A DNA stretch of 64,000 nt from Pseudomonas chlororaphis subsp. aurantiaca. Its GTDB lineage: Bacteria > Pseudomonadota > Gammaproteobacteria > Pseudomonadales > Pseudomonadaceae. Location: assembly GCF_013466605.1 (NCBI RefSeq), contig NZ_CP059162.1, positions 1,984,001-2,048,000 on the forward strand, written 5' to 3'. Shown here piece by piece: positions 1 to 64,000 of the stretch. A model generated the notes under the pieces. It was not told the origin of the DNA and ran no database searches. It saw only the letters and a program-made list of their open reading frames with translations. Both the position numbers and the translations under genes were made by a program. Position 1 is the stretch's first letter. Each line of letters starts with the position of its first letter.

Positions 1-756
1 CAGCTCGGCATCCGGCAATACGCTGCTTGCGAAGGCCGGCATCTTCGCCTGTGGCCAGCGGCGCAGGCTCTGTGGGTCGCGGATATAGCGCTTGAGGAAG
101 TCCGCGCCGAAATACTCGGTGGGGCTGTAGGGGATATTCAGGTCCGGGCCGAACTGCGAGTCGCCGGCACCGTTGAGGCGATGACAAGCCAGGCAGTTCT
201 TCTGGAACAGGGCGAAGCCCTGGTTCACCGGGTCGCCGGCCGCCAGCGTGGGGGCCGGGCGCAGGGTCGGGAAACGTTCCGCCACTGGCGCCAGGCGCTT
301 GATGCTCGCCACTTCGAACGGCCATTGCTCGGGGCTGATATGACCGGCCTGCGGGTTGGTCCACACCAGGTAGAAAGGCCCGGCGCTGTGCTTGCCTTCA
401 GCCAGGGGCGGCCAGGGCTTGGCCGGGTCTTCGATGGCCAGCCAGGCCTGGGCGCCATCCTGGTTGAGCAGGGGCGCGGCGGGCAGTTCGGCGGCAAAGC
501 CGTCCAGGGCGACGGCCTGCAGATGGTCATCGGCCTTGACGCCGGTGAGCAGGGCCGAGATCGGCACCGCGCGGTAACTCATGTCGCGTTTGTACGACAC
601 GTCATCCTTGACGGTGACGGTCCGGGCCAGAGGGTGCTTGAGCAGTTCATCGGTCTGCCAGGTACGGCTGCCGGCCCCCAGTTCCAGGGTCAGCTGCGCG
701 GCATGCACGGGCGTGGCGAGCAGCAGGGCGCTGCATAGAAGGATAAGAGATTTCAC
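1..756 (-). CDS. Cytochrome c with N-terminal molybdopterin-oxidoreductase-like domain (3' end outside window)
   Basis: A probable periplasmic c-type cytochrome, read for 252 codons to the window edge without a stop. It starts at GTG (754-756) and opens with a signal peptide (MKSLILLCSALLLATPVHA, then AQ). Residues about 20-150 contain 'YKRDMSYRAVPISALL', which resembles the small sulfite-oxidase/YedY-like molybdopterin domains seen without cofactor in other cytochromes. A single haem site CLACH lies near residue 192. Further on, 'GPDLNIP' and 'KMPAF' include the likely axial Met of a class I cytochrome c. Electron-transfer partners cannot be named. A 31-codon membrane ORF lies upstream on the same strand. 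The fold is well supported; the physiological role is unknown. Confidence 0.85.
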   Translation of the reverse strand, partial: MKSLILLCSALLLATPVHAAQLTLELGAGSRTWQTDELLKHPLARTVTVKDDVSYKRDMSYRAVPISALLTGVKADDHLQAVALDGFAAELPAAPLLNQDGAQAWLAIEDPAKPWPPLAEGKHSAGPFYLVWTNPQAGHISPEQWPFEVASIKRLAPVAERFPTLRPAPTLAAGDPVNQGFALFQKNCLACHRLNGAGDSQFGPDLNIPYSPTEYFGADFLKRYIRDPQSLRRWPQAKMPAFASSVLPDAEL

Positions 757-939
757 TTGATCGCTGTTCCGTCGCTGGGGTGGAGAGCACCGCGTAGGGC
801 CTGTCTCCAGTTTTCTGATAAGCGCGACGACGCCCTGATTCAGCGTGGCCGCGGCGTCAGAAAGAGTGGCACACAAGTGCCGGCCCCGGTAGCGAACCGG
901 AGCACAAAGATTCGATTGCGTGACGGGATGGCCACGCCT

Positions 940-1035
940 CTAGCCGATCACTTTGGTGAGGTTCGGCAGGATCAGAAGCAAGGTGGTTGCGAACAGAATG
1001 AGCCCCGCTTGACGGACTTTCGAATGCTTGAACAT
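940..1035 (-). CDS. Putative 31-residue single-pass membrane microprotein
   Basis: A short reading frame, ATG to TAG, encoding 31 residues: a basic N-terminus (MFKHSKVRQ) followed by one hydrophobic helix (AGLILFATTLLLILPNL) and the tail TKVIG. This is the usual layout of a small inner-membrane protein. It lies 183 bp upstream of the cytochrome gene on the same strand. The Shine-Dalgarno is weak (an 'AAGG' about 9 bases before ATG). I do not recognise a family. The support is the sharply bipartite composition and the codon choice, so it remains tentative. Confidence 0.45.
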   Translation of the reverse strand: MFKHSKVRQAGLILFATTLLLILPNLTKVIG

Positions 1036-1442
1036 GGCTGAATGCCTTTTGTTGTTATTCCTGAACATCAATTGCATGCCTGCCGCTTCACTATGGCCAG
1101 GCGATGTGTCCCTTTTCTTGCACGTGCACCGGCAAGACCCGGCTGCAACGATTCACTGCCTACAGTCCTACCTTAGGGGCCTTGTAACCCTTGGCTTAGA
1201 TCCATTTCATATCAGCTAATAGGCAGATGCTTTAAAAAACGCATGAGGCCTATTGCCATCTTCTTGCCCGCCCTTTGTCTAGACAGTTCCGTTATGCGGC
1301 GGGCGGAATCCATTAGCTCACTACCGTTCGTCTGAGCGTGACCGTCAAGGTCAGTGAGCGCATCGGTCATTGAATCCGGGGTCCTCGGGGCCAAGAGTGG
1401 GAGCCCTGTCATCATTCATCTGCACAGCGGTTCGAGGACGTC
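1036..1442. other. Intergenic region upstream of the beta-oxidation operon
   Basis: About 400 bp with no convincing gene. It should hold the promoter of the thiolase operon (start 1443) and of the leftward microprotein. Inverted 7-bp arms GCCCGCC and GGCGGGC occur around 1266-1306 with a long loop and no T-tract, so they do not form a terminator. I see no clear palindromic fatty-acid-regulator (PsrA-type) operator. Confidence 0.4.
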
Positions 1443-2648
1443 ATGACCCAGGCTTTGATATTCGATGCATTACGCACCCCCCGTGGCAAAGGCAAGGCCG
1501 ACGGCGCCCTGTACAGCGTCAAGCCGGTGAACCTGCTGGCCGGGCTGCTCGATGCCCTGCAGCGGCGCACCGGACTCGACACCAGCCAGGTCGACGACAT
1601 CGTGCTTGGTTGTGTGACACCGATCGGCGACCAAGGGGCCGACATCGCCAAGACCGCGGCGCTGGTCGCCGACTGGGACGTTAGCGTGGCTGGGGTGCAA
1701 ATCAACCGCTTTTGCGCCTCGGGCCTCGAGGCGGTGAACCTGGGCGCGATGAAAGTGCGCTCCGGCTTCGAGGACCTGGTGGTGGTCGGCGGCGTCGAGT
1801 CGATGTCGCGGGTGCCTATGGGCAGCGACGGCGGCGCCTGGGTGCTCGACCCGCAAACCAACATGCACAGCCATTTCACCCCGCAAGGCATAGGCGCGGA
1901 CCTGATCGCCACCCTGGAAGGTTTCAGCCGCGAGGATGTCGATACCTTTGCCCTGCAGTCCCAGCAAAAGGCCGCGCGGGCCAGGGCGGCGGGGGCTTTC
2001 AACAAGTCCCTGGTGCCGGTGCAGGACCAGAACGGCATCGTCCTGCTGGATCACGATGAATTCATTCGCGCCGATTCCACCCTCGAGGGCCTGGGCAAAC
2101 TCAAGCCCAGCTTCGAGATGATCGGCCAGATGGGCTTCGACGCCACCGCCTTGCGGGTCTACAGCCATGTCGAGCGCATCCACCACGTGCACACCCCAGG
2201 CAACAGTTCGGGCATCGTCGATGGCGCGGCGCTGATGCTTATAGGCTCCGAAGCCAAGGGCCAGGCGCTGGGCCTCAAGCCACGGGCGCGGATCGTCGCC
2301 ACGGCGGTCACCAGCACCGATCCGACCATCATGCTCACCGGGCCGGCGCCGGCCACGCGCAAGGCACTGGCCAAGGCCGGGCTGCGGGTCGAGGATATCG
2401 ACCTGTTCGAGGTCAACGAGGCGTTCGCCTCGGTAGTGCTGAAGTTCATCAAGGACATGGCCATCGACCCGGACAGGGTCAACGTCAATGGCGGCTCCAT
2501 CGCCATGGGCCACCCGCTGGGCGCCACCGGCTGCGCGATTCTCGGCACCCTGCTCGACGAGCTGGAAGCGCGGCGCCAGCGTTACGGCCTGGCGACCCTC
2601 TGCGTCGGCGGCGGCATGGGTATCGCCACCATCATCGAACGCCTCTGA
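1443..2648 (+). CDS. Acetyl-CoA C-acyltransferase (thiolase)
   Basis: A 401-residue thiolase that cleaves 3-ketoacyl-CoA to acetyl-CoA and a shortened acyl-CoA in the cytoplasm. The three signature blocks are present: the acyl-accepting Cys in '[12 protein letters not shown]' (about residue 91), the His block 'GHPLGATG' (about 355), and the second Cys in 'CVGGGMG' (about 387). Length is normal for the family. The start ATG follows 'GAGGACGTC'. It lies 25 bp before a FadB/FadJ-like multifunctional gene, so together they form a complete hydratase/dehydrogenase/thiolase module. The gene order is thiolase first, as in the second beta-oxidation set of P. aeruginosa (PA1736-PA1737) and unlike fadBA. 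Chain-length preference is not evident from sequence. Confidence 0.93.
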
Positions 2649-2673
2649 GCCCTGACTTCAAGGAAACACTTTC

Positions 2674-4818
2674 ATGACCGAAGCTATCCGTTACGAAAAG
2701 GGCCAGGACCAGATCGTCGTTCTGACCATCGACATGCCGGGCCAGAGCGCCAACACCATGAACGCGGTGTACCGCGAGGCCATGGCCGCCTGCGTGGCCC
2801 GCCTGCAAGCCGAGCAGGAATCGATTGCCGGGGTGATCGTCACTTCGGCGAAAAAGACTTTCTTCGCCGGCGGCGACCTCAATGAGTTGATCAAGGTCGG
2901 CAAGACCGAAGCCCAGGCTTTCTATGACATGGTGCTGACCCTCAAGGGCCAGCTGCGGGCCCTGGAGACCCTGGGCAAGCCCGTGGTAGCGGCGATCAAC
3001 GGCGCGGCCCTGGGCGGTGGCTGGGAGATCTGCCTGGCCTGCCATCACCGGGTGGCGCTGGACGACCCATCGCTACAGATCGGCCTGCCGGAAGTGACCC
3101 TCGGCCTGCTGCCGGGTGGCGGCGGGGTGGTGCGCATGGTGCGTTTGCTGGGGTTGGAAAAAGCCCTGCCGTATCTGCTGGAGGGCAAGAAGGTTCGACC
3201 GCAGCAGGCGCTGCAAGCGGGCCTGATCGACCAACTGGCCAGCGACCGCGACGACCTGCTGGCCAAGGCCAGGGCGTGGATTGTCGCCAACCCGGCGGTC
3301 AAGCAGCGCTGGGACGTGGCCGGCTACCAGATTCCCGGGGGCACGCCGTCGCACCCGAAAGTCGCGCAGATGCTGGCCATCGCACCGTCGATCCTGCGCA
3401 GCAAGACCCAGGGTTGCCTGCCGGCGCCGGAGAAGATCCTCTGTGCGGCAGTGGAGGGCGCCCAGGTCGATTTCGATACCGCGCAGTTGATCGAAGCCCG
3501 CTATTTCACCGAGCTGACCACCGGCCAGGTGGCGAAAAACATGATCGGCACCTTCTGGTTCCAGCTCAACGAGATCAATGCCGGTGGCTCCCGTCCCCAA
3601 GGCTTTGCGCCCTATGTGACCAGGAAGGTCGGGGTGCTCGGTGCCGGGATGATGGGGGCCGGGATCGCTTACGTCAGCGCCGTGGCTGGCATTGAAGTGG
3701 TGCTCAAGGACATCAACCTGGCGGCGGCCGAGAAGGGCAAGGCCCATTCGGCGGCGCTGCTGGAGAAGAAGGTCGCCCGTGGCCATTTGAGCGCCGAGCA
3801 GCGTGACGCCACGCTGGCGCGAATCCGCACCACCGAGCAGGACAACGACCTGGCCGGTTGCGACCTGATCATCGAGGCGGTGTTCGAGGATCGCGAGCTC
3901 AAGGCCAGGGTCTCGGCGGTGGCGCAGCAGGTGGTGGGGGCGCAGGCGGTGATCGCGTCCAACACCTCCACTCTGCCGATCAGCGGCCTGGCCAAGGCGG
4001 TGCCTGATCAAGGCAAGTTCATCGGCCTGCATTTCTTCAGCCCGGTGGAAAAAATGCCCCTGGTGGAAATCATCAGGGGCGAGCAGACCAGCGACGAAAC
4101 CCTGGCGCGCGGTTTCGACTTCGTCCAGCAGATCAAGAAGACCCCGATCGTGGTCAACGACAGCCGCGGCTTTTTCACTTCGCGGGTGTTCGGCACCTTC
4201 ACCAACGAAGGCATCGCCATGCTCGGCGAGGGCGTGGCCGCGCCGATGATCGAGACCGAGGCACGCAAGGCGGGGATGCCGATCGGCCCGCTGGCGATCT
4301 GCGACGAGGTTTCCCTGAGCCTGCTGAGCCATATCCGCCAACAGACCGCCAAGGATCTGCAGGCCGAGGGCAAGCCGCTGCTGGAGCATCCGGCCTTTGC
4401 CGTGATCGACCTGCTGCTCAATGAATACAAGCGCCCAGGCAAGGCGGCGGGTGGCGGTTTCTACGACTACCCGGCCGGGGGGCAGAAGCACTTGTGGCCG
4501 CAGCTGAAAACCCGCTTCGAGAAAGCCGATGGGCAGATTTCGCCGCAGGACGTGCGCGATCGGCTGTTGTTCGTGCAGGCCATCGAAACCGTGCGTTGTG
4601 TGGAGGAGGGCGTGTTGCGTTCGACGGCCGATGCCAATATCGGCTCGATCTTCGGTATCGGCTTCGCGGCCTGGACCGGCGGGGCCTTGCAGTTCATCAA
4701 CCAGTACGGCCTGAAGGACTTTATCGCCCGTGCCCAGTACCTGGCCGAGCAATATGGCGAGCGTTTCGCGCCGCCGGCGCTGCTGTTGGAGAAGGCCGCC
4801 AAGGGCCAGTTGTTCTGA
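2674..4818 (+). CDS. FadB/FadJ-like 3-hydroxyacyl-CoA dehydrogenase / enoyl-CoA hydratase
   Basis: A 714-residue bifunctional beta-oxidation enzyme. Residues about 1-190 form a crotonase domain with oxyanion-hole segments ('FFAGGDL' and 'NGAALGGGWEICLA'). From about residue 316 there is an NAD-binding Rossmann domain ('VGVLGAGMMGAGIAY'). The dehydrogenase catalytic His sits in 'GLHFFSPVEKMPLVE' (about 452). The C-terminal 3-hydroxyacyl-CoA dehydrogenase helical repeats follow ('GPLAICDEVSL'). Length matches FadB/FadJ. It is translated 25 bp after the thiolase, so the two probably form an alpha/beta complex. It is a second beta-oxidation set rather than the main fadBA, judging by gene order and neighbours. 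Confidence 0.93.
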   Translation: MTEAIRYEKGQDQIVVLTIDMPGQSANTMNAVYREAMAACVARLQAEQESIAGVIVTSAKKTFFAGGDLNELIKVGKTEAQAFYDMVLTLKGQLRALETLGKPVVAAINGAALGGGWEICLACHHRVALDDPSLQIGLPEVTLGLLPGGGGVVRMVRLLGLEKALPYLLEGKKVRPQQALQAGLIDQLASDRDDLLAKARAWIVANPAVKQRWDVAGYQIPGGTPSHPKVAQMLAIAPSILRSKTQGCLPAPEKILCAAVEGAQVDFDTAQLIEARYFTELTTGQVAKNMIGTFWFQLNEINAGGSRPQGFAPYVTRKVGVLGAGMMGAGIAYVSAVAGIEVVLKDINLAAAEKGKAHSAALLEKKVARGHLSAEQRDATLARIRTTEQDNDLAGCDLIIEAVFEDRELKARVSAVAQQVVGAQAVIASNTSTLPISGLAKAVPDQGKFIGLHFFSPVEKMPLVEIIRGEQTSDETLARGFDFVQQIKKTPIVVNDSRGFFTSRVFGTFTNEGIAMLGEGVAAPMIETEARKAGMPIGPLAICDEVSLSLLSHIRQQTAKDLQAEGKPLLEHPAFAVIDLLLNEYKRPGKAAGGGFYDYPAGGQKHLWPQLKTRFEKADGQISPQDVRDRLLFVQAIETVRCVEEGVLRSTADANIGSIFGIGFAAWTGGALQFINQYGLKDFIARAQYLAEQYGERFAPPALLLEKAAKGQLF

Positions 4819-4922
4819 GGCTGAAGGGATTAAAGTGATGCATCGCGGGGCTTGCCTTGATCGGGCGTTTCAAGGCAGGCTCTGGGGTGTTCATTATTCC
4901 CATCACGTGTCAGGTATTTTTT

Positions 4923-5651
4923 ATGTCGCTACGCATCTGCATTCTGGAAACCGACATCCTGCGTCCAGAATTGGTCGATCAATATCAGGGTTACGGACAG
5001 ATGTTTCAGCGCCTGTTTTCACAGCAGCCGATCGCTGCCGAATTTACCGTCTACAACGTGATGCAAGGCCACTACCCGAGCGACGACCAAAGCTTCGACG
5101 CTTACCTGGTCACGGGGAGCAAGGCCGACTCCTTCGGTACCGATCCCTGGATTCAAACTCTCAAGACTTACCTGCTGGAGCGTTATAAGCGCGGCGACAA
5201 ACTGCTGGGCGTCTGTTTTGGCCATCAGTTGCTGGCGTTGCTGCTGGGCGGCAAGAGCGAACGCGCGACCCAGGGCTGGGGCGTGGGCACCCACAACTAC
5301 AAGCTGGCGGCCAAGGCGCCGTGGATGAGCCCGGTGGTGGAAGAGCTGACACTGCTGATCAGCCACCAGGACCAGGTGACGGCCTTACCGGAAAACGCCA
5401 CGGTCATCGCTTCCAGCGATTTCTGCCCGTTCGCGGCCTATCACATCAATGACCAGGTGCTGTGCTTCCAGGGCCACCCGGAGTTCATCCACGACTATTC
5501 GCGGGCCTTGCTGGACCTGCGCCAGCAGCACCTGGGCGAGCAGGTCTATCAAAAGGGCATCGCCAGCCTGGACCGGGATCATCACGGCAGCACCGTTGCC
5601 GAGTGGATGATGCGTTTTGTGGCGCACAAGCCGCAGGCCGGATCGGTTTGA
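4923..5651 (+). CDS. Class I glutamine amidotransferase domain protein
   Basis: A 242-residue stand-alone class I glutamine amidotransferase (GMP-synthase-like GATase1). The nucleophile Cys lies in 'LLGVCFGHQLLALLLGG', and the catalytic His is in 'CFQGHPEF' with its partner Glu three residues on. I chose ATG 4923 (MSLRICILE), which begins the first beta-strand, over an upstream in-frame ATG at 4857 that adds a tail unlike the family. The synthetase partner is absent here, so the physiological substrate is unknown; relatives act on gamma-glutamyl or amine compounds. It sits 104 bp after the FadB-like gene, the same neighbour as PA1742-type genes. Confidence 0.8.
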   Translation: MSLRICILETDILRPELVDQYQGYGQMFQRLFSQQPIAAEFTVYNVMQGHYPSDDQSFDAYLVTGSKADSFGTDPWIQTLKTYLLERYKRGDKLLGVCFGHQLLALLLGGKSERATQGWGVGTHNYKLAAKAPWMSPVVEELTLLISHQDQVTALPENATVIASSDFCPFAAYHINDQVLCFQGHPEFIHDYSRALLDLRQQHLGEQVYQKGIASLDRDHHGSTVAEWMMRFVAHKPQAGSV

Positions 5652-5664
5652 ATCCATAGGCATC

Positions 5665-5723
5665 GCCAGCCGGCTCGCTTCTACAAAGGCCTCAAGGCCC
5701 TTGTAGGAGCGTCCTGCCTGGCT
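5665..5723. repeat. REP-type inverted pair (GTAGGAGCG family)
   Basis: Two diverged copies of the 'TGTAGGAGCG' palindrome face each other around the stem-loop 'CAAAGGCCTCAAGGCCCTTG', between the convergent amidotransferase and corA genes. It may also act as a weak bidirectional terminator. Confidence 0.6.
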
Positions 5724-5729
5724 CCGCTG

Positions 5730-6701
5730 TCAGAGCCATCCCGAGCGCTTGAAGCTCGCCCACAACCCGGTACAGCCCAGTACCAGGAACGCCAGCACGC
5801 CGAAGTAGCCGTAGTGCAGCTTCAGCTCGGGCATGTTGTCGAAGTTCATTCCGTAGATCCCGGCCACCGCGGTCGGGAACGCCAGGATCGCCGCCCAGGC
5901 GGCGAACTTGCGTTGCACCACGCTTTGTCGCGAGGCCTCCAGCAGCACGCCGATCTCGATGGTCTGGCTGGCGATGTCGCGCAGGGTCGCCAGGTCTTCC
6001 ATCTGCCGGGTGACGTGGATCTGCACGTCGCGAAAGTACGGGCGCATGTTCTTGTCGATAAAGGGGAAGCTGAGCTTCTGCAGTTCTTCGCTGATCTCCA
6101 CCATGGGCGCCACATAGCGGCGCAGGCGCAGCACATCGCGGCGCAGGCTGTGAAGGTGCTGGATATCCCGCTCGTTGAGCGAGCTGCACAACACGCTGTG
6201 CTCCAGCGCGTCGATCTCGGCATGGATCGCTTCGCTGACCGGCTGGTAGTTCTCGGTGACGAAATCCAGCAGCGCGTAGAGCACGAAGTCTTCGCCATGC
6301 TCGAGCAGCAACGGCCGTGCTTCGCAGCGTTGGCGGACGAATGCATAGGATTTGGAATGGCCGTTGCGGGCGGTGATGATGTAGCCGTTGCCGGCAAAGA
6401 TGTGGGTTTCGATGAACTCCAGCTTGCCGTTTTCGCGCACGGGGGAGTAGGTGACGATAAACAGCGCGTCGCCGAAGGTTTCGAGTTTCGGACGGCTGTG
6501 TTTTTCCAGAGCGTCCTCGATGGCCAGCTCGTGCAGGTTGAACTGGCGTTGCAGATTGGCCAGTTCCTGGGCGTTGGGTTCTTCGAGGCCGATCCAGACG
6601 AAGTGCCCGGGTTTGGCGGCCCAGGCTGCCCCTTCGTCGAGGGTGATATCAGTGACTTTTCTACCTGCGCTGTAGACAGCGGCGGCAACAACTCTACCCA
6701 T
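5730..6701 (-). CDS. corA: CorA-family magnesium/cobalt transporter
   Basis: A 323-residue CorA channel for Mg2+ (also Co2+ and Ni2+) in the inner membrane. A long cytoplasmic alpha/beta and coiled-helix domain occupies residues 1 to about 255. The signature 'YGMNFDNMPEL' follows the first C-terminal transmembrane helix, and a second helix ends in the basic tail 'SFKRSGWL'. The GMN motif is intact and the length is normal. It is monocistronic, convergent with the amidotransferase. No metal-sensing leader is obvious upstream. Confidence 0.93.
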   Translation of the reverse strand: MGRVVAAAVYSAGRKVTDITLDEGAAWAAKPGHFVWIGLEEPNAQELANLQRQFNLHELAIEDALEKHSRPKLETFGDALFIVTYSPVRENGKLEFIETHIFAGNGYIITARNGHSKSYAFVRQRCEARPLLLEHGEDFVLYALLDFVTENYQPVSEAIHAEIDALEHSVLCSSLNERDIQHLHSLRRDVLRLRRYVAPMVEISEELQKLSFPFIDKNMRPYFRDVQIHVTRQMEDLATLRDIASQTIEIGVLLEASRQSVVQRKFAAWAAILAFPTAVAGIYGMNFDNMPELKLHYGYFGVLAFLVLGCTGLWASFKRSGWL

Positions 6702-6802
6702 GGTTCCTGTTCGCTTCTTCTTATCGAAATGAGGAGTGAGACTCCGTGCAGCTTAGCCCCATGACTGATCAGAGTCAGCCTGGTGGGTGGAGTTCGCCGG
6801 CA

Positions 6803-6833
6803 ATAAAAAAGCCCGCACGCGGCGGGCTGTTTT
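6803..6833 (-). terminator. Intrinsic terminator of the acyltransferase gene
   Basis: Read leftward: the GC-rich hairpin AGCCCGCC-gcgt-GCGGGCT followed by TTTTTTATT, immediately after the stop codon of the 6833-7555 gene. Confidence 0.85.
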
Positions 6834-7555
6834 CAGGCGGTCTGTAGCTGGCGGTCCATCGACTCGATGCACTCGCGCATCTGTTCGCGGCATTGCTCGA
6901 TCAGCCTCGGCATGTCGTCCATGCTCAGCCCGGCGGTGGGAATCGCCGGCAGCGAACGGATCAGAATCCTGCCGCTGTGCCAGCGGTTGAGGCGCATGTG
7001 GCGGATGTAGCTGCTGGCGCACACCGGGACGATCGGCACGCCGGCGGCGATGGCCATCTGGAAGGCGCCTTTCTTGAACGGCAGCAGGTCTTCGCCGAGG
7101 TTGCGGGTACCTTCCGGGAACACCCAGATCGAGGTGTCCTTGTGTTGCAGGGTATGAGTGGTGGTCAGCATCGAGCGACGCGCCTTGTGCGCGTTGGCGC
7201 GGTCGATCAGCACGTTGCCCGCCAGCCAGAACAGCTGGCCGAACAGCGGCACCCATTTCAGGCTCTTTTTGCCGATGCACACGGTGCGCTGGGGCACCAC
7301 GTTGCCGAACACGAACAGGTCGTAGTTGGACTGATGGTTGGCGATGATCACGCAGCTCTTGGGCTTGTCCATCAGCGGCCCGACTTCGGCCTTGACCCGC
7401 AGGCGCAAAATGCACATGGCAGGCAAGGCATACAGGCGCGCGCACAGGCGGCTGTTATCCGGGTTGAACGGACGGCACAGCCCCAGCACCACGCCGAGAA
7501 TCCCCGCTGCAATAAAATGCAGGCCCATCAATAACATACGAAACAGATACAGCAT
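6833..7555 (-). CDS. 1-acyl-sn-glycerol-3-phosphate acyltransferase (PlsC family)
   Basis: A 240-residue membrane-associated acyltransferase of the lysophosphatidate family. An N-terminal hydrophobic helix (about residues 5-27) precedes the catalytic 'NHQSNYD' block (H-x4-D, about 93-99). The later motifs 'FPEGTRN' and 'VPIVPVCAS' bind the phosphate and acyl groups. It transfers an acyl chain to the sn-2 position in phospholipid synthesis. The start ATG 7555 gives the hydrophobic N-terminus directly. It is single, with its own terminator. It could be a paralogue with specialised acyl preference rather than the housekeeping PlsC. Confidence 0.88.
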   Translation of the reverse strand: MLYLFRMLLMGLHFIAAGILGVVLGLCRPFNPDNSRLCARLYALPAMCILRLRVKAEVGPLMDKPKSCVIIANHQSNYDLFVFGNVVPQRTVCIGKKSLKWVPLFGQLFWLAGNVLIDRANAHKARRSMLTTTHTLQHKDTSIWVFPEGTRNLGEDLLPFKKGAFQMAIAAGVPIVPVCASSYIRHMRLNRWHSGRILIRSLPAIPTAGLSMDDMPRLIEQCREQMRECIESMDRQLQTA

Positions 7556-7721
7556 CTACAGGCCCACCGGGGACAAAAGGTGGCGCAGTGTACGGATGTG
7601 CACTGTTTTCGGCAATTACCTGTATAGAAGGGGAAGATGGCCGATGTTTAAGCGCATGTTTCCGACTCTTTGCTCAGCGGCGAGCTAGAGCATCGCGCCG
7701 GTCTTTCTCGCGCTCGGGCAT

Positions 7722-7748
7722 AAAAAAGCCCGACGCGCAGGTCGGGCT
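7722..7748 (-). terminator. Intrinsic terminator of the crotonase gene
   Basis: Leftward hairpin AGCCCGAC-ctgcgc-GTCGGGCT followed by TTTTTA, about 20 bp past the stop codon of the 7770-8459 gene. Confidence 0.85.
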
Positions 7749-7769
7749 GGTGTGCGGCAGGAACGGGCC

Positions 7770-8459
7770 TCAGCCCAGGTGTTCCTGATCGAGGATGATC
7801 GCGTTGTCCAGGGTTTCCAGCAGCGCCTTGCGCACTTTCAGCTTGGTGTTCTTGTGGGCGGTCATGTTGATCTTCTTCAGTTGGCGCGCGGCGGCCAGGG
7901 CGGCGCCTTGCAGCTCTTCGGCGCTCACCACCTTGTCGAGGAAGCCGGCATCCACCGCGCCTTGCGGGTCGAACATCTCGCCATTGATCACCGAGCGGTG
8001 CAGCGCGGATTTGCTTAGACGGTCACGGGCCAGCTCGATGCCGGCGTGGTGCATGGTCATGCCGATCTGCACTTCGTTCAGGCCGATGCTGAACGGGCCT
8101 TCGACGCCGATGCGGTAATCCGTCGACAGCAGCAGGAACGCGCCCTTGGCCACGGCGTGCCCAGGGCAGGCGACGATGACGGGGAAGGGGTGCGACAGCA
8201 GGCGGCGGGCCAGGGTCGAACCCGAAGTCACCAGGCTCACGGCTTCCTTGGGGCCGGCGGTCATCACTTTCAGGTCGTAGCCACCCGACAGAATGCCGGG
8301 CTGCCCGGTGATGATCACCACCGCGCGATCGGTGATGGCCTGGTCCAGCGCGGCATTGAAGGCGGCAATCACGTCCGGGGAAATGGCATTGACCTTGCCG
8401 TTGCTCAAGGTCAGGGTCGCGATACCGTCTTCGAGGTGGTAAGAAATCAACTCACTCAT
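7770..8459 (-). CDS. Enoyl-CoA hydratase/isomerase family protein (crotonase)
   Basis: A 229-residue single-domain crotonase, slightly shorter than the usual 255-260. The first oxyanion segment is 'GILSGGYDLKVM'. The second region reads 'GAFLLLSTDYRIG', where classical hydratases have a GGG/E pattern; the canonical catalytic glutamates are not both evident, so the exact reaction (hydratase, isomerase or thioesterase-like) cannot be assigned. It has its own terminator downstream. ATG 8459 fits the conserved first beta-strand (ISYHLEDGIATLTL). Confidence 0.85.
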   Translation of the reverse strand: MSELISYHLEDGIATLTLSNGKVNAISPDVIAAFNAALDQAITDRAVVIITGQPGILSGGYDLKVMTAGPKEAVSLVTSGSTLARRLLSHPFPVIVACPGHAVAKGAFLLLSTDYRIGVEGPFSIGLNEVQIGMTMHHAGIELARDRLSKSALHRSVINGEMFDPQGAVDAGFLDKVVSAEELQGAALAAARQLKKINMTAHKNTKLKVRKALLETLDNAIILDQEHLG

Positions 8460-8777
8460 GACGCAATTCCTTGTATTGAAGTGGGGCAGACGTTACCCAC
8501 GGTCACAGGTCAGGTAAAGCGCTGTGACTGACTGGTGAGTCAGCCCTTTCTGGCCTGACAAGCGTAGCCGGCCGCCTGGGGCGCGTATCAGCTCTGCTAT
8601 ATAGCTGCCCGTCAGGCCAGAGATTGGCCGGTTTGCCATGACGCTGATGTCGTCGAAGTGCCGGAATCCAGAGAAATGTCTTAAGCGCATGAAAATTCTG
8701 AAAAAAACCTTTGCCATCAGAAAAGCTTTCGACTACATTAGCGCGCCTCGACAGACTGAATCGGTTTGCCGAGACAC
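8460..8777. other. Gap before tRNA-Ser with an 11-bp perfect inverted repeat
   Basis: 318 bp without a convincing gene. It contains the hairpin CTGACT-ggtg-AGTCAG (8528-8543), and perfect 11-base arms TCTGGCCTGAC (8549-8559) and GTCAGGCCAGA (8611-8621) separated by 51 bases. It should also hold the crotonase promoter (leftward) and the tRNA promoter (rightward). Confidence 0.5.
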
Positions 8778-8867
8778 GGTTGGGTGTCCGAGTGGCTTAA
8801 GGAGCACGCCTGGAAAGTGTGTATACAGGAAACTGTATCGAGGGTTCGAATCCCTCCTCAACCGCCA
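8778..8867 (+). tRNA. tRNA-Ser (anticodon GGA)
   Basis: A 90-nt serine tRNA with encoded CCA. The acceptor arm GGTTGGG pairs with CTCAACC (one G-T pair). The anticodon stem-loop CACGC-CTGGAAA-GTGTG gives anticodon GGA, which reads UCC/UCU. A long class II variable arm (TATACAGGAAACTGTA) and the T-loop GGTTCGAATCC are present. No integrated element or duplicated 3' end follows. Confidence 0.97.
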
Positions 8868-8880
8868 TATTCGATCGACG

Positions 8881-8917
8881 CAAAACCCCTGATTTCCTCG
8901 AGAAGTCAGGGGTTTTG
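8881..8917 (+). terminator. Terminator of the tRNA-Ser transcript
   Basis: Perfect 12-bp arms CAAAACCCCTGA and TCAGGGGTTTTG begin 13 bp after the tRNA 3' end. The T-rich arm makes it usable in both directions. Confidence 0.8.
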
Positions 8918-9190
8918 TGCTTTTCGGGTCCTGCTTGTCGCAGCCGTTGGCGAGCGGTTTCTTTGCTGAACGCCGTTTCCCCGCAGCGGTCAAAATCATT
9001 ACGAGTTCGCAACAGCCAAGGCTGCTCCAGCGAGGTATCGATCACGCTGGATACCTGAGTGGTCTTTGGCTTTGTTACCCCTGCGAAGCCTGGCGGTCCG
9101 GTCACCTTGAAGGTGAGGTTTTCCGCCGATATCAGGCGGGCACCAGCGTGCGGTTTTCTGTGCCCGGTACTGGCTACGAGGAGACGCGCA

Positions 9191-9475
9191 ATGGTCATTC
9201 ACTTCAAGGTCGCCGGGCATCTGGCCTGCGGCCACAAGGGTTCCAATCTCATGTCCAGCACCGAGCCGGCGCGGGTCAAATGCCGCAGTTGCCGCAATAC
9301 CGAGGTGTTCAAGGAAGCCCGCAAGAATCAGCGCAATGCGGCACGTCGAGCGGCGCGCAAGGCGAAGGCTGTGCACACGGCAAGCGATTGGCGTGCAGCC
9401 TGGACCCAACGGCTGACGGCCATGGCCGGGTTGCAGCGCCTGCCTCGGGGCTTCGATGGGCAGCCTTACGTTTAG
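9191..9475 (+). CDS. Conserved-type hypothetical protein with a possible zinc site
   Basis: A 94-residue basic protein of unknown function. The N-terminal half has cysteines and histidine spaced like a small zinc ribbon: 'LACGHKG' (Cys13, His15) and 'VKCRSCRN' (Cys31, Cys34). An Arg/Lys/Ala-rich helix follows ('NAARRAARKAKA'), and then a C-terminal Trp pair. A GAGGAG Shine-Dalgarno 7 bases before ATG supports the start. The charge and Cys pattern would suit nucleic-acid binding, but that is inference. It is not obviously in an operon. Confidence 0.75.
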   Translation: MVIHFKVAGHLACGHKGSNLMSSTEPARVKCRSCRNTEVFKEARKNQRNAARRAARKAKAVHTASDWRAAWTQRLTAMAGLQRLPRGFDGQPYV

Positions 9476-9613
9476 CGTTTGTCCCGGGTACCCCACGCTT
9501 TCAGGTCTAGAATGGTCATGCGCATCGAGTGGGGCGATGCTGGCGGTCTGCGGGCGTGGGGCGATGTTGCCGGCGTCGGCAGGCTTTGCAGCTACTCAAT
9601 CGAGGGCACGATC

Positions 9614-9985
9614 ATGTCCACGCACGAACAGGTCACCGAGCATAAATCCTTCTCCGAACCGGATGAGACCCGCGAGTTTTCCAATGGCAAGGCAGAGATC
9701 CTGAAGATCGGTCAATGCGAAGTGGGGCGCTTCACTTTCAAACCGGGCTGGCGCTGGTCGAACGATATCCGGCCGCTGGCGCAGACCCCCAGTTGCCAGG
9801 CACCACACTTTCAGTATCACGTGGCCGGCAGGCTGGCGATCCTGATGGATGACGGCACCGAAATCATCGCCGGACCGGGCGATATCACCTCCCTGCCTAA
9901 AGGTCATGACGCCTGGGTAGTGGGGGATGAAACCGTGGTAGTGGTCGACTGGTTCGGGGCCAGCAACTACGCTCGTAAGGTCTAG
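9614..9985 (+). CDS. Cupin-domain protein
   Basis: A 123-residue single-domain cupin. 'PHFQYHVAGRLAILMDDG' corresponds to cupin motif 1, with histidines but no strict HxH. 'GPGDITSLPKGHDAWVVGDE' corresponds to motif 2, with its conserved Gly-Asp and His. Such proteins are small beta-barrels that bind metals or ligands; no substrate can be assigned. The start ATG 9614 gives a typical N-terminus; an in-frame GTG/ATG extension further upstream is less likely. An intrinsic terminator follows 16 bp after the stop, so it is probably monocistronic. Confidence 0.8.
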   Translation: MSTHEQVTEHKSFSEPDETREFSNGKAEILKIGQCEVGRFTFKPGWRWSNDIRPLAQTPSCQAPHFQYHVAGRLAILMDDGTEIIAGPGDITSLPKGHDAWVVGDETVVVVDWFGASNYARKV

Positions 9986-10000
9986 GCGAAACACAGTCGC

Positions 10001-10033
10001 AAAGGAGCTGATGCAGGCCATCAGCTCCTTTTT
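10001..10033 (+). terminator. Intrinsic terminator of the cupin gene
   Basis: Perfect 13-bp stem AAAGGAGCTGATG / CATCAGCTCCTTT around the loop CAGGC, followed by TTTTT. Confidence 0.9.
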
Positions 10034-10209
10034 CGGCGACGATTCGCTCTCTTGGACGAAGAGCTCCGGCTTGGGCCATTCGTCGGTCTTTTTTCCTGTG
10101 AACTGCAAGTCCGTAAATGACCGTCTAGTCTGAAGCGCCGTGACGGTCGATATTTTCTAGGCAGTCAGGTGCTTGCCGGTATTGACCGGTTGTTGGAGGG
10201 AGCAGGGAG

Positions 10210-10398
10210 ATGAGCGATCCTTATATCGAGGACAACGGGGATGAGTTCCCAATCAACAACCTGGTGCGCTGCGGTCAGGCAGCGTTTGACAGCGAGCCAC
10301 CGATCAAGGCATCGGTAGGCAAGACCAGGACCAGTGCGTTACCCAGGGTGACCCAGACAAAGTTTTTCCCGAAAGCGGCGCTTCCTAAGAGAAGATAG
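10210..10398 (+). CDS. Small hypothetical protein
   Basis: A 62-residue frame with a strong purine-rich Shine-Dalgarno (GGAGGGAGCAGGGAG) directly before ATG. An acidic N-terminal half (MSDPYIEDNGDEFPINN) is followed by a basic C-terminus ending PKRR. The stop is followed 16 bp later by an intrinsic terminator, which makes a complete monocistronic unit likely. There is no recognisable family. Codon choice is good in the first half and poorer in the second. Confidence 0.5.
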   Translation: MSDPYIEDNGDEFPINNLVRCGQAAFDSEPPIKASVGKTRTSALPRVTQTKFFPKAALPKRR

Positions 10399-10413
10399 CC
10401 TTCATACCGAACG

Positions 10414-10437
10414 ACCCCGCTTCCGGGCGGGGTTTTT
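10414..10437 (+). terminator. Intrinsic terminator after the 62-residue gene
   Basis: ACCCCGC-ttccgg-GCGGGGT hairpin followed by TTTTG. Confidence 0.85.
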
Positions 10438-10745
10438 GTTACCTGAACAATGGGCCGCCACGGTCGATTTGAATGAAGTTGGACCTTTCGTCTTATTCGT
10501 TGCACAGGGTAGCGGGGTTTTCACAATTTATTCACAAACGACTGCGTAGGCTCGACTCATCCGTTAAAGCAAATCCTATTAGCCCGTCTCCCCAGCGGGC
10601 TTTTTTTTGCCTGGGTGAAAACTCTTTGCGCAAAAATGGTCCAACCCTTCGACTAAAAGGATCACAGCGTTCTGCTGTCGCCGCTCAGCTTTAGTCAGAC
10701 ACCGCTATAGAATGATTCTCCAGCATCTTTTTTGAGGTTTACATC
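10438..10745. other. Gap with an orphan intrinsic terminator (possible small RNA)
   Basis: 308 bp lying between the terminator at 10414-10437 and the Gly-zipper gene. It contains a second full rightward terminator at 10581-10608 (AGCCCG-loop-CGGGCT then eight T) with no reading frame upstream of it. Something short and non-coding may be transcribed from about 10440-10500. A TATAGA box near 10706 is a candidate -10 for the following gene. Confidence 0.45.
10581..10608 (+). terminator. Orphan intrinsic terminator
   Basis: AGCCCG-tctccccag-CGGGCT with an eight-base T-tract; no coding gene ends here. Confidence 0.8.
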
Positions 10746-11159
10746 ATGCGTTTAACACTGCCTGCTCTGGTTTTGGGGCTTCTGGCTGCTCAAGGTGCGA
10801 TGGCCGCCGGTGATGGCACTGCTGCGGTCGGCGGCGGTTTGGGTGGCGCGCTGGGCAATGTGGTGGGACAACAGATTGGCGGCAGCACAGGCGCGGCAGT
10901 GGGTGCTGGCCTTGGCGGCGCTGCCGGCAGTGCGGTCGGTGCCCGTAAAGGCAGTCGGACCGAAGCGGCCATCGGTGGCGGCCTGGGTTCGGCCGGCGGT
11001 TCGGTGATCGGCAACAAGCTGGGCGGCAAAACGGGCTCGACCATCGGCGCAGGCCTGGGTGGCGCGGCCGGTGGTGCCTTGGGCAGCAGCATGGGTGACG
11101 ATGACCATCACTCCGGCGGCAGGAAGCACAAGAATAAACACAAGCACAAGCACGATTGA
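10746..11159 (+). CDS. Exported glycine-zipper protein with His/Lys-rich tail
   Basis: A 137-residue protein with a signal peptide (MRLTLPALVLGLLAAQGAMA, then AG). The mature part is a long run of glycine-zipper repeats (GGGLGG, GAGLGGAAG, GNKLGGKTG) like those of small outer-membrane lipoprotein-type zipper proteins, but no lipobox Cys is visible. The C-terminus is very polar and metal-binding in look (DDDHHSGG, then KHKNKHKHKHD). Probable location is periplasm or outer membrane. It has its own terminator. Function unknown; metal or polyanion binding by the tail is inference. Confidence 0.8.
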   Translation: MRLTLPALVLGLLAAQGAMAAGDGTAAVGGGLGGALGNVVGQQIGGSTGAAVGAGLGGAAGSAVGARKGSRTEAAIGGGLGSAGGSVIGNKLGGKTGSTIGAGLGGAAGGALGSSMGDDDHHSGGRKHKNKHKHKHD

Positions 11160-11175
11160 TTCTGCTGCAGTGCGC

Positions 11176-11205
11176 AAAAAGCCCGGCCCCATACCGGGCT
11201 TTTTT
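11176..11205 (+). terminator. Intrinsic terminator of the glycine-zipper gene
   Basis: AGCCCGG-ccccata-CCGGGCT followed by six T. Confidence 0.9.
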
Positions 11206-11272
11206 ATGGGAACGAATATTGCTCCAGCCCCTCGAATTCAATGATGGACACACTGTGTCGACGAGGTTTGCC

Positions 11273-11431
11273 ATGACTCCGGAAACGGCTGACAAGAAAG
11301 AAGAAGATGCTTCGGGCGTGCCCCTGGTCAACGATCCGGGCAATGAAGACCCTGGCTCGCTGATGGATGACGCCCTGGTGCCACTGAGCGATGACGATGA
11401 GGCAGGCGAGTCGGAGGAAAAACACCCGTGA
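11273..11431 (+). CDS. Small acidic hypothetical protein
   Basis: A 52-residue, strongly acidic, probably disordered protein (MTPETADKKEEDASG ... LSDDDEAGESEEKHP). ATG 11273 has GAGG eight bases upstream and is preferred to an in-frame upstream ATG inside the previous terminator. It is followed 42 bp later by another small polar gene and then a secreted Gly-rich gene, probably as one transcript. No family recognised. Confidence 0.6.
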   Translation: MTPETADKKEEDASGVPLVNDPGNEDPGSLMDDALVPLSDDDEAGESEEKHP

Positions 11432-11473
11432 AGTCTGCTTCCTGCACGTCGGCGTGACCGGTGTGAGGTGCAT

Positions 11474-11662
11474 ATGAAGCATGATCCGAAACATATCGAG
11501 CGGGATGAAACGCCCGAATATCCGCTGCCGTCCCCCACGGATGCGCTGACTCCCGAGCAGATCCTCCCGGACGCCAACGCCGAGCAGGAGCTTTCTCGAC
11601 CCGAGCCGCAGCGCAAGGCGGCCAGGGGCAAGCGTCGCCCCGCCCCGGGAGGCTTGTCGTGA
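11474..11662 (+). CDS. Small hydrophilic hypothetical protein
   Basis: A 62-residue polar protein (MKHDPKHIERDETPEYPLP ...) with a basic C-terminal patch (RKAARGKRR). I chose ATG 11474 with GAGG at 11465-11468. Its stop TGA overlaps the GTG of the next gene by four bases (GTGA), which indicates translational coupling with that exported protein. No family recognised. Confidence 0.6.
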   Translation: MKHDPKHIERDETPEYPLPSPTDALTPEQILPDANAEQELSRPEPQRKAARGKRRPAPGGLS

Positions 11663-12021
11663 GCCGGGCAAAACTGCTGAGCCTGGTGCTGGTCGCCCTG
11701 GTATCGATTTTCTGTTTCTCCAGCCTGGCAGAATCCGCTGACGGACGGGCTTCAACCCATCCTTCCGGGCGCTCTTTCGAGGGTGGCTCCGGCAACGATC
11801 TCATGCTGCGACCTGGGGCCCTGGGCGGGAATGGTGTAGGTGTCACGGACAGCCGTTCCCGGGCCGACAATCCGCGCGGTTCTTCCAGCCAGGGCGGCGG
11901 CATGGGTTCCACCGGGGTCAATGGTTCCATCATGGGCGGCGGCGGTGCCGGCGGCGGAACCGGCAGCGCGGGTGGCGGCACCGGCGGTCCGGGAGGCGGT
12001 AGCGGACGGGCGGGGCGCTAG
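11659..12021 (+). CDS. Exported glycine-rich hypothetical protein
   Basis: A 120-residue protein starting at GTG 11659, preceded by GGGAGG and overlapping the previous stop by four bases. The N-terminal hydrophobic signal (LLSLVLVALVSIFCFSSLA) is followed by a Ser/Asn/Gly-rich region and an extreme Gly-rich C-terminus from about residue 77. Such composition suits a surface or periplasmic disordered protein. Its coupling to two small polar genes suggests a dedicated three-gene unit. Function unknown. Confidence 0.65.
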   Translation: MSRAKLLSLVLVALVSIFCFSSLAESADGRASTHPSGRSFEGGSGNDLMLRPGALGGNGVGVTDSRSRADNPRGSSSQGGGMGSTGVNGSIMGGGGAGGGTGSAGGGTGGPGGGSGRAGR

Positions 12022-12211
12022 TGGGCTTTGTTCATTCATGATGTCGAGACCATCGAGCCCGGCCTGTCCGGGCTTTCGTCTGCTTGCAAGCCGACCCGAG
12101 GTTGCTCCCCGTCATCCGCCGCGGCTATGCTGCTGAACCCTTTAATCGGGCAAAAAACTGGCCGTACCTGAGCCGCTCCCCGGGATGTTTTTTGTTAACG
12201 GATCAGATGCG

Positions 12212-12907
12212 ATGAATGCACAGTTGAATGATGTGGGCCCGATCAAGGCCGTGATTTTCGATATGGACGGTTTGCTGCTGGACACCGAAGGCATCTACAC
12301 CGAGGTGACCCAGCTGATCGCCGATCGTTACGGTCGCACCTTCGATTGGACGGTCAAGCAGAACATCATCGGCCGTGGCGCCGCGGACCTGGCCCGCTAC
12401 GTGGTCGAAGCCCTGGATCTGCCGATCACCCCGGAGGAGTTCCTGCTGATTCGCGAGCCGCTGATGCGCGAGCGTTTTCCCCGCGCGCTGGCGATGCCGG
12501 GCGCACAGGAGCTGGTGCAACACCTCAAGGCCAATAACGTGCCGATCGCCGTGGGCACCAGTTCTTCGCGCCAGTCTTTCGCCCAGAAAACCACCTTGCA
12601 CGGCGACTGGTTCGCGCTGTTCGACACCATAGTCACCGCCGACGACCCGGAAGTGGGCGCGGCCAAGCCGGCACCGGACATCTTCCTTACCGCCGCGCGG
12701 CGCCTGGGCGTCGCCCCCGAGGATTGCCTGGTGTTCGAGGATTCGCCCTTCGGTGTCACTGCGGCGAAGGCGGCGGGGATGACCGCGATCGCCATTCCCG
12801 ATCCGGCGATGGCGGACGCCAAGTACGCCCATGCCGATGCCATTCTGCGTTCGCTGAAGGGGTTCCAGCCGGCGGCCTGTGGCTTGCCGCTGCTGCAATG
12901 GAGCTGA
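12212..12907 (+). CDS. HAD-superfamily hydrolase, subfamily IA
   Basis: A 231-residue phosphatase of the HAD-IA group (beta-phosphoglucomutase / GS1-like). Motif I is 'FDMDGLLLDTE' (nucleophile Asp and acid Asp), motif II 'VGTSSS', the motif III Lys is in 'AAKPAPDIF', and motif IV 'FEDSPFGVTAAKAAG'. A helical C1 cap lies between motifs I and II. The substrate is probably a small phosphorylated sugar or nucleoside, not determinable here. Start ATG 12212 (MNAQLND) is chosen over the upstream in-frame ATG at 12185, whose extension lacks a Shine-Dalgarno. Confidence 0.9.
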   Translation: MNAQLNDVGPIKAVIFDMDGLLLDTEGIYTEVTQLIADRYGRTFDWTVKQNIIGRGAADLARYVVEALDLPITPEEFLLIREPLMRERFPRALAMPGAQELVQHLKANNVPIAVGTSSSRQSFAQKTTLHGDWFALFDTIVTADDPEVGAAKPAPDIFLTAARRLGVAPEDCLVFEDSPFGVTAAKAAGMTAIAIPDPAMADAKYAHADAILRSLKGFQPAACGLPLLQWS

Positions 12908-12909
12908 AC

Positions 12910-13010
12910 CTGTAGCCGCTGCCGCAGGCTGCGATAAGCCCGACAGGGCTTTAGCGGTCTCAAGTGCCGCGCCTCCTGAGGAGTCGATCGCAGCCTGCGA
13001 CGGCTCCTAC
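12910..13010. repeat. REPIN of the GTAGCCGCTGCCG family
   Basis: Inverted REP pair: 'CTGTAGCCGCTGCCGCAGG' at the left and the diverged partner 'CGCAGCCTGCGACGGCTCC' at the right, between a gene and its downstream convergent neighbour. Confidence 0.8.
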
Positions 13011-13053
13011 AAAAAAACGCCGGGCCACCTGATGAAAGTGGCCCGGCGTTTTT
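13011..13053. terminator. Bidirectional intrinsic terminator
   Basis: Perfect 12-bp stem ACGCCGGGCCAC / GTGGCCCGGCGT with A-tract on the left and T-tract on the right; it serves the convergent HAD and SDR genes. Confidence 0.9.
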
Positions 13054-13067
13054 CATGGGCGCAGGAA

Positions 13068-13814
13068 TCAGGCGCTGAAGCCACCATCGATGCTCAGGCT
13101 GGCGCCGGTGATGTAACCCGCTTCCGGGCCTGCCAGGTAAGCCACGAAGCTGGCGATTTCTTCCGCGTGGCCGTAGCGCCCGATAGCCATCAGCGGGATC
13201 AGGCTTTCGGCGAAGTCGCCGTGGGCCGGGTTCATGTCGGTGTCGACCGGGCCGGGCTGCACATTGTTGATGGTGATGCCCCGTGGGCCGAGGTCGCGGG
13301 ACAGGCCTTTGGTCAGGCCGACCAGGGCCGACTTGCTCATGGCATAGGTACCGCCGCCGGCAAAAGGCATGCGTTCGGCATTGGTGCTGCCGATGTTGAT
13401 GATGCGCGAGCCTTCGCCCATGTGTCGGGCCGCTTCCTGGGTGGCGACGAACACGCTGCGGATGTTGATGGCCAGGGTCCGGTCGAAGTCTTCCAGCTTG
13501 AAGTCTTCCAGCGGGCCGACGGCCAGGACGCCGGCGTTGTTGACCAGGATGTCCAGGCGGCCAAAGGTTTCGACCGTGCTCTCGACCGCCTGGCGGATGG
13601 CCGCGGCATCGGCGCTGTCGGCGAGGATCGCCAAGGCCTTGCCGCCGGCCTGGGTGATGCTGTCCTGCAAGGCCTGGGCCTTGGCGGTGGAACTGACGTA
13701 GGTGAAGGCCACGGCGGCGCCTTCGGCTGACAGGCGTTGCACGATGGCGGCGCCGATGCCGCGGGAACCGCCTTGAACCAAGGCTACTTTGCCGCTGAGG
13801 GATTGGGTGGTCAT
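13068..13814 (-). CDS. Short-chain dehydrogenase/reductase
   Basis: A 248-residue classical SDR. The cofactor motif is 'GGSRGIGAAI', then 'NNAG' (about 90), the catalytic Ser within 'NIGSTN' and the Tyr/Lys pair in 'YAMSK'. The C-terminus 'GASLSIDGGFSA' is typical of FabG-like oxidoreductases. ATG 13814 follows GGAG by seven bases; an in-frame TTG 12 bases upstream overlaps that Shine-Dalgarno and is rejected. It is transcribed divergently from a LysR-type gene that probably controls it. Substrate unknown. Confidence 0.9.
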   Translation of the reverse strand: MTTQSLSGKVALVQGGSRGIGAAIVQRLSAEGAAVAFTYVSSTAKAQALQDSITQAGGKALAILADSADAAAIRQAVESTVETFGRLDILVNNAGVLAVGPLEDFKLEDFDRTLAINIRSVFVATQEAARHMGEGSRIINIGSTNAERMPFAGGGTYAMSKSALVGLTKGLSRDLGPRGITINNVQPGPVDTDMNPAHGDFAESLIPLMAIGRYGHAEEIASFVAYLAGPEAGYITGASLSIDGGFSA

Positions 13815-13939
13815 GTCGTTCTCCAAAAGTCCAAGGCGGGCTGCCTTGTGGTTGGAGTCGAGTATCGACCTCGGATTAGGTGCTGTGTAGATAGGAATCG
13901 CTCTAGTCTGTATAAACCAGAAGTTTAGAGTGAGGCGCC

Positions 13940-14863
13940 ATGGAAACCTTCAGCAGCATCGAATGCTTCGTGCGTAGCGCCGAAGTCGGCAGCTTTGCCG
14001 AAGCTGCGCGACGCTTGAGCCTGACCCCTGCGGCGGTGGGTAAAAGCGTGGCCAAGCTCGAGGCCCGGCTTGGAGTCAGGTTGTTTCAGCGCAGCACCCG
14101 CCGCCTGACCCTGACCGAAGCCGGCAAGCTGTTTCTCGATGAGGTCAGCGCCAGCCTGTACACCATCCAGAACGCCGTGGCCAACCTGGCCAGCGCCGAA
14201 GGGCGCCCGGCGGGTACCCTGAAAGTCAGCATGGGCACGGTGTTCGGGCGGCTGTACATAGTGCCCATGCTCGGCGAGTTCCTGCGGCGTTTTCCGGAGA
14301 TCAGCCCGGACTGGCATTTCGATAATCGCCAGGTGGACCTGATCGGCCAGGGCTTCGACGCGGCGATCGGCGGCGGCTTCGAACTGCCTCAAGGGGTGGT
14401 GGCGCGACGGCTGAGCCCGGCTCATCGCATCCTGGTGGCCTCGCCGGAGTATCTGGCGCGCTGCGCGGCGGTCGAGCAGCCCGAGGATTTGCAGCATTGC
14501 GAAGGCATCCTGATCCGCTCGCCGCAGACCGGGCGGATACGTTCCTGGGCCCTGACCGGCCGCACCCGGCAGCAAAGCCCGCTGAACCTGAAGGCGCGGA
14601 TGACCATGAGCGATTCGGAAGCGGCCTGCGCCAGCGCCGCCCAAGGCCTGGGGGTGGCGCTGGTGAGCATGCCGTTCGCCGTCGGTTATCTGAATGCCGG
14701 CACCCTGCAGCGGGTATTGCCGGACTGGTACGTCGACGACGGCAACATCTCGATCTACTACGCCGAACACAAACTCTTGCCGGGCAAGACCCGGGCTTTC
14801 GTCGACTTCGTGATCGAGCAGTTCGCCGAGCTGGGCCTGGAGCAGCGCTTCAGCGCGGTTTGA
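13940..14863 (+). CDS. LysR-family transcriptional regulator
   Basis: A 307-residue LysR regulator. The N-terminal winged helix-turn-helix spans about residues 1-60 ('SFAEAARRLSLTPAAVGKSVAKLE'-type helix pair), followed by a linker helix and a periplasmic-binding-like effector domain. It belongs to the CrgA/AphB-like branch by its 'ARLGVRLFQRSTRRLTLTE' wing. The 125-bp divergent spacer to the SDR gene contains AT-rich T-N11-A candidates (for example around 13906-13930), so autoregulation and SDR control are likely by family precedent. Ligand unknown. Confidence 0.93.
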   Translation: METFSSIECFVRSAEVGSFAEAARRLSLTPAAVGKSVAKLEARLGVRLFQRSTRRLTLTEAGKLFLDEVSASLYTIQNAVANLASAEGRPAGTLKVSMGTVFGRLYIVPMLGEFLRRFPEISPDWHFDNRQVDLIGQGFDAAIGGGFELPQGVVARRLSPAHRILVASPEYLARCAAVEQPEDLQHCEGILIRSPQTGRIRSWALTGRTRQQSPLNLKARMTMSDSEAACASAAQGLGVALVSMPFAVGYLNAGTLQRVLPDWYVDDGNISIYYAEHKLLPGKTRAFVDFVIEQFAELGLEQRFSAV

Positions 14864-14920
14864 AGGTGCGCGCAAACCCGCGTCCCTCCAGGAGCGGGCT
14901 TGCTCGCGATCGGCGCTGGC

Positions 14921-15649
14921 TCAGCGCCCGAAACGCCCTGGCCAGCCGATGATGGTCTTCGGCCGCGGCGTGGCATAGGTGCGCACCTTGGAGGTGGACA
15001 GCCCCAGCCGTACCAGGGATTCGGCGATGGTCACCGCCGCGGTCACGCCGTCCACCACCGGCACGCCGGTGCGCTGGCGGATCTGCTCGTCCAGGCCGGC
15101 CATGCCGCCGCAGCCCAGGCAGATCACCTCCGCCTTGTCTTCGCTGACCGCCAGCTCGGCCTGGCGCACGATGGCTTCCACGGCGCGCGCCGGGTCCTCT
15201 TCCAGCTCCAGCACCGCCAGCCCGCTGGCGCGTACCGAAGCGCAACGCTCGTACAGGCCGGAGAGTTTCAGGCGATCCTCGATCAGCGGCACGGTGCGAT
15301 CCAGGGTGGTCACCACCGAGTAGGCGTGGCCGAGGAACATCGCGGTGCTGGCGCCGGCGTCGGTGATGTCCACCACCGGCACATTGAGCAGCTCCTGCAG
15401 GCCTTCGCGACCGTGCTCGCCATAACCGGCCTGGATCACCGCGTCGTAGGGCTGGTCGTAGGACAGCACGCGGTCCATGACGGCGATGGCGGCCAGGTAG
15501 CTTTCGAAGTTGCCTTCGACGGAGTCGGCGCCGAAGTGTGGGGTCAGGCCGACGATTTCGGTGCCGGGCGCGGCCACGGCCTGGGCCTGACGCGCGATGG
15601 CCTGGGTGATGGAGTCGGTGGTGTTGACGTTGACCACGAGAATTCGCAT
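14921..15649 (-). CDS. Aspartate/glutamate/hydantoin racemase family protein
   Basis: A 242-residue member of the Asp/Glu/hydantoin racemase family (Dcg1/HyuA-like). It starts 'MRILVVNVNTTDSITQAI'. The two catalytic-cysteine regions are 'VDITDAGAS', which has no Cys at the first position, and 'CLGCGGMAG', with Cys near residue 184. Hydantoin racemases use two cysteines, so a missing first Cys would argue for an allied activity. It lies 55 bp downstream of an NCS1 permease gene on the same strand; together they look like an import and racemisation module for a hydantoin- or allantoin-like compound. Confidence 0.82.
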   Translation of the reverse strand: MRILVVNVNTTDSITQAIARQAQAVAAPGTEIVGLTPHFGADSVEGNFESYLAAIAVMDRVLSYDQPYDAVIQAGYGEHGREGLQELLNVPVVDITDAGASTAMFLGHAYSVVTTLDRTVPLIEDRLKLSGLYERCASVRASGLAVLELEEDPARAVEAIVRQAELAVSEDKAEVICLGCGGMAGLDEQIRQRTGVPVVDGVTAAVTIAESLVRLGLSTSKVRTYATPRPKTIIGWPGRFGR

Positions 15650-15704
15650 GGGCTGTCCTTATCGGTGAGGCATTCGGGGCCCGCCGCACGCGGGCCGTTC
15701 AAGG

Positions 15705-17234
15705 TTAGTGGCAGACGTTATCGACTGCGATGGATTCGCCGCTGACATCCGCATAGTGCGGCTGGCGTTTGGCGATGATCAGGTACAGCAGGCCGGCAAT
15801 GCCGGCGCCGATCAGCCAGGAGAAGGGCGAGATGCTGGCAAACCCCGGCACCAGGGCCAGGACAATGGCGATCAGCGCCGACGGAATGAACGCCGCCACC
15901 GCCCGCAGGTTGACCCCGCGGCTGTAGAAATAAGCGCCTTGCGGGTGCTCGCTGTACAGCTCGGGCACGTTGATCCGGCCTTTGCGCAGCAGCCAGTAGT
16001 CGACCATGATCACCCCGTACAGCGGCCCCAGCAGGGCGCCGAGCCCGGACAGGAAGTACACGATCACCAGCGGGCTGTTGTAGAGGTTCCACGGCAGGAT
16101 CAGCACCGCGATAGTCGCGCTGATCAGCCCGGCGCGGCGGAAGGTCAGGTATTTCGGCGCCAGGTTGCTGAGCACGAAGGCCGGGGCGACGAAGTTGGCC
16201 ATGATGTTCACCGCCACGGTGACGATCAGGAACGCCAGGCAGCCGAGTACCAGAAAGAAGGTATTGGGGATCGAGGCGATGATTTCGGTCGGGCTTTCGA
16301 TGATCTTGCCGTTGATCTGGAACTGCGCGCCGCAGAGCAATACGGTGATGGCCGCGAACACCAGGATGTTCACCGGCAGCCCCCAGAAGTTGCCGACCTT
16401 GATGGTCCGGCGGCAGGGCGAGGAGCGGGCGAAGTCGCAGAAGTTGAGGATCAGCGTGCCGTAGATCGCCAGCCACAGCGCACCGCCGGCGAAGATCTGG
16501 CGCCACATCTCGCCACCGCTCAGCGGCTCGTGGATCGACCAGGCGATGCGGGCGTTGGCCTGGGTGAACATCCAGGCGGCGAGGGCAGCAACGGTCACCA
16601 GGATCACCGGGCCGGCGAAGGCCTCGTAGCGCCGGACCATTTCCATGCCGTAGGCGAGGATCGCCAGCTGGACCAGCCAGATCGCCACGAAACACACCCA
16701 GCCCAGGCTCGACAGGCCGAGGATCGAGTTGTGGTCGTAGTCGGCGAAGCCGGGATGGATGGCCGTGAGCAATACCCGGAACACCACCGAGGCCAGGTAG
16801 GTCTGGATGCCGAACCAGGCAATGGCGATCACCGCGCGGATCAGCGCCGGAATCTGCGCGCCATGGATGCCGAAGCTGATACGGCTGATCACCGGGAAGG
16901 GCACGCCGGTCTTCTGGCCCATATAGCCGGACAGGTTCATGAAGAAGTACACCAGCGCCGCGCCGATCCCCAGGGACAAGAGGATCTGCCAGCCGCCCAG
17001 GCCCAGGGCGTACAGGCCGATGGCGAAGGAGTAATTGGCGATGTTGTGTACGTCGTTGGTCCACAGGGCAAAGATGCTGTAGCCGCCCCAGCGCCGGCCT
17101 TCGACCTTGGTCGGCGCCAGGTCGCGGTTGTGCAGGCGTGGGCTGAGGTCGACCGTGGCGGCGGTGCCGGGGTCGAGGTTGGCGTGGGAGGAGGGCAAAT
17201 CCAGTGCGATGTTGTTGGCAAGGCTTGTACGCAT
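15705..17234 (-). CDS. NCS1-family nucleobase/hydantoin/allantoin permease
   Basis: A 509-residue inner-membrane sodium- or proton-coupled transporter of the NCS1 family, with about twelve transmembrane helices. The family segments 'GGWQILLSLGIGAALVYFF', 'VPFPVISRISFGIHGAQIP' and 'WFGIQTYLASVVFRVLL' resemble hydantoin permease Mhp1 and allantoin permeases. I chose ATG 17234 because AGGAG lies about nine bases upstream; the 28-codon upstream extension is Pro/Ala-rich and unlike the family. A palindromic operator candidate lies about 140-160 bp upstream. Substrate is inferred from the racemase neighbour. Confidence 0.88.
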   Translation of the reverse strand: MRTSLANNIALDLPSSHANLDPGTAATVDLSPRLHNRDLAPTKVEGRRWGGYSIFALWTNDVHNIANYSFAIGLYALGLGGWQILLSLGIGAALVYFFMNLSGYMGQKTGVPFPVISRISFGIHGAQIPALIRAVIAIAWFGIQTYLASVVFRVLLTAIHPGFADYDHNSILGLSSLGWVCFVAIWLVQLAILAYGMEMVRRYEAFAGPVILVTVAALAAWMFTQANARIAWSIHEPLSGGEMWRQIFAGGALWLAIYGTLILNFCDFARSSPCRRTIKVGNFWGLPVNILVFAAITVLLCGAQFQINGKIIESPTEIIASIPNTFFLVLGCLAFLIVTVAVNIMANFVAPAFVLSNLAPKYLTFRRAGLISATIAVLILPWNLYNSPLVIVYFLSGLGALLGPLYGVIMVDYWLLRKGRINVPELYSEHPQGAYFYSRGVNLRAVAAFIPSALIAIVLALVPGFASISPFSWLIGAGIAGLLYLIIAKRQPHYADVSGESIAVDNVCH

Positions 17235-17370
17235 TCCGGCAGGCTCCTGATCGCGGACCAGCGCTGACTGTGCTTGAGCGCAAGGCTCGGCAGTCTTCGG
17301 CGCGGGTCCGGGAATCACTGGGTTCTGGGCATCTGCAGGCGGATTCGGGAACCCGGCTTGCGGATGTAAG

Positions 17371-17402
17371 TTGTATGTATTTTTTATTTAATTTGTATAC
17401 AA
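17371..17402 (-). promoter_or_regulatory. Candidate GntR-type operators upstream of the NCS1 permease
   Basis: A perfect 10-bp palindrome TTGTATACAA (17393-17402) and a related half-palindrome TTGTATGTAT (17371-17380) are spaced 22 bp start to start (two helical turns) in an AT-rich stretch upstream of the permease. TTGTATACAA-like sites are typical of FCD/VanR-type GntR regulators. No GntR gene is adjacent. Confidence 0.5.
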
Positions 17403-17673
17403 GATGCGAGGCGACTTAAGCCACTTCCGTGCCAGAACCCAATCTAAGCAAATGGCCGATAATTTCGGTTTGTTCTTAATAATTTCTAAGTGACTGAAAC
17501 TGCGAAACTATAAATTGACCGATTGAACAGGTATTTATTTTTCGTGGGGCGAGGTGTGAGAGACGCTGCCTGGCGATGCAGGGCGCGAGGTGTAACTTTT
17601 TGGGGCATTGAAGCAGAAAGTGCACACAAAAATGGCACCTGTAGTGACGCTTGTGTGTACAGAGTTGTCGCCG
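17403..17673. other. Remaining permease-cysH gap
   Basis: AT-richer sequence between the operator and the REP pair, part of a 525-bp intergenic region. No gene supported on either strand; short frames here have poor codon use. Confidence 0.4.
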
Positions 17674-17733
17674 CTGTAGGAGCGAAGCTTGCTCGCGAGA
17701 CGGCGTACCTGACACACCGCTTCGCTCCTACAG
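17674..17733. repeat. REPIN of the GTAGGAGCG family
   Basis: 'CTGTAGGAGCGAAGCTTGCTC' on the left and its inverted partner 'GCTTCGCTCCTACAG' on the right, just downstream of cysH. Confidence 0.85.
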
Positions 17734-17759
17734 ACCAGAGGAAAGAGGAATGGGGGGCT

Positions 17760-18494
17760 TTAGCCCTTGCTGATGATATTGCCGGCGTGCAGGCCGCATT
17801 CCTTCTGCGTGGCTTCTTCCCACCACCAGCGGCCTTCGCGCTCGTGCTGGTTCGGCAGCACCGGACGGGTGCAAGGCTCGCAGCCGATGCTGATGAAGCC
17901 GCGCTCGTGCAGGCTGTTGTACGGCAGCTCGAGCATGCGAATGTAACCCCAGATCTCTTCGCTGGTCATCTGCGCCAGCGGGTTGAACTTGTACAAGGTG
18001 CGTTCCGGGGTGGAGAAGGCGCTGTCGATCTCCAGCACCGCCACTTGGCTGCGGGTGCCCGGGCTCTGGTCGCGGCGCTGGCCGGTGGCCCAGGCGCTGA
18101 CGGTGGACAGCTTGCGGCGCAGCGGTTCGATCTTGCGGATACCGCAGCACTCGCCGTGGCCGTCCTTGTAGAAGCTGAACAGGCCTTTCTCCTTGACGAA
18201 GGGGTCGAGCTTGGCGTGGTCCGGCGAAACCACCTCGATGTCGATCTTGTAGTGCTCGCGTACCTGCTCGATGAAACGATAGGTTTCCGGGTGCAGGCGA
18301 CCGGTGTCGAGGCTGAAGACCTTGACGTTCTTGTTCAGCTTCCAGGCCATGTCCACCAGCACCACATCCTCGGCGCCACTGAAAGAGATCCACAGGTCAT
18401 CGCCAAACTCGGCAAAGGCCAGCTTGAGAATGTCCTGGGCGGATTTTTGGGCATAGGTCGCGGCGAGTTCAGCGACATTGAACGATGGGCTCAT
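17760..18494 (-). CDS. cysH: Adenosine 5'-phosphosulfate (APS) reductase
   Basis: A 244-residue reductase of assimilatory sulfate reduction, converting APS to sulfite with thioredoxin or glutathione. It is the 4Fe-4S APS type and not the PAPS type: the cluster cysteines are in 'GECCGIRK' and 'IGCEPCTRP'. The catalytic C-terminal 'KECGLHAG' and the PP-loop '[14 protein letters not shown]' are intact. It is monocistronic and divergent from thrH, the same arrangement as PA1756/PA1757. The stop overlaps a short GGGCTTTAGCCC stem lacking a T-run, so the terminator is uncertain. Confidence 0.96.
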
Positions 18495-18663
18495 CAGGGC
18501 GGTTTCCTACAGGTCGGTGGCGCTGAGCGCTCTAGATACAGGCGATGGTAACAAAATCCGCCCCCGGCTGGCGCGCTCCTTGCGTTGCGTGGGTTGGGGC
18601 GAATCGCTAGAGTTCGGCAGTCCTTTTGCTCGCTCGAATAACCAATACAAATGGGAGTGTCTC

Positions 18664-19281
18664 GTGGAAATTGCCTGTCTCGACCTGGAAGGTGTACTGG
18701 TCCCGGAAATCTGGATCGCCTTTGCCGAAAAAACCGGGATTGAATCCCTCAAGGCGACCACCCGGGATATCCCCGATTACGATGTGCTGATGAAGCAGCG
18801 CCTGCGGATTCTCGACGAGCACGGCCTGAAGCTCTCGGACATTCAGGAAGTGATCGCCACCCTCAAGCCGCTGGACGGCGCCATCGAGTTCGTCGACTGG
18901 CTGCGCGAGCGTTTCCAGGTGGTGATTCTGTCCGATACCTTCTATGAGTTTTCCCAGCCGCTGATGCGCCAGCTGGGCTTCCCCACGCTGCTGTGCCACC
19001 GCCTGGTCACCGACGACAGCGGCCGGGTGACCGGTTACCAGCTGCGCCAGAAAGACCCCAAGCGCCAGTCGGTGCTGGCCTTCAAGAGCCTGTACTACCG
19101 GGTGATCGCGGCAGGGGATTCGTACAACGACACCAGCATGCTCGGCGAGGCCGACGCCGGCATTCTGTTCCATGCCCCGGATAACGTGATTCGCGAGTTC
19201 CCGCAGTTCCCGGCGGTGCATAGCTTTGCCGAGTTGAAGCAGGAATTCCTCACGGCGTCGAACCGTGAGTTGAGCCTGTAG
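18664..19281 (+). CDS. thrH: Phosphoserine phosphatase / homoserine phosphotransferase ThrH
   Basis: A 205-residue HAD enzyme that dephosphorylates phosphoserine and can transfer the phosphate to homoserine. Motif I is 'CLDLEGVLVPEIW', motif II 'LSDTF', and the metal motif 'AGDSYNDTSML'. The GTG start at 18664 (MEIACLD) follows GGGAG; the longer frame to the left is non-conserved-looking and overlaps the cysH promoter. Gene order cysH-thrH-pabB matches the Pseudomonas core. Confidence 0.95.
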   Translation: MEIACLDLEGVLVPEIWIAFAEKTGIESLKATTRDIPDYDVLMKQRLRILDEHGLKLSDIQEVIATLKPLDGAIEFVDWLRERFQVVILSDTFYEFSQPLMRQLGFPTLLCHRLVTDDSGRVTGYQLRQKDPKRQSVLAFKSLYYRVIAAGDSYNDTSMLGEADAGILFHAPDNVIREFPQFPAVHSFAELKQEFLTASNRELSL

Positions 19282-19293
19282 GTTCGCGGCGCA

Positions 19294-19360
19294 GCTATCG
19301 CGGGCAAGCCTCGCTCCTACAGGTCCGCGCCGTAACCCGTAGGAGCGAGCGGGCGGCGAT
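19294..19360. repeat. REPIN of the GTAGGAGCG family
   Basis: 'GCAAGCCTCGCTCCTAC' faces 'GTAGGAGCGAGCGGGCGG' between the convergent thrH and pabB genes. Confidence 0.8.
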
Positions 19361-19380
19361 CCGACTTTCCCGCGATACTT

Positions 19381-20742
19381 TTAAAGGCTCTGCAAGGTCT
19401 CCAGCAGCACCTTCACCTTGGTGATGGACTCCTGATACTCGGCCTGCCAGTCCGAGTCCGCGACAATCCCGCCACCGCCCCAGCAGCAGACCTGCCCGTC
19501 CTTGACCAGCAGGCTGCGGATGGCGATCGAACTGTCCATCTCGCCACGCACATCCAGGTACAGCAACGAACCGCAATACAGCCCGCGTCGAGTCGGCTCC
19601 AGTTCGTCGATGATCTGCATGGCGCGGATCTTCGGCGCGCCGGTGATCGAGCCGCCGGGGAAGCTGCCGGCGATCAGGTCCAGAGCGTCCTTGTCGTCCG
19701 CCAGCTCACCGGTGACGCTGCTCACCAGGTGATGCACGTTCGGGTAGCTTTCCAGGCTGAACAGCTCCGGCACCCGCACCGAGCCGATGCGGCAGGTGCG
19801 GCCCAGGTCGTTGCGCAGCAGGTCGACGATCATCAGGTTTTCCGCGCGGTCCTTGGGGCTGGCCAGCAGTTCGGCGGCGTTCGCCGCGTCTTCGGCGGCA
19901 TCCTGGCTGCGTGGGCGGGTGCCCTTGATCGGTCGGGTTTCCACCTGGCGCTCACTGATCCGCACGAAGCGTTCCGGCGACAGGCTGAGTACCGCGCCAC
20001 CTTCCGGCAGGCTCTGGAACCCGGAAAAAGGCGTCGGGCAGGCCGCGCGCAGTGCGCAGTAGGCGCTCCATGGATCGCCGACGCAGGGCGCGCGAAAGCG
20101 CTGGGCGAAGTTGACCTGATAGCAGTCGCCGGCCTGGATGTACGCCTGGATACGCTCGAACGCCTGTTGATACTGCGCGGCGCTGAGGTCGGGGCGCATC
20201 GGCCCGCTGAGCTTGAAGCTGCCGTCGGTGCTGGCTGGCGCCTGGCTGAACAGGGCGATCAGGCGCTGGCGTTCGGCGGCGGCAAGGGCCGGGTGGAACA
20301 CCAGTTGGCTGGTGCACTGCTGATGGTCGCTGATCAGTACCCAGTCGTAGAGGCCGAAGCGCGCATCGGGCAGCTGCAGGTCGTCCAGGGCCTGGCTGGG
20401 CAAGCGTTCCAGGTGGCGTCCGAAGTCGTAGCTCAGGTAACCGATCAGCCCGCCGGCGAAGGGCAGTTGGTAAGGCGCGGGGATCGCCGCCTGGCCCAGT
20501 TGATCCAGGTTGAGCCGCAGGCGTTGCAGGAAATCTTCGCCGCTTTCGTCCTTGAGGACGGCCAGCTGGGTCCGTGGCCAGGCGCTGAGCAGGTCGTAGC
20601 GGCCGCGCTCGGCACTGGGCCGGCCGCTGTCGAGCAGGACGGCACCAGGGGCATGGCGGATCGCCGCGAAATACTCGGCGGGGTTGGGGCGATAGGGCAG
20701 CGGGTGTACGGAGCAGGTCGACATGCGGGGTGGATCAGCCAT
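19381..20742 (-). CDS. pabB: Aminodeoxychorismate synthase component I
   Basis: A 453-residue chorismate-binding enzyme that makes 4-amino-4-deoxychorismate for folate synthesis with a PabA-type glutaminase. The C-terminal catalytic signature includes 'RPIKGTRPR' (the Lys typical of PabB), 'PNVHHLVSSVTGEL', 'GAPKIRAMQIIDELE' and 'RGLYCGSLLYLD'. Two closely spaced ATGs (20742 and 20724) lack a clear Shine-Dalgarno, so the start is uncertain by six codons. It is single and convergent with thrH. Confidence 0.93.
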   Translation of the reverse strand: MADPPRMSTCSVHPLPYRPNPAEYFAAIRHAPGAVLLDSGRPSAERGRYDLLSAWPRTQLAVLKDESGEDFLQRLRLNLDQLGQAAIPAPYQLPFAGGLIGYLSYDFGRHLERLPSQALDDLQLPDARFGLYDWVLISDHQQCTSQLVFHPALAAAERQRLIALFSQAPASTDGSFKLSGPMRPDLSAAQYQQAFERIQAYIQAGDCYQVNFAQRFRAPCVGDPWSAYCALRAACPTPFSGFQSLPEGGAVLSLSPERFVRISERQVETRPIKGTRPRSQDAAEDAANAAELLASPKDRAENLMIVDLLRNDLGRTCRIGSVRVPELFSLESYPNVHHLVSSVTGELADDKDALDLIAGSFPGGSITGAPKIRAMQIIDELEPTRRGLYCGSLLYLDVRGEMDSSIAIRSLLVKDGQVCCWGGGGIVADSDWQAEYQESITKVKVLLETLQSL

Positions 20743-20830
20743 CGGAGGAGCGCGGCTGGCGATTGTAGTCCTCTCAAGGATTTGCTCCTAGTGGGGATGT
20801 CGGGGATTGCCCGGTTTACGACGCATCGCA

Positions 20831-20935
20831 CTGTAGCCGCTGCCGCAGGCCGCGATAGGACCGAAGGTCCTCCAGCGCTTTTAAAGGCCGCGCCCGCTTT
20901 GTGGTCGGGCGCAGCCTGCGGTAGCGGCTACAGGT
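20831..20935. repeat. REPIN of the GTAGCCGCTGCCG family
   Basis: 'CTGTAGCCGCTGCCGCAGGC' and inverted 'GCCTGCGGTAGCGGCTACAG' flank about 65 bp, between the pabB promoter and the ATP-grasp gene end. Confidence 0.9.
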
Positions 20936-20948
20936 CGATGCCGGTGGA

Positions 20949-21935
20949 TCAGCCTTCCACCGCCGGGATATGGCCGAACAGGTCCTGGGCAAACTGCACG
21001 CGCTGCTCGACGGTTTCGCTGATGCCACGGGCCTTCAGTTCTCCCAGGTGCGCTTCGACCGCATGGGTGCGCTGGGTCAGGCCGCAGTCGTTGGCGATCT
21101 GGATGTTCAGGCCGGGGCGGGCGTTGAGCTCGAGGATCAGCGGGCCCTTTTCCTGGTCCAGCACCATGTCGACCCCGATGTAGCCCAGGCCGCACAACTC
21201 GTAACACCCGGCCGCCAGCTTCATGAAGCCGTCCCAGTAGGGCAGTTGCACGCCATCCACCGCATTGGTGGTGTCCGGGTGCTTGGCGATGATGTTGTTC
21301 AGCCAGGTGCCACGCAGGGTCAGGCCGGTGGCCAGGTCGACGCCGACGCCGATGGCGCCCTGGTGCAGGTTGGCCTTGCCGCCGGACTGGCGGGTCGGCA
21401 GGCGCAGCATGGCCATCACCGGGTAGCCCATGAGCACGATGATGCGGATGTCCGGCACGCCTTCGTAGCTGATGCTCTTGAAGATCTGGTCCGGGGTTAC
21501 CCGGTATTCGATCAGCGCCCGGTCACGGTGGCCGCCCAGGGAGTAGAGGCCGGTGAGGATGCTGGAAATCTGGTGCTCGATTTCCTCATGGCTGATGATC
21601 TTGCCCGACACCGTGCGGTAGCGGCCTTCGAAACGGTCGGCGATCACCAGGATGCCGTCGCCGCCGGCGCCTTGCGCCGGCTTGATCACGAAGTCGTTGC
21701 GCCCGCCGATGATCTCGTCGAGCTTGTCGATTTCCTTCTCGGTTGAGATCACGCCGTACAGTTCCGGCACATGGATGCCGGCCTCGATCGCGCGTTCCTT
21801 GGTGATGATCTTGTCGTCGACGATCGGGTACAGGCTGCGCTTGTTGTACTTGAGTACGTAGTCCGCGTTACGCCGATTGATCCCCATGATGCCCCGGGCT
21901 TCCAGGGCCTTCCAGGTCTTCCACAGGCCGAACAT
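20949..21935 (-). CDS. RimK-like ATP-grasp (alpha-L-glutamate ligase-like) protein
   Basis: A 328-residue ATP-grasp enzyme. Nucleotide-binding elements are visible: 'DFVIKPAQGAGGDGILVI' (Lys and Gly-rich loop) and the metal site 'GPLILELNARPGLNIQI' (E-x-N). Family members join an amino acid to a carboxylate with ATP. It is cytoplasmic with no signal. Its start overlaps the stop of the upstream 7TM gene by one base (TAATG), and a retropepsin-like protease gene lies ahead of that, so the three are one operon. The substrate is not established; peptide or protein modification linked to the membrane partner is inference. Confidence 0.85.
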   Translation of the reverse strand: MFGLWKTWKALEARGIMGINRRNADYVLKYNKRSLYPIVDDKIITKERAIEAGIHVPELYGVISTEKEIDKLDEIIGGRNDFVIKPAQGAGGDGILVIADRFEGRYRTVSGKIISHEEIEHQISSILTGLYSLGGHRDRALIEYRVTPDQIFKSISYEGVPDIRIIVLMGYPVMAMLRLPTRQSGGKANLHQGAIGVGVDLATGLTLRGTWLNNIIAKHPDTTNAVDGVQLPYWDGFMKLAAGCYELCGLGYIGVDMVLDQEKGPLILELNARPGLNIQIANDCGLTQRTHAVEAHLGELKARGISETVEQRVQFAQDLFGHIPAVEG

Positions 21936-23467
21936 TACGAATCAGCCTTGACGAAGGCTTTGAAACGGATCAGCTCGGTCAGGCGGTAGCCGCGGTAGCG
22001 ACCCATCGCCAGCATGAAGCCCACTAGGATCAGCAGCATCGCCGGGAAGGTGAAGACGAAGTAGATCAACTCCGGCACGCTCATGATCAGGTGGGCCAGG
22101 GAGGCGGCGAACAGCGTGCCGATGGCGACTTTCATCGCATGGCCGGCGCCACGTTCTTCCCAGGTGATCGACAGGCGTTCGATGGTCATGGTCAGGATCA
22201 CCATCGGGAACAGGGCGACCGACAGGCCGCGTTCCAGGCCGAGCTTGTGGCTGAACAGGCTGATGGCGGCGATCAGCACCACGACGAAGGTCAGCACCAC
22301 CGACAGCCGCGGCAGCATCTGCAGCTTCAGGTGTTCCAGGTAGGACCTGAGCGACAGCCCGAGCGCGGTGATCACGGTGAACAGCACGATGCCGAAGCCC
22401 AGCTGGGTTTCGCGGAAGGCCAGGGCGATCAGCACCGGGGTGAAGGTGCCCAGGGTCTGCAGGCCGATCAGGTTGCGCAGCACCAGGATCACCAGCACGC
22501 CGATCGGGATCATCACCATGATCATGAAGGTCTGTTGGGTCTGCAGCGGCAGGCCGTACAGCGAGTATTCGAGGAAGTTGGCGTCGGTGTTCTCGTCGGT
22601 CAGCTTGGCCAGGCGAATGGCGTTCATTTCGCTGTTGTTCAGGCTGAAGGTGACGGTGGCTTTCTTGCCGCCATCGACGGTGATCAGGTTGTCGTCACCG
22701 ATCCACCACAGCAGGCGGTCGCTGGGCAGGCCCTGTTCGCCGGTTTCCGGGTTGAAGTACAGCCAGTCGGTACCGTTGAAGCTGCGCAGCCACAGTTCCG
22801 GAGCCTGCGGCTGGTCGGCCACCAGGCGAATGGTGTGGACCTTTTCCATCGGTACGTGGGCGATGGACAGCAGCAGGTCGACGATCTTGGCCTTGTTCGC
22901 CGGCGACGGATCGCCCGCCAGGAGCATCTTGGCGTTGTCGTCGTTGCTGTTGTTGACCCGCTTGATGGCTTCGCTGATGAAGGTCTCGACGTCGGCCGAG
23001 TGCTGGCGGATCGGCGCGAGCAGGGCTTCGGCGGCGATCTTTTCCGGGCCTTCGACGGCGATGCTGTCGCGGAAGGTCGGGCCCTTGATCTTGGCTTTTT
23101 CCGCGGTGTAGCGCTTGGTCAGGACCAGGCGGTAGTAGAGGGTCTGGTTGCCCTTGGCGCGGCGTGCCGACCAGGTGACCTTGCGGTTGCCGTCGACGCG
23201 GTTCACCGCCACCCCGTAGTTATTGGAGATGAAACTCTCGTTCAGGCTGACGTAATCGCGGCTCAGCGGCGGCACGAACATCTGGATCTTGATCGGGTCC
23301 TTGGCGTTGGCGACGAATTCGACCTTGGCGTCGATGTTCCACAGGTCGTCGGTGGCGTCTTCGGTCACCGGGATGCCGAGCACGAAAATCTGATAGGCCG
23401 TGATCGAGATGCCCAGCACCACCAGGATGGCGATCAGGATTTTCAGATGGAGGGTAAGAGAGCGCAT
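21935..23467 (-). CDS. Inactive-transglutaminase-fold / 7TM membrane protein
   Basis: A 510-residue inner-membrane protein. One N-terminal helix (about 7-28) precedes a periplasmic domain (about 30-320) of the inactive transglutaminase type, and then seven hydrophobic helices fill about 325-500 (for example 'FMIMVMIPIGVLVILVL'). Similar proteins act as receptors or assembly platforms. The context is protease 5 bp upstream and ATP-grasp ligase overlapping downstream, which suggests a sensory or envelope-modification complex. No catalytic triad is evident in the periplasmic part. Confidence 0.82.
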   Translation of the reverse strand: MRSLTLHLKILIAILVVLGISITAYQIFVLGIPVTEDATDDLWNIDAKVEFVANAKDPIKIQMFVPPLSRDYVSLNESFISNNYGVAVNRVDGNRKVTWSARRAKGNQTLYYRLVLTKRYTAEKAKIKGPTFRDSIAVEGPEKIAAEALLAPIRQHSADVETFISEAIKRVNNSNDDNAKMLLAGDPSPANKAKIVDLLLSIAHVPMEKVHTIRLVADQPQAPELWLRSFNGTDWLYFNPETGEQGLPSDRLLWWIGDDNLITVDGGKKATVTFSLNNSEMNAIRLAKLTDENTDANFLEYSLYGLPLQTQQTFMIMVMIPIGVLVILVLRNLIGLQTLGTFTPVLIALAFRETQLGFGIVLFTVITALGLSLRSYLEHLKLQMLPRLSVVLTFVVVLIAAISLFSHKLGLERGLSVALFPMVILTMTIERLSITWEERGAGHAMKVAIGTLFAASLAHLIMSVPELIYFVFTFPAMLLILVGFMLAMGRYRGYRLTELIRFKAFVKADS

Positions 23468-23472
23468 TGGAG

Positions 23473-24015
23473 TTACTCTGCGGTATGAGCGTCGGTGGCG
23501 CAGGCAGGTTTGCCAGCAGCGTATTTAAGACTGGGGTCGACCAGTGCATCGAAGCGCTTGAGCGCTTCGGAGCCGATCAAGAGCGGGTATTGGAATGCAC
23601 TGCGGTCGGTCAAGTTCACTTCTATGCTGCGCAGGGCTCCGCCCATGCAGATATCCAGCTCGATGACCGGGCGCGCGGTGTACTTCTTGTTGTTTTCCTC
23701 ATCGGGGTCGTAGTCGCCGGCGCGGCGCTTGATCTTGCTGACGCGGGCCAGCGGACGTTCGATGGGGTGGGAATGGGCGGCGTCGATGGCCAGGTAGAAG
23801 CGTACCCAGGACTCGCCATTGCGCTTGAAGCGCTTGATATCGCGGGCGCTGAGGGAGGCGGTCTTGGCGCCGGTGTCGAGCTTGGCGGCGACTTCCAGGT
23901 CGATCCCGGACAGCCTGGCGTATTCATTCAGACCGTAAACGGTCTTGCCGGCGGCGGCACTCAGGCCCGGCAGGCCGAGCAGGCAGAACAGTATGGAGAA
24001 GGCCTTGAGTCTCAT
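23473..24015 (-). CDS. Retropepsin-like aspartic protease (RimK-associated)
   Basis: A 180-residue exported protein with signal peptide MRLKAFSILFCLLGLPGLSA. The catalytic-Asp motif 'KLDTGAKTASLSA' (Asp47) resembles the D-[TS]-G triad of retropepsins, which work as dimers. 'PLLIGSEALKRFDALVD' forms the later hydrophobic-Gly region typical of the fold. I chose ATG 24015 because it begins the signal peptide; a 19-codon upstream extension is unlikely. It is first in an operon with the 7TM and ATP-grasp genes. Substrate unknown. Confidence 0.82.
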   Translation of the reverse strand: MRLKAFSILFCLLGLPGLSAAAGKTVYGLNEYARLSGIDLEVAAKLDTGAKTASLSARDIKRFKRNGESWVRFYLAIDAAHSHPIERPLARVSKIKRRAGDYDPDEENNKKYTARPVIELDICMGGALRSIEVNLTDRSAFQYPLLIGSEALKRFDALVDPSLKYAAGKPACATDAHTAE

Positions 24016-24199
24016 AGATCCTGGTGCGTTGCATGGGTTCTTCAGTTCAAGGCGACTGGCATTGCTGCGCAAGCTCCCTCGTGTGCTGCCTTATTAATGT
24101 GACAGGCAAATGCGGGCGGCATTCTAGCATGCTGGTTTTATGGCGCCAGCGGCGGGGCGGGGGCTTTTGTGCCGGTTTGGTGCAAAGGGTTATTAGACG

Positions 24200-24283
24200 A
24201 TTGTCGACAATATCTATTTTTACTTTGACTGCATGGCTTGTATTGGCTAGTTTTTGTCGCATTGATTTTCAAGGTGTCGACAA
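24200..24283 (+). promoter_or_regulatory. Paired palindromic operators at the prp regulator gene
   Basis: A perfect 12-bp palindrome ATTGTCGACAAT (24200-24211) and a near copy GTGTCGACAA (24274-24283) share the core TGTCGACA and are 74 bp apart. The second overlaps the likely Shine-Dalgarno (AAGGTG, 24271-24276) and ends one base before the start codon. FCD-type GntR regulators bind such T-G-T-n-n-A-C-A palindromes, so autorepression of the GntR-prp transcript is likely. Confidence 0.7.
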
Positions 24284-24284
24284 T

Positions 24285-25007
24285 ATGCTGGATCAGCTCG
24301 ATCCCCCCGCCGGGACGCAGGACGATTCGGAAACCTTGTCCGAAAACGTCTTCAGGCGCATTCAGGCGGCCATCGTCAAGGGCGAGATCGCCCCGGGCAG
24401 CAAGATCTCCGAGCCGGAACTGGCGCGCACCTATGGCATCAGCCGCGGCCCGTTGCGCGAGGCGATCCACCGCCTGGAAGGCCAGCGCCTGCTGGTGCGG
24501 GTGCCCCATGTCGGGGCGCGGGTGGTGTCCCTGAGCCATGCCGAGCTGATCGAACTCTACGAAATCCGCGAGTCCCTGGAAGGCATGGCCTGCCGCCTGG
24601 CCGCCGAGCGCATGACCAACGAGGAAATCGACGAGCTGCGCCGGGTCCTCGATACCCACGAGCGCGACGCGGCGTTCCAGGCCGGGGTCGGTTACTACCA
24701 GCAGGAAGGCGATTTCGACTTCCACTACCGGATCATCCAGGGCGCGGGCAACCGCACCCTCACGCAGATGCTCTGCGGCGAGCTGTACCAACTGGTGCGC
24801 ATGTACCGCATCCAGTTTTCCGCCACGCCCAACCGCCCGCACCAGGCGTTCGCCGAGCACCACCGGATTCTCGATGCCATTGCCGATCGCGACGGCGAAC
24901 TGGCCGAGTTGTTGATGCGCCGTCACATCGGCGCTTCCAAACGCAACATTGCCCGTCATTACCAGGACGGCGCCAAGCAGACAGCCACTCCACGAGGTGA
25001 GTCATGA
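24285..25007 (+). CDS. GntR/FadR-type regulator of the 2-methylcitrate cycle
   Basis: A 240-residue regulator with an N-terminal winged helix ('[20 protein letters not shown]') and a C-terminal FCD effector domain whose metal-binding pattern is visible (Asp/His in 'DFDFHYRII' and 'HHRILDAI'). ATG 24285 follows AAGGTG by eight bases. Its last codons overlap prpB by four bases (ATGA), so it is co-transcribed with the genes it should repress. In other Pseudomonas the prp genes also have a GntR regulator at the head. Effector (2-methylcitrate or propionyl-CoA) is not shown by sequence. Confidence 0.92.
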
Positions 25008-25900
25008 GTTCCAATAACAAGAGCACTCCAGGCCAGCGCTTCCGCGATGCGGTCGCCAGCGAACGACCGTTGCAGGTGGTCGGCGCCATCAATGCCAACC
25101 ATGCGCTGCTGGCCAAGCGCGCCGGGTTCAAGGCGATTTACCTGTCCGGTGGCGGGGTGGCGGCCGGCTCCCTCGGCGTGCCGGACCTGGGCATCACCGG
25201 GCTGGACGACGTGCTGACCGACGTGCGCCGCATCACCGACGTCTGCGACCTGCCGCTGCTGGTGGACGTGGACACCGGTTTCGGTTCGTCGGCGTTCAAC
25301 GTGGCGCGCACCGTCAAGTCGATGATCAAGTTCGGCGCGGCGGCGATTCACATCGAGGACCAGGTCGGCGCCAAGCGCTGTGGCCATCGTCCGAACAAAG
25401 AGATCGTCTCCCAGCAGGAAATGGTCGACCGCATCAAGGCCGCGGTGGATGCCCGCACCGACGACAGCTTCGTGATCATGGCCCGTACCGACGCCCTGGC
25501 GGTGGAAGGGCTGGAGTCGGCCCTGGACCGCGCCGCCGCCTGCATCGAGGCCGGCGCCGACATGGTGTTCCCGGAAGCCATCACTGAGCTGGAGATGTAC
25601 AAGATCTTCGCCAGCCGGGTGAAAGCGCCGATCCTGGCCAACATCACCGAGTTCGGCGCCACGCCGCTGTACACCACCGAACAACTGAAGTCCGTGGATG
25701 TTTCCCTGGTGCTGTACCCGCTGTCGGCGTTCCGCGCCATGAACAAGGCGGCGGAAAACGTCTATACCGCGATCCGTCGCGACGGTACCCAACAGAACGT
25801 GATCGACACCATGCAGACCCGCATGGAGCTGTACGACCGCATCGACTACCACACCTTCGAGCAGAAGCTCGATGTGCTGTTCGCCCAGAAGAAGGGCTGA
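25004..25900 (+). CDS. prpB: 2-Methylisocitrate lyase
   Basis: A 298-residue lyase that splits 2-methylisocitrate to pyruvate and succinate, the last step of the cycle. The ICL/PEPM active-site loop '[12 protein letters not shown]' with its catalytic Cys (about 126) is intact, as are the metal-binding Asp in '[10 protein letters not shown]' and 'IHIEDQ'. Length equals the family norm. Its ATG overlaps the gntR stop. A REPIN separates it from prpC, a common place for differential mRNA stability. Confidence 0.96.
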
Positions 25901-25932
25901 ACCCGAACGCGGTTCGACTGCTGATGCAAAAC

Positions 25933-26056
25933 CTGTAGCCGCTGCCGAAGGCTGCGATAGGACCACAGGTGCTTGGTGTTGTACCGAAGCTCCTTTAGCG
26001 CCGATAAGGGCGCCACGGTCGTACCGGCCGATCGCAGCGTGCGGCAGCGGCTACAG
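25933..26056. repeat. REPIN of the GTAGCCGCTGCCG family inside the prp operon
   Basis: 'CTGTAGCCGCTGCCGAAGGC' and inverted 'GTGCGGCAGCGGCTACAG' bracket about 85 bp between prpB and prpC. Confidence 0.9.
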
Positions 26057-26117
26057 AAAGCAGCATTGGTTTTGACGATTTGCCGATTCCCTAACAAATT
26101 CAAGATTGGAGAGAGCA

Positions 26118-27245
26118 ATGGCCGAAGCAAAAGTATTGAGTGGCGCTGGCCTGCGTGGCCAGGTGGCCGGACAGACTGCCTTGTCGACCGTGGGCCAGGC
26201 CGGTGCCGGGCTGACCTACCGGGGTTACGACGTCCGCGAACTGGCGGCCGACGCGCAGTTCGAAGAAGTGGCCTACCTGCTGCTGTACGGCGAACTGCCG
26301 ACCCAGGCGCAGCTGGACGCCTACACCCAGAAACTGAGCAAGCTGCGCGACCTGCCGCAGGCGCTGAAAGAAGTGCTGGAGCGCATTCCGGCCGACGCCC
26401 ATCCGATGGATGTGATGCGCACCGGCTGCTCGTTCCTCGGCAATATCGAGCCGGAACAGGACTTCTCCCAACAGCGTGACGTCACCGACCGTCTGCTGGC
26501 CGCGTTCCCGGCGATCATGTGCTACTGGTACCGCTTCAGCCACGACGGCAAGCGCATCGATTGCGTGACCGACGAGCCGTGCATCGGCAGCCACTTCCTG
26601 CACCTGCTGCACGGCAAGAAGCCGAGCGAGCTGCACGTCAAGGTGATGAACGTGTCGCTGATCCTCTACGCCGAGCACGAATTCAACGCCTCGACCTTCA
26701 CTGCCCGGGTCTGTGCCTCGACCCTGTCCGACCTGTACTCCTGCGTCACCGCGGCCATCGGTTCGCTGCGCGGCCCGCTGCACGGCGGCGCCAACGAGGC
26801 GGCGATGGAGATGATCGAGCGTTTCGCTTCGCCGGAAGAGGCGATCAAGGGCACCCTCGGCATGCTCGAGCGCAAGGACAAGATCATGGGCTTCGGCCAC
26901 GCGATCTACAAAGACAACGACCCGCGCAACGAGGTGATCAAGGGCTGGTCGAAAAAGCTCGCTGACGAAGTGGGCGACAAGGTGCTGTTCCCGGTTTCCG
27001 AAGCCATCGACAAGACCATGTGGGAGCAGAAGAAGCTGTTCCCCAACGCCGACTTCTACCATGCCTCGGCGTACCACTTCATGGGCATCCCGACCAAGCT
27101 GTTCACCCCGATCTTCGTCTGCTCGCGCCTGACCGGCTGGGCGGCTCACGTGTTCGAACAGCGCGCCAACAACCGCATCATTCGTCCAAGCGCCGAGTAC
27201 GTCGGCGTCGAGCAGCGCAAGTTCGTGCCAATCGAACGTCGCTGA
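26118..27245 (+). CDS. prpC: 2-Methylcitrate synthase
   Basis: A 375-residue citrate-synthase-fold enzyme that condenses propionyl-CoA with oxaloacetate. Catalytic residues are visible in 'LHGGANEAAMEM' (His, about 225) and 'GFGHAIYKDNDPR' (His, about 261). Length fits 2-methylcitrate synthase, shorter than the 430-residue GltA. ATG 26118 follows GGAGAG. It sits between prpB and acnD. Confidence 0.95.
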   Translation: MAEAKVLSGAGLRGQVAGQTALSTVGQAGAGLTYRGYDVRELAADAQFEEVAYLLLYGELPTQAQLDAYTQKLSKLRDLPQALKEVLERIPADAHPMDVMRTGCSFLGNIEPEQDFSQQRDVTDRLLAAFPAIMCYWYRFSHDGKRIDCVTDEPCIGSHFLHLLHGKKPSELHVKVMNVSLILYAEHEFNASTFTARVCASTLSDLYSCVTAAIGSLRGPLHGGANEAAMEMIERFASPEEAIKGTLGMLERKDKIMGFGHAIYKDNDPRNEVIKGWSKKLADEVGDKVLFPVSEAIDKTMWEQKKLFPNADFYHASAYHFMGIPTKLFTPIFVCSRLTGWAAHVFEQRANNRIIRPSAEYVGVEQRKFVPIERR

Positions 27246-27283
27246 ATGGTGGCTGCTTGAACGCCCTGGCTAAACCCAGAGCC

Positions 27284-27375
27284 CTGTAGGAGCGAGGCTT
27301 GCCCGCGAAGACGGACTGACATTCAACATCGATGTCGACCGTTGCGCCGCCATCGCGAGCAAGCTTTGCTCCTAT
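27284..27375. repeat. REPIN of the GTAGGAGCG family inside the prp operon
   Basis: 'CTGTAGGAGCGAGGCTTGCC' and inverted 'GAGCAAGCTTTGCTCCTA' lie between prpC and acnD. Confidence 0.85.
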
Positions 27376-27431
27376 CGGGGAGCGGTTTCAGCAGCACCAC
27401 CTTTTGCAATCACCGTGACCGAGCCCTGACG

Positions 27432-30026
27432 ATGAACACTGAATTTCGTAAACCGTTACCCGGTACCCGACTGGACTACTTCGACACCCGCGCGGCCGTC
27501 GAGGCGATCCAGCCCGGCGCCTACGACAGCCTGCCGTACACCTCGCGCGTGCTCGCGGAAAACCTGGTGCGTCGCTGCGATCCGGCGACCCTGACCGATT
27601 CCCTGAAACAACTGATCGAGCGCAAGCGCGACCTCGACTTCCCGTGGTTTCCGGCCCGCGTGGTGTGCCACGACATTCTCGGCCAGACCGCCCTGGTGGA
27701 CCTGGCCGGCCTGCGCGATGCCATCGCCGACCAGGGTGGCGATCCGGCCCAGGTCAACCCGGTGGTGCCGACCCAGTTGATCGTCGACCACTCGCTGGCG
27801 GTGGAGTGCGGTGGCTTCGACCCGGACGCGTTCGCCAAGAACCGTGCCGTGGAAGATCGGCGCAACGAAGATCGTTTCCACTTCATCAACTGGACCAAGA
27901 AAGCCTTCAAGAACGTCGACGTGATCCCGCCGGGCAACGGCATCATGCACCAGATCAACCTGGAGAAAATGTCGCCGGTGATCCAGGCGCGCGATGGCGT
28001 GGCCTTTCCCGATACCTGCGTCGGCACCGACAGCCACACCCCGCACGTGGATGCCCTGGGCGTGATCGCCATCGGCGTCGGCGGCCTGGAAGCCGAAAGC
28101 GTGATGCTCGGCCGGGCGTCCTGGATGCGCCTGCCGGAAATCGTCGGCGTCGAGCTGACCGGCAAGCTGCAACCGGGCATCACCGCCACCGATATGGTGC
28201 TGGCGCTGACCGAGTTCCTGCGCAAGCAGAAAGTGGTGGGCGCCTACCTGGAGTTCTTCGGCGCAGGCGCCGCGGCGCTGACCCTGGGCGACCGCGCGAC
28301 CATCTCCAACATGGCGCCGGAATACGGCGCCACCGCGGCGATGTTCTACATCGACCAGCAGACCATCGACTACCTCAAGCTCACTGGCCGTGAAGACGAG
28401 CAAGTGCAACTGGTCGAGACCTATGCCAAACAGGCCGGCCTGTGGGCTGACAGTCTGAAAGACGCGCAGTACGAGCGCGGCTTGCAGTTCGACCTGTCCT
28501 CGGTGGTGCGCAACATGGCGGGCCCGAGTAACCCCCACGCCCGGGTGGCGACCAGCGACCTGGCGGCCAAGGGCATCGCCGGCCAGTGGGAAGAAGTGCC
28601 GGGGCAAATGCCCGATGGCGCGGTGATCATCGCGGCCATCACCAGCTGCACCAACACCAGCAACCCGCGCAACGTGATCGCCGCCGGCCTGCTGGCGCGC
28701 AATGCCAACAAGCTCGGCCTGACCCGCAAGCCCTGGGTCAAGTCGTCGCTGGCGCCGGGTTCCAAGACAGTGGCCATGTACCTGGACGAAGCCGGACTGA
28801 CCCACGAGCTGGAGCAATTGGGCTTTGGCGTCGTGGCCTTTGCCTGCACCACTTGCAACGGCATGTCCGGTGCGCTGGACCCGGTGATCCAGAAAGAGAT
28901 CATCGACCGCGACCTGTATGCCACCGCGGTACTGTCGGGCAACCGCAACTTCGACGGGCGCATCCACCCGTATGCCAAGCAGGCGTTCCTCGCGTCGCCG
29001 CCGCTGGTAGTGGCCTATGCGATTGCCGGGACCATCCGCTTCGACATCGAGAAGGACGTGCTGGGCCTGGACGCCAACGGCAAGGAAATCCGCCTCAAGG
29101 ACATCTGGCCGAGCGACGAAGAGATCGACGCGGTGGTCAAGGCTTCGGTGAAGCCCGAGCAGTTCCGCAAGGTATACATCCCGATGTTCGCCATTCACGA
29201 AGACACCGGGCCCAGGGTCGAGCCGCTGTACGACTGGCGCGAAATGAGCACCTATATCCGTCGCCCGCCGTACTGGGAAGGCGCCCTGGCCGGGGCGCGC
29301 AGCCTGACCGGCATGCGTCCGCTGGCGGTGCTGCCGGACAACATCACCACCGATCACCTGTCGCCGTCCAACGCCATCATGCTCGACAGCGCGGCCGGCG
29401 AGTACCTGGCGAAAATGGGCCTGCCGGAAGAGGACTTCAACTCTTATGCGACCCACCGGGGCGACCATCTGACCGCGCAGCGCGCGACCTTCGCCAACCC
29501 GAAACTGTTCAACGAAATGGTCCAGGAAGGCGGCAAGGTCAAGCAGGGTTCGCTGGCGCGGATCGAGCCGGAAGGCCAGGTCACCCGGATGTGGGAAGCC
29601 ATCGAAACCTATATGCAGCGCAAGCAGCCGCTGATCATCATCGCCGGCGCCGACTACGGCCAGGGTTCGTCCCGTGACTGGGCGGCCAAGGGCGTGCGCC
29701 TGGCCGGGGTGGAAGCCATCGCCGCCGAGGGCTTCGAGCGTATCCACCGCACCAACCTGGTGGGCATGGGCGTATTGCCGCTGGAGTTCAAGCCGGGCAC
29801 CGACCGCAAGACCCTGGGCATCGACGGCACTGAAACCTTCGATGTGGTGGGCGAGCGCAAGCCGCGCGCGACCCTGACCCTGGTGATCCAGCGCAAGAAC
29901 GGCGAGCGCATCGAGGTGCCGGTGACCTGCCGTCTCGACACCGCCGAAGAGGTGTCGATCTACGAAGCGGGCGGTGTGTTGCAGCGCTTTGCCCAGGACT
30001 TCCTCGAATCGGCTGTCGCCAGTTAA
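27432..30026 (+). CDS. acnD: Fe/S-dependent 2-methylcitrate dehydratase
   Basis: An 864-residue aconitase-superfamily dehydratase that forms 2-methyl-trans-aconitate. The three 4Fe-4S cysteines are in 'TSCTNTSNPRN' (about 405) and 'CTTCNG' (about 471 and 474). The C-terminal swivel motif 'YGQGSSRDWAAKGVRL' is present. The family requires PrpF, whose gene starts 60 bp downstream. ATG 27432 (MNTEFRKPLPG) gives the expected N-terminus; the longer frame runs into the REPIN. Confidence 0.96.
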   Translation: MNTEFRKPLPGTRLDYFDTRAAVEAIQPGAYDSLPYTSRVLAENLVRRCDPATLTDSLKQLIERKRDLDFPWFPARVVCHDILGQTALVDLAGLRDAIADQGGDPAQVNPVVPTQLIVDHSLAVECGGFDPDAFAKNRAVEDRRNEDRFHFINWTKKAFKNVDVIPPGNGIMHQINLEKMSPVIQARDGVAFPDTCVGTDSHTPHVDALGVIAIGVGGLEAESVMLGRASWMRLPEIVGVELTGKLQPGITATDMVLALTEFLRKQKVVGAYLEFFGAGAAALTLGDRATISNMAPEYGATAAMFYIDQQTIDYLKLTGREDEQVQLVETYAKQAGLWADSLKDAQYERGLQFDLSSVVRNMAGPSNPHARVATSDLAAKGIAGQWEEVPGQMPDGAVIIAAITSCTNTSNPRNVIAAGLLARNANKLGLTRKPWVKSSLAPGSKTVAMYLDEAGLTHELEQLGFGVVAFACTTCNGMSGALDPVIQKEIIDRDLYATAVLSGNRNFDGRIHPYAKQAFLASPPLVVAYAIAGTIRFDIEKDVLGLDANGKEIRLKDIWPSDEEIDAVVKASVKPEQFRKVYIPMFAIHEDTGPRVEPLYDWREMSTYIRRPPYWEGALAGARSLTGMRPLAVLPDNITTDHLSPSNAIMLDSAAGEYLAKMGLPEEDFNSYATHRGDHLTAQRATFANPKLFNEMVQEGGKVKQGSLARIEPEGQVTRMWEAIETYMQRKQPLIIIAGADYGQGSSRDWAAKGVRLAGVEAIAAEGFERIHRTNLVGMGVLPLEFKPGTDRKTLGIDGTETFDVVGERKPRATLTLVIQRKNGERIEVPVTCRLDTAEEVSIYEAGGVLQRFAQDFLESAVAS

Positions 30027-30086
30027 GTGACGTACCGGGGGCGGGCCGCAAGGCGCCGCCCTCGCTCTTTATCAGGACCGAAATCC

Positions 30087-31277
30087 ATGGCTTTCGTAGC
30101 GCAAATCAAGATTCCCGCCACCTATATGCGTGGCGGCACCAGCAAGGGCGTGTTCTTCAGCCTGCAAGACCTACCCGAGGCGGCACAACTGCCGGGCGCG
30201 GCCCGCGATGCGTTGCTGTTGCGGGTGATCGGCAGCCCCGACCCGTACGACAAGCAGATCGACGGCATGGGTGGCGCCACTTCCAGCACCAGCAAGACGG
30301 TGATCCTGTCGAAAAGCATCAAGCCCGGTCACGACGTGGATTACCTGTTCGGCCAGGTCTCCATCGACAAGCCTTTCGTCGACTGGAGCGGCAACTGCGG
30401 CAACCTGTCGGCGGCGGTCGGTTCCTTCGCCATCAGCAGCGGCCTGGTGGATGCCGAGCGCATCCCGCAGAACGGCGTGGCCGTGGTGCGTGTCTGGCAG
30501 GCCAATATTGGCAAGACCATCATCGCCCATGTGCCGATGACCAATGGCGCGGTGCAGGAAACCGGCGACTTCGAACTGGATGGCGTGACCTTCCCGGCGG
30601 CCGAAGTGCAGCTGGAATTCATGGACCCGGCGGCTGAGGAGGAGGGCGCCGGCGGTTCGATGTTCCCCACCGGCAACCTGGTGGACGACCTGGAAGTGCC
30701 GGGCGTCGGGACTTTCCAGGCCACCCTGATCAATGCCGGGATCCCGACCATCTTCATCAACGCCCGCGACATCGGCTACAGCGGTACCGAGCTGCAGGGC
30801 GATATCAACGGCGACCCCAAGGTGCTGGCGATGTTCGAGACCATTCGCGCCCACGGCGCGCTGCGAATGGGGCTGATCCAGCACCTGGACGAAGCGGCCA
30901 AGCGCCAACACACGCCCAAGGTCGCCTTTGTCGCCCCGCCGGCGGACTACCAGGCGTCCAGCGGCAAGGCGGTGAAGGCTGCGGATGTCGATCTGCTGGT
31001 GCGCGCGCTGTCCATGGGCAAGCTGCATCACGCGATGATGGGCACCGCCGCGGTGGCCATCGGCACGGCGGCGGCGATCCCCGGCACCCTGGTCAACCTG
31101 GCGGCCGGCGGCGGGGAGCGCAGCGCGGTGCGTTTCGGCCATCCGTCAGGAACCTTGCGGGTTGGCGCCGAAGCCGTGCAGGACAACGGCGAATGGAGCG
31201 TGACCAAGGCCATCATGAGCCGCAGCGCACGGGTCTTGATGGAAGGTTGGGTGCGTGTGCCCGGCGACGCCTTCTAA
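30087..31277 (+). CDS. prpF: 2-Methylaconitate cis-trans isomerase
   Basis: A 396-residue member of the PrpF/diaminopimelate-epimerase-fold family, converting 2-methyl-trans-aconitate to the cis form used by aconitase B. Family features: 'YMRGGTSKGVFF' near the N-terminus, 'GATSSTSKT' and the conserved 'WSGNCGNLSAAVG' (Cys near 106). ATG 30087 follows CAGGA. It is obligately paired with AcnD. Confidence 0.95.
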   Translation: MAFVAQIKIPATYMRGGTSKGVFFSLQDLPEAAQLPGAARDALLLRVIGSPDPYDKQIDGMGGATSSTSKTVILSKSIKPGHDVDYLFGQVSIDKPFVDWSGNCGNLSAAVGSFAISSGLVDAERIPQNGVAVVRVWQANIGKTIIAHVPMTNGAVQETGDFELDGVTFPAAEVQLEFMDPAAEEEGAGGSMFPTGNLVDDLEVPGVGTFQATLINAGIPTIFINARDIGYSGTELQGDINGDPKVLAMFETIRAHGALRMGLIQHLDEAAKRQHTPKVAFVAPPADYQASSGKAVKAADVDLLVRALSMGKLHHAMMGTAAVAIGTAAAIPGTLVNLAAGGGERSAVRFGHPSGTLRVGAEAVQDNGEWSVTKAIMSRSARVLMEGWVRVPGDAF

Positions 31278-31406
31278 GGAAAAACCGCTACCCGCAGGAA
31301 GCCGCCGACCAGCGCTCCTGCGAGGGATAAAATAAGTAGACATAACCCGATCAGCCTGACCTTGAGGATGCAACCCACACCTAACCCTTGATGGAGTGAA
31401 CTGCCC

Positions 31407-32891
31407 ATGAGCGCCAACGTTGATCTGAACGAACGCCCCGATTACGACCAGGTCCTGCAGGACATTGCCGATTACGTTCTGAACTACCGGATCGAGTCCC
31501 ACGAGGCTCTGGATACCGCCCGCAACTGCCTGATGGACACCCTCGGCTGCGGTCTGCTGGCCCTGCGCTTTCCGGAGTGCACCAAGCACCTGGGGCCGAT
31601 AGTGGAAGGCACGGTCGTGCCGTTTGGCGCGCGGGTGCCGGGCACCCGCTTGCGCCTGGATCCGGTCAAGGCGGCCTGGGATATCGGCTGCATCGTCCGT
31701 TGGCTGGATTACAACGACACCTGGCTCGCCGCCGAGTGGGGCCATCCTTCCGACAACCTCGGTGGCATCCTCGCCGTGGCCGATCACCTGTCGCAAAAGC
31801 GCGTGGCCAATGGCGAGGCGCCGCTGACCATGCGCGCGGTGCTCGAGGCCATGATCATGGCCCATGAGATCCAGGGGGTGATCGCCCTGGAGAACTCCTT
31901 CAACCGCGTCGGCCTCGACCATGTGCTGCTGGTGAAGGTCGCCTCGACCGCGGTCACCGCCAAACTGATGGGCGCCAACCGCGAACAGCTGCTGGCGGCG
32001 CTGTCCCATGCCTTTGTCGATGGCCAGGCGCTGCGCACTTATCGGCATGCGCCGAACGCCGGTTCGCGCAAGTCCTGGGCGGCGGGGGACGCCACGAGTC
32101 GTGGTGTGCGCCTGGCGGATATCGCCCTGCGCGGCGAGATGGGCATTCCGGGAGTGCTGAGCGCGCCGCAGTGGGGTTTCTACGACGTGCTGTTCAGCCA
32201 CACCAACAAGGACTTGGCGCTCAAGCCCGAAGACCAGCGCCATTTCAGCCTGTCGCAGAAATATGGCAGCTATGTGATGGAAAACGTGCTGTTCAAGATC
32301 AGCTTCCCGGCCGAGTTCCATGCGCAGACCGCCTGTGAAGCGGCGGTGACCCTGCACCCGCTGGTACGCAATCGCCTGCACGAGATCGACAGGATCGTCA
32401 TCACCACCCACGAATCGGCGATCCGCATCATTTCCAAGGTTGGCCCGCTGGCCAACGCCGCCGACCGCGATCACTGCATCCAGTACATGACCGCTGTGCC
32501 GCTGGCGTTTGGCAACCTGGTGGCCGAGCACTATGAAGACGGCTTCCATGCCGCCCACCCGATCATCGATCAGTTGCGCGAGAAGATGCAGATAGTCGAA
32601 GAACCGCGCTACACCCGCGAGTACCTGGAGGCCGACAAGCGCTCCATCGCCAATGCGCTACAAGTGTTTTTCAAGGATGGCTCGAGCACCGGGCAGGTGG
32701 CGGTGGAATACCCGATCGGCCATCGCCGGCGCCGCGCCGAAGGCATTCCGCTGCTGGAAGACAAGTTCAAGGCCAACCTGGCCACCCGCTTCACGGCCCA
32801 GCGTTCGGCGCAGATCTTTGCCCTGTGCAAGGACCAGGCGCAGCTGGAAGCCACGGCGGTGCACCGGTTCGTGGACCTGTTGGTGATCTGA
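31407..32891 (+). CDS. prpD: 2-Methylcitrate dehydratase, PrpD type
   Basis: A 494-residue iron-sulfur-independent 2-methylcitrate dehydratase (MmgE/PrpD family), which makes 2-methyl-cis-aconitate directly. Typical segments are '[14 protein letters not shown]', '[20 protein letters not shown]' and '[12 protein letters not shown]'. With acnD/prpF also present, the organism carries two routes for the same step. It is the last prp gene, 129 bp after prpF. TGGAG lies about 11 bases before ATG. Confidence 0.95.
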
Positions 32892-32913
32892 GGGCAGGGC
32901 GGACCGTTGGTCC

Positions 32914-32978
32914 GATTGCGACTAGCTCGCTCCTACAAGATTTTGTAAGCCATGGAGGAGCGAGCTTGCTCGCGATAG
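32914..32978. repeat. REPIN of the GTAGGAGCG family
   Basis: 'GCTCGCTCCTACAAG' faces 'GGAGGAGCGAGCTTGCTC' between the convergent prpD and ppsR genes. Confidence 0.85.
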
Positions 32979-32999
32979 CGTTCTATTGGTCAGAAAAAA

Positions 33000-33818
33000 C
33001 TATTTGAAGCGCCGCTCGACGCCTTTTTCCACGAGGATCTTCGCCGAGATCTCTTCCACCGAGAAATGCGTGGAGTTGATGTGCGGAATGTTCTCGCGGC
33101 GGAACAGGTTTTCCACCTCGCGCACTTCGAACTCGCATTGGGCGTAGCTCGAGTAGCGGCTGTTGGGCTTGCGCTCGTTGCGGATGGCGGTGAGCCGGTC
33201 GGGATCGATGGTCAGGCCGAACAGCTTGTGCTGGTGGGCGCGCAGGGCGGTCGGCAGCTGCAGGCGTTCCATGTCGTCTTCGGTCAGCGGGTAGTTGGCG
33301 GCGCGGATGCCGAACTGCATGGCCATGTACAGGCAGGTCGGGGTCTTGCCGCAGCGCGACACGCCGACCAGGATCAGGTCGGCCTTGTCGTAGTAGTGGG
33401 TACGGGCGCCGTCGTCGTTGTCTAGGGCGAAGTTCACCGCCTCGATCCGCTCCATATAATTGGAGTTGCCGCCAATGGAATGGGACTTGCCGACCGAATA
33501 CGACGAGTGCTCGCTCAACTCCAGCTCCAGGGGGGCGAGGAAGGTCGAGAAGATGTCGATCATGAAACCATTGGACGTCGCGAGGATCTCACGGATGTCC
33601 TGATTGACGATAGTGTCGAAGATAATCGGACGAAATCCGTCCTTTTCGGCGGCAATGTTGATTTGTTGTACCATGGCCCGCGCTTTATCTACGCTGTCGA
33701 TATACGGTCGCGTGATTTTGCTGAAGGTGATGTTTTCGAACTGCGCCAGGAGGCTCTGGCCGAGGGTTTCAGCGGTGATGCCGGTACCGTCGGAGATGAA
33801 GAAAGCAGATCGTTTCAT
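33000..33818 (-). CDS. ppsR: PEP synthase regulatory protein (pyrophosphorylase/kinase)
   Basis: A 272-residue DUF299 bifunctional enzyme that uses ADP to phosphorylate and inactivate PEP synthase, and phosphate to reactivate it. The P-loop-like motif '[14 protein letters not shown]' (about 150) is conserved. The N-terminus '[20 protein letters not shown]' is diagnostic. ATG 33818 has AAGGTG upstream. It is divergent from its target ppsA across 173 bp, the standard arrangement. Confidence 0.95.
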
Positions 33819-33991
33819 TTGCACCTTGGGCCTTAAGCTAGTGACGAATCTTGGATATGATAGGCGCGATTTGCCGGCCTCCAATGGCCTGCATTCTCAC
33901 TTATTTTCCAGGTCCAGGCCATACAGCTGGCAAGCGCTCCCCGAGCAGCCGGCTTCTGAGCTTTTCCAACACAGTTAGTGGAGAGATCACC

Positions 33992-36367
33992 TTGGTAGAG
34001 TACGTAGTTTCCCTCGATAAGCTCGGCGTCCATGATGTAGAGCATGTGGGGGGCAAGAACGCATCCCTGGGCGAGATGATCAGTAACCTTGCAGGCGCCG
34101 GTGTATCGGTCCCTGGAGGCTTTGCCACGACGGCCCAGGCCTATCGTGATTTTCTCGAATTGAGCGGTCTTAACGACCAGATCCACGCCGCGCTCGACGC
34201 CCTGGACGTCGATGACGTGAATGCCCTGGCCAAGACCGGCGCCCAGATCCGTCAATGGATCATGGAAGCCGAATTCCCCGAGCAACTGAATACCGAAATT
34301 CGCACCGCGTTCGCCAAGCTGTCCGCGGGCAACCCTGACATGGCCGTGGCCGTGCGCTCCTCGGCCACTGCCGAAGACCTGCCGGATGCTTCCTTCGCCG
34401 GCCAGCAGGAAACCTTCCTCAATATCCGTGGCGTCGAGAACGTCATTCGCGCCGCCAAGGAAGTCTTCGCTTCCCTGTTCAACGATCGCGCCATTTCCTA
34501 CCGCGTGCACCAGGGCTTCGACCACAAGCTGGTCGCCCTGTCTGCCGGCGTGCAGCGCATGGTGCGTTCGGAAACCGGTACCGCCGGCGTGATGTTCACC
34601 CTCGACACCGAGTCGGGCTTCCGTGACGTGGTGTTCATCACCGGCGCCTACGGCCTGGGTGAAACCGTCGTTCAAGGTGCGGTGAACCCGGACGAGTTCT
34701 ACGTCCACAAGGGCACCCTGCAAGCCGGTCGCCCGGCTATCCTGCGCCGCAACCTGGGCAGCAAGGCGATCAAGATGATCTATGGCGACGAAGCCAAGGC
34801 CGGTCGCTCGGTCAAGACCGTCGATGTCGACAAGGCCGATCGCGCACGTTTCTGCCTGACTGATGCCGAAGTCAGCGAGCTGGCCAAGCAGGCGATGATC
34901 ATCGAGAAGCACTACAAGTGCCCGATGGACATCGAATGGGCCAAAGACGGCGACGACGGCAAGCTGTACATCGTCCAGGCCCGTCCGGAAACCGTGAAGA
35001 GCCGCACCCAGGCCAACGTGATGGAGCGTTACCTGTTGAAGGAAACCGGCACCGTGCTGGTGGAAGGTCGCGCCATTGGCCAGCGCATCGGCGCCGGCAA
35101 GGTGCGGATCATCAAGGACGTGTCGGAGATGGACAAGGTCCAGGCCGGCGACGTGCTGGTATCCGACATGACCGACCCGGACTGGGAACCGGTGATGAAG
35201 CGCGCCAGCGCCATTGTCACCAACCGTGGCGGCCGTACCTGCCACGCCGCGATCATCGCGCGCGAGCTGGGGATCCCGGCCGTTGTCGGTTGCGGCAACG
35301 CCACCGAACTGTTGAAGGATGGACAGGGCGTGACCGTGTCCTGTGCTGAAGGCGACACCGGTTTCATCTTCGAAGGCGAGCTGGGCTTTGACGTGAAGAA
35401 AAACTCCGTCGACGCCATGCCGGAGCTGCCGTTCAAGATCATGATGAACGTCGGCAACCCGGACCGTGCCTTCGACTTCGCCCAGTTGCCGAACGCCGGT
35501 GTCGGCCTGGCCCGCCTGGAGTTCATCATCAACCGCATGATCGGCGTGCACCCCAAGGCACTGCTGAACTACGCCGGCCTGCCCCATGAAATCAAGGAAA
35601 GCGTCGACAAGCGCATCGCCGGTTACAATGAACCGGTCGGTTTCTACGTCGACAAGCTGGTCGAGGGCATCAGCACCCTGGCCGCGGCGTTCTGGCCGAA
35701 AAAGGTCATCGTGCGCCTGTCGGACTTCAAGTCCAACGAATACGCCAACCTGATCGGCGGCAAGCTCTACGAGCCGGAAGAAGAAAACCCGATGCTGGGC
35801 TTCCGCGGTGCTTCGCGTTACATCAGCGAATCCTTCCGTGACTGCTTCGAGCTCGAGTGCCGCGCCCTCAAGCGTGTGCGCAACGACATGGGCCTGACCA
35901 ACGTCGAGATCATGGTGCCGTTCGTCCGTACCCTGGGCGAAGCCAGCCAGGTGGTGGATCTGCTTGCTGAAAACGGTCTCAAGCGCGGTGAAAACGGCCT
36001 GCGCGTGATCATGATGTGCGAGCTGCCTTCCAACGCGATCCTGGCCGAAGAGTTCCTCGAGTTCTTCGACGGTTTCTCCATCGGTTCCAACGACCTGACC
36101 CAGCTGACCCTGGGCCTGGACCGCGACTCGGGTATCATCGCGCACCTGTTCGACGAGCGTAATCCAGCGGTCAAGAAGCTGCTGGCCAACGCCATCGCCG
36201 CCTGCAACAAGGCCGGCAAATACATCGGTATTTGCGGCCAGGGTCCGTCCGACCACCCGGACCTGGCCAAGTGGCTGATGGAGCAGGGCATCGAAAGCGT
36301 ATCGCTGAACCCGGATTCCGTGCTGGAAACCTGGTTCTTCCTGGCCGAGGGGCAGGGTGCGGTCTAA
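33992..36367 (+). CDS. ppsA: Phosphoenolpyruvate synthase
   Basis: A 791-residue enzyme converting pyruvate and ATP to PEP, AMP and phosphate for gluconeogenesis, which suits growth on the pyruvate produced by the prp pathway. The phospho-His motif '[14 protein letters not shown]' (His near 417), the N-terminal ATP-grasp ('[20 protein letters not shown]') and the C-terminal PEP domain ('[17 protein letters not shown]', 'GICGQGPSD') are intact. The start is TTG 33992 ([11 protein letters not shown]), with GGAG eight bases upstream; the upstream frame has no Shine-Dalgarno. Confidence 0.95.
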
Positions 36368-36376
36368 GCGGAATGA

Positions 36377-36410
36377 AGCACCGGCCAGCCTTCGGGCTGG
36401 CCGGTGCTTT
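36377..36410 (+). terminator. Intrinsic terminator of ppsA
   Basis: Perfect 14-bp stem AGCACCGGCCAGCC / GGCTGGCCGGTGCT closed by a TTCG tetraloop; only a short T-tract follows. Confidence 0.8.
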
Positions 36411-36422
36411 GAGATTCAAGTA

Positions 36423-36454
36423 GGGCGGGCTCCATCTGGAAGCCGCCCTTTTTT
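36423..36454 (+). terminator. Second terminator just before the hydrolase start
   Basis: GGGCGGGCT-loop-AGCCGCCC (one bulged G) followed by six T, ending only 13 bases before the ATG of the next gene. Confidence 0.75.
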
Positions 36455-36467
36455 GTGCAAGAGCATT

Positions 36468-37457
36468 ATGCAAAGCAGCAGCAACCTATTTCCCGTCGCC
36501 TTGATCAGTGCTGAACGTCGAGGCGACCTGAGTGAAGACGTCTACCGCCTGAAGCCTGGCAACAGCCCGGACGCCACGGTCGAGCTGGCCGTTACCCGCC
36601 TGGGGATGGCGGACGAACCCGAATCCCGTGGCGTGCCGGTGATCCTGCTGCATGGCAGCTTCTCCAATCGGCGCTTCTGGTATTCGCCCAAGGGCATCGG
36701 CCTGGGCGCGTATCTGGCGCGCATGGGCTTCGATGTATGGATCCCCGAGATGCGTGGCCACGGCCTGTCGCGACGCAATGCCGACTACCGCAAGAATCGC
36801 GTCGCCGACTATGCGCAATACGATCTGCCCGCCATCGGCGCCTTCGTGCGGGAACAAAGCGGCCAGGTTCCACACTGGATCGGTCATTCCCTGGGTGGCA
36901 TTACCCTGGCGGCGGCCCTGGGCGGCCAGTACCTGGGAGAGCCGGCAGTGGCGTCGGCGGCGCTGTTCGGTTGTCAGGTCAGCCGCACCTATTGGCCGTT
37001 GAAAATCCCGGCGGTGGAGTGGGGCGGTCGTTTCATTCTCAAGCGTTTTGCCCAGTTGTCCGGCTCGCGGCTCAAGCGCGGCCCCGAGGATGAACCCATT
37101 GGCCTGGCCCTGGAAGGCATGCGCTGGTATGGGCTGTTCGGGCGTTTCGGGGATGGGCAGAAGGACTGGTGGGCCGGTTTGTCCGATGTTTCGCTGCCGG
37201 TACTGGCGGTGAGCGCGGCCGGGGATCATCAGGATCCGACCTGGGCTTGTCGCAAGCTGTTTGACCAGTTGAGTTCCGAGCACAAACAGTTTGTCTGCCT
37301 GGGGCGCGAACAAGGGTTCAGCGGCAATTTCGGCCACGTCGAGATGCTGGTGAGCAAAGCCGCCCAGGCCGAAGTCTGGCCTTTGGTGGCGCGTTGGTTG
37401 AAGGATCAGCAGAGCCCGTTGTTGGCATCGAGTACCGAACTGGCTGCCGCGAGTTGA
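36468..37457 (+). CDS. Alpha/beta-hydrolase
   Basis: A 329-residue alpha/beta-hydrolase (esterase or lipase-like). 'VILLHGSFSNRRFWY' carries the oxyanion region and 'IGHSLGGITLAAAL' the nucleophilic Ser (about 145). A C-terminal His lies in 'NFGHVEML', and an acid in 'SAAGDHQDPT'. No signal peptide is seen. The substrate is unknown; orthologues sit beside ppsA in other pseudomonads. The leader is unusual: a terminator ends 13 bases before the ATG. Confidence 0.85.
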   Translation: MQSSSNLFPVALISAERRGDLSEDVYRLKPGNSPDATVELAVTRLGMADEPESRGVPVILLHGSFSNRRFWYSPKGIGLGAYLARMGFDVWIPEMRGHGLSRRNADYRKNRVADYAQYDLPAIGAFVREQSGQVPHWIGHSLGGITLAAALGGQYLGEPAVASAALFGCQVSRTYWPLKIPAVEWGGRFILKRFAQLSGSRLKRGPEDEPIGLALEGMRWYGLFGRFGDGQKDWWAGLSDVSLPVLAVSAAGDHQDPTWACRKLFDQLSSEHKQFVCLGREQGFSGNFGHVEMLVSKAAQAEVWPLVARWLKDQQSPLLASSTELAAAS

Positions 37458-37724
37458 GCTGTCAGGCTCTGACAAGAGCATTTCGTTCCGCTGCGCTTGC
37501 GGCTAAGATATGACGAATTTAGCGGTTATGGTCATATTCGGTCGCTGGTTCGGCATCCCGTTCGTGCTCATTGCCCCTGCTGAAATTGGCGTATGGTGGT
37601 GGCTGCACGGGGGGGCGAGGGCCAAGGCAAGATGTTAAACATTCGCCGCCAGCGCTCGTCACTCAGCATGAACCCTGCGAATTCCGACACCGCGACGTGT
37701 TCTTTCCATTACAGGAGTTTCTCG

Positions 37725-38216
37725 ATGAATCATTACCTCACTCCCGACCTGTGCGACGCCTACCCGGATCTGGTACAGGTGGTTGAACCGATGTTCAGCA
37801 ATTTCGGTGGCCGCGACTCCTTCGGCGGCGAAATCGTGACCATCAAGTGCTTCGAAGACAACTCGCTGGTCAAGGAACAGGTCGAGCTCAAGGGCCACGG
37901 CAAGGTGCTGGTGGTCGACGGTGGTGGCTCCCTGCGCCGCGCGCTGCTGGGCGACATGCTGGCCGAGAAGGCCGCCAAGAACGGTTGGGAAGGGCTGGTG
38001 ATCTACGGCTGCATCCGTGACGTCGATGTCATCGCGCAAACCGACCTGGGGGTTCAGGCGCTGGCCAGCCATCCGATGAAAACCGACAAGCGCGGCATTG
38101 GCGATCTCAATGTGGCGGTGACTTTTGCCGGAGTGACTTTCCGTCCGGGCGAATATGTCTATGCCGACAACAATGGCGTGATCGTTTCGCCAAGCCCGCT
38201 GAAAATGCCTGAATAA
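37725..38216 (+). CDS. rraA: RraA family protein (RNase E inhibitor-like / HMG aldolase fold)
   Basis: A 163-residue RraA-fold protein. '[18 protein letters not shown]' and 'GCIRDVDVI' hold the residues shared by RNase E regulator RraA and 4-hydroxy-4-methyl-2-oxoglutarate aldolases. E. coli RraA is 161 residues, so length favours RraA, but the aldolase signature means either activity is possible. ACAGGAG lies upstream of ATG 37725. It precedes cmaX by 25 bp and may be co-transcribed with it. Confidence 0.88.
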
Positions 38217-38241
38217 GCAGTCGACCAAGCAAGGGATAAGG

Positions 38242-39237
38242 ATGTTCGAGGAAGACAACGCGCAATGGGGGCTGGTGCATGCCCTGGTGCTGGATGGTAA
38301 AGGTGGTGCGCGTGCGATTGCCCGAACTGAACTGGACGACCTACAGTTGCAAGCCCATGAGAGCCTCTGGCTGCATTGGGATCGCAGCCATCCTCAAACC
38401 CAGACCTGGCTGCGTAAATCCAGCGGTCTGAGCGAGTTCAGCTGTGACCTCCTACTCGAAGAAAACACCCGGCCGCGCCTGTTGGCGCTGCCGGACTCCG
38501 AGTTCCTGTTGTTTTTACGCGGTATCAACCTCAATCCCGGCGCCGAGCCGGAGGACATGGTTTCGGTACGCATCTTCGGTTCGGCCCAGCGAGTGATCTC
38601 CCTGCGCCTGCGCCCATTGCGCGCGACCGATGAGCTGCTGGTGCAGCTGGGCGAGGGCAAGGGGCCGAAGACTGCCTCCGAACTCATCCTTTATATGGCT
38701 GAGTACCTGACTCATAAGGTGCAGGACCTGGTCAGCGACCTGTCGGAAGTGGTCGATGCCGAGGAAGAAAAACTGGATGCCGACGAACGGTATACTCCCG
38801 AGCACAGCAACATTCTGCAGATCCGTCGACGGGCTGCCGGACTCAAGCGTTTCCTCGCTCCGCAGCGGGATATTTTCGGTCAGCTCAGCCGCATCAGGCT
38901 GTCTTGGTTCGCCGATGACGATGGCGATTACTGGAACGAATTGAACAACAGCCTGACCCGCTACCTGGAAGAGCTCGAATTGACCCGAGAGCGCGTGGGG
39001 CTTGTGCTGGAGGCCGAAGACCGGCGCCTGAGCGTGCGCATGAACCGCATCATGTTTCGCTTCGGGATCATCACCGGGATCTTTCTGCCGATGAGTTTTC
39101 TGGCCGGTTTGCTGGGGATCAACGTCGGAGGAATCCCGCTTTCCAACAGCCCCTACGGGTTTCTGGTGGCCTGCCTGTTGATGGCGCTGGTAGCGTTGGG
39201 GCAGTGGTGGTTATTCCGACGTTTGCGCTGGGTCTGA
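38242..39237 (+). CDS. cmaX: CmaX, CorA/ZntB-like divalent metal transporter
   Basis: A 331-residue member of the CorA superfamily in the ZntB branch. A long cytoplasmic domain is followed by two C-terminal transmembrane helices, with 'LLGINVGGIP' in place of the CorA GMN. The GIN motif is typical of Zn2+-transporting ZntB. The N-terminus 'MFEEDNAQWGLVHALVLDGKGG' is also ZntB-like. It heads the cmaX-crfX-cmpX-sigX-oprF region, a conserved Pseudomonas envelope cluster. Confidence 0.9.
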   Translation: MFEEDNAQWGLVHALVLDGKGGARAIARTELDDLQLQAHESLWLHWDRSHPQTQTWLRKSSGLSEFSCDLLLEENTRPRLLALPDSEFLLFLRGINLNPGAEPEDMVSVRIFGSAQRVISLRLRPLRATDELLVQLGEGKGPKTASELILYMAEYLTHKVQDLVSDLSEVVDAEEEKLDADERYTPEHSNILQIRRRAAGLKRFLAPQRDIFGQLSRIRLSWFADDDGDYWNELNNSLTRYLEELELTRERVGLVLEAEDRRLSVRMNRIMFRFGIITGIFLPMSFLAGLLGINVGGIPLSNSPYGFLVACLLMALVALGQWWLFRRLRWV

Positions 39238-39300
39238 TCATGAACTATGTGACCCGGGGAATTTTGATCGCGTCTTTCACAGACATATCGAGAGGTGCGT

Positions 39301-39546
39301 ATGCACGATCCGTTTGAACAGTCGTTGCGTGACATGCTCAAGGCCACACCGTCCACCCGGGACGACGATGCGTGCCTGGGCCGCGTACTGAAAACCGCCA
39401 ACCGGCAGGTGGGGGCGGGCGATCTGTTCAGCCTGCTCGGCCGCTGGTTGCCGGCGCTGATGATTGCTCTGAATAACGGATCGGCCCATATCTCGCCGGT
39501 TTCCCGTCGTAAACCTACTGCTCGCACTGCTGATAAGGCTGATTGA
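39301..39546 (+). CDS. crfX: CrfX, small protein of the sigX locus
   Basis: An 81-residue protein conserved by position in pseudomonads, of unknown biochemical function. A middle hydrophobic stretch ('LFSLLGRWLPALMIALNN') could be an amphipathic or short membrane helix; the ends are polar. GAGAGG precedes ATG 39301, which is preferred to an in-frame GTG two codons upstream. The cmpX start follows at once (3-base spacing), indicating coupling. Confidence 0.85.
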   Translation: MHDPFEQSLRDMLKATPSTRDDDACLGRVLKTANRQVGAGDLFSLLGRWLPALMIALNNGSAHISPVSRRKPTARTADKAD

Positions 39547-39548
39547 AT

Positions 39549-40373
39549 ATGGAACTTGATCTCTGGACTCAGAGCCTCGTCACTGCGATGACTGCGTTGT
39601 GGACCAAGGTAGCGAACTTCATTCCCAACCTGTTTGGCGCGCTGGTCGTGCTGCTGTTGGGGTTCGTGGTCGCCAAACTGCTTGATACCCTGCTTTCCAA
39701 ATTGCTCGCCAAATTGGGCCTGGACCGCTTGATGGGCGGTACCGGTTTGACCAAACTGCTGTCCCGTGCGGGCCTGCAGGTGCCGATTTCTACCTTGATC
39801 GGTAAAATCGTGTATTGGTTTGTTTTACTGATTTTTCTGGTTTCTGCTGCAGAATCCCTTGGCCTGGAGCGGGTTTCGGCTACGCTCGACATGCTGGCGC
39901 TGTATTTACCGAAGGTTTTCGGGGCCGCGCTGGTGCTGTTGGTGGGGGTGTTGCTGGCGCAACTGGCCAATGGGCTGGTGCGTGGAGCGGCCGAAGGAGT
40001 CGGTCTGGATTACGCCAGTGGCCTGGGGCGAATCGCCCAGGGGCTGGTGATCATCATTAGTATTTCCGTTGCGATCAGTCAGTTGGAGGTCAAAACCGAC
40101 CTGCTCAACCATGTGATCGTGATCGTTTTGATTACCGTTGGTCTGGCTGTTGCCTTGGCCATGGGGTTGGGAAGCCGGGATATTGCCGGTCAGATTCTTG
40201 CGGGAATCTATGTGCGTGAGTTGTATCAGGTTGGGCAACAAGTGCGAGTTGGCGAGGTTGAAGGGCAGATCGAGGAGATCGGCACGGTTAAGACTACACT
40301 GCTGACCGATGAGGGCGAGCTGGTCTCTCTCTCCAATCGGATCATGCTGGAGCAGCATGTAAGTAGCCGCTAA
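39549..40373 (+). CDS. cmpX: CmpX, MscS-family small mechanosensitive channel
   Basis: A 274-residue inner-membrane channel-like protein. Four to five hydrophobic helices occupy about residues 15-190, and an MscS-like beta-domain follows ('LAGIYVRELYQVGQQVRVG ... GEVEGQIEEIGTVKTTLLT'). It is shorter than MscS, with a small cytoplasmic end. ATG 39549 is preferred over the in-frame TTG two codons upstream. CmpX has been linked to SigX activity and membrane state in P. aeruginosa; here the same neighbours are kept. Confidence 0.9.
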   Translation: MELDLWTQSLVTAMTALWTKVANFIPNLFGALVVLLLGFVVAKLLDTLLSKLLAKLGLDRLMGGTGLTKLLSRAGLQVPISTLIGKIVYWFVLLIFLVSAAESLGLERVSATLDMLALYLPKVFGAALVLLVGVLLAQLANGLVRGAAEGVGLDYASGLGRIAQGLVIIISISVAISQLEVKTDLLNHVIVIVLITVGLAVALAMGLGSRDIAGQILAGIYVRELYQVGQQVRVGEVEGQIEEIGTVKTTLLTDEGELVSLSNRIMLEQHVSSR

Positions 40374-40461
40374 CCCGGCAAACCCTGCTAATGTATGCCG
40401 CCGCAAAATGCCCTTGTCTGGGCTGCGGTGGACATTGACCTGACTGTCGGCCCGACTCGTT

Positions 40462-41052
40462 TTGAATAAAGCCCAATCGCTATCCACGCGCTATGACCCC
40501 CGTGAGCTCTCTGACGAGGAGTTGGTTGCGCGCTCGCACACGGAGCTGTTTCATGTGACGCGTGCGTATGAAGAGTTGATGCGACGCTATCAGCGAACCC
40601 TCTTCAACGTTTGTGCACGTTATTTAGGGAACGATCGTGATGCTGATGATGTCTGTCAGGAGGTGATGTTGAAGGTGCTGTATGGCCTCAAGAACTTCGA
40701 GGGGAAATCGAAGTTCAAGACATGGCTCTATAGCATCACGTACAACGAATGCATCACGCAGTATCGGAAAGAACGGCGCAAGCGTCGCTTGATGGATGCG
40801 TTAAGTCTTGATCCCCTCGAGGAAGCGTCTGAAGATAAGGCGCCGAAACCTGAGGAAAAGGGCGGACTTGACCGCTGGTTGGTGCATGTGAACCCGATCG
40901 ATCGGGAGATTCTGGTGCTACGATTCGTCGCAGAACTGGAGTTCCAGGAGATCGCAGACATCATGCACATGGGGTTGAGTGCTACGAAAATGCGGTACAA
41001 GCGTGCGCTTGATAAATTGCGTGAGAAATTTGCAGGCATTGCTGAAACTTAG
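40462..41052 (+). CDS. sigX: ECF sigma factor SigX
   Basis: A 196-residue extracytoplasmic-function sigma factor. Region 2 includes 'ARYLGNDRDADDVCQEVMLKV' and 'KFKTWLYSITYNECI'; region 4 is 'LRFVAELEFQEIADIMHMGL' with its helix-turn-helix. No anti-sigma gene is adjacent, as is usual for SigX. The start appears to be TTG 40462 (MNKAQSLSTRYDP) with no clear Shine-Dalgarno, implying low or regulated translation. It sits 108 bp before oprF, a known SigX-influenced gene. Confidence 0.95.
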   Translation: MNKAQSLSTRYDPRELSDEELVARSHTELFHVTRAYEELMRRYQRTLFNVCARYLGNDRDADDVCQEVMLKVLYGLKNFEGKSKFKTWLYSITYNECITQYRKERRKRRLMDALSLDPLEEASEDKAPKPEEKGGLDRWLVHVNPIDREILVLRFVAELEFQEIADIMHMGLSATKMRYKRALDKLREKFAGIAET

Positions 41053-41078
41053 TTCGGCGCAAATATCTCTTACGTCTA

Positions 41079-41128
41079 GGTAAGTTCTGATAGACTTACC
41101 GCCGAGTTGTCCCCCGGTATGTGGGACT
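41079..41128 (+). promoter_or_regulatory. oprF upstream region with two inverted repeats
   Basis: Between sigX and oprF there is a perfect repeat GGTAAGT-N8-ACTTACC (41079-41100) and then GTCCC-N11-GGGAC (about 41108-41128). They could be promoter operators or a 5'UTR stem protecting this abundant mRNA. The oprF start is at 41160. Confidence 0.45.
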
Positions 41129-41159
41129 GCTTTACAATCACCAGATGGGGATTTAACGG

Positions 41160-42146
41160 ATGAAACTGAAAAACACCTTGGGCATTGCCATTGGTTCTAT
41201 TGTTGCCGTGACTTCGTTCGGCGTTCTGGCGCAAGGCCAAGGCGCGGTCGAGGGTGAACTGTTTTACAAAAAACAGTACAACGACAGCGTTAAGCACATC
41301 GAAGACGGCTTCAACCCAGGCGCTCGTATCGGCTACTTCCTGACCGATGACCTGTCGTTGGACCTGAACTACGACAAAACCAACCACACCCGTTCGAACG
41401 ACGGCACTGGCAACCAGAAGATCAAAGGTGACACCGGCAGCCTGCTGGCTACCTACCACTTCGGTCAAGCTGGCGTGGACTCCCTGCGTCCATACGTTTC
41501 GGGTGGTTTCGGTCACCAGAGCCGTACCAACGTCCTGGCTGACGGCCACAGCGGTCGCGACCAGTCGACCCTGGCTATCATCGGTACCGGTGTTAAGTAC
41601 TACTTCACCGACAACCTGTTCGCTCGTGCCGGCGTTGAAGCCGACTACGCAATGGACAACGGCAAGTGGGACTACTCCGCTCTGGTTGGTCTGGGTGTGA
41701 ACTTCGGCGGCAACGCTGGCAAGGTTGCTCCTGCTCCTGCTCCAGTTCCAGAGCCAACTCCAGAACCAGAAGCTCCGGTTGCTGAAGTTGTTCGTGTTGA
41801 GCTGGACGTGAAGTTCGACTTCGACAAGTCGGTCGTTAAGCCTAACAGCTACGCTGACATCAAGAACCTCGCTGACTTCATGAAGCAGTACCCACAAACC
41901 ACCACCGTTGTTGAAGGTCACACTGACTCCGTCGGTCCTGACGCTTACAACCAGAAACTGTCTGAGCGTCGTGCAAACGCCGTTAAGCAAGTTCTGACCA
42001 GCCAGTACGGTGTTGAGTCGAGCCGCGTTCAATCCGTTGGTTACGGTGAGTCCCGCCCAGTTGCTGACAACGCAACTGAAGCTGGCCGCGCTGTAAACCG
42101 TCGCGTAGAAGCGCAGGTTGAAGCACAAGCTCAACAAGCTCAGTAA
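41160..42146 (+). CDS. oprF: Major outer-membrane porin OprF
   Basis: A 328-residue OmpA-family porin. The signal peptide ends at 'VLA|QGQ'. An eight-strand barrel spans about 25-185, a Pro/Ala/Glu hinge ('APAPAPVPEPTPEPEAP') about 189-206, and a peptidoglycan-binding OmpA domain follows ('VEGHTDSVGPDAYNQKLSERR'). There is not one cysteine in the protein, whereas P. aeruginosa OprF has four. Codon use (many GCT, GTT, GGT) differs from its neighbours, as expected for a very highly expressed gene. Confidence 0.97.
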   Translation: MKLKNTLGIAIGSIVAVTSFGVLAQGQGAVEGELFYKKQYNDSVKHIEDGFNPGARIGYFLTDDLSLDLNYDKTNHTRSNDGTGNQKIKGDTGSLLATYHFGQAGVDSLRPYVSGGFGHQSRTNVLADGHSGRDQSTLAIIGTGVKYYFTDNLFARAGVEADYAMDNGKWDYSALVGLGVNFGGNAGKVAPAPAPVPEPTPEPEAPVAEVVRVELDVKFDFDKSVVKPNSYADIKNLADFMKQYPQTTTVVEGHTDSVGPDAYNQKLSERRANAVKQVLTSQYGVESSRVQSVGYGESRPVADNATEAGRAVNRRVEAQVEAQAQQAQ

Positions 42147-42165
42147 TCTGTAGCTTGCAGCTTTG

Positions 42166-42191
42166 AAAAACCCGGCCTAGGCCGGGTTTTT
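42166..42191. terminator. Bidirectional terminator between oprF and cobA
   Basis: Perfect palindrome AAAAACCCGGCC-ta-GGCCGGGTTTTT, serving the convergent genes. Confidence 0.95.
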
Positions 42192-42223
42192 CTTTGTCCG
42201 CGATTTGCTGAAAGAGTCTGGCG

Positions 42224-42985
42224 TCAGGCCGAAATTGCTGCCACCAGGGCCGCCTCGGAAAGGGCCGGCAGTTGTGCGCCGCAAGCAGCCACCTCGCCAA
42301 CCACCAGGATGGCCGGGCTTTTCAGCTGGAAGGCATGGGCATCGTCCTGCATGGCGTGCAGATCGCTCCGGCACAGGCGCTGCTCGAGCAGGGAAGCGTT
42401 TTCGATCATGGCCACCGGGGTGTGTGGTGTCAGGCCGCCAGCGATCAGCTGTTCACGTATCTCACCCAGTTTGGCCACCCCCATATAGATCACCAGCGTC
42501 GTACCGCTTTGCGCCAGGGCCTGCCAGTTCAGGCTGCTGTCGTCCTGGGTATGGGCCGTCAGCAGGGTGACGCCACGGGCAACACCGCGCAGGGTCAGCG
42601 GGATCCCGCACTGGGTAGCCCCCGCCAGGCCGGCCGTGATGCCGTTCACCAGTTCCACCTCGACGCCACGTTCCTGCAGCCACTGCGCTTCCTCACCGCC
42701 ACGGCCGAAGATGCATGGGTCGCCGCCCTTGAGGCGTACCACGCACTTGCCATGCCGGGCGTAGCGCAACATCAGCCGATGAATGAACGCCTGGGGCGTC
42801 GAGCGGCAGCCGCCACGTTTACCCACGGCAATGACCCGTGCCCGAGGGCAGTGCTCCAGCACCGCCGGATTCACCAGATCGTCGATCAGCACCACATCGG
42901 CGTCGCCCAGGGCCCGCACGGCCTTGAGGGTCAGCAGTTCAGGATCGCCGGGGCCCGCACCCACCAGCCAGACTTTTGCGCTCAT
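42224..42985 (-). CDS. cobA: Uroporphyrinogen-III C-methyltransferase
   Basis: A 253-residue SUMT that makes precorrin-2, here supplying sirohaem for nitrite reductase. The SAM-binding start 'VWLVGAGPGDPELLTLKA' and 'VRLKGGDPCIFGRGGEEA' are diagnostic. It is the last gene of the nirB-nirD-nasC-cobA operon (10-bp gap), so sirohaem supply is coupled to the enzyme that needs it. Confidence 0.95.
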   Translation of the reverse strand: MSAKVWLVGAGPGDPELLTLKAVRALGDADVVLIDDLVNPAVLEHCPRARVIAVGKRGGCRSTPQAFIHRLMLRYARHGKCVVRLKGGDPCIFGRGGEEAQWLQERGVEVELVNGITAGLAGATQCGIPLTLRGVARGVTLLTAHTQDDSSLNWQALAQSGTTLVIYMGVAKLGEIREQLIAGGLTPHTPVAMIENASLLEQRLCRSDLHAMQDDAHAFQLKSPAILVVGEVAACGAQLPALSEAALVAAISA

Positions 42986-42995
42986 GTTTGTTTCC

Positions 42996-45713
42996 TCACA
43001 GGGGGATTGCGACCGGCTGTGCCGAGCTGGCCAGCAGACGTTTTATTTCGGGGACACAGGAGCCGCATTGAGTGCCGCAGCCCAACTCCTGTTTCAGGCC
43101 ATCGAGGTCCAGCCCGCGGGAGATCCCGGCACAGACCGCGTTCTGGCTGACGTTCTTGCAGTTGCACAAGGTCTTGCCGCTCGCGGCGATCAGCCCGGTC
43201 GCCCCCGGTGGCGCACTCATCGGCGCCAGCAGCCAGCGACGCAGTTGCTCATCGGCCTTGCCTTCCAGCCACAGGTTCTGCAGCCAGTGCTGGGCCAGGG
43301 TTTCACCGGCCAGGCGAATGGCGGTGATGCGCCCCTGTTCGATGCGTACCCGCTTGCCGATGGAGCGCCGCGGATCGTCATAGGCCAGTACCGGGCCTTC
43401 GTTGAGCCCCAGCAACTGGTCGATGTCCTTGAGCAACTGCGGTGCCGGCGCCTCGGCATTGGCTACCCGCAGCAGCAGGGCCGGACGTTCGCGACCGGCC
43501 AGGCTCAGGCTGACGTAGGCGAAGCTTTCGCAGAGCGGGCGCAAGGCTTCGAAGTGCCGCTGCACGTCACCTTCGATCAGGGCGAACAGCTGCCACGGCA
43601 GTTGGACCGGCTCCAGGCGTACACCGCTATGCTTGAGTTCCGGCTGTTTGGACAGTAGGTCGAACGCCGGCTGGGTCACGGCATTGACGCCGCCCTTGAG
43701 GAACCGGTCGCCCCAATGCATCGGCAGAAAAGCCTGGCCCGGGCGCACGCTGTCGTCGTCCGCCACGGCGACTATCACGCTGCCACGACGGCTTTTCAGT
43801 GACACCAGGTCTCCCGCTTGCAGGTTCTGCCGGCGCAGTTCGTCCGGGTGCAGGCTGAGGACCGCTTCGCTGACATGCCCGAACAGCTGGGCCGCGGTGC
43901 CGGTACGGCTCATGCCGTGCCATTGATCGCGCAGGCGGCCGGTGATCAGGGTCAGGGGGAAGCGCGCATCCCGCTGTTCCTTGGCCGCGCGATACGGGTC
44001 GCTGATGAAGTGTGCCCGCCCGCTGGCGGTCGGGAAGCGGCCATCAACGTACAGCCGCGCTGTCCCTTGTTCGGCGCCGGCGGGGAAGGGCCATTGCTGT
44101 GGTCCCAGTTGGTCGATCAGCGCGTGACTGATGCCGGAAAGGTCCAGGTCGCGGCCGCGGGTCAGCAGTTTGTACTCATCGAACACTTGGGCAGGCGTGT
44201 CCAGGGCGAACAGGCTGGGTTGTTGCGGGCGTAGGCGCTGTTCCAGGCGCCGGGCGAAATCCAGGGTGATGGCCCAGTCCGGGCGCGCTTCGCCCGGCGC
44301 GGCCACGGCGCGGCGCACATGGGAGATGCGCCGTTCCGAGTTGGTCACGCTACCTTCCTTCTCGCCCCAACTGGCGGCGGGCAGCAGCAGGTCGGCAAAG
44401 GCCGCGGTCTCGGTGGTGCGAAAGGCTTCCTGCAGGACCACGAACGGGCAGGCCAGCAAGGCCTCCCGCACCGCGTTCTGGTCGGGCAGCGATTGCGCCG
44501 GGTTGGTGCAGGCGATCCACAGTGCCTTGATCTTGCCGCCGCGCAGCTGTTCGAACAGCTCGATCGCGGTCAGGCCGGGGTTGGCCGGCAATTGCTCGAC
44601 GCCCCAATAGGCCGCGACTTCGGCCCGATGCTCCGGGTTGGCGGCGTCCCGGTGCCCTGGCAGCAGGTTCGACAGGCTGCCGGTTTCCCGGCCACCCATG
44701 GCATTCGGCTGGCCGGTGAGGGAAAAGGGGCCGGCCCCAGGACGACCGATCTGCCCGGTGGCCAGGTGCAGGTTGATCAACGCGCTGTTTTTCGCGCTGC
44801 CGGCACTGGACTGGTTCAGCCCCATGCACCACAGTGATAGGAAGCTCGGCGAGGTGCCGACCCATTCGGCGCACTGGCGCAGTTGCTCGACGCTGATGCC
44901 GCACAGCTGCGCGACCATATGCGGGGTGTAGTCGTGGACCAGGTTCTTCAGCTCGGCCAGGCCTTCAGTATGCGCCTGGATGAAGTCGCGATCGATCCAG
45001 TCCTGCCACAGCAGCAGATGCAGGATGCCGTGGAACAGCGCGACATCGGTGCCGGGCAGGATCGCCAGGTGCAGGTCGGCCAGGTCGCACGTGTCGGTGC
45101 GCCGCGGGTCGATGACGATTACTTTCATCTGCGGCCGCAGACGTTTGGCTTGCTCCAGGCGGCGGAACAGCACCGGATGGGCGTAGGCCATGTTGCTGCC
45201 GACGATCATCACGCAGTCGCTCAGTTCGAGGTCTTCGTAGCTGCAGGGCGGGGCGTCGGCGCCCAGGCTGCGTTTGTAGCCGACCACCGCCGAGGACATG
45301 CACAGCCGCGAATTGCTGTCGATGTTGTTGGTGCCCACCAGGGCCCGGGCCAGCTTGTTGAAGGCGTAGTAGTCCTCGGTGAGCAATTGCCCGGAGATGT
45401 AGAAAGCCACGCTGTCCGGGCCGTGTTCGGCGATGGTTTCGGCAAATACGTTGGCCGCGTGCTCCAGCGCGGTATCCCAGTCGGTGCGGCTGCGCGCCAG
45501 GGCCTTGCCCAGGCGCAACTCCGGGTACAGGGCGCGGGCCGCGAGGTCGCCGGTCAGGTGCAGGGTGGAACCCTTGCTGCACAATTTCCCGTGGTTGGCC
45601 GGGTGGCTCGGGTCGCCACTGACGTCGAGGATGCGTTCGCCGTCGTGCTCGATCAGCACGCCACAGCCAACGCCGCAGTAACAGCAGGTCGAGGCGGTCG
45701 TCTGGCGGTTCAT
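42996..45713 (-). CDS. nasC: Assimilatory nitrate reductase, catalytic subunit
   Basis: A 905-residue molybdopterin (bis-MGD) enzyme reducing nitrate to nitrite in the cytoplasm. The N-terminal 4Fe-4S site reads 'CCYCGVGCGV ... GKLCSKG'. The Mo-binding core and C-terminal molydopterin-dinucleotide domain follow. A BFD-like 2Fe-2S domain closes the protein ('LCNCKNVSQNAVC' and 'CGTQCGSCVPEI', about 845-895), which takes electrons from a reductase. ATG 45713 overlaps the nirD stop by one base (TGATG), so they are translationally coupled. Confidence 0.95.
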   Translation of the reverse strand: MNRQTTASTCCYCGVGCGVLIEHDGERILDVSGDPSHPANHGKLCSKGSTLHLTGDLAARALYPELRLGKALARSRTDWDTALEHAANVFAETIAEHGPDSVAFYISGQLLTEDYYAFNKLARALVGTNNIDSNSRLCMSSAVVGYKRSLGADAPPCSYEDLELSDCVMIVGSNMAYAHPVLFRRLEQAKRLRPQMKVIVIDPRRTDTCDLADLHLAILPGTDVALFHGILHLLLWQDWIDRDFIQAHTEGLAELKNLVHDYTPHMVAQLCGISVEQLRQCAEWVGTSPSFLSLWCMGLNQSSAGSAKNSALINLHLATGQIGRPGAGPFSLTGQPNAMGGRETGSLSNLLPGHRDAANPEHRAEVAAYWGVEQLPANPGLTAIELFEQLRGGKIKALWIACTNPAQSLPDQNAVREALLACPFVVLQEAFRTTETAAFADLLLPAASWGEKEGSVTNSERRISHVRRAVAAPGEARPDWAITLDFARRLEQRLRPQQPSLFALDTPAQVFDEYKLLTRGRDLDLSGISHALIDQLGPQQWPFPAGAEQGTARLYVDGRFPTASGRAHFISDPYRAAKEQRDARFPLTLITGRLRDQWHGMSRTGTAAQLFGHVSEAVLSLHPDELRRQNLQAGDLVSLKSRRGSVIVAVADDDSVRPGQAFLPMHWGDRFLKGGVNAVTQPAFDLLSKQPELKHSGVRLEPVQLPWQLFALIEGDVQRHFEALRPLCESFAYVSLSLAGRERPALLLRVANAEAPAPQLLKDIDQLLGLNEGPVLAYDDPRRSIGKRVRIEQGRITAIRLAGETLAQHWLQNLWLEGKADEQLRRWLLAPMSAPPGATGLIAASGKTLCNCKNVSQNAVCAGISRGLDLDGLKQELGCGTQCGSCVPEIKRLLASSAQPVAIPL

Positions 45714-46030
45714 CAACCGGCATCTCGCAGGGCCAGCAGCACCCGGCCGTTTTCCACCCGCGCCAGGTGGTGATGGGCGCAGCCGATATCCGGTGCCTGC
45801 GCCTGGCCGGACTCCAGGCCGATCTGCCAGTTGTGCAGCGGGCAGGCGACCTTCTTGCCGTAGATCAGCCCCTGGGACAGCGGCCCGCCCTTGTGCGGGC
45901 AACGGTCGTCGAGGGCGAAGACTTCGTCGTCGCTGGTGCGGAAGATCGCGATGTCGCCCTTGGGGCCATTGACGATGCGCGAGCCCAGGGCGTTGATCTC
46001 GTCCAGGGCGCAGATATCCAGCCAGTTCAT
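45713..46030 (-). CDS. nirD: Nitrite reductase small subunit (Rieske)
   Basis: A 105-residue Rieske-type 2Fe-2S subunit. The cluster ligands are in 'DRCPHKGGPL' (C-x-H) and 'VACPLHNWQI' (C-x2-H), with a normal spacing. It pairs with NirB. Its ATG overlaps the nirB stop by four bases (ATGA), and its stop overlaps the nasC start, so nirB-nirD-nasC are tightly coupled. Confidence 0.96.
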   Translation of the reverse strand: MNWLDICALDEINALGSRIVNGPKGDIAIFRTSDDEVFALDDRCPHKGGPLSQGLIYGKKVACPLHNWQIGLESGQAQAPDIGCAHHHLARVENGRVLLALRDAG

Positions 46031-48495
46031 AGCGGCACCTCCAGTTGCTTGACGCGGATCGGCTCGAACTCTTTTTTCAGCAGCGGCTGTTCCAGGCGCT
46101 CCTTCCATGGGTCCTGTTCGAACGACAGGGCGAATTGCAGGCGCTCGTTGAGGGCCTTGCGCCGTTGCGGATCTTCGATGATGGCTTGCTTGATGTGCGC
46201 CATGCCGACCCGTTGCAGGTAGTGCACGGTGCGCTCCAGGTAGAAGGCTTCCTCGCGGTACAGCTGCAGGAAGGCGCCGTTGTATTCGCGCACTTCGTCG
46301 GCGGTTTTCAGCTTGACGAAGAACTCCGCGACCTCGGTCTTGATCCCGCCGTTGCCGCCGATGTACATCTCCCAGCCCGAGTCGACGCCGATGATGCCGA
46401 CGTCCTTGATCCCGGCCTCGGCGCAGTTGCGCGGGCAGCCGGAGACCGCCAGCTTGACCTTGTGCGGCGACCACATGTTGAACAGGTCATGCTCCAGTTC
46501 GATGCCCAGCTGGGTGGAGTTCTGCGTGCCGAAGCGGCAGAACTCGCTGCCGACGCAGGTTTTAACGGTGCGGATGGACTTGCCGTAGGCATGGCCGGAG
46601 GGCATGTCCAGGTCCTTCCAGACCCCGGGCAAATCCTGCTTCTTGATACCCAAAAGGTCGATGCGCTGGCCGCCGGTGACCTTGACCATCGGCACCTGGT
46701 ACTTGTCCGCCACGTCGGCGATGCGCCGCAGTTCGGAGGGGGTGGTGACGCCGCCCCACATCCGCGGCACCACCGAATAGGTGCCGTCTTTCTGGATATT
46801 GGCGTGGGCCCGCTCGTTGATCAGCCGCGATTGCGGATCATCCTTGGCCTCGCCCGGCCAGGTGGAAATCAGGTAGTAGTTCAGCGCCGGGCGGCAGGTG
46901 GCGCAGCCGTTGGGCGTGCGCCAGTTCAGGTAGCTCATGGTGCCGGCGATGGTCAGCAGGTGCTGTTCGCGGATCGCCTGGCGGAGCTGCCCGTGGTTGA
47001 GGTCGCTGCAACCGCAGATGGCTTTCTCGCTTTTCGGCTTGACGTCGGCGGCGCCACCGACGGTGTTGATCAGGATCTGTTCCACCAGGCCGGCGCAGGA
47101 GCCGCAGGAGCTGGCGGCCTTGGTGTGCTTCTTGACCTCATCGACGCTGAACAGGCCATGCTCCTGGATCGCCTTGACGATGGTGCCTTTGCACACGCCG
47201 TTGCAGCCGCAGACTTCGGCGCTGTCGGCCATGCTCATGGCCTTGTCCTGGCCCTGGTGGCCGACGTCGCCCAGGGCCTGCTCCATGCAACTTGAGCCGC
47301 CGAACATCAGGTGGTCGCGGATCTCGCCGATGGCGTGGTTCTCGCGGATCTGCCGGAAATACCAGCCGCCATCGGCGGTGTCGCCGTACAGGCAGGCGCC
47401 GACCAGGACGTCGTCCTTGATCACCAGCTTCTTGTATACGCCGCCGATGGGGTCGGAGAGGGTGATGGTCTCGGTGCCTTCGCCGCCCATGAAGTCGCCG
47501 GCGGAGAACAGGTCGATGCCGGTGACTTTCAATTTGGTCGAGGTCACCGAACCCTGGTAGCGGGCGAAGCCCAGTTGCGCCAGGTGGTTGGCGCAGACCT
47601 TGGCCTGCTCGAACAATGGCGCCACCAGGCCGTAGGCGATGCCGCGGTGGCTGGCGCATTCGCCGATGGCGTAGATGCGCGGGTCGTAGGTCTGCAGGGT
47701 GTCGTTGACCAGGATCCCGCGGCTGCACGGCAGGCCGGCTTTTTCCGCCAGCTCGGTATTGGGCCGGATACCAGCGGCCATCACCACCAGGTCGGCGGGG
47801 ATGATGTCGCCGCTCTTGAACTGCACCGAACCGACACGGCCGTTGCCTGAGTCATGCAGGGCCTGGGTCTGTTCGCTCAGGCGGAATTTCAGGCCGCGGC
47901 TTTCCAGGGCGGTTTGCAGCAGTTGGCCGCTGGTCTTGTCCAGCTGGCGCTCCAGCAGCCATTCGCCGATATGCACCACGGTCACGTCCATGCCGCGCAG
48001 CATCAGGCCGTTGGCGGCTTCCAGGCCGAGCAGGCCGCCGCCGATGACCACCGCGTGCTTGTGGGTCTTGGCGGTGTCGATCATCGCCTGGGTGTCGGCG
48101 ATGTCGCGGTAGCCGATCACGCCCTGCAGGTCGTTGCCGGGAATCGGCAGGATGAACGGGGTCGAGCCGGTGGCGATCAGCAGGCGATCGTATTCGGCTT
48201 CGCTGCCGTCTTCGGCGATCACCCGGCGCTTGACCCGGTCGATCTCCACCACCTTGCGGTTGAGCAGCAGCTTGATGTTGTTGTCCAGGTACCAGCTCAG
48301 GTCGTTGAGCACGATCTCTTCGAAGGTCTGTTCGCCGGCCAGTACCGGGGAGAGCAGGATGCGGTTGTAGTTGGTGTGGGGTTCCGCGCCGAAGACCGTG
48401 ATGTCGTACAGCTCATTGCTCAGCTTGAGCAGCTCTTCCAGGGTGCGTACCCCGGCCATGCCGTTGCCGATCATCACCAGCTTGAGTTTCTTCAT
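46027..48495 (-). CDS. nirB: NAD(P)H-dependent nitrite reductase large subunit
   Basis: An 822-residue enzyme reducing nitrite to ammonium. It begins with an FAD/NAD(P) pyridine-nucleotide oxidoreductase half ('MKKLKLVMIGNGMAGVRTLE'; 'AVVIGGGLLGLEAANGL'). Two BFD-like Cys sites follow ('CGCNGVC', 'CGSCAGLVEQ'). The sirohaem/4Fe-4S signature is 'TCVGSEFCRFG' and 'CPRNCAEAG'. ATG 48495 follows GGAGAG; the apparent N-terminal extension of the frame lies in the leader RNA. Expression is set by the sigma-54 promoter and ANTAR leader upstream. Confidence 0.96.
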   Translation of the reverse strand: MKKLKLVMIGNGMAGVRTLEELLKLSNELYDITVFGAEPHTNYNRILLSPVLAGEQTFEEIVLNDLSWYLDNNIKLLLNRKVVEIDRVKRRVIAEDGSEAEYDRLLIATGSTPFILPIPGNDLQGVIGYRDIADTQAMIDTAKTHKHAVVIGGGLLGLEAANGLMLRGMDVTVVHIGEWLLERQLDKTSGQLLQTALESRGLKFRLSEQTQALHDSGNGRVGSVQFKSGDIIPADLVVMAAGIRPNTELAEKAGLPCSRGILVNDTLQTYDPRIYAIGECASHRGIAYGLVAPLFEQAKVCANHLAQLGFARYQGSVTSTKLKVTGIDLFSAGDFMGGEGTETITLSDPIGGVYKKLVIKDDVLVGACLYGDTADGGWYFRQIRENHAIGEIRDHLMFGGSSCMEQALGDVGHQGQDKAMSMADSAEVCGCNGVCKGTIVKAIQEHGLFSVDEVKKHTKAASSCGSCAGLVEQILINTVGGAADVKPKSEKAICGCSDLNHGQLRQAIREQHLLTIAGTMSYLNWRTPNGCATCRPALNYYLISTWPGEAKDDPQSRLINERAHANIQKDGTYSVVPRMWGGVTTPSELRRIADVADKYQVPMVKVTGGQRIDLLGIKKQDLPGVWKDLDMPSGHAYGKSIRTVKTCVGSEFCRFGTQNSTQLGIELEHDLFNMWSPHKVKLAVSGCPRNCAEAGIKDVGIIGVDSGWEMYIGGNGGIKTEVAEFFVKLKTADEVREYNGAFLQLYREEAFYLERTVHYLQRVGMAHIKQAIIEDPQRRKALNERLQFALSFEQDPWKERLEQPLLKKEFEPIRVKQLEVPL

Positions 48496-48559
48496 TTCGC
48501 TCTCCGCGTAGACAGGCCGTCGGGCACGCCGGGCCTGGCTCGATAAACGTTGCGCAAAC

Positions 48560-48645
48560 AAAAAAGGCGTCCCGCCAGTTGCCTGGCAGGACGCCTTTGT
48601 CCGGTCCCGTTCTCTCGGGAAAAACCCATCCTTCGTCGTTGAAGG
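48560..48645 (-). promoter_or_regulatory. nirB leader: ANTAR hairpins and attenuator terminator
   Basis: Read leftward. P1 TCCCG-AGAGAA-CGGGA (48620-48605) and P2 GGAC-AAAGGC-GTCC (48602-48589) both have six-base loops with A1 and G4, the signature of ANTAR-protein targets. The terminator stem (48595-48566, GGCGTCCTGCCA arm, followed by TTTTTTG) shares bases with the 3' side of P2, so P2 and terminator exclude each other. An extra A1/G4 hexaloop hairpin, CCTTC-AACGAC-GAAGG (48645-48630), lies upstream. NasT binding would let transcription enter nirB. Confidence 0.88.
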
Positions 48646-48675
48646 CCGGGTCGTATGTGCTGTTGGGAGAGTTGA

Positions 48676-48692
48676 TGCAGTGGTTGTGCCAA
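48676..48692 (-). promoter_or_regulatory. Sigma-54 promoter of the nirB operon
   Basis: Leftward TTGGCAC-aacca-CTGCA: GG (-24) and GC (-12) with exact 10-base spacing. Predicted start near 48665 includes all the leader hairpins. Confidence 0.85.
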
Positions 48693-48795
48693 GTTCCGCC
48701 GATCGCGGTTTTAGCGGGGCTGAAAGCCTGTCTCAGGCTCGGGAGGAGGGATTTTCTGCACCGATTCAAAGCGTCTTGCCCGTTTCTGGAGCAAC

Positions 48796-48917
48796 CTGTA
48801 GCCGCTGCCGAGCCCCGTAAACCTGGCAGCTCGGTGTGCCTGACCTGCACGGTCGTCTGGCTTGGCGCCCGCTACGCGGTCGAGCGCAGCCTCGCTGCCG
48901 TTCGACAGCGGCTACAG
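48796..48917. repeat. REPIN of the GTAGCCGCTGCCG family
   Basis: 'CTGTAGCCGCTGCCGAGC' and inverted 'GTTCGACAGCGGCTACAG' lie between the kinase gene end and the nirB promoter. Confidence 0.9.
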
Positions 48918-48931
48918 GGTTATAGGCGCTA

Positions 48932-50602
48932 TCAGTGATGCAGGAACAGGTACAGCAACAGCAGGTTGAGCAGCAGCGAGACCAGCGCCAGGGTGCGCCA
49001 GACCTTCAAGGGCTCGCGTTCCAGCAGCGGCCTGGGGCGCACGCTGAGGCTGCGGCGTTCGCCCTGTTCCAGCACCAGCAACCACTCTTCGGCGGTTTCA
49101 TAGCGTTGGGCCGGATCGGCCTGTACCGCGCGTTCCAGGCTCTGTTCAAGCCAGTCCGGCAGGTCCGGGCGATAGCGGCTGGCGCTGACCGGGGTGGTGA
49201 AGCGCGGGCGCTGGAAGGCTTCTATTTCGCCGTAGGGAAAATGCCCGGTCAGCAAGTGGTAGAGGGTCACGCCCACGGCGTACAGGTCCTGCCGCGGTGT
49301 TGGCGCCACGCCGGTGAAAGCCTCCGGGGCGATATAGCTCGGAGTGCCGGGCAGCAGATGCGCCTGGTCCTCGGACAGGCCGGGGCAATAGGCCAGGCCG
49401 AAGTCCAGCAGGCGCAGCTCGCCGTCATCGCCGAGCAACAGGTTGTCCGGCTTGATGTCGCGGTGCAGGATCTGCCGGCGGTGCAGCAGGCCCACGGCCC
49501 GCAGCAGACGCTCGGCCAGGTCCTGCCACTGCGCCAGCGGCAAGGGGCCCTGTCGTTGCAGATAATCGGCCAGGGTCTGCCCCGGGTATTCGCGCATCAC
49601 GTAATACAGATGCTGGCGGACGGTCGCGGCATGCACTTCGGGAAAGTGCCGTCCGGCCACCCGCCGCAGGAACCATTCCTCTGACAGCAGCGATTGCCCG
49701 GCCTGGTGATCGTCGTGCAGATGACCGGGCAGGGTTTTCAGCAGCCAGGGTTGTTGTTGCGCATCGAGCACGCGGTACAGCAGGGATTGCTGGCTCTGTC
49801 CGAGCACTTCGGCGACCTGCCAGCCTTCGAAGTGCTGGCCCGGCTTGAGGGCTGGCGGCAGTGGCCATTGCTGCAGGTGAATCAGGGCATCGCCAATGGA
49901 GCTTTCGCCCAGGGCCTCGACCCGCACCAGCAGGGCGCTGGCGTTGTCCTGGCTGCCGGCCAGGTGCGCGGCGCTGACCAGGGTCTGCACCGCGCTGTCG
50001 AGATCGGGCTGGTCGCGCAGGATCGCGGCGATGGCGGTGTCGCCCAGGGTGGCCCAGACCCCGTCGCTGAGCATCAGGAAACTTTCGTTTTCCCGCAGCT
50101 CGCCATCGAGGAAGTCCACCACTAGGTGCTGGTCCAGGCCCAGGGCACGCTTGAGCACGTGCTGCATGCCAGGCTGATCCCAAACGTGGTCGTCGCTGAT
50201 GCGTTGCAACTGATCGGCGTGCCAGCGATAGACCCGGCAATCGCCGACATGGGCCAGGGTAAAGCGCCGGCCGCGCAGCACCAGGGCGCTGACGGTGGTC
50301 AGCAGCGGCTGACCGCCACCGTTGGCCTGCAGCCAGCGGTTCTGCGCCAGCAGCAGGCGCTCCAGGGCCTGGGCCACGGCCCAGGTTTCCGGGGTGGCGT
50401 AGTAGTCCAGCGCCAGCGCCTGCAAGGTCGAGCGCGCGGCCAGGCCGCCGTCGGCGCATTGGCTGACGCCGTCGGCGATGGCGAACAACAGGCCCTTGCT
50501 GGCGGCCAGGGTCGGCGCCGGAGTGACCAGGCGCAAGGCGTCCTGGTTTTCCGCGCGCGGCCCGATAGCGCTAGCCTGGGCGTGGCTCAGTCGCAGGCTC
50601 AT
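48932..50602 (-). CDS. PP2C phosphatase - Ser/Thr kinase fusion with C-terminal membrane anchor
   Basis: A 556-residue protein joining two opposite activities. Residues about 1-235 form a PP2C phosphatase ('AENQDA', 'ADGVSQ', 'VGDCRVY', 'LSDGVW', 'SQDNASALLV'; metal Asp residues present). Residues about 260-515 form a Hanks-type kinase ('LLKTL' Lys, 'HRDIKPDNLLL', 'LLDFGLA', 'SYIAPEAF'), apparently complete. A C-terminal hydrophobic helix (about 533-553) anchors it with domains in the cytoplasm. It starts 7 bp after the nasA stop, so it is on the nitrate-induced transcript. Targets are unknown. Confidence 0.92.
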   Translation of the reverse strand: MSLRLSHAQASAIGPRAENQDALRLVTPAPTLAASKGLLFAIADGVSQCADGGLAARSTLQALALDYYATPETWAVAQALERLLLAQNRWLQANGGGQPLLTTVSALVLRGRRFTLAHVGDCRVYRWHADQLQRISDDHVWDQPGMQHVLKRALGLDQHLVVDFLDGELRENESFLMLSDGVWATLGDTAIAAILRDQPDLDSAVQTLVSAAHLAGSQDNASALLVRVEALGESSIGDALIHLQQWPLPPALKPGQHFEGWQVAEVLGQSQQSLLYRVLDAQQQPWLLKTLPGHLHDDHQAGQSLLSEEWFLRRVAGRHFPEVHAATVRQHLYYVMREYPGQTLADYLQRQGPLPLAQWQDLAERLLRAVGLLHRRQILHRDIKPDNLLLGDDGELRLLDFGLAYCPGLSEDQAHLLPGTPSYIAPEAFTGVAPTPRQDLYAVGVTLYHLLTGHFPYGEIEAFQRPRFTTPVSASRYRPDLPDWLEQSLERAVQADPAQRYETAEEWLLVLEQGERRSLSVRPRPLLEREPLKVWRTLALVSLLLNLLLLYLFLHH

Positions 50603-50609
50603 GGACGGC

Positions 50610-51821
50610 TCAGACCCGGGCCGCGGTGACGGCGGCGGAGCCCCAGGTGGTCCGCCAGCGGCGTTTCACCCCATGCAGGCCGAACCAGGCCAGTATGCCC
50701 AGGCTGGCGAACAGCCATAGCGCCAGCTGATAGCTGCCGGTGCTTTGCTTGATCGCGCCCATGCCCGCGGCCAGGGCGAAACCGCCAATGCCGCCGGCCA
50801 TGCCGATCAGCCCGGTCATCACCCCGATCTCGCGGCGGAAGCGTTGGGGCACCAGTTGGAACACCGCGCCGTTACCGGCACCCAGGCCGAGCATGGTGCA
50901 CACGAACAGGGCCAGGGCCGCATAGGAACTGGGCAGGTTGAAACCGACCGCGGCGATGCACACCGCCGCGACGCTGTACATCACCAGCAGGGTGCGAATG
51001 CCGCCGAAACGATCGGCCAGCGCGCCACCCAATGGCCGCATCAGGCTGCCACCGAACACGCAGGCGGCGGTGTAGTAGCCGGCGGTGACCGGGCTCAGGC
51101 CGTACTGGTCGTTGAAGTAGCCGGGCAGGGCGCTGGCCAGGCCGATGAAGCCGCCGAAGGTCACGCTGTAGAAGAACATGAACCACCAGCTGTCGCGGTC
51201 GCCCAGGGCCTTGAAGTAGTCGGCCATGGATTTGGCCTTGGGCCGTTCCGGGGCGTTCTTGGCCAGCCAGGCGAACAGCACCAGGGTCAGGACCAGCGGG
51301 ATCAGGGCGAAGCCGAACACGTTGCTCCAGCCGAAGGCGCCGGCCAGCAAGGGCGCGAACAGGGCCGCGAATACCGTGCCGGAGTTGCCGGCCCCGGCGA
51401 TGCCCATCGCCTTGCCCTGGTGCTGCGGTGGATACCATTGCGAGGCCAGCGGCAGGGCCACGGCGAACGAGGCGCCGGCCATGCCCAGGAACAGCCCCAG
51501 CAGCAGGGCCTGTTCATAGCTGTGGATGCCCAGCTTCCAGGCGCAGAACAGCGCGCCGATGACGATCACCTGGCCGATCAGTCCGGCGGTCTTGGGGGAC
51601 AGGCGATCGGCCAGCAGGCCCATGGCGAAGCGCAGCACAGCGCCAGCCAGGATCGGCGTGGCCACCATCAGCCCGCGCTGCTGGGTGGTCAGTTGCAGGT
51701 CGGCGGCGATCTGCACGGCCAGCGGGCCGAGCAGGTACCAGACCATGAAGCTCAGGTCGAAGTAGAGGAAGGCCGCGAACAGTGTCGGGGTGTGGCCGGA
51801 TTTCCAGAAGCTTGAATTCAT
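50610..51821 (-). CDS. nasA: Nitrate/nitrite MFS transporter
   Basis: A 403-residue twelve-helix major-facilitator transporter of the NNP (NarK/NasA) family. The nitrate signatures 'AGAGNSGTVFAALFAP' (first) and 'GLGAGNGAVFQLVPQRF' (second) are both present. ATG 51821 (MNSSFWKSGHTPTLF) gives the normal N-terminus; the longer frame lies in leader RNA. It precedes the kinase gene by 7 bp. Control is by the sigma-54 promoter and ANTAR leader upstream. Confidence 0.94.
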   Translation of the reverse strand: MNSSFWKSGHTPTLFAAFLYFDLSFMVWYLLGPLAVQIAADLQLTTQQRGLMVATPILAGAVLRFAMGLLADRLSPKTAGLIGQVIVIGALFCAWKLGIHSYEQALLLGLFLGMAGASFAVALPLASQWYPPQHQGKAMGIAGAGNSGTVFAALFAPLLAGAFGWSNVFGFALIPLVLTLVLFAWLAKNAPERPKAKSMADYFKALGDRDSWWFMFFYSVTFGGFIGLASALPGYFNDQYGLSPVTAGYYTAACVFGGSLMRPLGGALADRFGGIRTLLVMYSVAAVCIAAVGFNLPSSYAALALFVCTMLGLGAGNGAVFQLVPQRFRREIGVMTGLIGMAGGIGGFALAAGMGAIKQSTGSYQLALWLFASLGILAWFGLHGVKRRWRTTWGSAAVTAARV

Positions 51822-51921
51822 CGCGCACCTCAGCTGTAAAGAGTCTCGAAAGGAGTCATGAGCTTTTGCGTGGGGCGCCATTACGGCCGCTCCACCGGCC
51901 CCGGGCTGTGGGGCCAGAACG

Positions 51922-52006
51922 AAAAAAACGCCGCAACCCGTTTCGCGTGGGGCGAGAAGGGTGTGCGACGTCTTTGTCGTAGGTGGGGCAACCGCCGTTG
52001 GTTACC
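51922..52006 (-). promoter_or_regulatory. nasA leader: ANTAR hairpins and attenuator terminator
   Basis: Leftward P1 GGTAACC-AACGGC-GGTTGCC (52006-51987) and P2 CGAC-AAAGAC-GTCG (51979-51966), both hexaloops with A1 and G4. The terminator stem (ACGTCGCA-c-ACCC with GGGT-TGCGGCGT, then seven T; 51971-51922) uses the GTCG of P2, so the two forms are mutually exclusive. Same architecture as the nirB leader, with unrelated P1 stem sequence, which is covariation-type support. Confidence 0.9.
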
Positions 52007-52020
52007 TGTGTCGATTACAT

Positions 52021-52037
52021 AGCCAGATTTGTGCCAA
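52021..52037 (-). promoter_or_regulatory. Sigma-54 promoter of nasA
   Basis: Leftward TTGGCAC-aaatc-TGGCT, with GG and GC separated by exactly 10 bases. Predicted start near 52010 is about four bases before hairpin P1. Confidence 0.82.
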
Positions 52038-52059
52038 GAGTTGCAGTCCCGGCGTTCCT

Positions 52060-52129
52060 GATCGCGGGCAAGCCTCGCTCCTGCGGAAACTCACAATCTT
52101 CTTCCGTAGAAGCGAGGTTTGCCCGCGAT
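52060..52129. repeat. REPIN of the GTAGGAGCG family
   Basis: 'GCAAGCCTCGCTCCTGC' faces 'GTAGAAGCGAGGTTTGCC' between nasT and the nasA promoter. Confidence 0.8.
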
Positions 52130-52155
52130 GGGGCCCGCGCCGATACCACGAGCTT

Positions 52156-52731
52156 TCAGCCCAGCAACTCGCTCATGGCGATGATCTGCTCCGCCACCTG
52201 GATCAGCTTCTGCTGCCGGCTCATGGCCTGGCGGCGCATCAGGGTGTAGGCCTGTTCTTCGTTGCAGTCTTTCATCTTCATCAACAGGCCCTTGGCCAGC
52301 TCGATGCGCTTGCGCTCGGCCAGCTGCTGGTCGCGGGCCTGCAGCTGCGCGCGCAAGGCCTGGTCGCTCTCGAAGCGGGCCATGGCCACATCGAGAATGG
52401 GCTGCAGGCGCTGGGCCTGGATGCCTTCGACTATGTAGGCACTGACCCCGGACTTGATGGCGTGGCGCATCACATCGGGGTCGTGCTCGTCGGTGAACAT
52501 CACGATTGGCCGTGGCTGGTCGCGGCTGACCAGCACCACTTGCTCCATCACATCGCGGCTCGGTGATTCGGTATCGATCAGGATCACATCCGGACGCACC
52601 GTTTCGACGCGCGTCGGCAGGTCGATGGTCAGCCCCGACTCGTCGATCACCTCGAAACCGGCTTCCATCAGAGCCGCCTTGAGCCGACCGACCTTCTTGG
52701 CGGTGTCGTTGATCAGCAGGATACGCAACAT
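52156..52731 (-). CDS. nasT: NasT, ANTAR-domain antiterminator
   Basis: A 191-residue RNA-binding antiterminator. A receiver-like domain (about 1-120; 'VILIDTESPSRDVM') lacks part of the usual phospho-acceptor pattern. The C-terminal ANTAR domain (about 130-190) has the three-helix pattern 'RKRIELAKGLLMK ... EEQAYTLMRRQAM'. It binds the paired-hexaloop hairpins found before nirB, nasA and nasS. It follows nasS by 15 bp; NasS holds it inactive without nitrate or nitrite. Confidence 0.95.
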   Translation of the reverse strand: MLRILLINDTAKKVGRLKAALMEAGFEVIDESGLTIDLPTRVETVRPDVILIDTESPSRDVMEQVVLVSRDQPRPIVMFTDEHDPDVMRHAIKSGVSAYIVEGIQAQRLQPILDVAMARFESDQALRAQLQARDQQLAERKRIELAKGLLMKMKDCNEEQAYTLMRRQAMSRQQKLIQVAEQIIAMSELLG

Positions 52732-52746
52732 GGTCTCGGGCTCCTG

Positions 52747-53958
52747 TCAGCGGCTGGCGAGAAGAGGCGAGCTGTCGCTCATGGCGTGCAGTTTGAAGCT
52801 GCGGGCATAGGCGGCCGGGTCCGACCCGTCCCACAGCTTGCCGTCGATCAACTGGCTGCTGCGCATGTCCTGGCCCCAGGACGCGACACCGACGGCGGTG
52901 GCGGCTTGACGATAGAGCTCGAGTTGCTGCACCTGGCGCGCGATGCCCAGGTAGTCCGGGTCTTCGCGCAGCAGGCCCCAGCGGCGGAACTGGGTCATGA
53001 ACCACATGCCGTCGGACAGATACGGCAGGTTGACCGTGCCTTCATTATGAAAGCGTAGCGCGTGCGGGTCCTGCCAGCGGTTGCCGAGGCCGTCGGCATA
53101 CTCGCCGAGCAGGCGCGGCTCGATGCAGCCCAACGGCGCATCGAGATACTCGCGGGCGCTCAGCAGCTGCGCGGTGCTCTGGCGGTTTTCCCGGCTCTGC
53201 TCGATGAAGCGGCTGGCCTCGAGGATCGCCATGACCAGGGCCCGCGCGGTATTCGGGTACTGCTCGACGAAGGCGCGGGTGCAGCCGAGGACTTTTTCCG
53301 GGTGGTCGGGCCAGATCGCCTGGCTGGTGGCCAGGGTAAAGCCCAGGTTCTGGTTCGCCGCGCTGGCGCTCCAGGGTTCGCCGACGCAAAAACCGTCGAT
53401 GCGCCCGGCCTGCAGGTGCGCGACCATTTGTGGCGGCGGCACCACCACGCTGTCGACGTCCTGCAACGGGTGGATACCCTGGGCGGCCAGCCAGTAATAC
53501 AACCACATGGCGTGGGTGCCGGTGGGAAAGGTCTGGGCGAAGGTCAGTCTTGCCCGGCTTTGGTGCACATGCAGGTAAAGCGCTTCAGGACTGGTCACGT
53601 TCAGCGCCTGCAGCTCCTGCGAGAGGTTGATGCTCTGGCCGTTCTGGTTCAGGCCCATCAGCACCGCCATGTCGCTGGCGTTGACCCCGCCGATGCCCAG
53701 GTGCACGGCGTAGATCAGGCCGTACAGGCTGTGGGCGGCATCCAGCTCGCCGCTCACCAGCTTGTCCCGCAGGTTGGCCCAGGACGCCTGGCGCTTGAGG
53801 TTCAGGGTCAGGCCGTAAGGCTGGGCGAAGCCCTGGGTGGCGGCGACCACCACCGAGGCGCAGTCGCTCAAGGCCATGAAACCGAGGTTGATCGCGGTCT
53901 TTTCCGGGGCGTCGCTGCCGTTGACCCAGGCCAGCGGGCTGACGGGGAGTTCATTCAT
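52747..53958 (-). CDS. nasS: NasS, nitrate/nitrite sensor (ABC substrate-binding fold)
   Basis: A 403-residue protein of the NrtA/NasS periplasmic-binding fold but without a signal peptide (MNELPVSPLAWVNGSDAPEK), so it is cytoplasmic. It is the known anti-activator of NasT that lets go when nitrate binds. Typical segments: 'FMALSDCASVVVAATQGF', 'HSLYGLIYAVHLGIGG' and 'IDGFCVGEPWSA'. GGAGG lies 10 bases before ATG 53958. Head of the nasST operon, with its own ANTAR leader. Confidence 0.94.
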   Translation of the reverse strand: MNELPVSPLAWVNGSDAPEKTAINLGFMALSDCASVVVAATQGFAQPYGLTLNLKRQASWANLRDKLVSGELDAAHSLYGLIYAVHLGIGGVNASDMAVLMGLNQNGQSINLSQELQALNVTSPEALYLHVHQSRARLTFAQTFPTGTHAMWLYYWLAAQGIHPLQDVDSVVVPPPQMVAHLQAGRIDGFCVGEPWSASAANQNLGFTLATSQAIWPDHPEKVLGCTRAFVEQYPNTARALVMAILEASRFIEQSRENRQSTAQLLSAREYLDAPLGCIEPRLLGEYADGLGNRWQDPHALRFHNEGTVNLPYLSDGMWFMTQFRRWGLLREDPDYLGIARQVQQLELYRQAATAVGVASWGQDMRSSQLIDGKLWDGSDPAAYARSFKLHAMSDSSPLLASR

Positions 53959-54001
53959 GGGGTGGCGTCCTCCATAAAAAGCGGCCATAAAAAGCTTCCA
54001 T

Positions 54002-54085
54002 AAAAAAACGTCGCACCCGCGCCAGGCAGAGCCGGCGGGGTAACGACGCCTTTGTCTTTCGACCCACGCCGCCATTGGCCTGGGT
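54002..54085 (-). promoter_or_regulatory. nasST leader: ANTAR hairpins and attenuator terminator
   Basis: Leftward P1 ACCCA-G-GCC-AATGGC-GGC-G-TGGGT (54085-54062), hexaloop with A1 and G4 and one internal G-G mismatch. P2 is GAC-AAAGGC-GTC (54056-54045), again A1/G4. The terminator (CGTCGTTACCCCGCC arm 54048-54034 with GGCGCGGGTGCGACG, then seven T; to 54002) overlaps the 3' side of P2. It has the same design as the nirB and nasA leaders, implying that NasT controls its own operon. Confidence 0.82.
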
Positions 54086-54167
54086 GCTGATGCAGGTTGT
54101 GGTGCAAGGCATATGCCATTCACCGCTGATTTCGCCGCGTGCCTCGCCTGCGAGCCCCATGCCCGGC

Positions 54168-54173
54168 TATAAT
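54168..54173 (+). promoter_or_regulatory. pyrD -10 box
   Basis: A perfect TATAAT 38 bases before the pyrD ATG; the -35 region is weak. Confidence 0.55.
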
Positions 54174-54211
54174 CGCCGCCTCATTTCGCCGCCACCGAGT
54201 CAAGCCCGCCC

Positions 54212-55231
54212 ATGTATACCCTGGCCCGCCAGCTATTGTTCAAACTCTCCCCGGAAACCTCCCACGATCTGTCCCTGGACCTGATCGGCGCGGGCGGGCG
54301 TTTGGGCCTCAATGGCTTGCTGTGCAAGGCGCCGGCGCAGATGCCGGTGAAGGTCATGGGCCTGGACTTCCCGAACCCGGTCGGCCTCGCGGCCGGCCTG
54401 GACAAGAACGGCGCGGCCATCGACGGCTTTGCCCAATTGGGTTTCGGTTTCGTCGAAATCGGCACCATCACCCCGCGCCCGCAGCCGGGCAACCCCAAGC
54501 CACGGATCTTCCGCCTGCCGGAAGCCGAAGCGATCATCAATCGTATGGGTTTCAACAACCTGGGCGTCGATCACCTGCTGGCCCGGGTGGCGGCGGCCAA
54601 GTACAAGGGCGTGCTGGGGATCAACATCGGCAAGAACTTCGACACCCCGGTCGAGCGCGCGGTGGATGACTACCTGATCTGCCTGGACAAGGTGTATGCC
54701 CACGCCAGCTACGTGACGGTCAACGTCAGCTCGCCCAACACCCCGGGCCTGCGCAGCTTGCAGTTCGGCGAGTCGCTCAAGCAACTGCTCAGTGCCCTCA
54801 GCCAGCGTCAGCAGGAATTGGCCGTGCAGCATGGCAAGCGGGTACCACTGGCGATCAAGATTGCCCCGGACATGACCGACGAAGAAACCGCCGAAGTGGC
54901 GCAAGCCCTGATCGAAACCGGGATGGACGCGGTCATCGCCACCAACACCACCCTGAGCCGTGTCGGTGTCGAAGGCATGGAGCATGGCGACGAGGCGGGC
55001 GGCCTGTCCGGCGCACCGGTGCGCGACAAGAGCACCCACACCGTGAAGGTGCTGGCGGGCGAGCTGGCCGGGCGTTTGCCGATCATCGCGGTGGGCGGTA
55101 TCACCGAAGGCAAGCATGCGGCGGAAAAGATCGCTGCTGGCGCCAGCCTGGTGCAGTTGTATTCGGGTTTCATCTACAAGGGCCCGGCGCTGATTCGCGA
55201 GTCGGTGGACGCGATCGCGGCGTTGCGTTGA
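54212..55231 (+). CDS. pyrD: Dihydroorotate dehydrogenase (quinone), class 2
   Basis: A 339-residue membrane-associated flavoenzyme of pyrimidine synthesis, passing electrons to ubiquinone. The N-terminal amphipathic helix '[19 protein letters not shown]' is the class 2 membrane and quinone site. Catalytic features: '[13 protein letters not shown]', '[14 protein letters not shown]' (catalytic Ser, about 176) and '[16 protein letters not shown]'. The order pyrD-rmf-rlmL matches other pseudomonads. Confidence 0.97.
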
Positions 55232-55249
55232 GTTTTTTGCGCGGCCAGT

Positions 55250-55273
55250 AAAAAGGGCTCCTGTAAGGAGCCC
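55250..55273 (-). terminator. Terminator downstream of rmf
   Basis: Leftward GGGCTCC-ttaca-GGAGCCC followed by TTTTTA; it ends the rmf transcript before the pyrD end. Confidence 0.75.
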
Positions 55274-55360
55274 CTGGGCCGCAGCCCGCCGTCCGGATGG
55301 GACGTGCGTGGTTTAAGTCGTTACGTATTCAGATTTTGGTGTCGGAATGTGTGCCCTGTT

Positions 55361-55576
55361 TTAGCCGACGGCGTGAAGTTCGTTGAGTCTGTGGATTCCC
55401 GCAGTGCCGGTCATACCGTCCCAGTTGTCGCCGCGTCCTTCGCGCCAGCCATTGATCCAGGCTTGGCGTACCGACGGTAGAGTAAATGGGCAAAGCTCAC
55501 GGGACTTGCCATGAACGCCATACTGATATCCGCGCAAAAATGCTCTTTCCAACGGATCACGCTTAAGTCTTCTCAT
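55361..55576 (-). CDS. rmf: Ribosome modulation factor
   Basis: A 71-residue basic protein that drives 70S ribosomes to dimerise in stationary phase. 'MRRLKRDPLERAFLRGYQYG' and 'RQAWINGWREGRGD' are the family signature; it is a little longer than E. coli RMF (55). AGGG lies upstream of ATG 55576. Expression is expected to be stringent/stationary controlled, but no site is clear. Confidence 0.95.
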   Translation of the reverse strand: MRRLKRDPLERAFLRGYQYGVHGKSRELCPFTLPSVRQAWINGWREGRGDNWDGMTGTAGIHRLNELHAVG

Positions 55577-56132
55577 AGGGTGTTTCCCTCACTTGTTGAC
55601 TGTCTTATGTCCCGTCGGCCTCGTTTGAGGCCGGGCAGAATGCTTCTGCCGTTGGTGCTCGCTGCCGGCGTCGCGAGCGTGGTGTTGGCGTCGTTGCGGC
55701 GCCAACCTGAGTTGATTTCTAACCAATGCGTCACAGCGTGGGAATGATCGTTTTGTCATAAGGACGTAACGATAATGATGCTAAGGCCATAAGAACGGCC
55801 TGCTTTACATCGGGTCAGTCAGGCAAACCTCGCTCTGATCAGCCTCTTACTGGATGATGGGCTTAATGCTTTAGTGAGAATTCCACTCCGTTGCACTCAG
55901 GTATTATTCGATGAAAGGTCGAGTTATGACCTTTTGTTTCACTGACTTATTTATCTGCCCCGGCATCTAAGCTCTTTTGGCCCCCGTGGTCACCGCTAGC
56001 GGCGAGCTGAACGGCAGGGGCGGGACGGCACAGATTTGTGCCACGCGAGCGCTCTTCAAGAAAAGCGCTTGATTGAAAACCGGGCGGACGATGCGTTGTC
56101 CGTTCACTTATTGCTAAAGGCCCTGAACTCCC
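55577..56132. other. Long rmf-rlmL intergenic region
   Basis: 556 bp, locally AT-rich (about 55740-55960), the divergent promoter region. It holds a hairpin followed by a T-rich run, AAAGGTC-gagttat-GACCTTT-TGTTTC (55914-55940), a second stem AGCGCT-N11-AGCGCT (about 56048-56070), and no convincing gene. A 46-residue frame at 55607-55747 is weak. Confidence 0.5.
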
Positions 56133-58397
56133 ATGTCGGATCGCTACGAACTCTTCCTCACCTGTCCCAAAGGCCTTGAAGGCCTGCTCATCGAGGAAGC
56201 CGCCGGGCTTGGCCTTGAAGACGCGCGTGAACACACCTCGGCCGTGCGCGGCATGGCCGACATGGAGACCGCCTACCGCCTGTGCCTCTGGTCGCGCCTG
56301 GCCAACCGGGTACTGCTGGTGCTCAAGCGCTTCCCGATGAAGGATGCCGAAGACCTCTACCACGGCGTGCATGATGTCGACTGGCAGGACCACATGCTGG
56401 CGGACGGCACCCTGGCGGTGGAGTTCAGCGGCCACGGCTCGGGCATCGACAACACCCACTTCGGCGCCTTGAAGGTCAAGGATGCCATCGTCGACCGGCT
56501 GCGCACGCCGACCGGCGAGCGTCCCTCCATCGACAAGCTCAACCCGGACCTGCGCATTCACCTGCGCCTGGATCGTGGCGAAGCCATCCTCTCCCTCGAC
56601 CTGTCCGGCCACAGCCTGCACCAGCGTGGCTATCGCCTGCAGCAGGGCGCGGCGCCACTGAAGGAAAACCTCGCGGCGGCGATCCTGATCCGTGCCGGCT
56701 GGCCACGTATCGCGGCCAATGGCGGCGCCCTGGCCGACCCGATGTGCGGCGTGGGCACCTTCCTGGTCGAGGCGGCGATGATCGCCGCCGACATCGCTCC
56801 CAACCTCAAGCGCGAGCAATGGGGCTTCACCGCCTGGCTCGGTCACGTCCCGGCCCTGTGGCGCAAGCTGCACGAAGAAGCCCAGGCACGGGCCCAGGCT
56901 GGCCTGGCCAAGCCGCCGCTGTGGATTCGCGGTTACGAAGCCGACCCGCGGCTGATCCAGCCAGGGCGCAACAACGTCGAGCGCGCCGGTCTCAGTGAGT
57001 GGATCAAGATCTATCAGGGCGAAGTGGCGACCTTCGAGCCGCGTCCGGACCAGAACCAGAAAGGCCTGGTGATCAGCAACCCGCCCTACGGCGAGCGCCT
57101 GGGTGACGAAGCCAGCCTGCTGTATCTCTATCAGAACCTTGGCGAGCGTCTGCGTCAGGCCTGTCTGGGCTGGGAAGCGGCGGTGTTCACCGGCGCGCCG
57201 GACCTGGGCAAGCGCATGGGCATCCGCAGCCACAAGCAGTATTCGTTCTGGAACGGCGCCTTGCCGTGCAAGCTGTTGCTGATCAAGGTACAGCCGGATC
57301 AGTTCGTCACCGGTGAGCGCCGCACCCCGGAGCAGCGGCAGATCGAGCGTGAACAGGCCGAGGCCGACAAGGCGCCGCTGGTTCCGCAGGAGCGCCAGTA
57401 CAATAAGAACGGCAACCCGATCAAGCCGGCGCCAGCCCCAGTGGTCGAGCAGGCGCGCCTGAGCGAAGGCGGGCAGATGTTCGCCAACCGCCTGCAGAAG
57501 AACCTCAAGGCGCTGGGCAAGTGGGCCAAGCGCGAAGGCGTCGAGTGCTATCGCGTCTACGATGCCGACATGCCGGAATACTCCCTGGCCATCGACCTGT
57601 ACCACGACTGGGTGCACGTGCAGGAATACGCCGCGCCGAAATCCATCGACCCGGAAAAGGCCCAGGCCCGTCTGTTCGATGCCCTGGCGGCCATTCCGCA
57701 AGCGTTGAACGTCGACAAGAGCCGGGTGGTGATCAAGCGTCGCGAGCGCCAGAGCGGCACCAAGCAGTACGAACGCCAGAGCGCCCAAGGCAAGTTCACC
57801 GAGGTCAGCGAAGGCGGCGTGAAGTTGCTGGTCAACCTCACCGACTATCTCGACACCGGGCTGTTCCTCGACCACCGGCCAATGCGCCTGCGGATTCAGA
57901 AAGAAGCCGCCGGCAAGCGTTTCCTCAACCTGTTCTGCTACACCGCCACCGCCAGTGTGCACGCGGCCAAGGGCGGGGCGCGCAGCACCACCAGCGTCGA
58001 TCTGTCGAAGATCTACCTGGACTGGGCGCGGCGCAACCTGTCGCTCAACGGTTTCTCCGACAAGAACCGTCTGGAGCAGGGCGATGTCATGGCCTGGCTG
58101 GAGACCTGCCGCGATGAGTTCGACCTGATCTTCATCGACCCGCCGACCTTCTCCAACTCCAAGCGCATGGAAGGGGTATTCGACGTGCAGCGTGACCACG
58201 TGCAACTGCTCGACCTGGCCATGGCCCGGTTGGCCAGCGGTGGCGTGTTGTATTTCTCCAACAACTTCCGCAAGTTCCAGCTCGAGGAAAACCTGGCGGC
58301 GCGTTACTCCGTAGAGGAGATCACCGCCAAGACCATCGACCCGGATTTTGCCCGTAACGGCAAGATCCACCGGGCCTGGAAAATCACCGCCCGCTGA
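56133..58397 (+). CDS. rlmL: 23S rRNA methyltransferase RlmKL (G2445 and G2069)
   Basis: A 754-residue fusion of two methyltransferases acting on 23S rRNA. The N-terminal half has THUMP and RlmL (m2G2445) modules: 'ADPMCGVGTFLVEAA' and the catalytic 'SNPPYGERLGDE' (NPPY). The C-terminal half is RlmK (m7G2069): 'LNLFCYTATASVHAAKGGA' and 'DLIFIDPPTFSNSKRM'. A Pro/Gln/Lys-rich linker joins them (about 400-440). Length slightly exceeds the E. coli fusion (702). Confidence 0.96.
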   Translation: MSDRYELFLTCPKGLEGLLIEEAAGLGLEDAREHTSAVRGMADMETAYRLCLWSRLANRVLLVLKRFPMKDAEDLYHGVHDVDWQDHMLADGTLAVEFSGHGSGIDNTHFGALKVKDAIVDRLRTPTGERPSIDKLNPDLRIHLRLDRGEAILSLDLSGHSLHQRGYRLQQGAAPLKENLAAAILIRAGWPRIAANGGALADPMCGVGTFLVEAAMIAADIAPNLKREQWGFTAWLGHVPALWRKLHEEAQARAQAGLAKPPLWIRGYEADPRLIQPGRNNVERAGLSEWIKIYQGEVATFEPRPDQNQKGLVISNPPYGERLGDEASLLYLYQNLGERLRQACLGWEAAVFTGAPDLGKRMGIRSHKQYSFWNGALPCKLLLIKVQPDQFVTGERRTPEQRQIEREQAEADKAPLVPQERQYNKNGNPIKPAPAPVVEQARLSEGGQMFANRLQKNLKALGKWAKREGVECYRVYDADMPEYSLAIDLYHDWVHVQEYAAPKSIDPEKAQARLFDALAAIPQALNVDKSRVVIKRRERQSGTKQYERQSAQGKFTEVSEGGVKLLVNLTDYLDTGLFLDHRPMRLRIQKEAAGKRFLNLFCYTATASVHAAKGGARSTTSVDLSKIYLDWARRNLSLNGFSDKNRLEQGDVMAWLETCRDEFDLIFIDPPTFSNSKRMEGVFDVQRDHVQLLDLAMARLASGGVLYFSNNFRKFQLEENLAARYSVEEITAKTIDPDFARNGKIHRAWKITAR

Positions 58398-58413
58398 TGT
58401 TGATTGGATCCAC

Positions 58414-58438
58414 AGAGCCTTGATTTTCAAGGCTCTTT
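58414..58438 (+). terminator. Intrinsic terminator of rlmL
   Basis: Perfect 10-bp stem AGAGCCTTGA / TCAAGGCTCT with a TTT loop and a short T-tract. Confidence 0.75.
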
Positions 58439-58523
58439 GCTCTAGCCAAATTAGTGGCGAATAGCTATAACTCAATGCAAGCCCATGTGACGCTCACGTT
58501 CGCTGGCGTTATGAGTTTTGCTT

Positions 58524-60923
58524 ATGTCGTTGCACTCGGTACGCCCGAAAATCTTGGGCTTCATCAGCGAAGACGCATCGGCCTGGCTGGTCGCGCTACT
58601 GGTATTGCTGTTTGGCTGTGTATTGACCGGGCTGCTGGCCTGGTCGACCCTCAACCTGTATCAGCAGCAGTTGCGCCAACGCTTCCAGCTGTTGGCCAGC
58701 GAACGTTATAGCCGCATCGAAGAGCGCTTCGAAGATCAGGAGCAGCGCCTGGATGGTCTCAAGCGCTTCTTCATCAATTCCGGTACGGTCTCGCGCCAGG
58801 ACTTCGACGGCTACACCAAACCTCTCTTGCATCGCACCCAGGCCTACGCCTGGGCGCCGCGTGTCAGTGGTGTCGAGCGGGCGTCGTTCGAGCGCATGGC
58901 GCAGGAGCAGGGAGCGCCGGATTATTTCATTGCCGACCTGAATGCCGAGGGCAAGCTGCAGCGAGCCGCCGAGCGCGATGAGTACATACCGGTGCTCTAC
59001 AGCCAGACCCAAAGCCCGCTGGGTTCGCCCCTGGGGTTCGACCTGCTGGCCCAGCCGATGCGTCGCGATACCCTCGAACGGGCGAGGCAGCGCGGGGGCG
59101 TGGCGGTTTCGCAGCCGGTGCGCTTGGTCGGAGTCGAGCCTTCCTATGCACGCGGCATCATCCTGGCGACTCCCGTCAGCCCGCGCGCCGATGGGGCCAT
59201 GTCGCCCCCCGAGCCATACGGTTATGTGATCGCGGTGATCAGCATGCGCCAACTGGTGGTCGATGGCCTGCCCGAGCAGAGCCAGGACAACCTGTTCGTG
59301 CAGATCATCGACCTGTCGACCGCCGAGTCGTACGGCAAGCTCTATGAATCGAGCAACGGCCCGGGGGACAGCCCGCTGGCGGTGAGCCGGGTGCTGAGCC
59401 TGGCCGATCATGATTACCAGGTGAACATCCGCCCCAGCGCGGTGTTCCTCCAGGCCAACCATTCTTCGGTGTCCAGCCAGGTGGTCCTGGGGATTCTGCT
59501 CAGCCTGCTGCTCAGCGCCTTGCTGTATGTCCTGGTCAGCCAGCGGCAGCGCGCGCTGCGGCTGGTGGAACAGCGTACCGAGGAGCTGCGGGTCAGGGAG
59601 CAGGAACTGCGCGGCACCCATGGGCAGTTGCGCAGCGTGCTCAATGCGGCGACCCAGGTGGCGATCATCGCCACGGACCTGCGGGGCGTGATCAGCACCT
59701 TCAATGCCGGCGCCGAACATATGCTCGGCTACAACAGCACCGAGGTGGTGGGCCACCTGACCCTGGAAAGCCTGCACCTGCCCGCGGAGCTGAATGCGCG
59801 CGCGCAAGCCCTCAGCCAGCGTTACGGCCGGCAGATCCCGATGTGCCAGGCGATGCTGGTGGACGGTTCCGAAGAGCGTGGCGAGGAAACCCGCGAGTGG
59901 ACCCTGGTACGCCGCGATGGCAGCCACCTGGTGGTGAACATGCTGGCCACCCCGGTCCTGGACGATCACGGTTTATGGGTCGGGCACCTGGCCGTCTGCA
60001 TCGACATCACCGAACGCAAACGGGTCCACGAGGCGCTGGCGGCCCGCGATCGCCTGCTGAAGAAACTCAGCGCCCATGTGCCCGGCGCCATCTACCAGTT
60101 CCAGGTGGATGCCGAAGGCCATTCCAGCTTCAGCTACGTCAGTGATGGCATCCGCGACATCTACGAGATCGATCCGCAGCAGTTGCAGCGCGATGCCAAC
60201 CCGGTGTTCGAGCGTATTCACCCGGACGATGTGGCCCGGGTGCGCGGTTCGATCTGGACCTCGGCACGCAACCTCAGCCCCTGGCGCGAGGAATATCGGG
60301 TGCAGTTGCCGCAGCGCGGCCTGCGCTGGGTGCGTGGCGAGGCGACCCCGGAAAAACTGGCGGGGGGCGGGGTGCTGTGGCATGGCTATCTGTCGGACAT
60401 CTCCGACCTCAAGCGGGTCGAGGAGGAGTTGCGGGCGCTGTCGGTCACCGACTCCCTGACCGGTATTCACAACCGCCGCTATTTCCAGGAGCGCCTGCAG
60501 ACGGAAATGGCGCGGGTCGAGCGCGGGGTGGGCAATCTGGCGGTGATCATGCTGGATATCGACCACTTCAAGCGGATCAACGACCAGCATGGGCATGCCA
60601 TCGGCGATATGGTGCTGCGCGGTGTCTGTGAGCGCATCAGCCTTCGTCTGCGCCGCACGGATGTGTTCTGCCGCTTGGGCGGTGAGGAATTCATGGTGCT
60701 GTGCCCGGACACCGATGGTCAGCAGGCTTATGTCCTGGCCCAGGAGCTGTGGCGTGGGCTGCGCAGCTCGCCGATCGATGGCGTGGGCATTGTCACGGCC
60801 AGTTTCGGCATCGCCAGTTGGCGGGAGCATGAAGGGGCCGACGGGCTGTTGCTGCGGGCGGATTCCGGGGTCTATGCGGCCAAGCAGGCAGGGCGCGACC
60901 GGGTCCAGGCCGAGATGGATTGA
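58524..60923 (+). CDS. CHASE-PAS-PAS-GGDEF diguanylate cyclase
   Basis: A 799-residue membrane sensor. TM1 (about 18-42), a periplasmic CHASE domain (about 45-310; 'RFFINSGTVSRQDFDGYTKP' and 'YSQTQSPLGSPLGFDLL'), TM2 (about 318-338) and two PAS domains (about 365-480 and 505-625) come first. A GGDEF domain (about 635-795) follows with active 'RLGGEEFMVL'. The inhibitory I-site RxxD (RRTD) stands five residues before GGEEF, so product inhibition is expected. There is no EAL domain. Signal unknown. ATG 58524 is chosen; an in-frame TTG two codons upstream is unlikely. Confidence 0.93.
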   Translation: MSLHSVRPKILGFISEDASAWLVALLVLLFGCVLTGLLAWSTLNLYQQQLRQRFQLLASERYSRIEERFEDQEQRLDGLKRFFINSGTVSRQDFDGYTKPLLHRTQAYAWAPRVSGVERASFERMAQEQGAPDYFIADLNAEGKLQRAAERDEYIPVLYSQTQSPLGSPLGFDLLAQPMRRDTLERARQRGGVAVSQPVRLVGVEPSYARGIILATPVSPRADGAMSPPEPYGYVIAVISMRQLVVDGLPEQSQDNLFVQIIDLSTAESYGKLYESSNGPGDSPLAVSRVLSLADHDYQVNIRPSAVFLQANHSSVSSQVVLGILLSLLLSALLYVLVSQRQRALRLVEQRTEELRVREQELRGTHGQLRSVLNAATQVAIIATDLRGVISTFNAGAEHMLGYNSTEVVGHLTLESLHLPAELNARAQALSQRYGRQIPMCQAMLVDGSEERGEETREWTLVRRDGSHLVVNMLATPVLDDHGLWVGHLAVCIDITERKRVHEALAARDRLLKKLSAHVPGAIYQFQVDAEGHSSFSYVSDGIRDIYEIDPQQLQRDANPVFERIHPDDVARVRGSIWTSARNLSPWREEYRVQLPQRGLRWVRGEATPEKLAGGGVLWHGYLSDISDLKRVEEELRALSVTDSLTGIHNRRYFQERLQTEMARVERGVGNLAVIMLDIDHFKRINDQHGHAIGDMVLRGVCERISLRLRRTDVFCRLGGEEFMVLCPDTDGQQAYVLAQELWRGLRSSPIDGVGIVTASFGIASWREHEGADGLLLRADSGVYAAKQAGRDRVQAEMD

Positions 60924-60984
60924 GGCGGAAGGGGACTGAGGAGCGGGGTGGCGCGGGGTTGCCGCGCCACCTGCGAGTGACGGC

Positions 60985-62445
60985 TTACAGGGTCGAAGCG
61001 GTGGTCGCCAGTTTCGGCTGGCGATACAGATCCAGCAGCACCTGGTCGAGCACCGAGGACGCGCCCCAGGGCTTCGGATCGTTGAGGATCGCCACCACGG
61101 CCCAGGTGTTGCCGTTGCTGTCACGGCTGTAGCCGGCGATGGCGCGCACGGTGTTCAGGGTCCCGGTCTTCACGTGGGCTTCACCGGACATGGCGGTGCG
61201 CTTCAGGCGCTTGCGCATGGTGCCGTCCATGCCGGCGATCGGCATCGAGCTGATGAACTCCGCCGAGTACGGGCTTCTCCAGGCCGCTTGCAGCATGGAG
61301 GCCATTTCCCGGGCGCTGACCCGTTCGGCACGGGACAGGCCCGAACCGTTCTCCATCACCAGATGCGGCGCGGTGATGCCTTTCTTCGCCAGCCACTGAC
61401 GCACCACTCGTTGTGCTGCCTTGGCATCGTCGCCATCGGCTTCGGTGCGGTATTGCGCGCCGAGGCTGAGGAACAGTTGCTGGGCCATGGTGTTGTTACT
61501 GTATTTGTTGATGTCACGGATGATCTCCGCCAGGTCCGGCGAGAAGGCCCGGGCCAGCACCTTGGCGCTGGATGGCACGGCGGCCAGGCGGTCCTTGCCC
61601 TGGATGCTGCCGCCCAACTCCTTCCAGATGGCGCGTACGGCGCCGGCAGTGTAGGTCGCGTGGTCGAGCAGCGACAGGTAGGTCTGCGAGCTGCAGCCGT
61701 CGCCCAACTGGCCGTTGACGGTCACGGTGACGCCGCCGTCCGCCTGCGGGACCGGGTTGTAGCGAACGTTGCCGGTGCACTGTTTGCCGCCGACGGCCTT
61801 GACCTGATTGTCGATGCGAATGCTGGCGATCGGCGGCTCGACGGAAATCAGCACCTTGCCCGAATCGTTGCGCGCCACGAAGCGCAGGGCCTTGAGGTTG
61901 ACCAGCAGGGCGTCGGGCTTGACCAGGAACGGCTTGTTCTCGTCATTGCCGTCGTCGTTGAACTGCGGCAGTTGCGGCTGCACGAAGAAGTTACGGTCCA
62001 GCACCAGGTCGCCGGTCACTTGCTGCACGCCGTTGGCCCGCAGGTCGCGCATCAGCAACCAGAGCTTTTCCATGTTCAGCTTGGGGTCGCCGCCGCCCTT
62101 GAGGTACAGGTTGCCATTGAGGATGCCGCCGCTCAGGGTGCCGTCGGTATAGAACTCGGTTTTCCACTGGTGGGTCGGGCCGAGCATTTCCAGGGCGGCG
62201 TAGGTGGTGACCAGTTTCATGGTGGAGGCCGGGTTGACCGACACGTCGGCGTTGTAGACCGTGGCCGTGCCCGGGCCGTTGAGCGGGATCATCACCAGCG
62301 ACAGGGCGTTGTCTTGCAGTTTACTGGCCTTGAGGGCCTGTTGAACCTTGGGCGAAAGGGTGGTGTTGACGGGGGCGGCGGAAACGGAAATGGCCAGGGG
62401 TAGAAGAAGACCGGCAAGAAAAAGTGGGCGCAAAGATTTGATCAT
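60985..62445 (-). CDS. dacB: D-alanyl-D-alanine carboxypeptidase/endopeptidase (PBP4 type)
   Basis: A 486-residue exported penicillin-binding protein, class C type 4. It trims peptidoglycan side chains and in Pseudomonas affects AmpC induction. The three active-site motifs are intact: SxxK in 'NPASTMKLVT' (about 76), SxN in 'KYSNNTMAQ' and KTG in 'AHVKTGTLN'. Signal peptide MIKSLRPLFLAGLLLPLAIS begins at ATG 62445; the longer frame is not signal-like. It is monocistronic and divergent from yggL. Confidence 0.95.
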   Translation of the reverse strand: MIKSLRPLFLAGLLLPLAISVSAAPVNTTLSPKVQQALKASKLQDNALSLVMIPLNGPGTATVYNADVSVNPASTMKLVTTYAALEMLGPTHQWKTEFYTDGTLSGGILNGNLYLKGGGDPKLNMEKLWLLMRDLRANGVQQVTGDLVLDRNFFVQPQLPQFNDDGNDENKPFLVKPDALLVNLKALRFVARNDSGKVLISVEPPIASIRIDNQVKAVGGKQCTGNVRYNPVPQADGGVTVTVNGQLGDGCSSQTYLSLLDHATYTAGAVRAIWKELGGSIQGKDRLAAVPSSAKVLARAFSPDLAEIIRDINKYSNNTMAQQLFLSLGAQYRTEADGDDAKAAQRVVRQWLAKKGITAPHLVMENGSGLSRAERVSAREMASMLQAAWRSPYSAEFISSMPIAGMDGTMRKRLKRTAMSGEAHVKTGTLNTVRAIAGYSRDSNGNTWAVVAILNDPKPWGASSVLDQVLLDLYRQPKLATTASTL

Positions 62446-62678
62446 GTGAAGTAAAACCCTACAGCCGAGGGGAGAAAAGACGAGGGCATGACGATAAATT
62501 CCCTCAGTGGTCACGAAAGTGTCGGCATTATGCCCCAAGGTATAGCGGCTTGTGCCGTGCCGCGTCGGGCGAATCCGCTATTTTTTTCCCAATGGCCGGC
62601 CAAGGCCCTCATAGAGTCAGGCAATCGGTTGCTTAAACTGGTAAAGTGCCGCCCGTTATTACTTATGAGGATTGTTCC

Positions 62679-63023
62679 ATGGCCACTAACCGTTCCCGCC
62701 GTCTGCGCAAAAAACTGTGCGTAGATGAATTTCAGGAGCTGGGTTTTGAGCTGAACCTGGATTTCAAAGAAGATCTGGCCGAAGAGGCTATTGACGCTTT
62801 CCTCGACGCGTTCCTCAAAGAAGCGATGGAAGCCAACGGCCTCGGCTATGTTGGTGGCGATGACTTCGGCCTGGTTTGCCTGAGCAAACGCGGTTCGGTC
62901 AGCGAAGAGCAACGTGCCAAGGTCGAAGCCTGGCTCAAGGCCCGCACCGAGCTGACCAGCGTTGAAGTCAGCCCGCTGCTGGACGTCTGGTACCCGGAAA
63001 ACTCGATCAATCCGGTAGCCTGA
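62679..63023 (+). CDS. yggL: YggL-family 50S-ribosome-binding protein
   Basis: A 114-residue DUF469 protein. 'MATNRSRRLRKKLCVDEFQE' and 'LGFELNLDFKEDL' are typical. The E. coli homologue binds the 50S subunit, but its role is not settled. Start ATG 62679 follows GAGG by eight bases; an upstream frame is not used. The acidic C-terminal half fits the family. Confidence 0.92.
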   Translation: MATNRSRRLRKKLCVDEFQELGFELNLDFKEDLAEEAIDAFLDAFLKEAMEANGLGYVGGDDFGLVCLSKRGSVSEEQRAKVEAWLKARTELTSVEVSPLLDVWYPENSINPVA

Positions 63024-63150
63024 TGTGCTGAGTCGGTGGCCCGTCCGGGCCGCCGACTCATGGCTGTCGCTGTACAGCCTTTATCTGTTTATTCCCCACA
63101 GAACCTTTATATGCCTCGGGCCTGTTTCCCGGGATTTCGCGTGGGCGGGT

Positions 63151-63251
63151 TGTGGCCGCTGCCGGAGGCTGCGATAAGCCCGAAGGGCTTCGGCGATCCT
63201 GAGGCCTTGCGCGCCCTTCGGGCTTATCGCAGCCTGCGGCAGCGGCTACAG
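63151..63251. repeat. REPIN of the GTAGCCGCTGCCG family
   Basis: 'TGTGGCCGCTGCCGGAGGC' and inverted 'GCCTGCGGCAGCGGCTACAG' between yggL and the convergent benE gene. Confidence 0.9.
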
Positions 63252-63253
63252 GC

Positions 63254-64000
63254 TTATTCGTTGTTCCAGTTCAGGATCACCAGGGTCAGCACGCCGGCCA
63301 CGATTCCCCAGAACGCCGAGCCGACGGAAAACAGGGTCAGGCCCGAGGCCGTCACCATAAAGGTGATCAGGGCCGCCTCGCGTTCCTTCACCTGGCTCAT
63401 GGCGATGCTCAGGCCGTTGATGATCGAGCCGAACAGCGCCAGGGCGGCGATCGACAGCACCAGCTCCTTGGGCAGTGCCGCGAACAAGGCCGCCAGGGTG
63501 GCGCCGAAGACCCCGGCGATGCCGTAGAAAATCCCGCACCAGACCGCCGCGGTGTAGCGCTTGTTGCGGTCTTCGTGGGCATGGGGGCCGGTGCAGATCG
63601 CCGCGCTGATGGCCGCCAGGTTGATGCCGTGGGAGCCGAAGGGCGCCAGCAGCAGGGAAGCGATACCGGTGGTGGTGACCAGAGGCGAGGCTGGCACGTT
63701 GTAGCCGTCGGCGCGCAGCACCGCGACCCCGGGCATGTTCTGCGAGGTCATGGCCACCACGAACAGCGGAATGCCGATGCTGATGGTCGCCGCCAGGGAG
63801 AAGTGCGGAGTGGTCCACACCGGCGTGGCGACTTCCAGGTGGAACTCGCTGAAGTCCAGCAGGCCCATCACTCCGGCCAGCGCGGTGCCGATCAACAGCG
63901 CGGCGAGCACCGCGTAGCGTGGCGACAGGCGCTTGACCAGCAGATAACTGAAGAACATGCCCAGCACCAGGCCGGTCCGGTGCTGCGCCGCGACGAAGAT
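63254..64000 (-). CDS. benE: BenE-type benzoate/H+ symporter (5' end outside window)
   Basis: 248 residues of a twelve-helix-type transporter are visible up to the window edge; the start lies beyond 64000. 'PFGSHGINLAAISAAICTG' and 'VAMTSQNMPGVAVLRADGY' are characteristic of the BenE family, which imports benzoate with protons. The rest of a benzoate pathway is not visible here, so the substrate could differ. Confidence 0.9.
   Translation of the reverse strand: MFVAAQHRTGLVLGMFFSYLLVKRLSPRYAVLAALLIGTALAGVMGLLDFSEFHLEVATPVWTTPHFSLAATISIGIPLFVVAMTSQNMPGVAVLRADGYNVPASPLVTTTGIASLLLAPFGSHGINLAAISAAICTGPHAHEDRNKRYTAAVWCGIFYGIAGVFGATLAALFAALPKELVLSIAALALFGSIINGLSIAMSQVKEREAALITFMVTASGLTLFSVGSAFWGIVAGVLTLVILNWNNE

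Follow-up and report, generated by a model that had tools for sequence, protein, structure and literature searches.

A conserved ANTAR-type leader before nasS suggests that the NasS/NasT regulator probably controls its own production

Sequence comparison supports a conserved, covarying ANTAR-type RNA leader in front of nasS, and the NasS/NasT regulator probably controls its own production through it. A NasT loop acting on nasST would be the best reading of the leader, the gene order and the single ANTAR protein taken together. We consider it quite likely that nasST lies under two serial gates, a sigma-54 promoter followed by a terminator that is opened by NasT. The parts of the leader, their conservation, the covariation of the first hairpin, the overlap of the second hairpin with the terminator and the finding of a single ANTAR protein were observed directly.

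The leader before nasS and its candidate reader

We analyzed a window of 64,000 nucleotides from Pseudomonas chlororaphis subsp. aurantiaca (positions 1984001-2048000 of its contig), in which nasS (52747..53958, minus strand) and nasT (52156..52731, minus strand) are separated by a gap of 15 nt. Judged by homology, NasS (403 aa) is a nitrate-binding inhibitor and NasT (191 aa) an ANTAR antiterminator. Family profile comparison matched NasS to NMT1_2; in NasT, the ANTAR domain scored above the cut-off and the response-regulator receiver domain just under it (29.8 vs 30.2 bits). Among 80 named loci, the best match to the window NasS came from a Pseudomonas chlororaphis strain, with 95% identity, and nasT follows nasS in all 80 of the fetched loci. 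An ANTAR family search of the whole genome found one protein, NasT, which is thus the only evident reader of the leader. Were the leader to be read by an ANTAR protein encoded in this genome, that protein would be NasT, and the loop would follow.

The whole leader spans 54085-54002 on the minus strand. Its P1 hairpin (54062..54085, minus strand) has the form ACCCAGGCC-[AATGGC]-GGCGTGGGT with a single G-G mismatch in the arms, and the hexaloop AATGGC at 54076-54071 carries A at loop position 1 and G at position 4 (A1/G4). The P2 hairpin GAC-AAAGGC-GTC (54045..54056, minus strand) likewise bears a hexaloop with A1 and G4, and its 3' arm lies within the 5' arm of an intrinsic terminator (54002..54053, minus strand) with TTTTTTT at 54008-54002. 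The earlier note had likened this leader to those of nirB and nasA, with two A1/G4 hexaloops, P2 overlapping the terminator and seven T, and the sequence is as described there. In common with dual-hexaloop ANTAR leaders, it has P1 and P2 of at least three pairs with A1/G4 hexaloops, overlap of P2 with the terminator and limited P1-P2 spacing, and there is an ANTAR protein gene in the genome.

Folded alone, the leader formed P1 and the terminator, with P2 absent (z = -2.72; none of 200 shuffles was equally stable). A simple terminator scan found one terminator vs 0.4 expected, which is not significant alone. The P2 core GACAANGRCGTC occurs three times in the window, once each in the nasS, nasA and nirB leaders, vs 0.03 expected. 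Genome-wide it has 26 sites and the reversed control 58; because the word is this frequent, the evidential weight lies in the full architecture and not in the word alone. The nearest Rfam match to the nasS leader was narK (RF03032) with 34.3 bits, below the cut-off of 43.2, and P11 (RF00625) reached 17.8 bits, below its cut-off of 70.

Two leaders of the same layout lie elsewhere in the window, before nasA (51965..52035, minus strand; narK RF03032, 78.9 bits) and before nirB (48566..48703, minus strand; P11 RF00625, 117.9 bits). In the window, P11 (a small RNA gene by its Rfam type) and narK alike resemble ANTAR leaders, and they would fall into one NasT regulon. The promoter element of the nasA leader, TGGCAC-N5-TGGCT, departs from the usual -12 form.

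A longer nasS starting at GTG 54123, which would make the leader coding, was tried and rejected, because the spacing between the sigma-54 element and the nasS start was spread over all three frames (30, 25 and 24 of 79 matching sequences). In the stretch that separates the terminator from the start of nasS (53964-54008, minus strand), TTTTTATGG is repeated three times in tandem; the close relative L001 matches the tandem only in part, and the triple copy may represent repeated U tracts or a slippage product.

Conservation, distribution and loss of the leader

We compared the upstream regions of the 80 named nasS loci and the window (81 sequences). A pattern filter consisting of a sigma-54 element, the P2 word and a later T run was passed by 60. 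Two more, L014 and L042, which missed the filter solely at the P2 pattern, had model scores of 44.3 and 42.3 bits, which brought the leaders to 62; by eye, three further sequences (L035, L043, L053) were degraded or interrupted and 16 had no leader. P1 was poor in L065 (20.2 bits) and L080 (14.8 bits), and L067 had no model match at the nasS leader; these three were counted as leaders on P2 and the terminator alone.

The first alignment (set A1) held 52 of the 60 filter-passing rows, near copies having been removed. In P1, 81.1% of the cells were paired, and double changes were present in eight of the nine pairs, with 88 double-change cells compared with 34.6 in shuffled alignments and 7-16 when the helix was slid. 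Position 1 of the P1 loop was A in 51 and position 4 was G in 50 of the 52 rows, while positions 3 and 5 varied. The P1 loop lay outside the filter, so that these letters were not forced by selection; those of the P2 loop were partly fixed by it. In P2, the three core pairs were invariant and the outer three paired poorly. Its covariation score over the 52 rows, 0.024, was lower than that of some slid versions (up to 0.140), and P2 therefore rests on conservation and precedent.

The base helix of the terminator was 87.0% paired in set A1, and the inner helices fitted only 44-55% of the cells. The whole terminator hairpin had 91 double-change cells vs 54.9 shuffled and 25-52 slid. The 3' arm of P2 spans three columns, each also complementary to the terminator 3' arm (52, 52 and 51 of the 52 rows), and minimum free energy folds placed this shared arm in the terminator in 50 rows and in P2 in two. 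From the P1 helix to the GAC of P2 there were 5 nt in 34 of the 52 rows, 1-8 nt in 49, and 17-20 nt in three. The P1-P2 linkers of L010, L013 and L017 are 12-15 nt above the usual 5. In the EutV system, a 20-nt extension of the linker abolished antitermination, according to the sections consulted of PMC8934654.

From 49 of the 52 rows (L065, L067 and L080 dropped, the window row included) we built a covariance model of P1 and P2, named R1. It gave 62.4 bits on the nasS leader of the window, 14.5 bits on the nirB leader and 12.3 bits on the nasA leader. In the window's own genome, one further match was found at E ≤1 (20.5 bits, E 0.946) with 150 of 6541 first-look candidates scored; it sits within an open reading frame of 872 aa and was set aside.

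In the family, 240 of 298 genomes had a NasS-like match at E ≤1e-60, transport paralogues possibly among them. From these genomes 80 further upstream stretches were picked non-randomly, to spread over genera, and R1 matched 56 of them at E ≤1. Two of the matched stretches, L152 and L155, precede proteins with a Tat signal, which suggests transport genes rather than nasS; they were the only two such cases recognized among the 80, of which 75 were read for a signal. L137 was a weak match (E 0.4). Leaving out L152, L155 and L137, the R1 leader was present in 53 of 78 further stretches. Some of these repeat named loci (L090 is L080, L102 is L077 and L161 is L072), and L098 is a near copy of L072. 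By genus code, counted before the three were removed, the matches were 13/20 in g1, 2/2 in g4, 6/7 in g5, 3/8 in g6, 14/18 in g9, 3/3 in g10, 9/9 in g12, 0/6 in g15, 2/2 in g16, 4/4 in g17 and 0/1 in g19. Without g16, the leader occurs in eight genus codes of the family.

A second alignment (set A3) held the 52 rows with R1 matches at E ≤0.1, L152, L155 and L161 being left out; its rows were found with and fitted to R1 and partly overlap set A1, so that it is not fully independent. Here P1 had 95 double-change cells vs 32.1 shuffled and 18-26 slid. The P1 hexaloop was present in 47 of the 52 rows, of which 46 had A1 and 46 had G4, and seven rows departed from an A1/G4 hexaloop in P1. In the P2 loop, A1 was found in 51 and G4 in 52 of the 52 rows. 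The earlier note had proposed a covariance comparison of orthologous nasS leaders and named loss of the A1/G4 loops as grounds for giving up its reading; in the event P1 covaried in both alignments, and its loop letters were kept.

Across the class, R1 matched six of 274 genomes under stricter filters by which weak matches were lost, and two of the six belong to Pseudomonadaceae. Outside the family, L181 and L182 lie before nasA-type transporter genes, L185 before a NasS-like protein with a Tat signal, and L186 before an unidentified gene beside nasT; L184 is accompanied by no identified nas gene. The 28 NasS-like class loci L188-L215 had a P2-like word upstream in 12 cases, of which ten showed by eye a Tat-like N-terminus, as of a transport protein, and L204 and L213 were unclear. 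Given these matches elsewhere in the class, we refrain from calling the nasS leader specific to the family. In other families of the class, R1 leaders at L185/L197, L191, L198 and L203 likewise precede genes next to nasT whose NasS-like products begin with a Tat-like sequence.

The 16 leaderless sequences comprise eight putida-type and five Stutzerimonas-type loci, together with L028, L050 and L060 singly, and the putida-type and the Stutzerimonas-type loci each form one starred group on the NasS tree. On this quick tree the leader pattern needs eight changes, five of which the starred branches make unavoidable for the leader group, compared with about 17 for shuffled patterns; the tree is unrooted, 26 of its 78 inner branches are weak, and counts do not separate gain from loss. 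We read the changes as losses because the leader, with shared detail, is found in eight genus codes. The nasA leader (narK) scored over its cut-off in all 11 leaderless loci tested (11 of the 16). In 11 leader-bearing loci Rfam called narK in nine and P11 in six, and it made no call at its cut-off on the nasS leader in the window or in any of the 11. The nasS leader is thus a widespread RNA element that Rfam leaves uncalled in the window and the 11 leader-bearing loci tested.

We lean slightly to the view that a nitrogen-gated positive loop with a co-made inhibitor is ancestral in much of Pseudomonadaceae, the sensor-antiterminator pair amplifying itself by the type of RNA switch and promoter that its targets have, and that it was lost repeatedly (in putida, Stutzerimonas and others) while the leaders of the target genes stayed. 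If so, sister species would offer a natural comparison, with and without the loop, of memory or switch-like nitrate induction.

Single loci show how individual leaders differ. Upstream of nasS in L053 (about 5727-6000), P1 and P2 score 52.8 bits, and by eye about 100 nt separate P2 from the 3' arm of the terminator, which makes the switch look interrupted. C4 antisense RNA is known from P4-type prophages. L028, in which the leader is missing, has a C4 antisense RNA with its a1/b1 target (4924-5111, minus strand) about 1 kb before nasS; PyrD was not found at this locus, and the leader may have been lost with a prophage event. In L043, the P2 sequence is CAC-ATAGGC-GTG, with both sides of the stem swapped, and the T run is short by eye; the terminator 3' arm seems, also by eye, to follow the swap in a shifted register.

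Sigma-54 promoter layer and proposed mechanism

Sigma-54 promoters have GG and GC elements at -24 and -12 with the correct spacing. The element TGGCAT-ATGCC-TTGCA upstream of nasS (54103..54118, minus strand) has this GG/GC spacing, and its predicted start, at about 54092, lies about 7 nt before P1. A well-placed sigma-54 promoter had been called not evident before nasS in the earlier note; this has to be corrected, since TGGCAT-N5-TTGCA stands at 54118-54103 and the pattern [TC]GGCA[CT]-N5-[TC]TGC[AT] was found within 330 nt upstream of nasS in 80 of the 81 sequences, L050 being the one without it. A transcription start downstream of P1, which would have spoken against the leader, is not what the sequence predicts, the predicted start being upstream of P1.

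We estimate the chance of one pattern match in 330 nt at about 0.001 from base frequencies, the sequences being related and not independent trials. In the window the sigma-54 pattern has two matches, at the nasS and nirB leaders, vs 0.58 expected, and at least two were seen in 10 of 100 shuffles. Among the further 80 stretches, 65 had the pattern in their last 330 nt and 15 did not. Six leader-bearing stretches (L105, L106, L148, L149, L151, L167) are without the strict pattern, suggesting that the element has diverged or sits at another position in some members of g5 and g17. The -12 C and P1 were 16-19 nt apart in 51 of the 52 rows of set A1 and 11 nt apart in one; the invariance of the sigma-54 core in this set is discounted because the rows were picked with that pattern. 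The putida and Stutzerimonas loci, though leaderless, retain the element 50-110 nt ahead of the start codon.

No sigma-70 promoter was found in 53900-54260. The NtrC palindrome, searched for as the simple pattern GCACY-N3-7-RGTGC, had no match in 80 sequences searched up to 250 nt from the element, and an alignment of 32 sequences upstream of the element showed patchy conservation and no clear site. In a P. stutzeri ntrC mutant, nasS and nasT were strongly down (PMC8443478), nasST is listed among sigma-54-affected genes in a review (PMC8657755), and such promoters are predicted for NasT-group genes in a study of the sigma-54 regulon (PMC12316311), each as given in the consulted portion of the source. 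With these published ntrC and sigma-54 data, the promoter layer of nasST is already known in part.

In the mechanism that we propose, a shortage of good nitrogen would cause the sigma-54 promoter, probably activated by NtrC, to start transcription of nasST. The leader would fold P1, and the terminator would halt RNA polymerase before nasS unless P2 were held open. When nitrate or nitrite is present, NasS would release NasT, and the freed NasT would bind the P1 and P2 hexaloops and block the terminator, allowing nasS and nasT to be transcribed. NasT would thereby raise its own level and that of its inhibitor NasS jointly, and because the two rise jointly, the loop would close only while nitrate is present. 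Without nitrate, NasS would hold NasT and the loop would drop to its leak level; with nitrate, a small NasT pool would open nasST, nasA and nirB together. Here we infer the transcription start, NtrC as the activator, the binding of NasT, and the sign and size of the feedback. How widely the claim applies is limited by the overlap of the two alignment sets, the three leaders with a poor P1 and the stretches lacking the strict promoter pattern; the reading of the window is unaffected.

Three other explanations were weighed. The leader could be a fixed attenuator, which only holds nasST low under sigma-54 and gives no answer to NasT. A strong terminator is indeed predicted, and since the leaderless putida and Stutzerimonas loci retain the sigma-54 element, a modest lowering of output could be all that the leader does. 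Against this, P1 would be superfluous to a plain terminator, whereas it covaries and has A1 in 51 and G4 in 50 of 52 rows even as loop positions 3 and 5 change, and we regard this explanation as unlikely. We give still less credit to the idea that the terminated leader, an RNA of about 90 nt, soaks up NasT and damps the response as EutX does for EutV. The sequestration of EutV by EutX has been described (PMC8934654, in the part consulted), and terminated products bearing P1 would be expected each time the promoter fires; however, 50 of the 52 predicted folds place the P2 arm in the terminator, which leaves one hexaloop in the released RNA, and the leader is tied to nasS, not free-standing.

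It is very improbable that the nasS leader is a recent copy of the nasA leader, a local quirk without function. The nasA leader is alike and lies only about 2 kb off, but the nasS leader is spread over eight genus codes of the family and is distinct in sequence style, R1 giving it 62.4 bits in the window compared with 12.3 for the nasA and 14.5 for the nirB leader. If the reading with a sigma-54 promoter and a NasT-opened terminator is true, the dose of the NasST sensor would depend on nitrate, which would alter how nitrate assimilation is modelled for soil-dwelling and plant-associated pseudomonads. NasT work has been done in P. putida, as reported in the consulted part of a review (PMC12830290), and because the eight putida-group loci have no leader, P. 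putida results on NasT may not carry over to fluorescens-type species.

Comparison with known systems

The NalA leader of nirBD in Pseudomonas, which we take to be Rfam P11 (RF00625), is like the nasS leader in its sigma-54 element, its two A1/G4 hexaloops and its P2-terminator overlap. It differs in that it controls structural genes, and in its longer P1-P2 linker with a possible extra hairpin, seen by eye in the nirB leader of the window. The nasA leader (narK, RF03032) has the same layout and probably the same reader as the nasS leader and precedes a nitrate transporter gene.

Much of this is already in print, as far as the consulted portions of the sources go, namely the ANTAR mechanism, the NasS-NasT pair and the nasA and nirBD leaders read by NasT (PMC3369936, PMC3795266, PMC12830290). 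For the EutV leader, A1 and G4 have been found important in each loop (PMC3369936), and NasT acts on the nirBD leader NalA (review PMC12830290). In Paracoccus, nitrate dissociates NasS-NasT, and NasT binds the nasA leader (PMC3795266). The NasTS system of Paracoccus denitrificans likewise has a NasS-NasT pair, a nasA leader read by NasT and an NtrC site before the regulator operon (PMC5424462, PMC3795266); it differs in the gene order nasTS, and ANTAR hairpins before the regulator genes are not mentioned in the sections consulted of PMC5424462. The dual-hexaloop substrates of Ramesh et al. 2012 (PMC3369931) have P1, P2, A1/G4 and the terminator overlap as in the nasS leader, and their targets include nitrate and nitrite transporters and nitrite reductase; nasS and nasT are absent from the main text of that paper. 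In the literature searched, whose coverage was partial, we found no description of the nasS leader or of NasT autoregulation, and we do not claim that the leader is unpublished.

The ami operon of P. aeruginosa similarly pairs a ligand-binding inhibitor, AmiC, with an ANTAR protein, AmiR, which acts at the amiE leader (PMC5259723, PMC3369936, consulted in part). AmiR permits transcription of the operon that includes amiC and amiR (PMC5259723), and the ami operon is thus, in principle, already a self-controlling ANTAR loop. The ami regulators share the operon of the enzyme, whereas nasST is a regulator operon with its own leader, apart from its targets.
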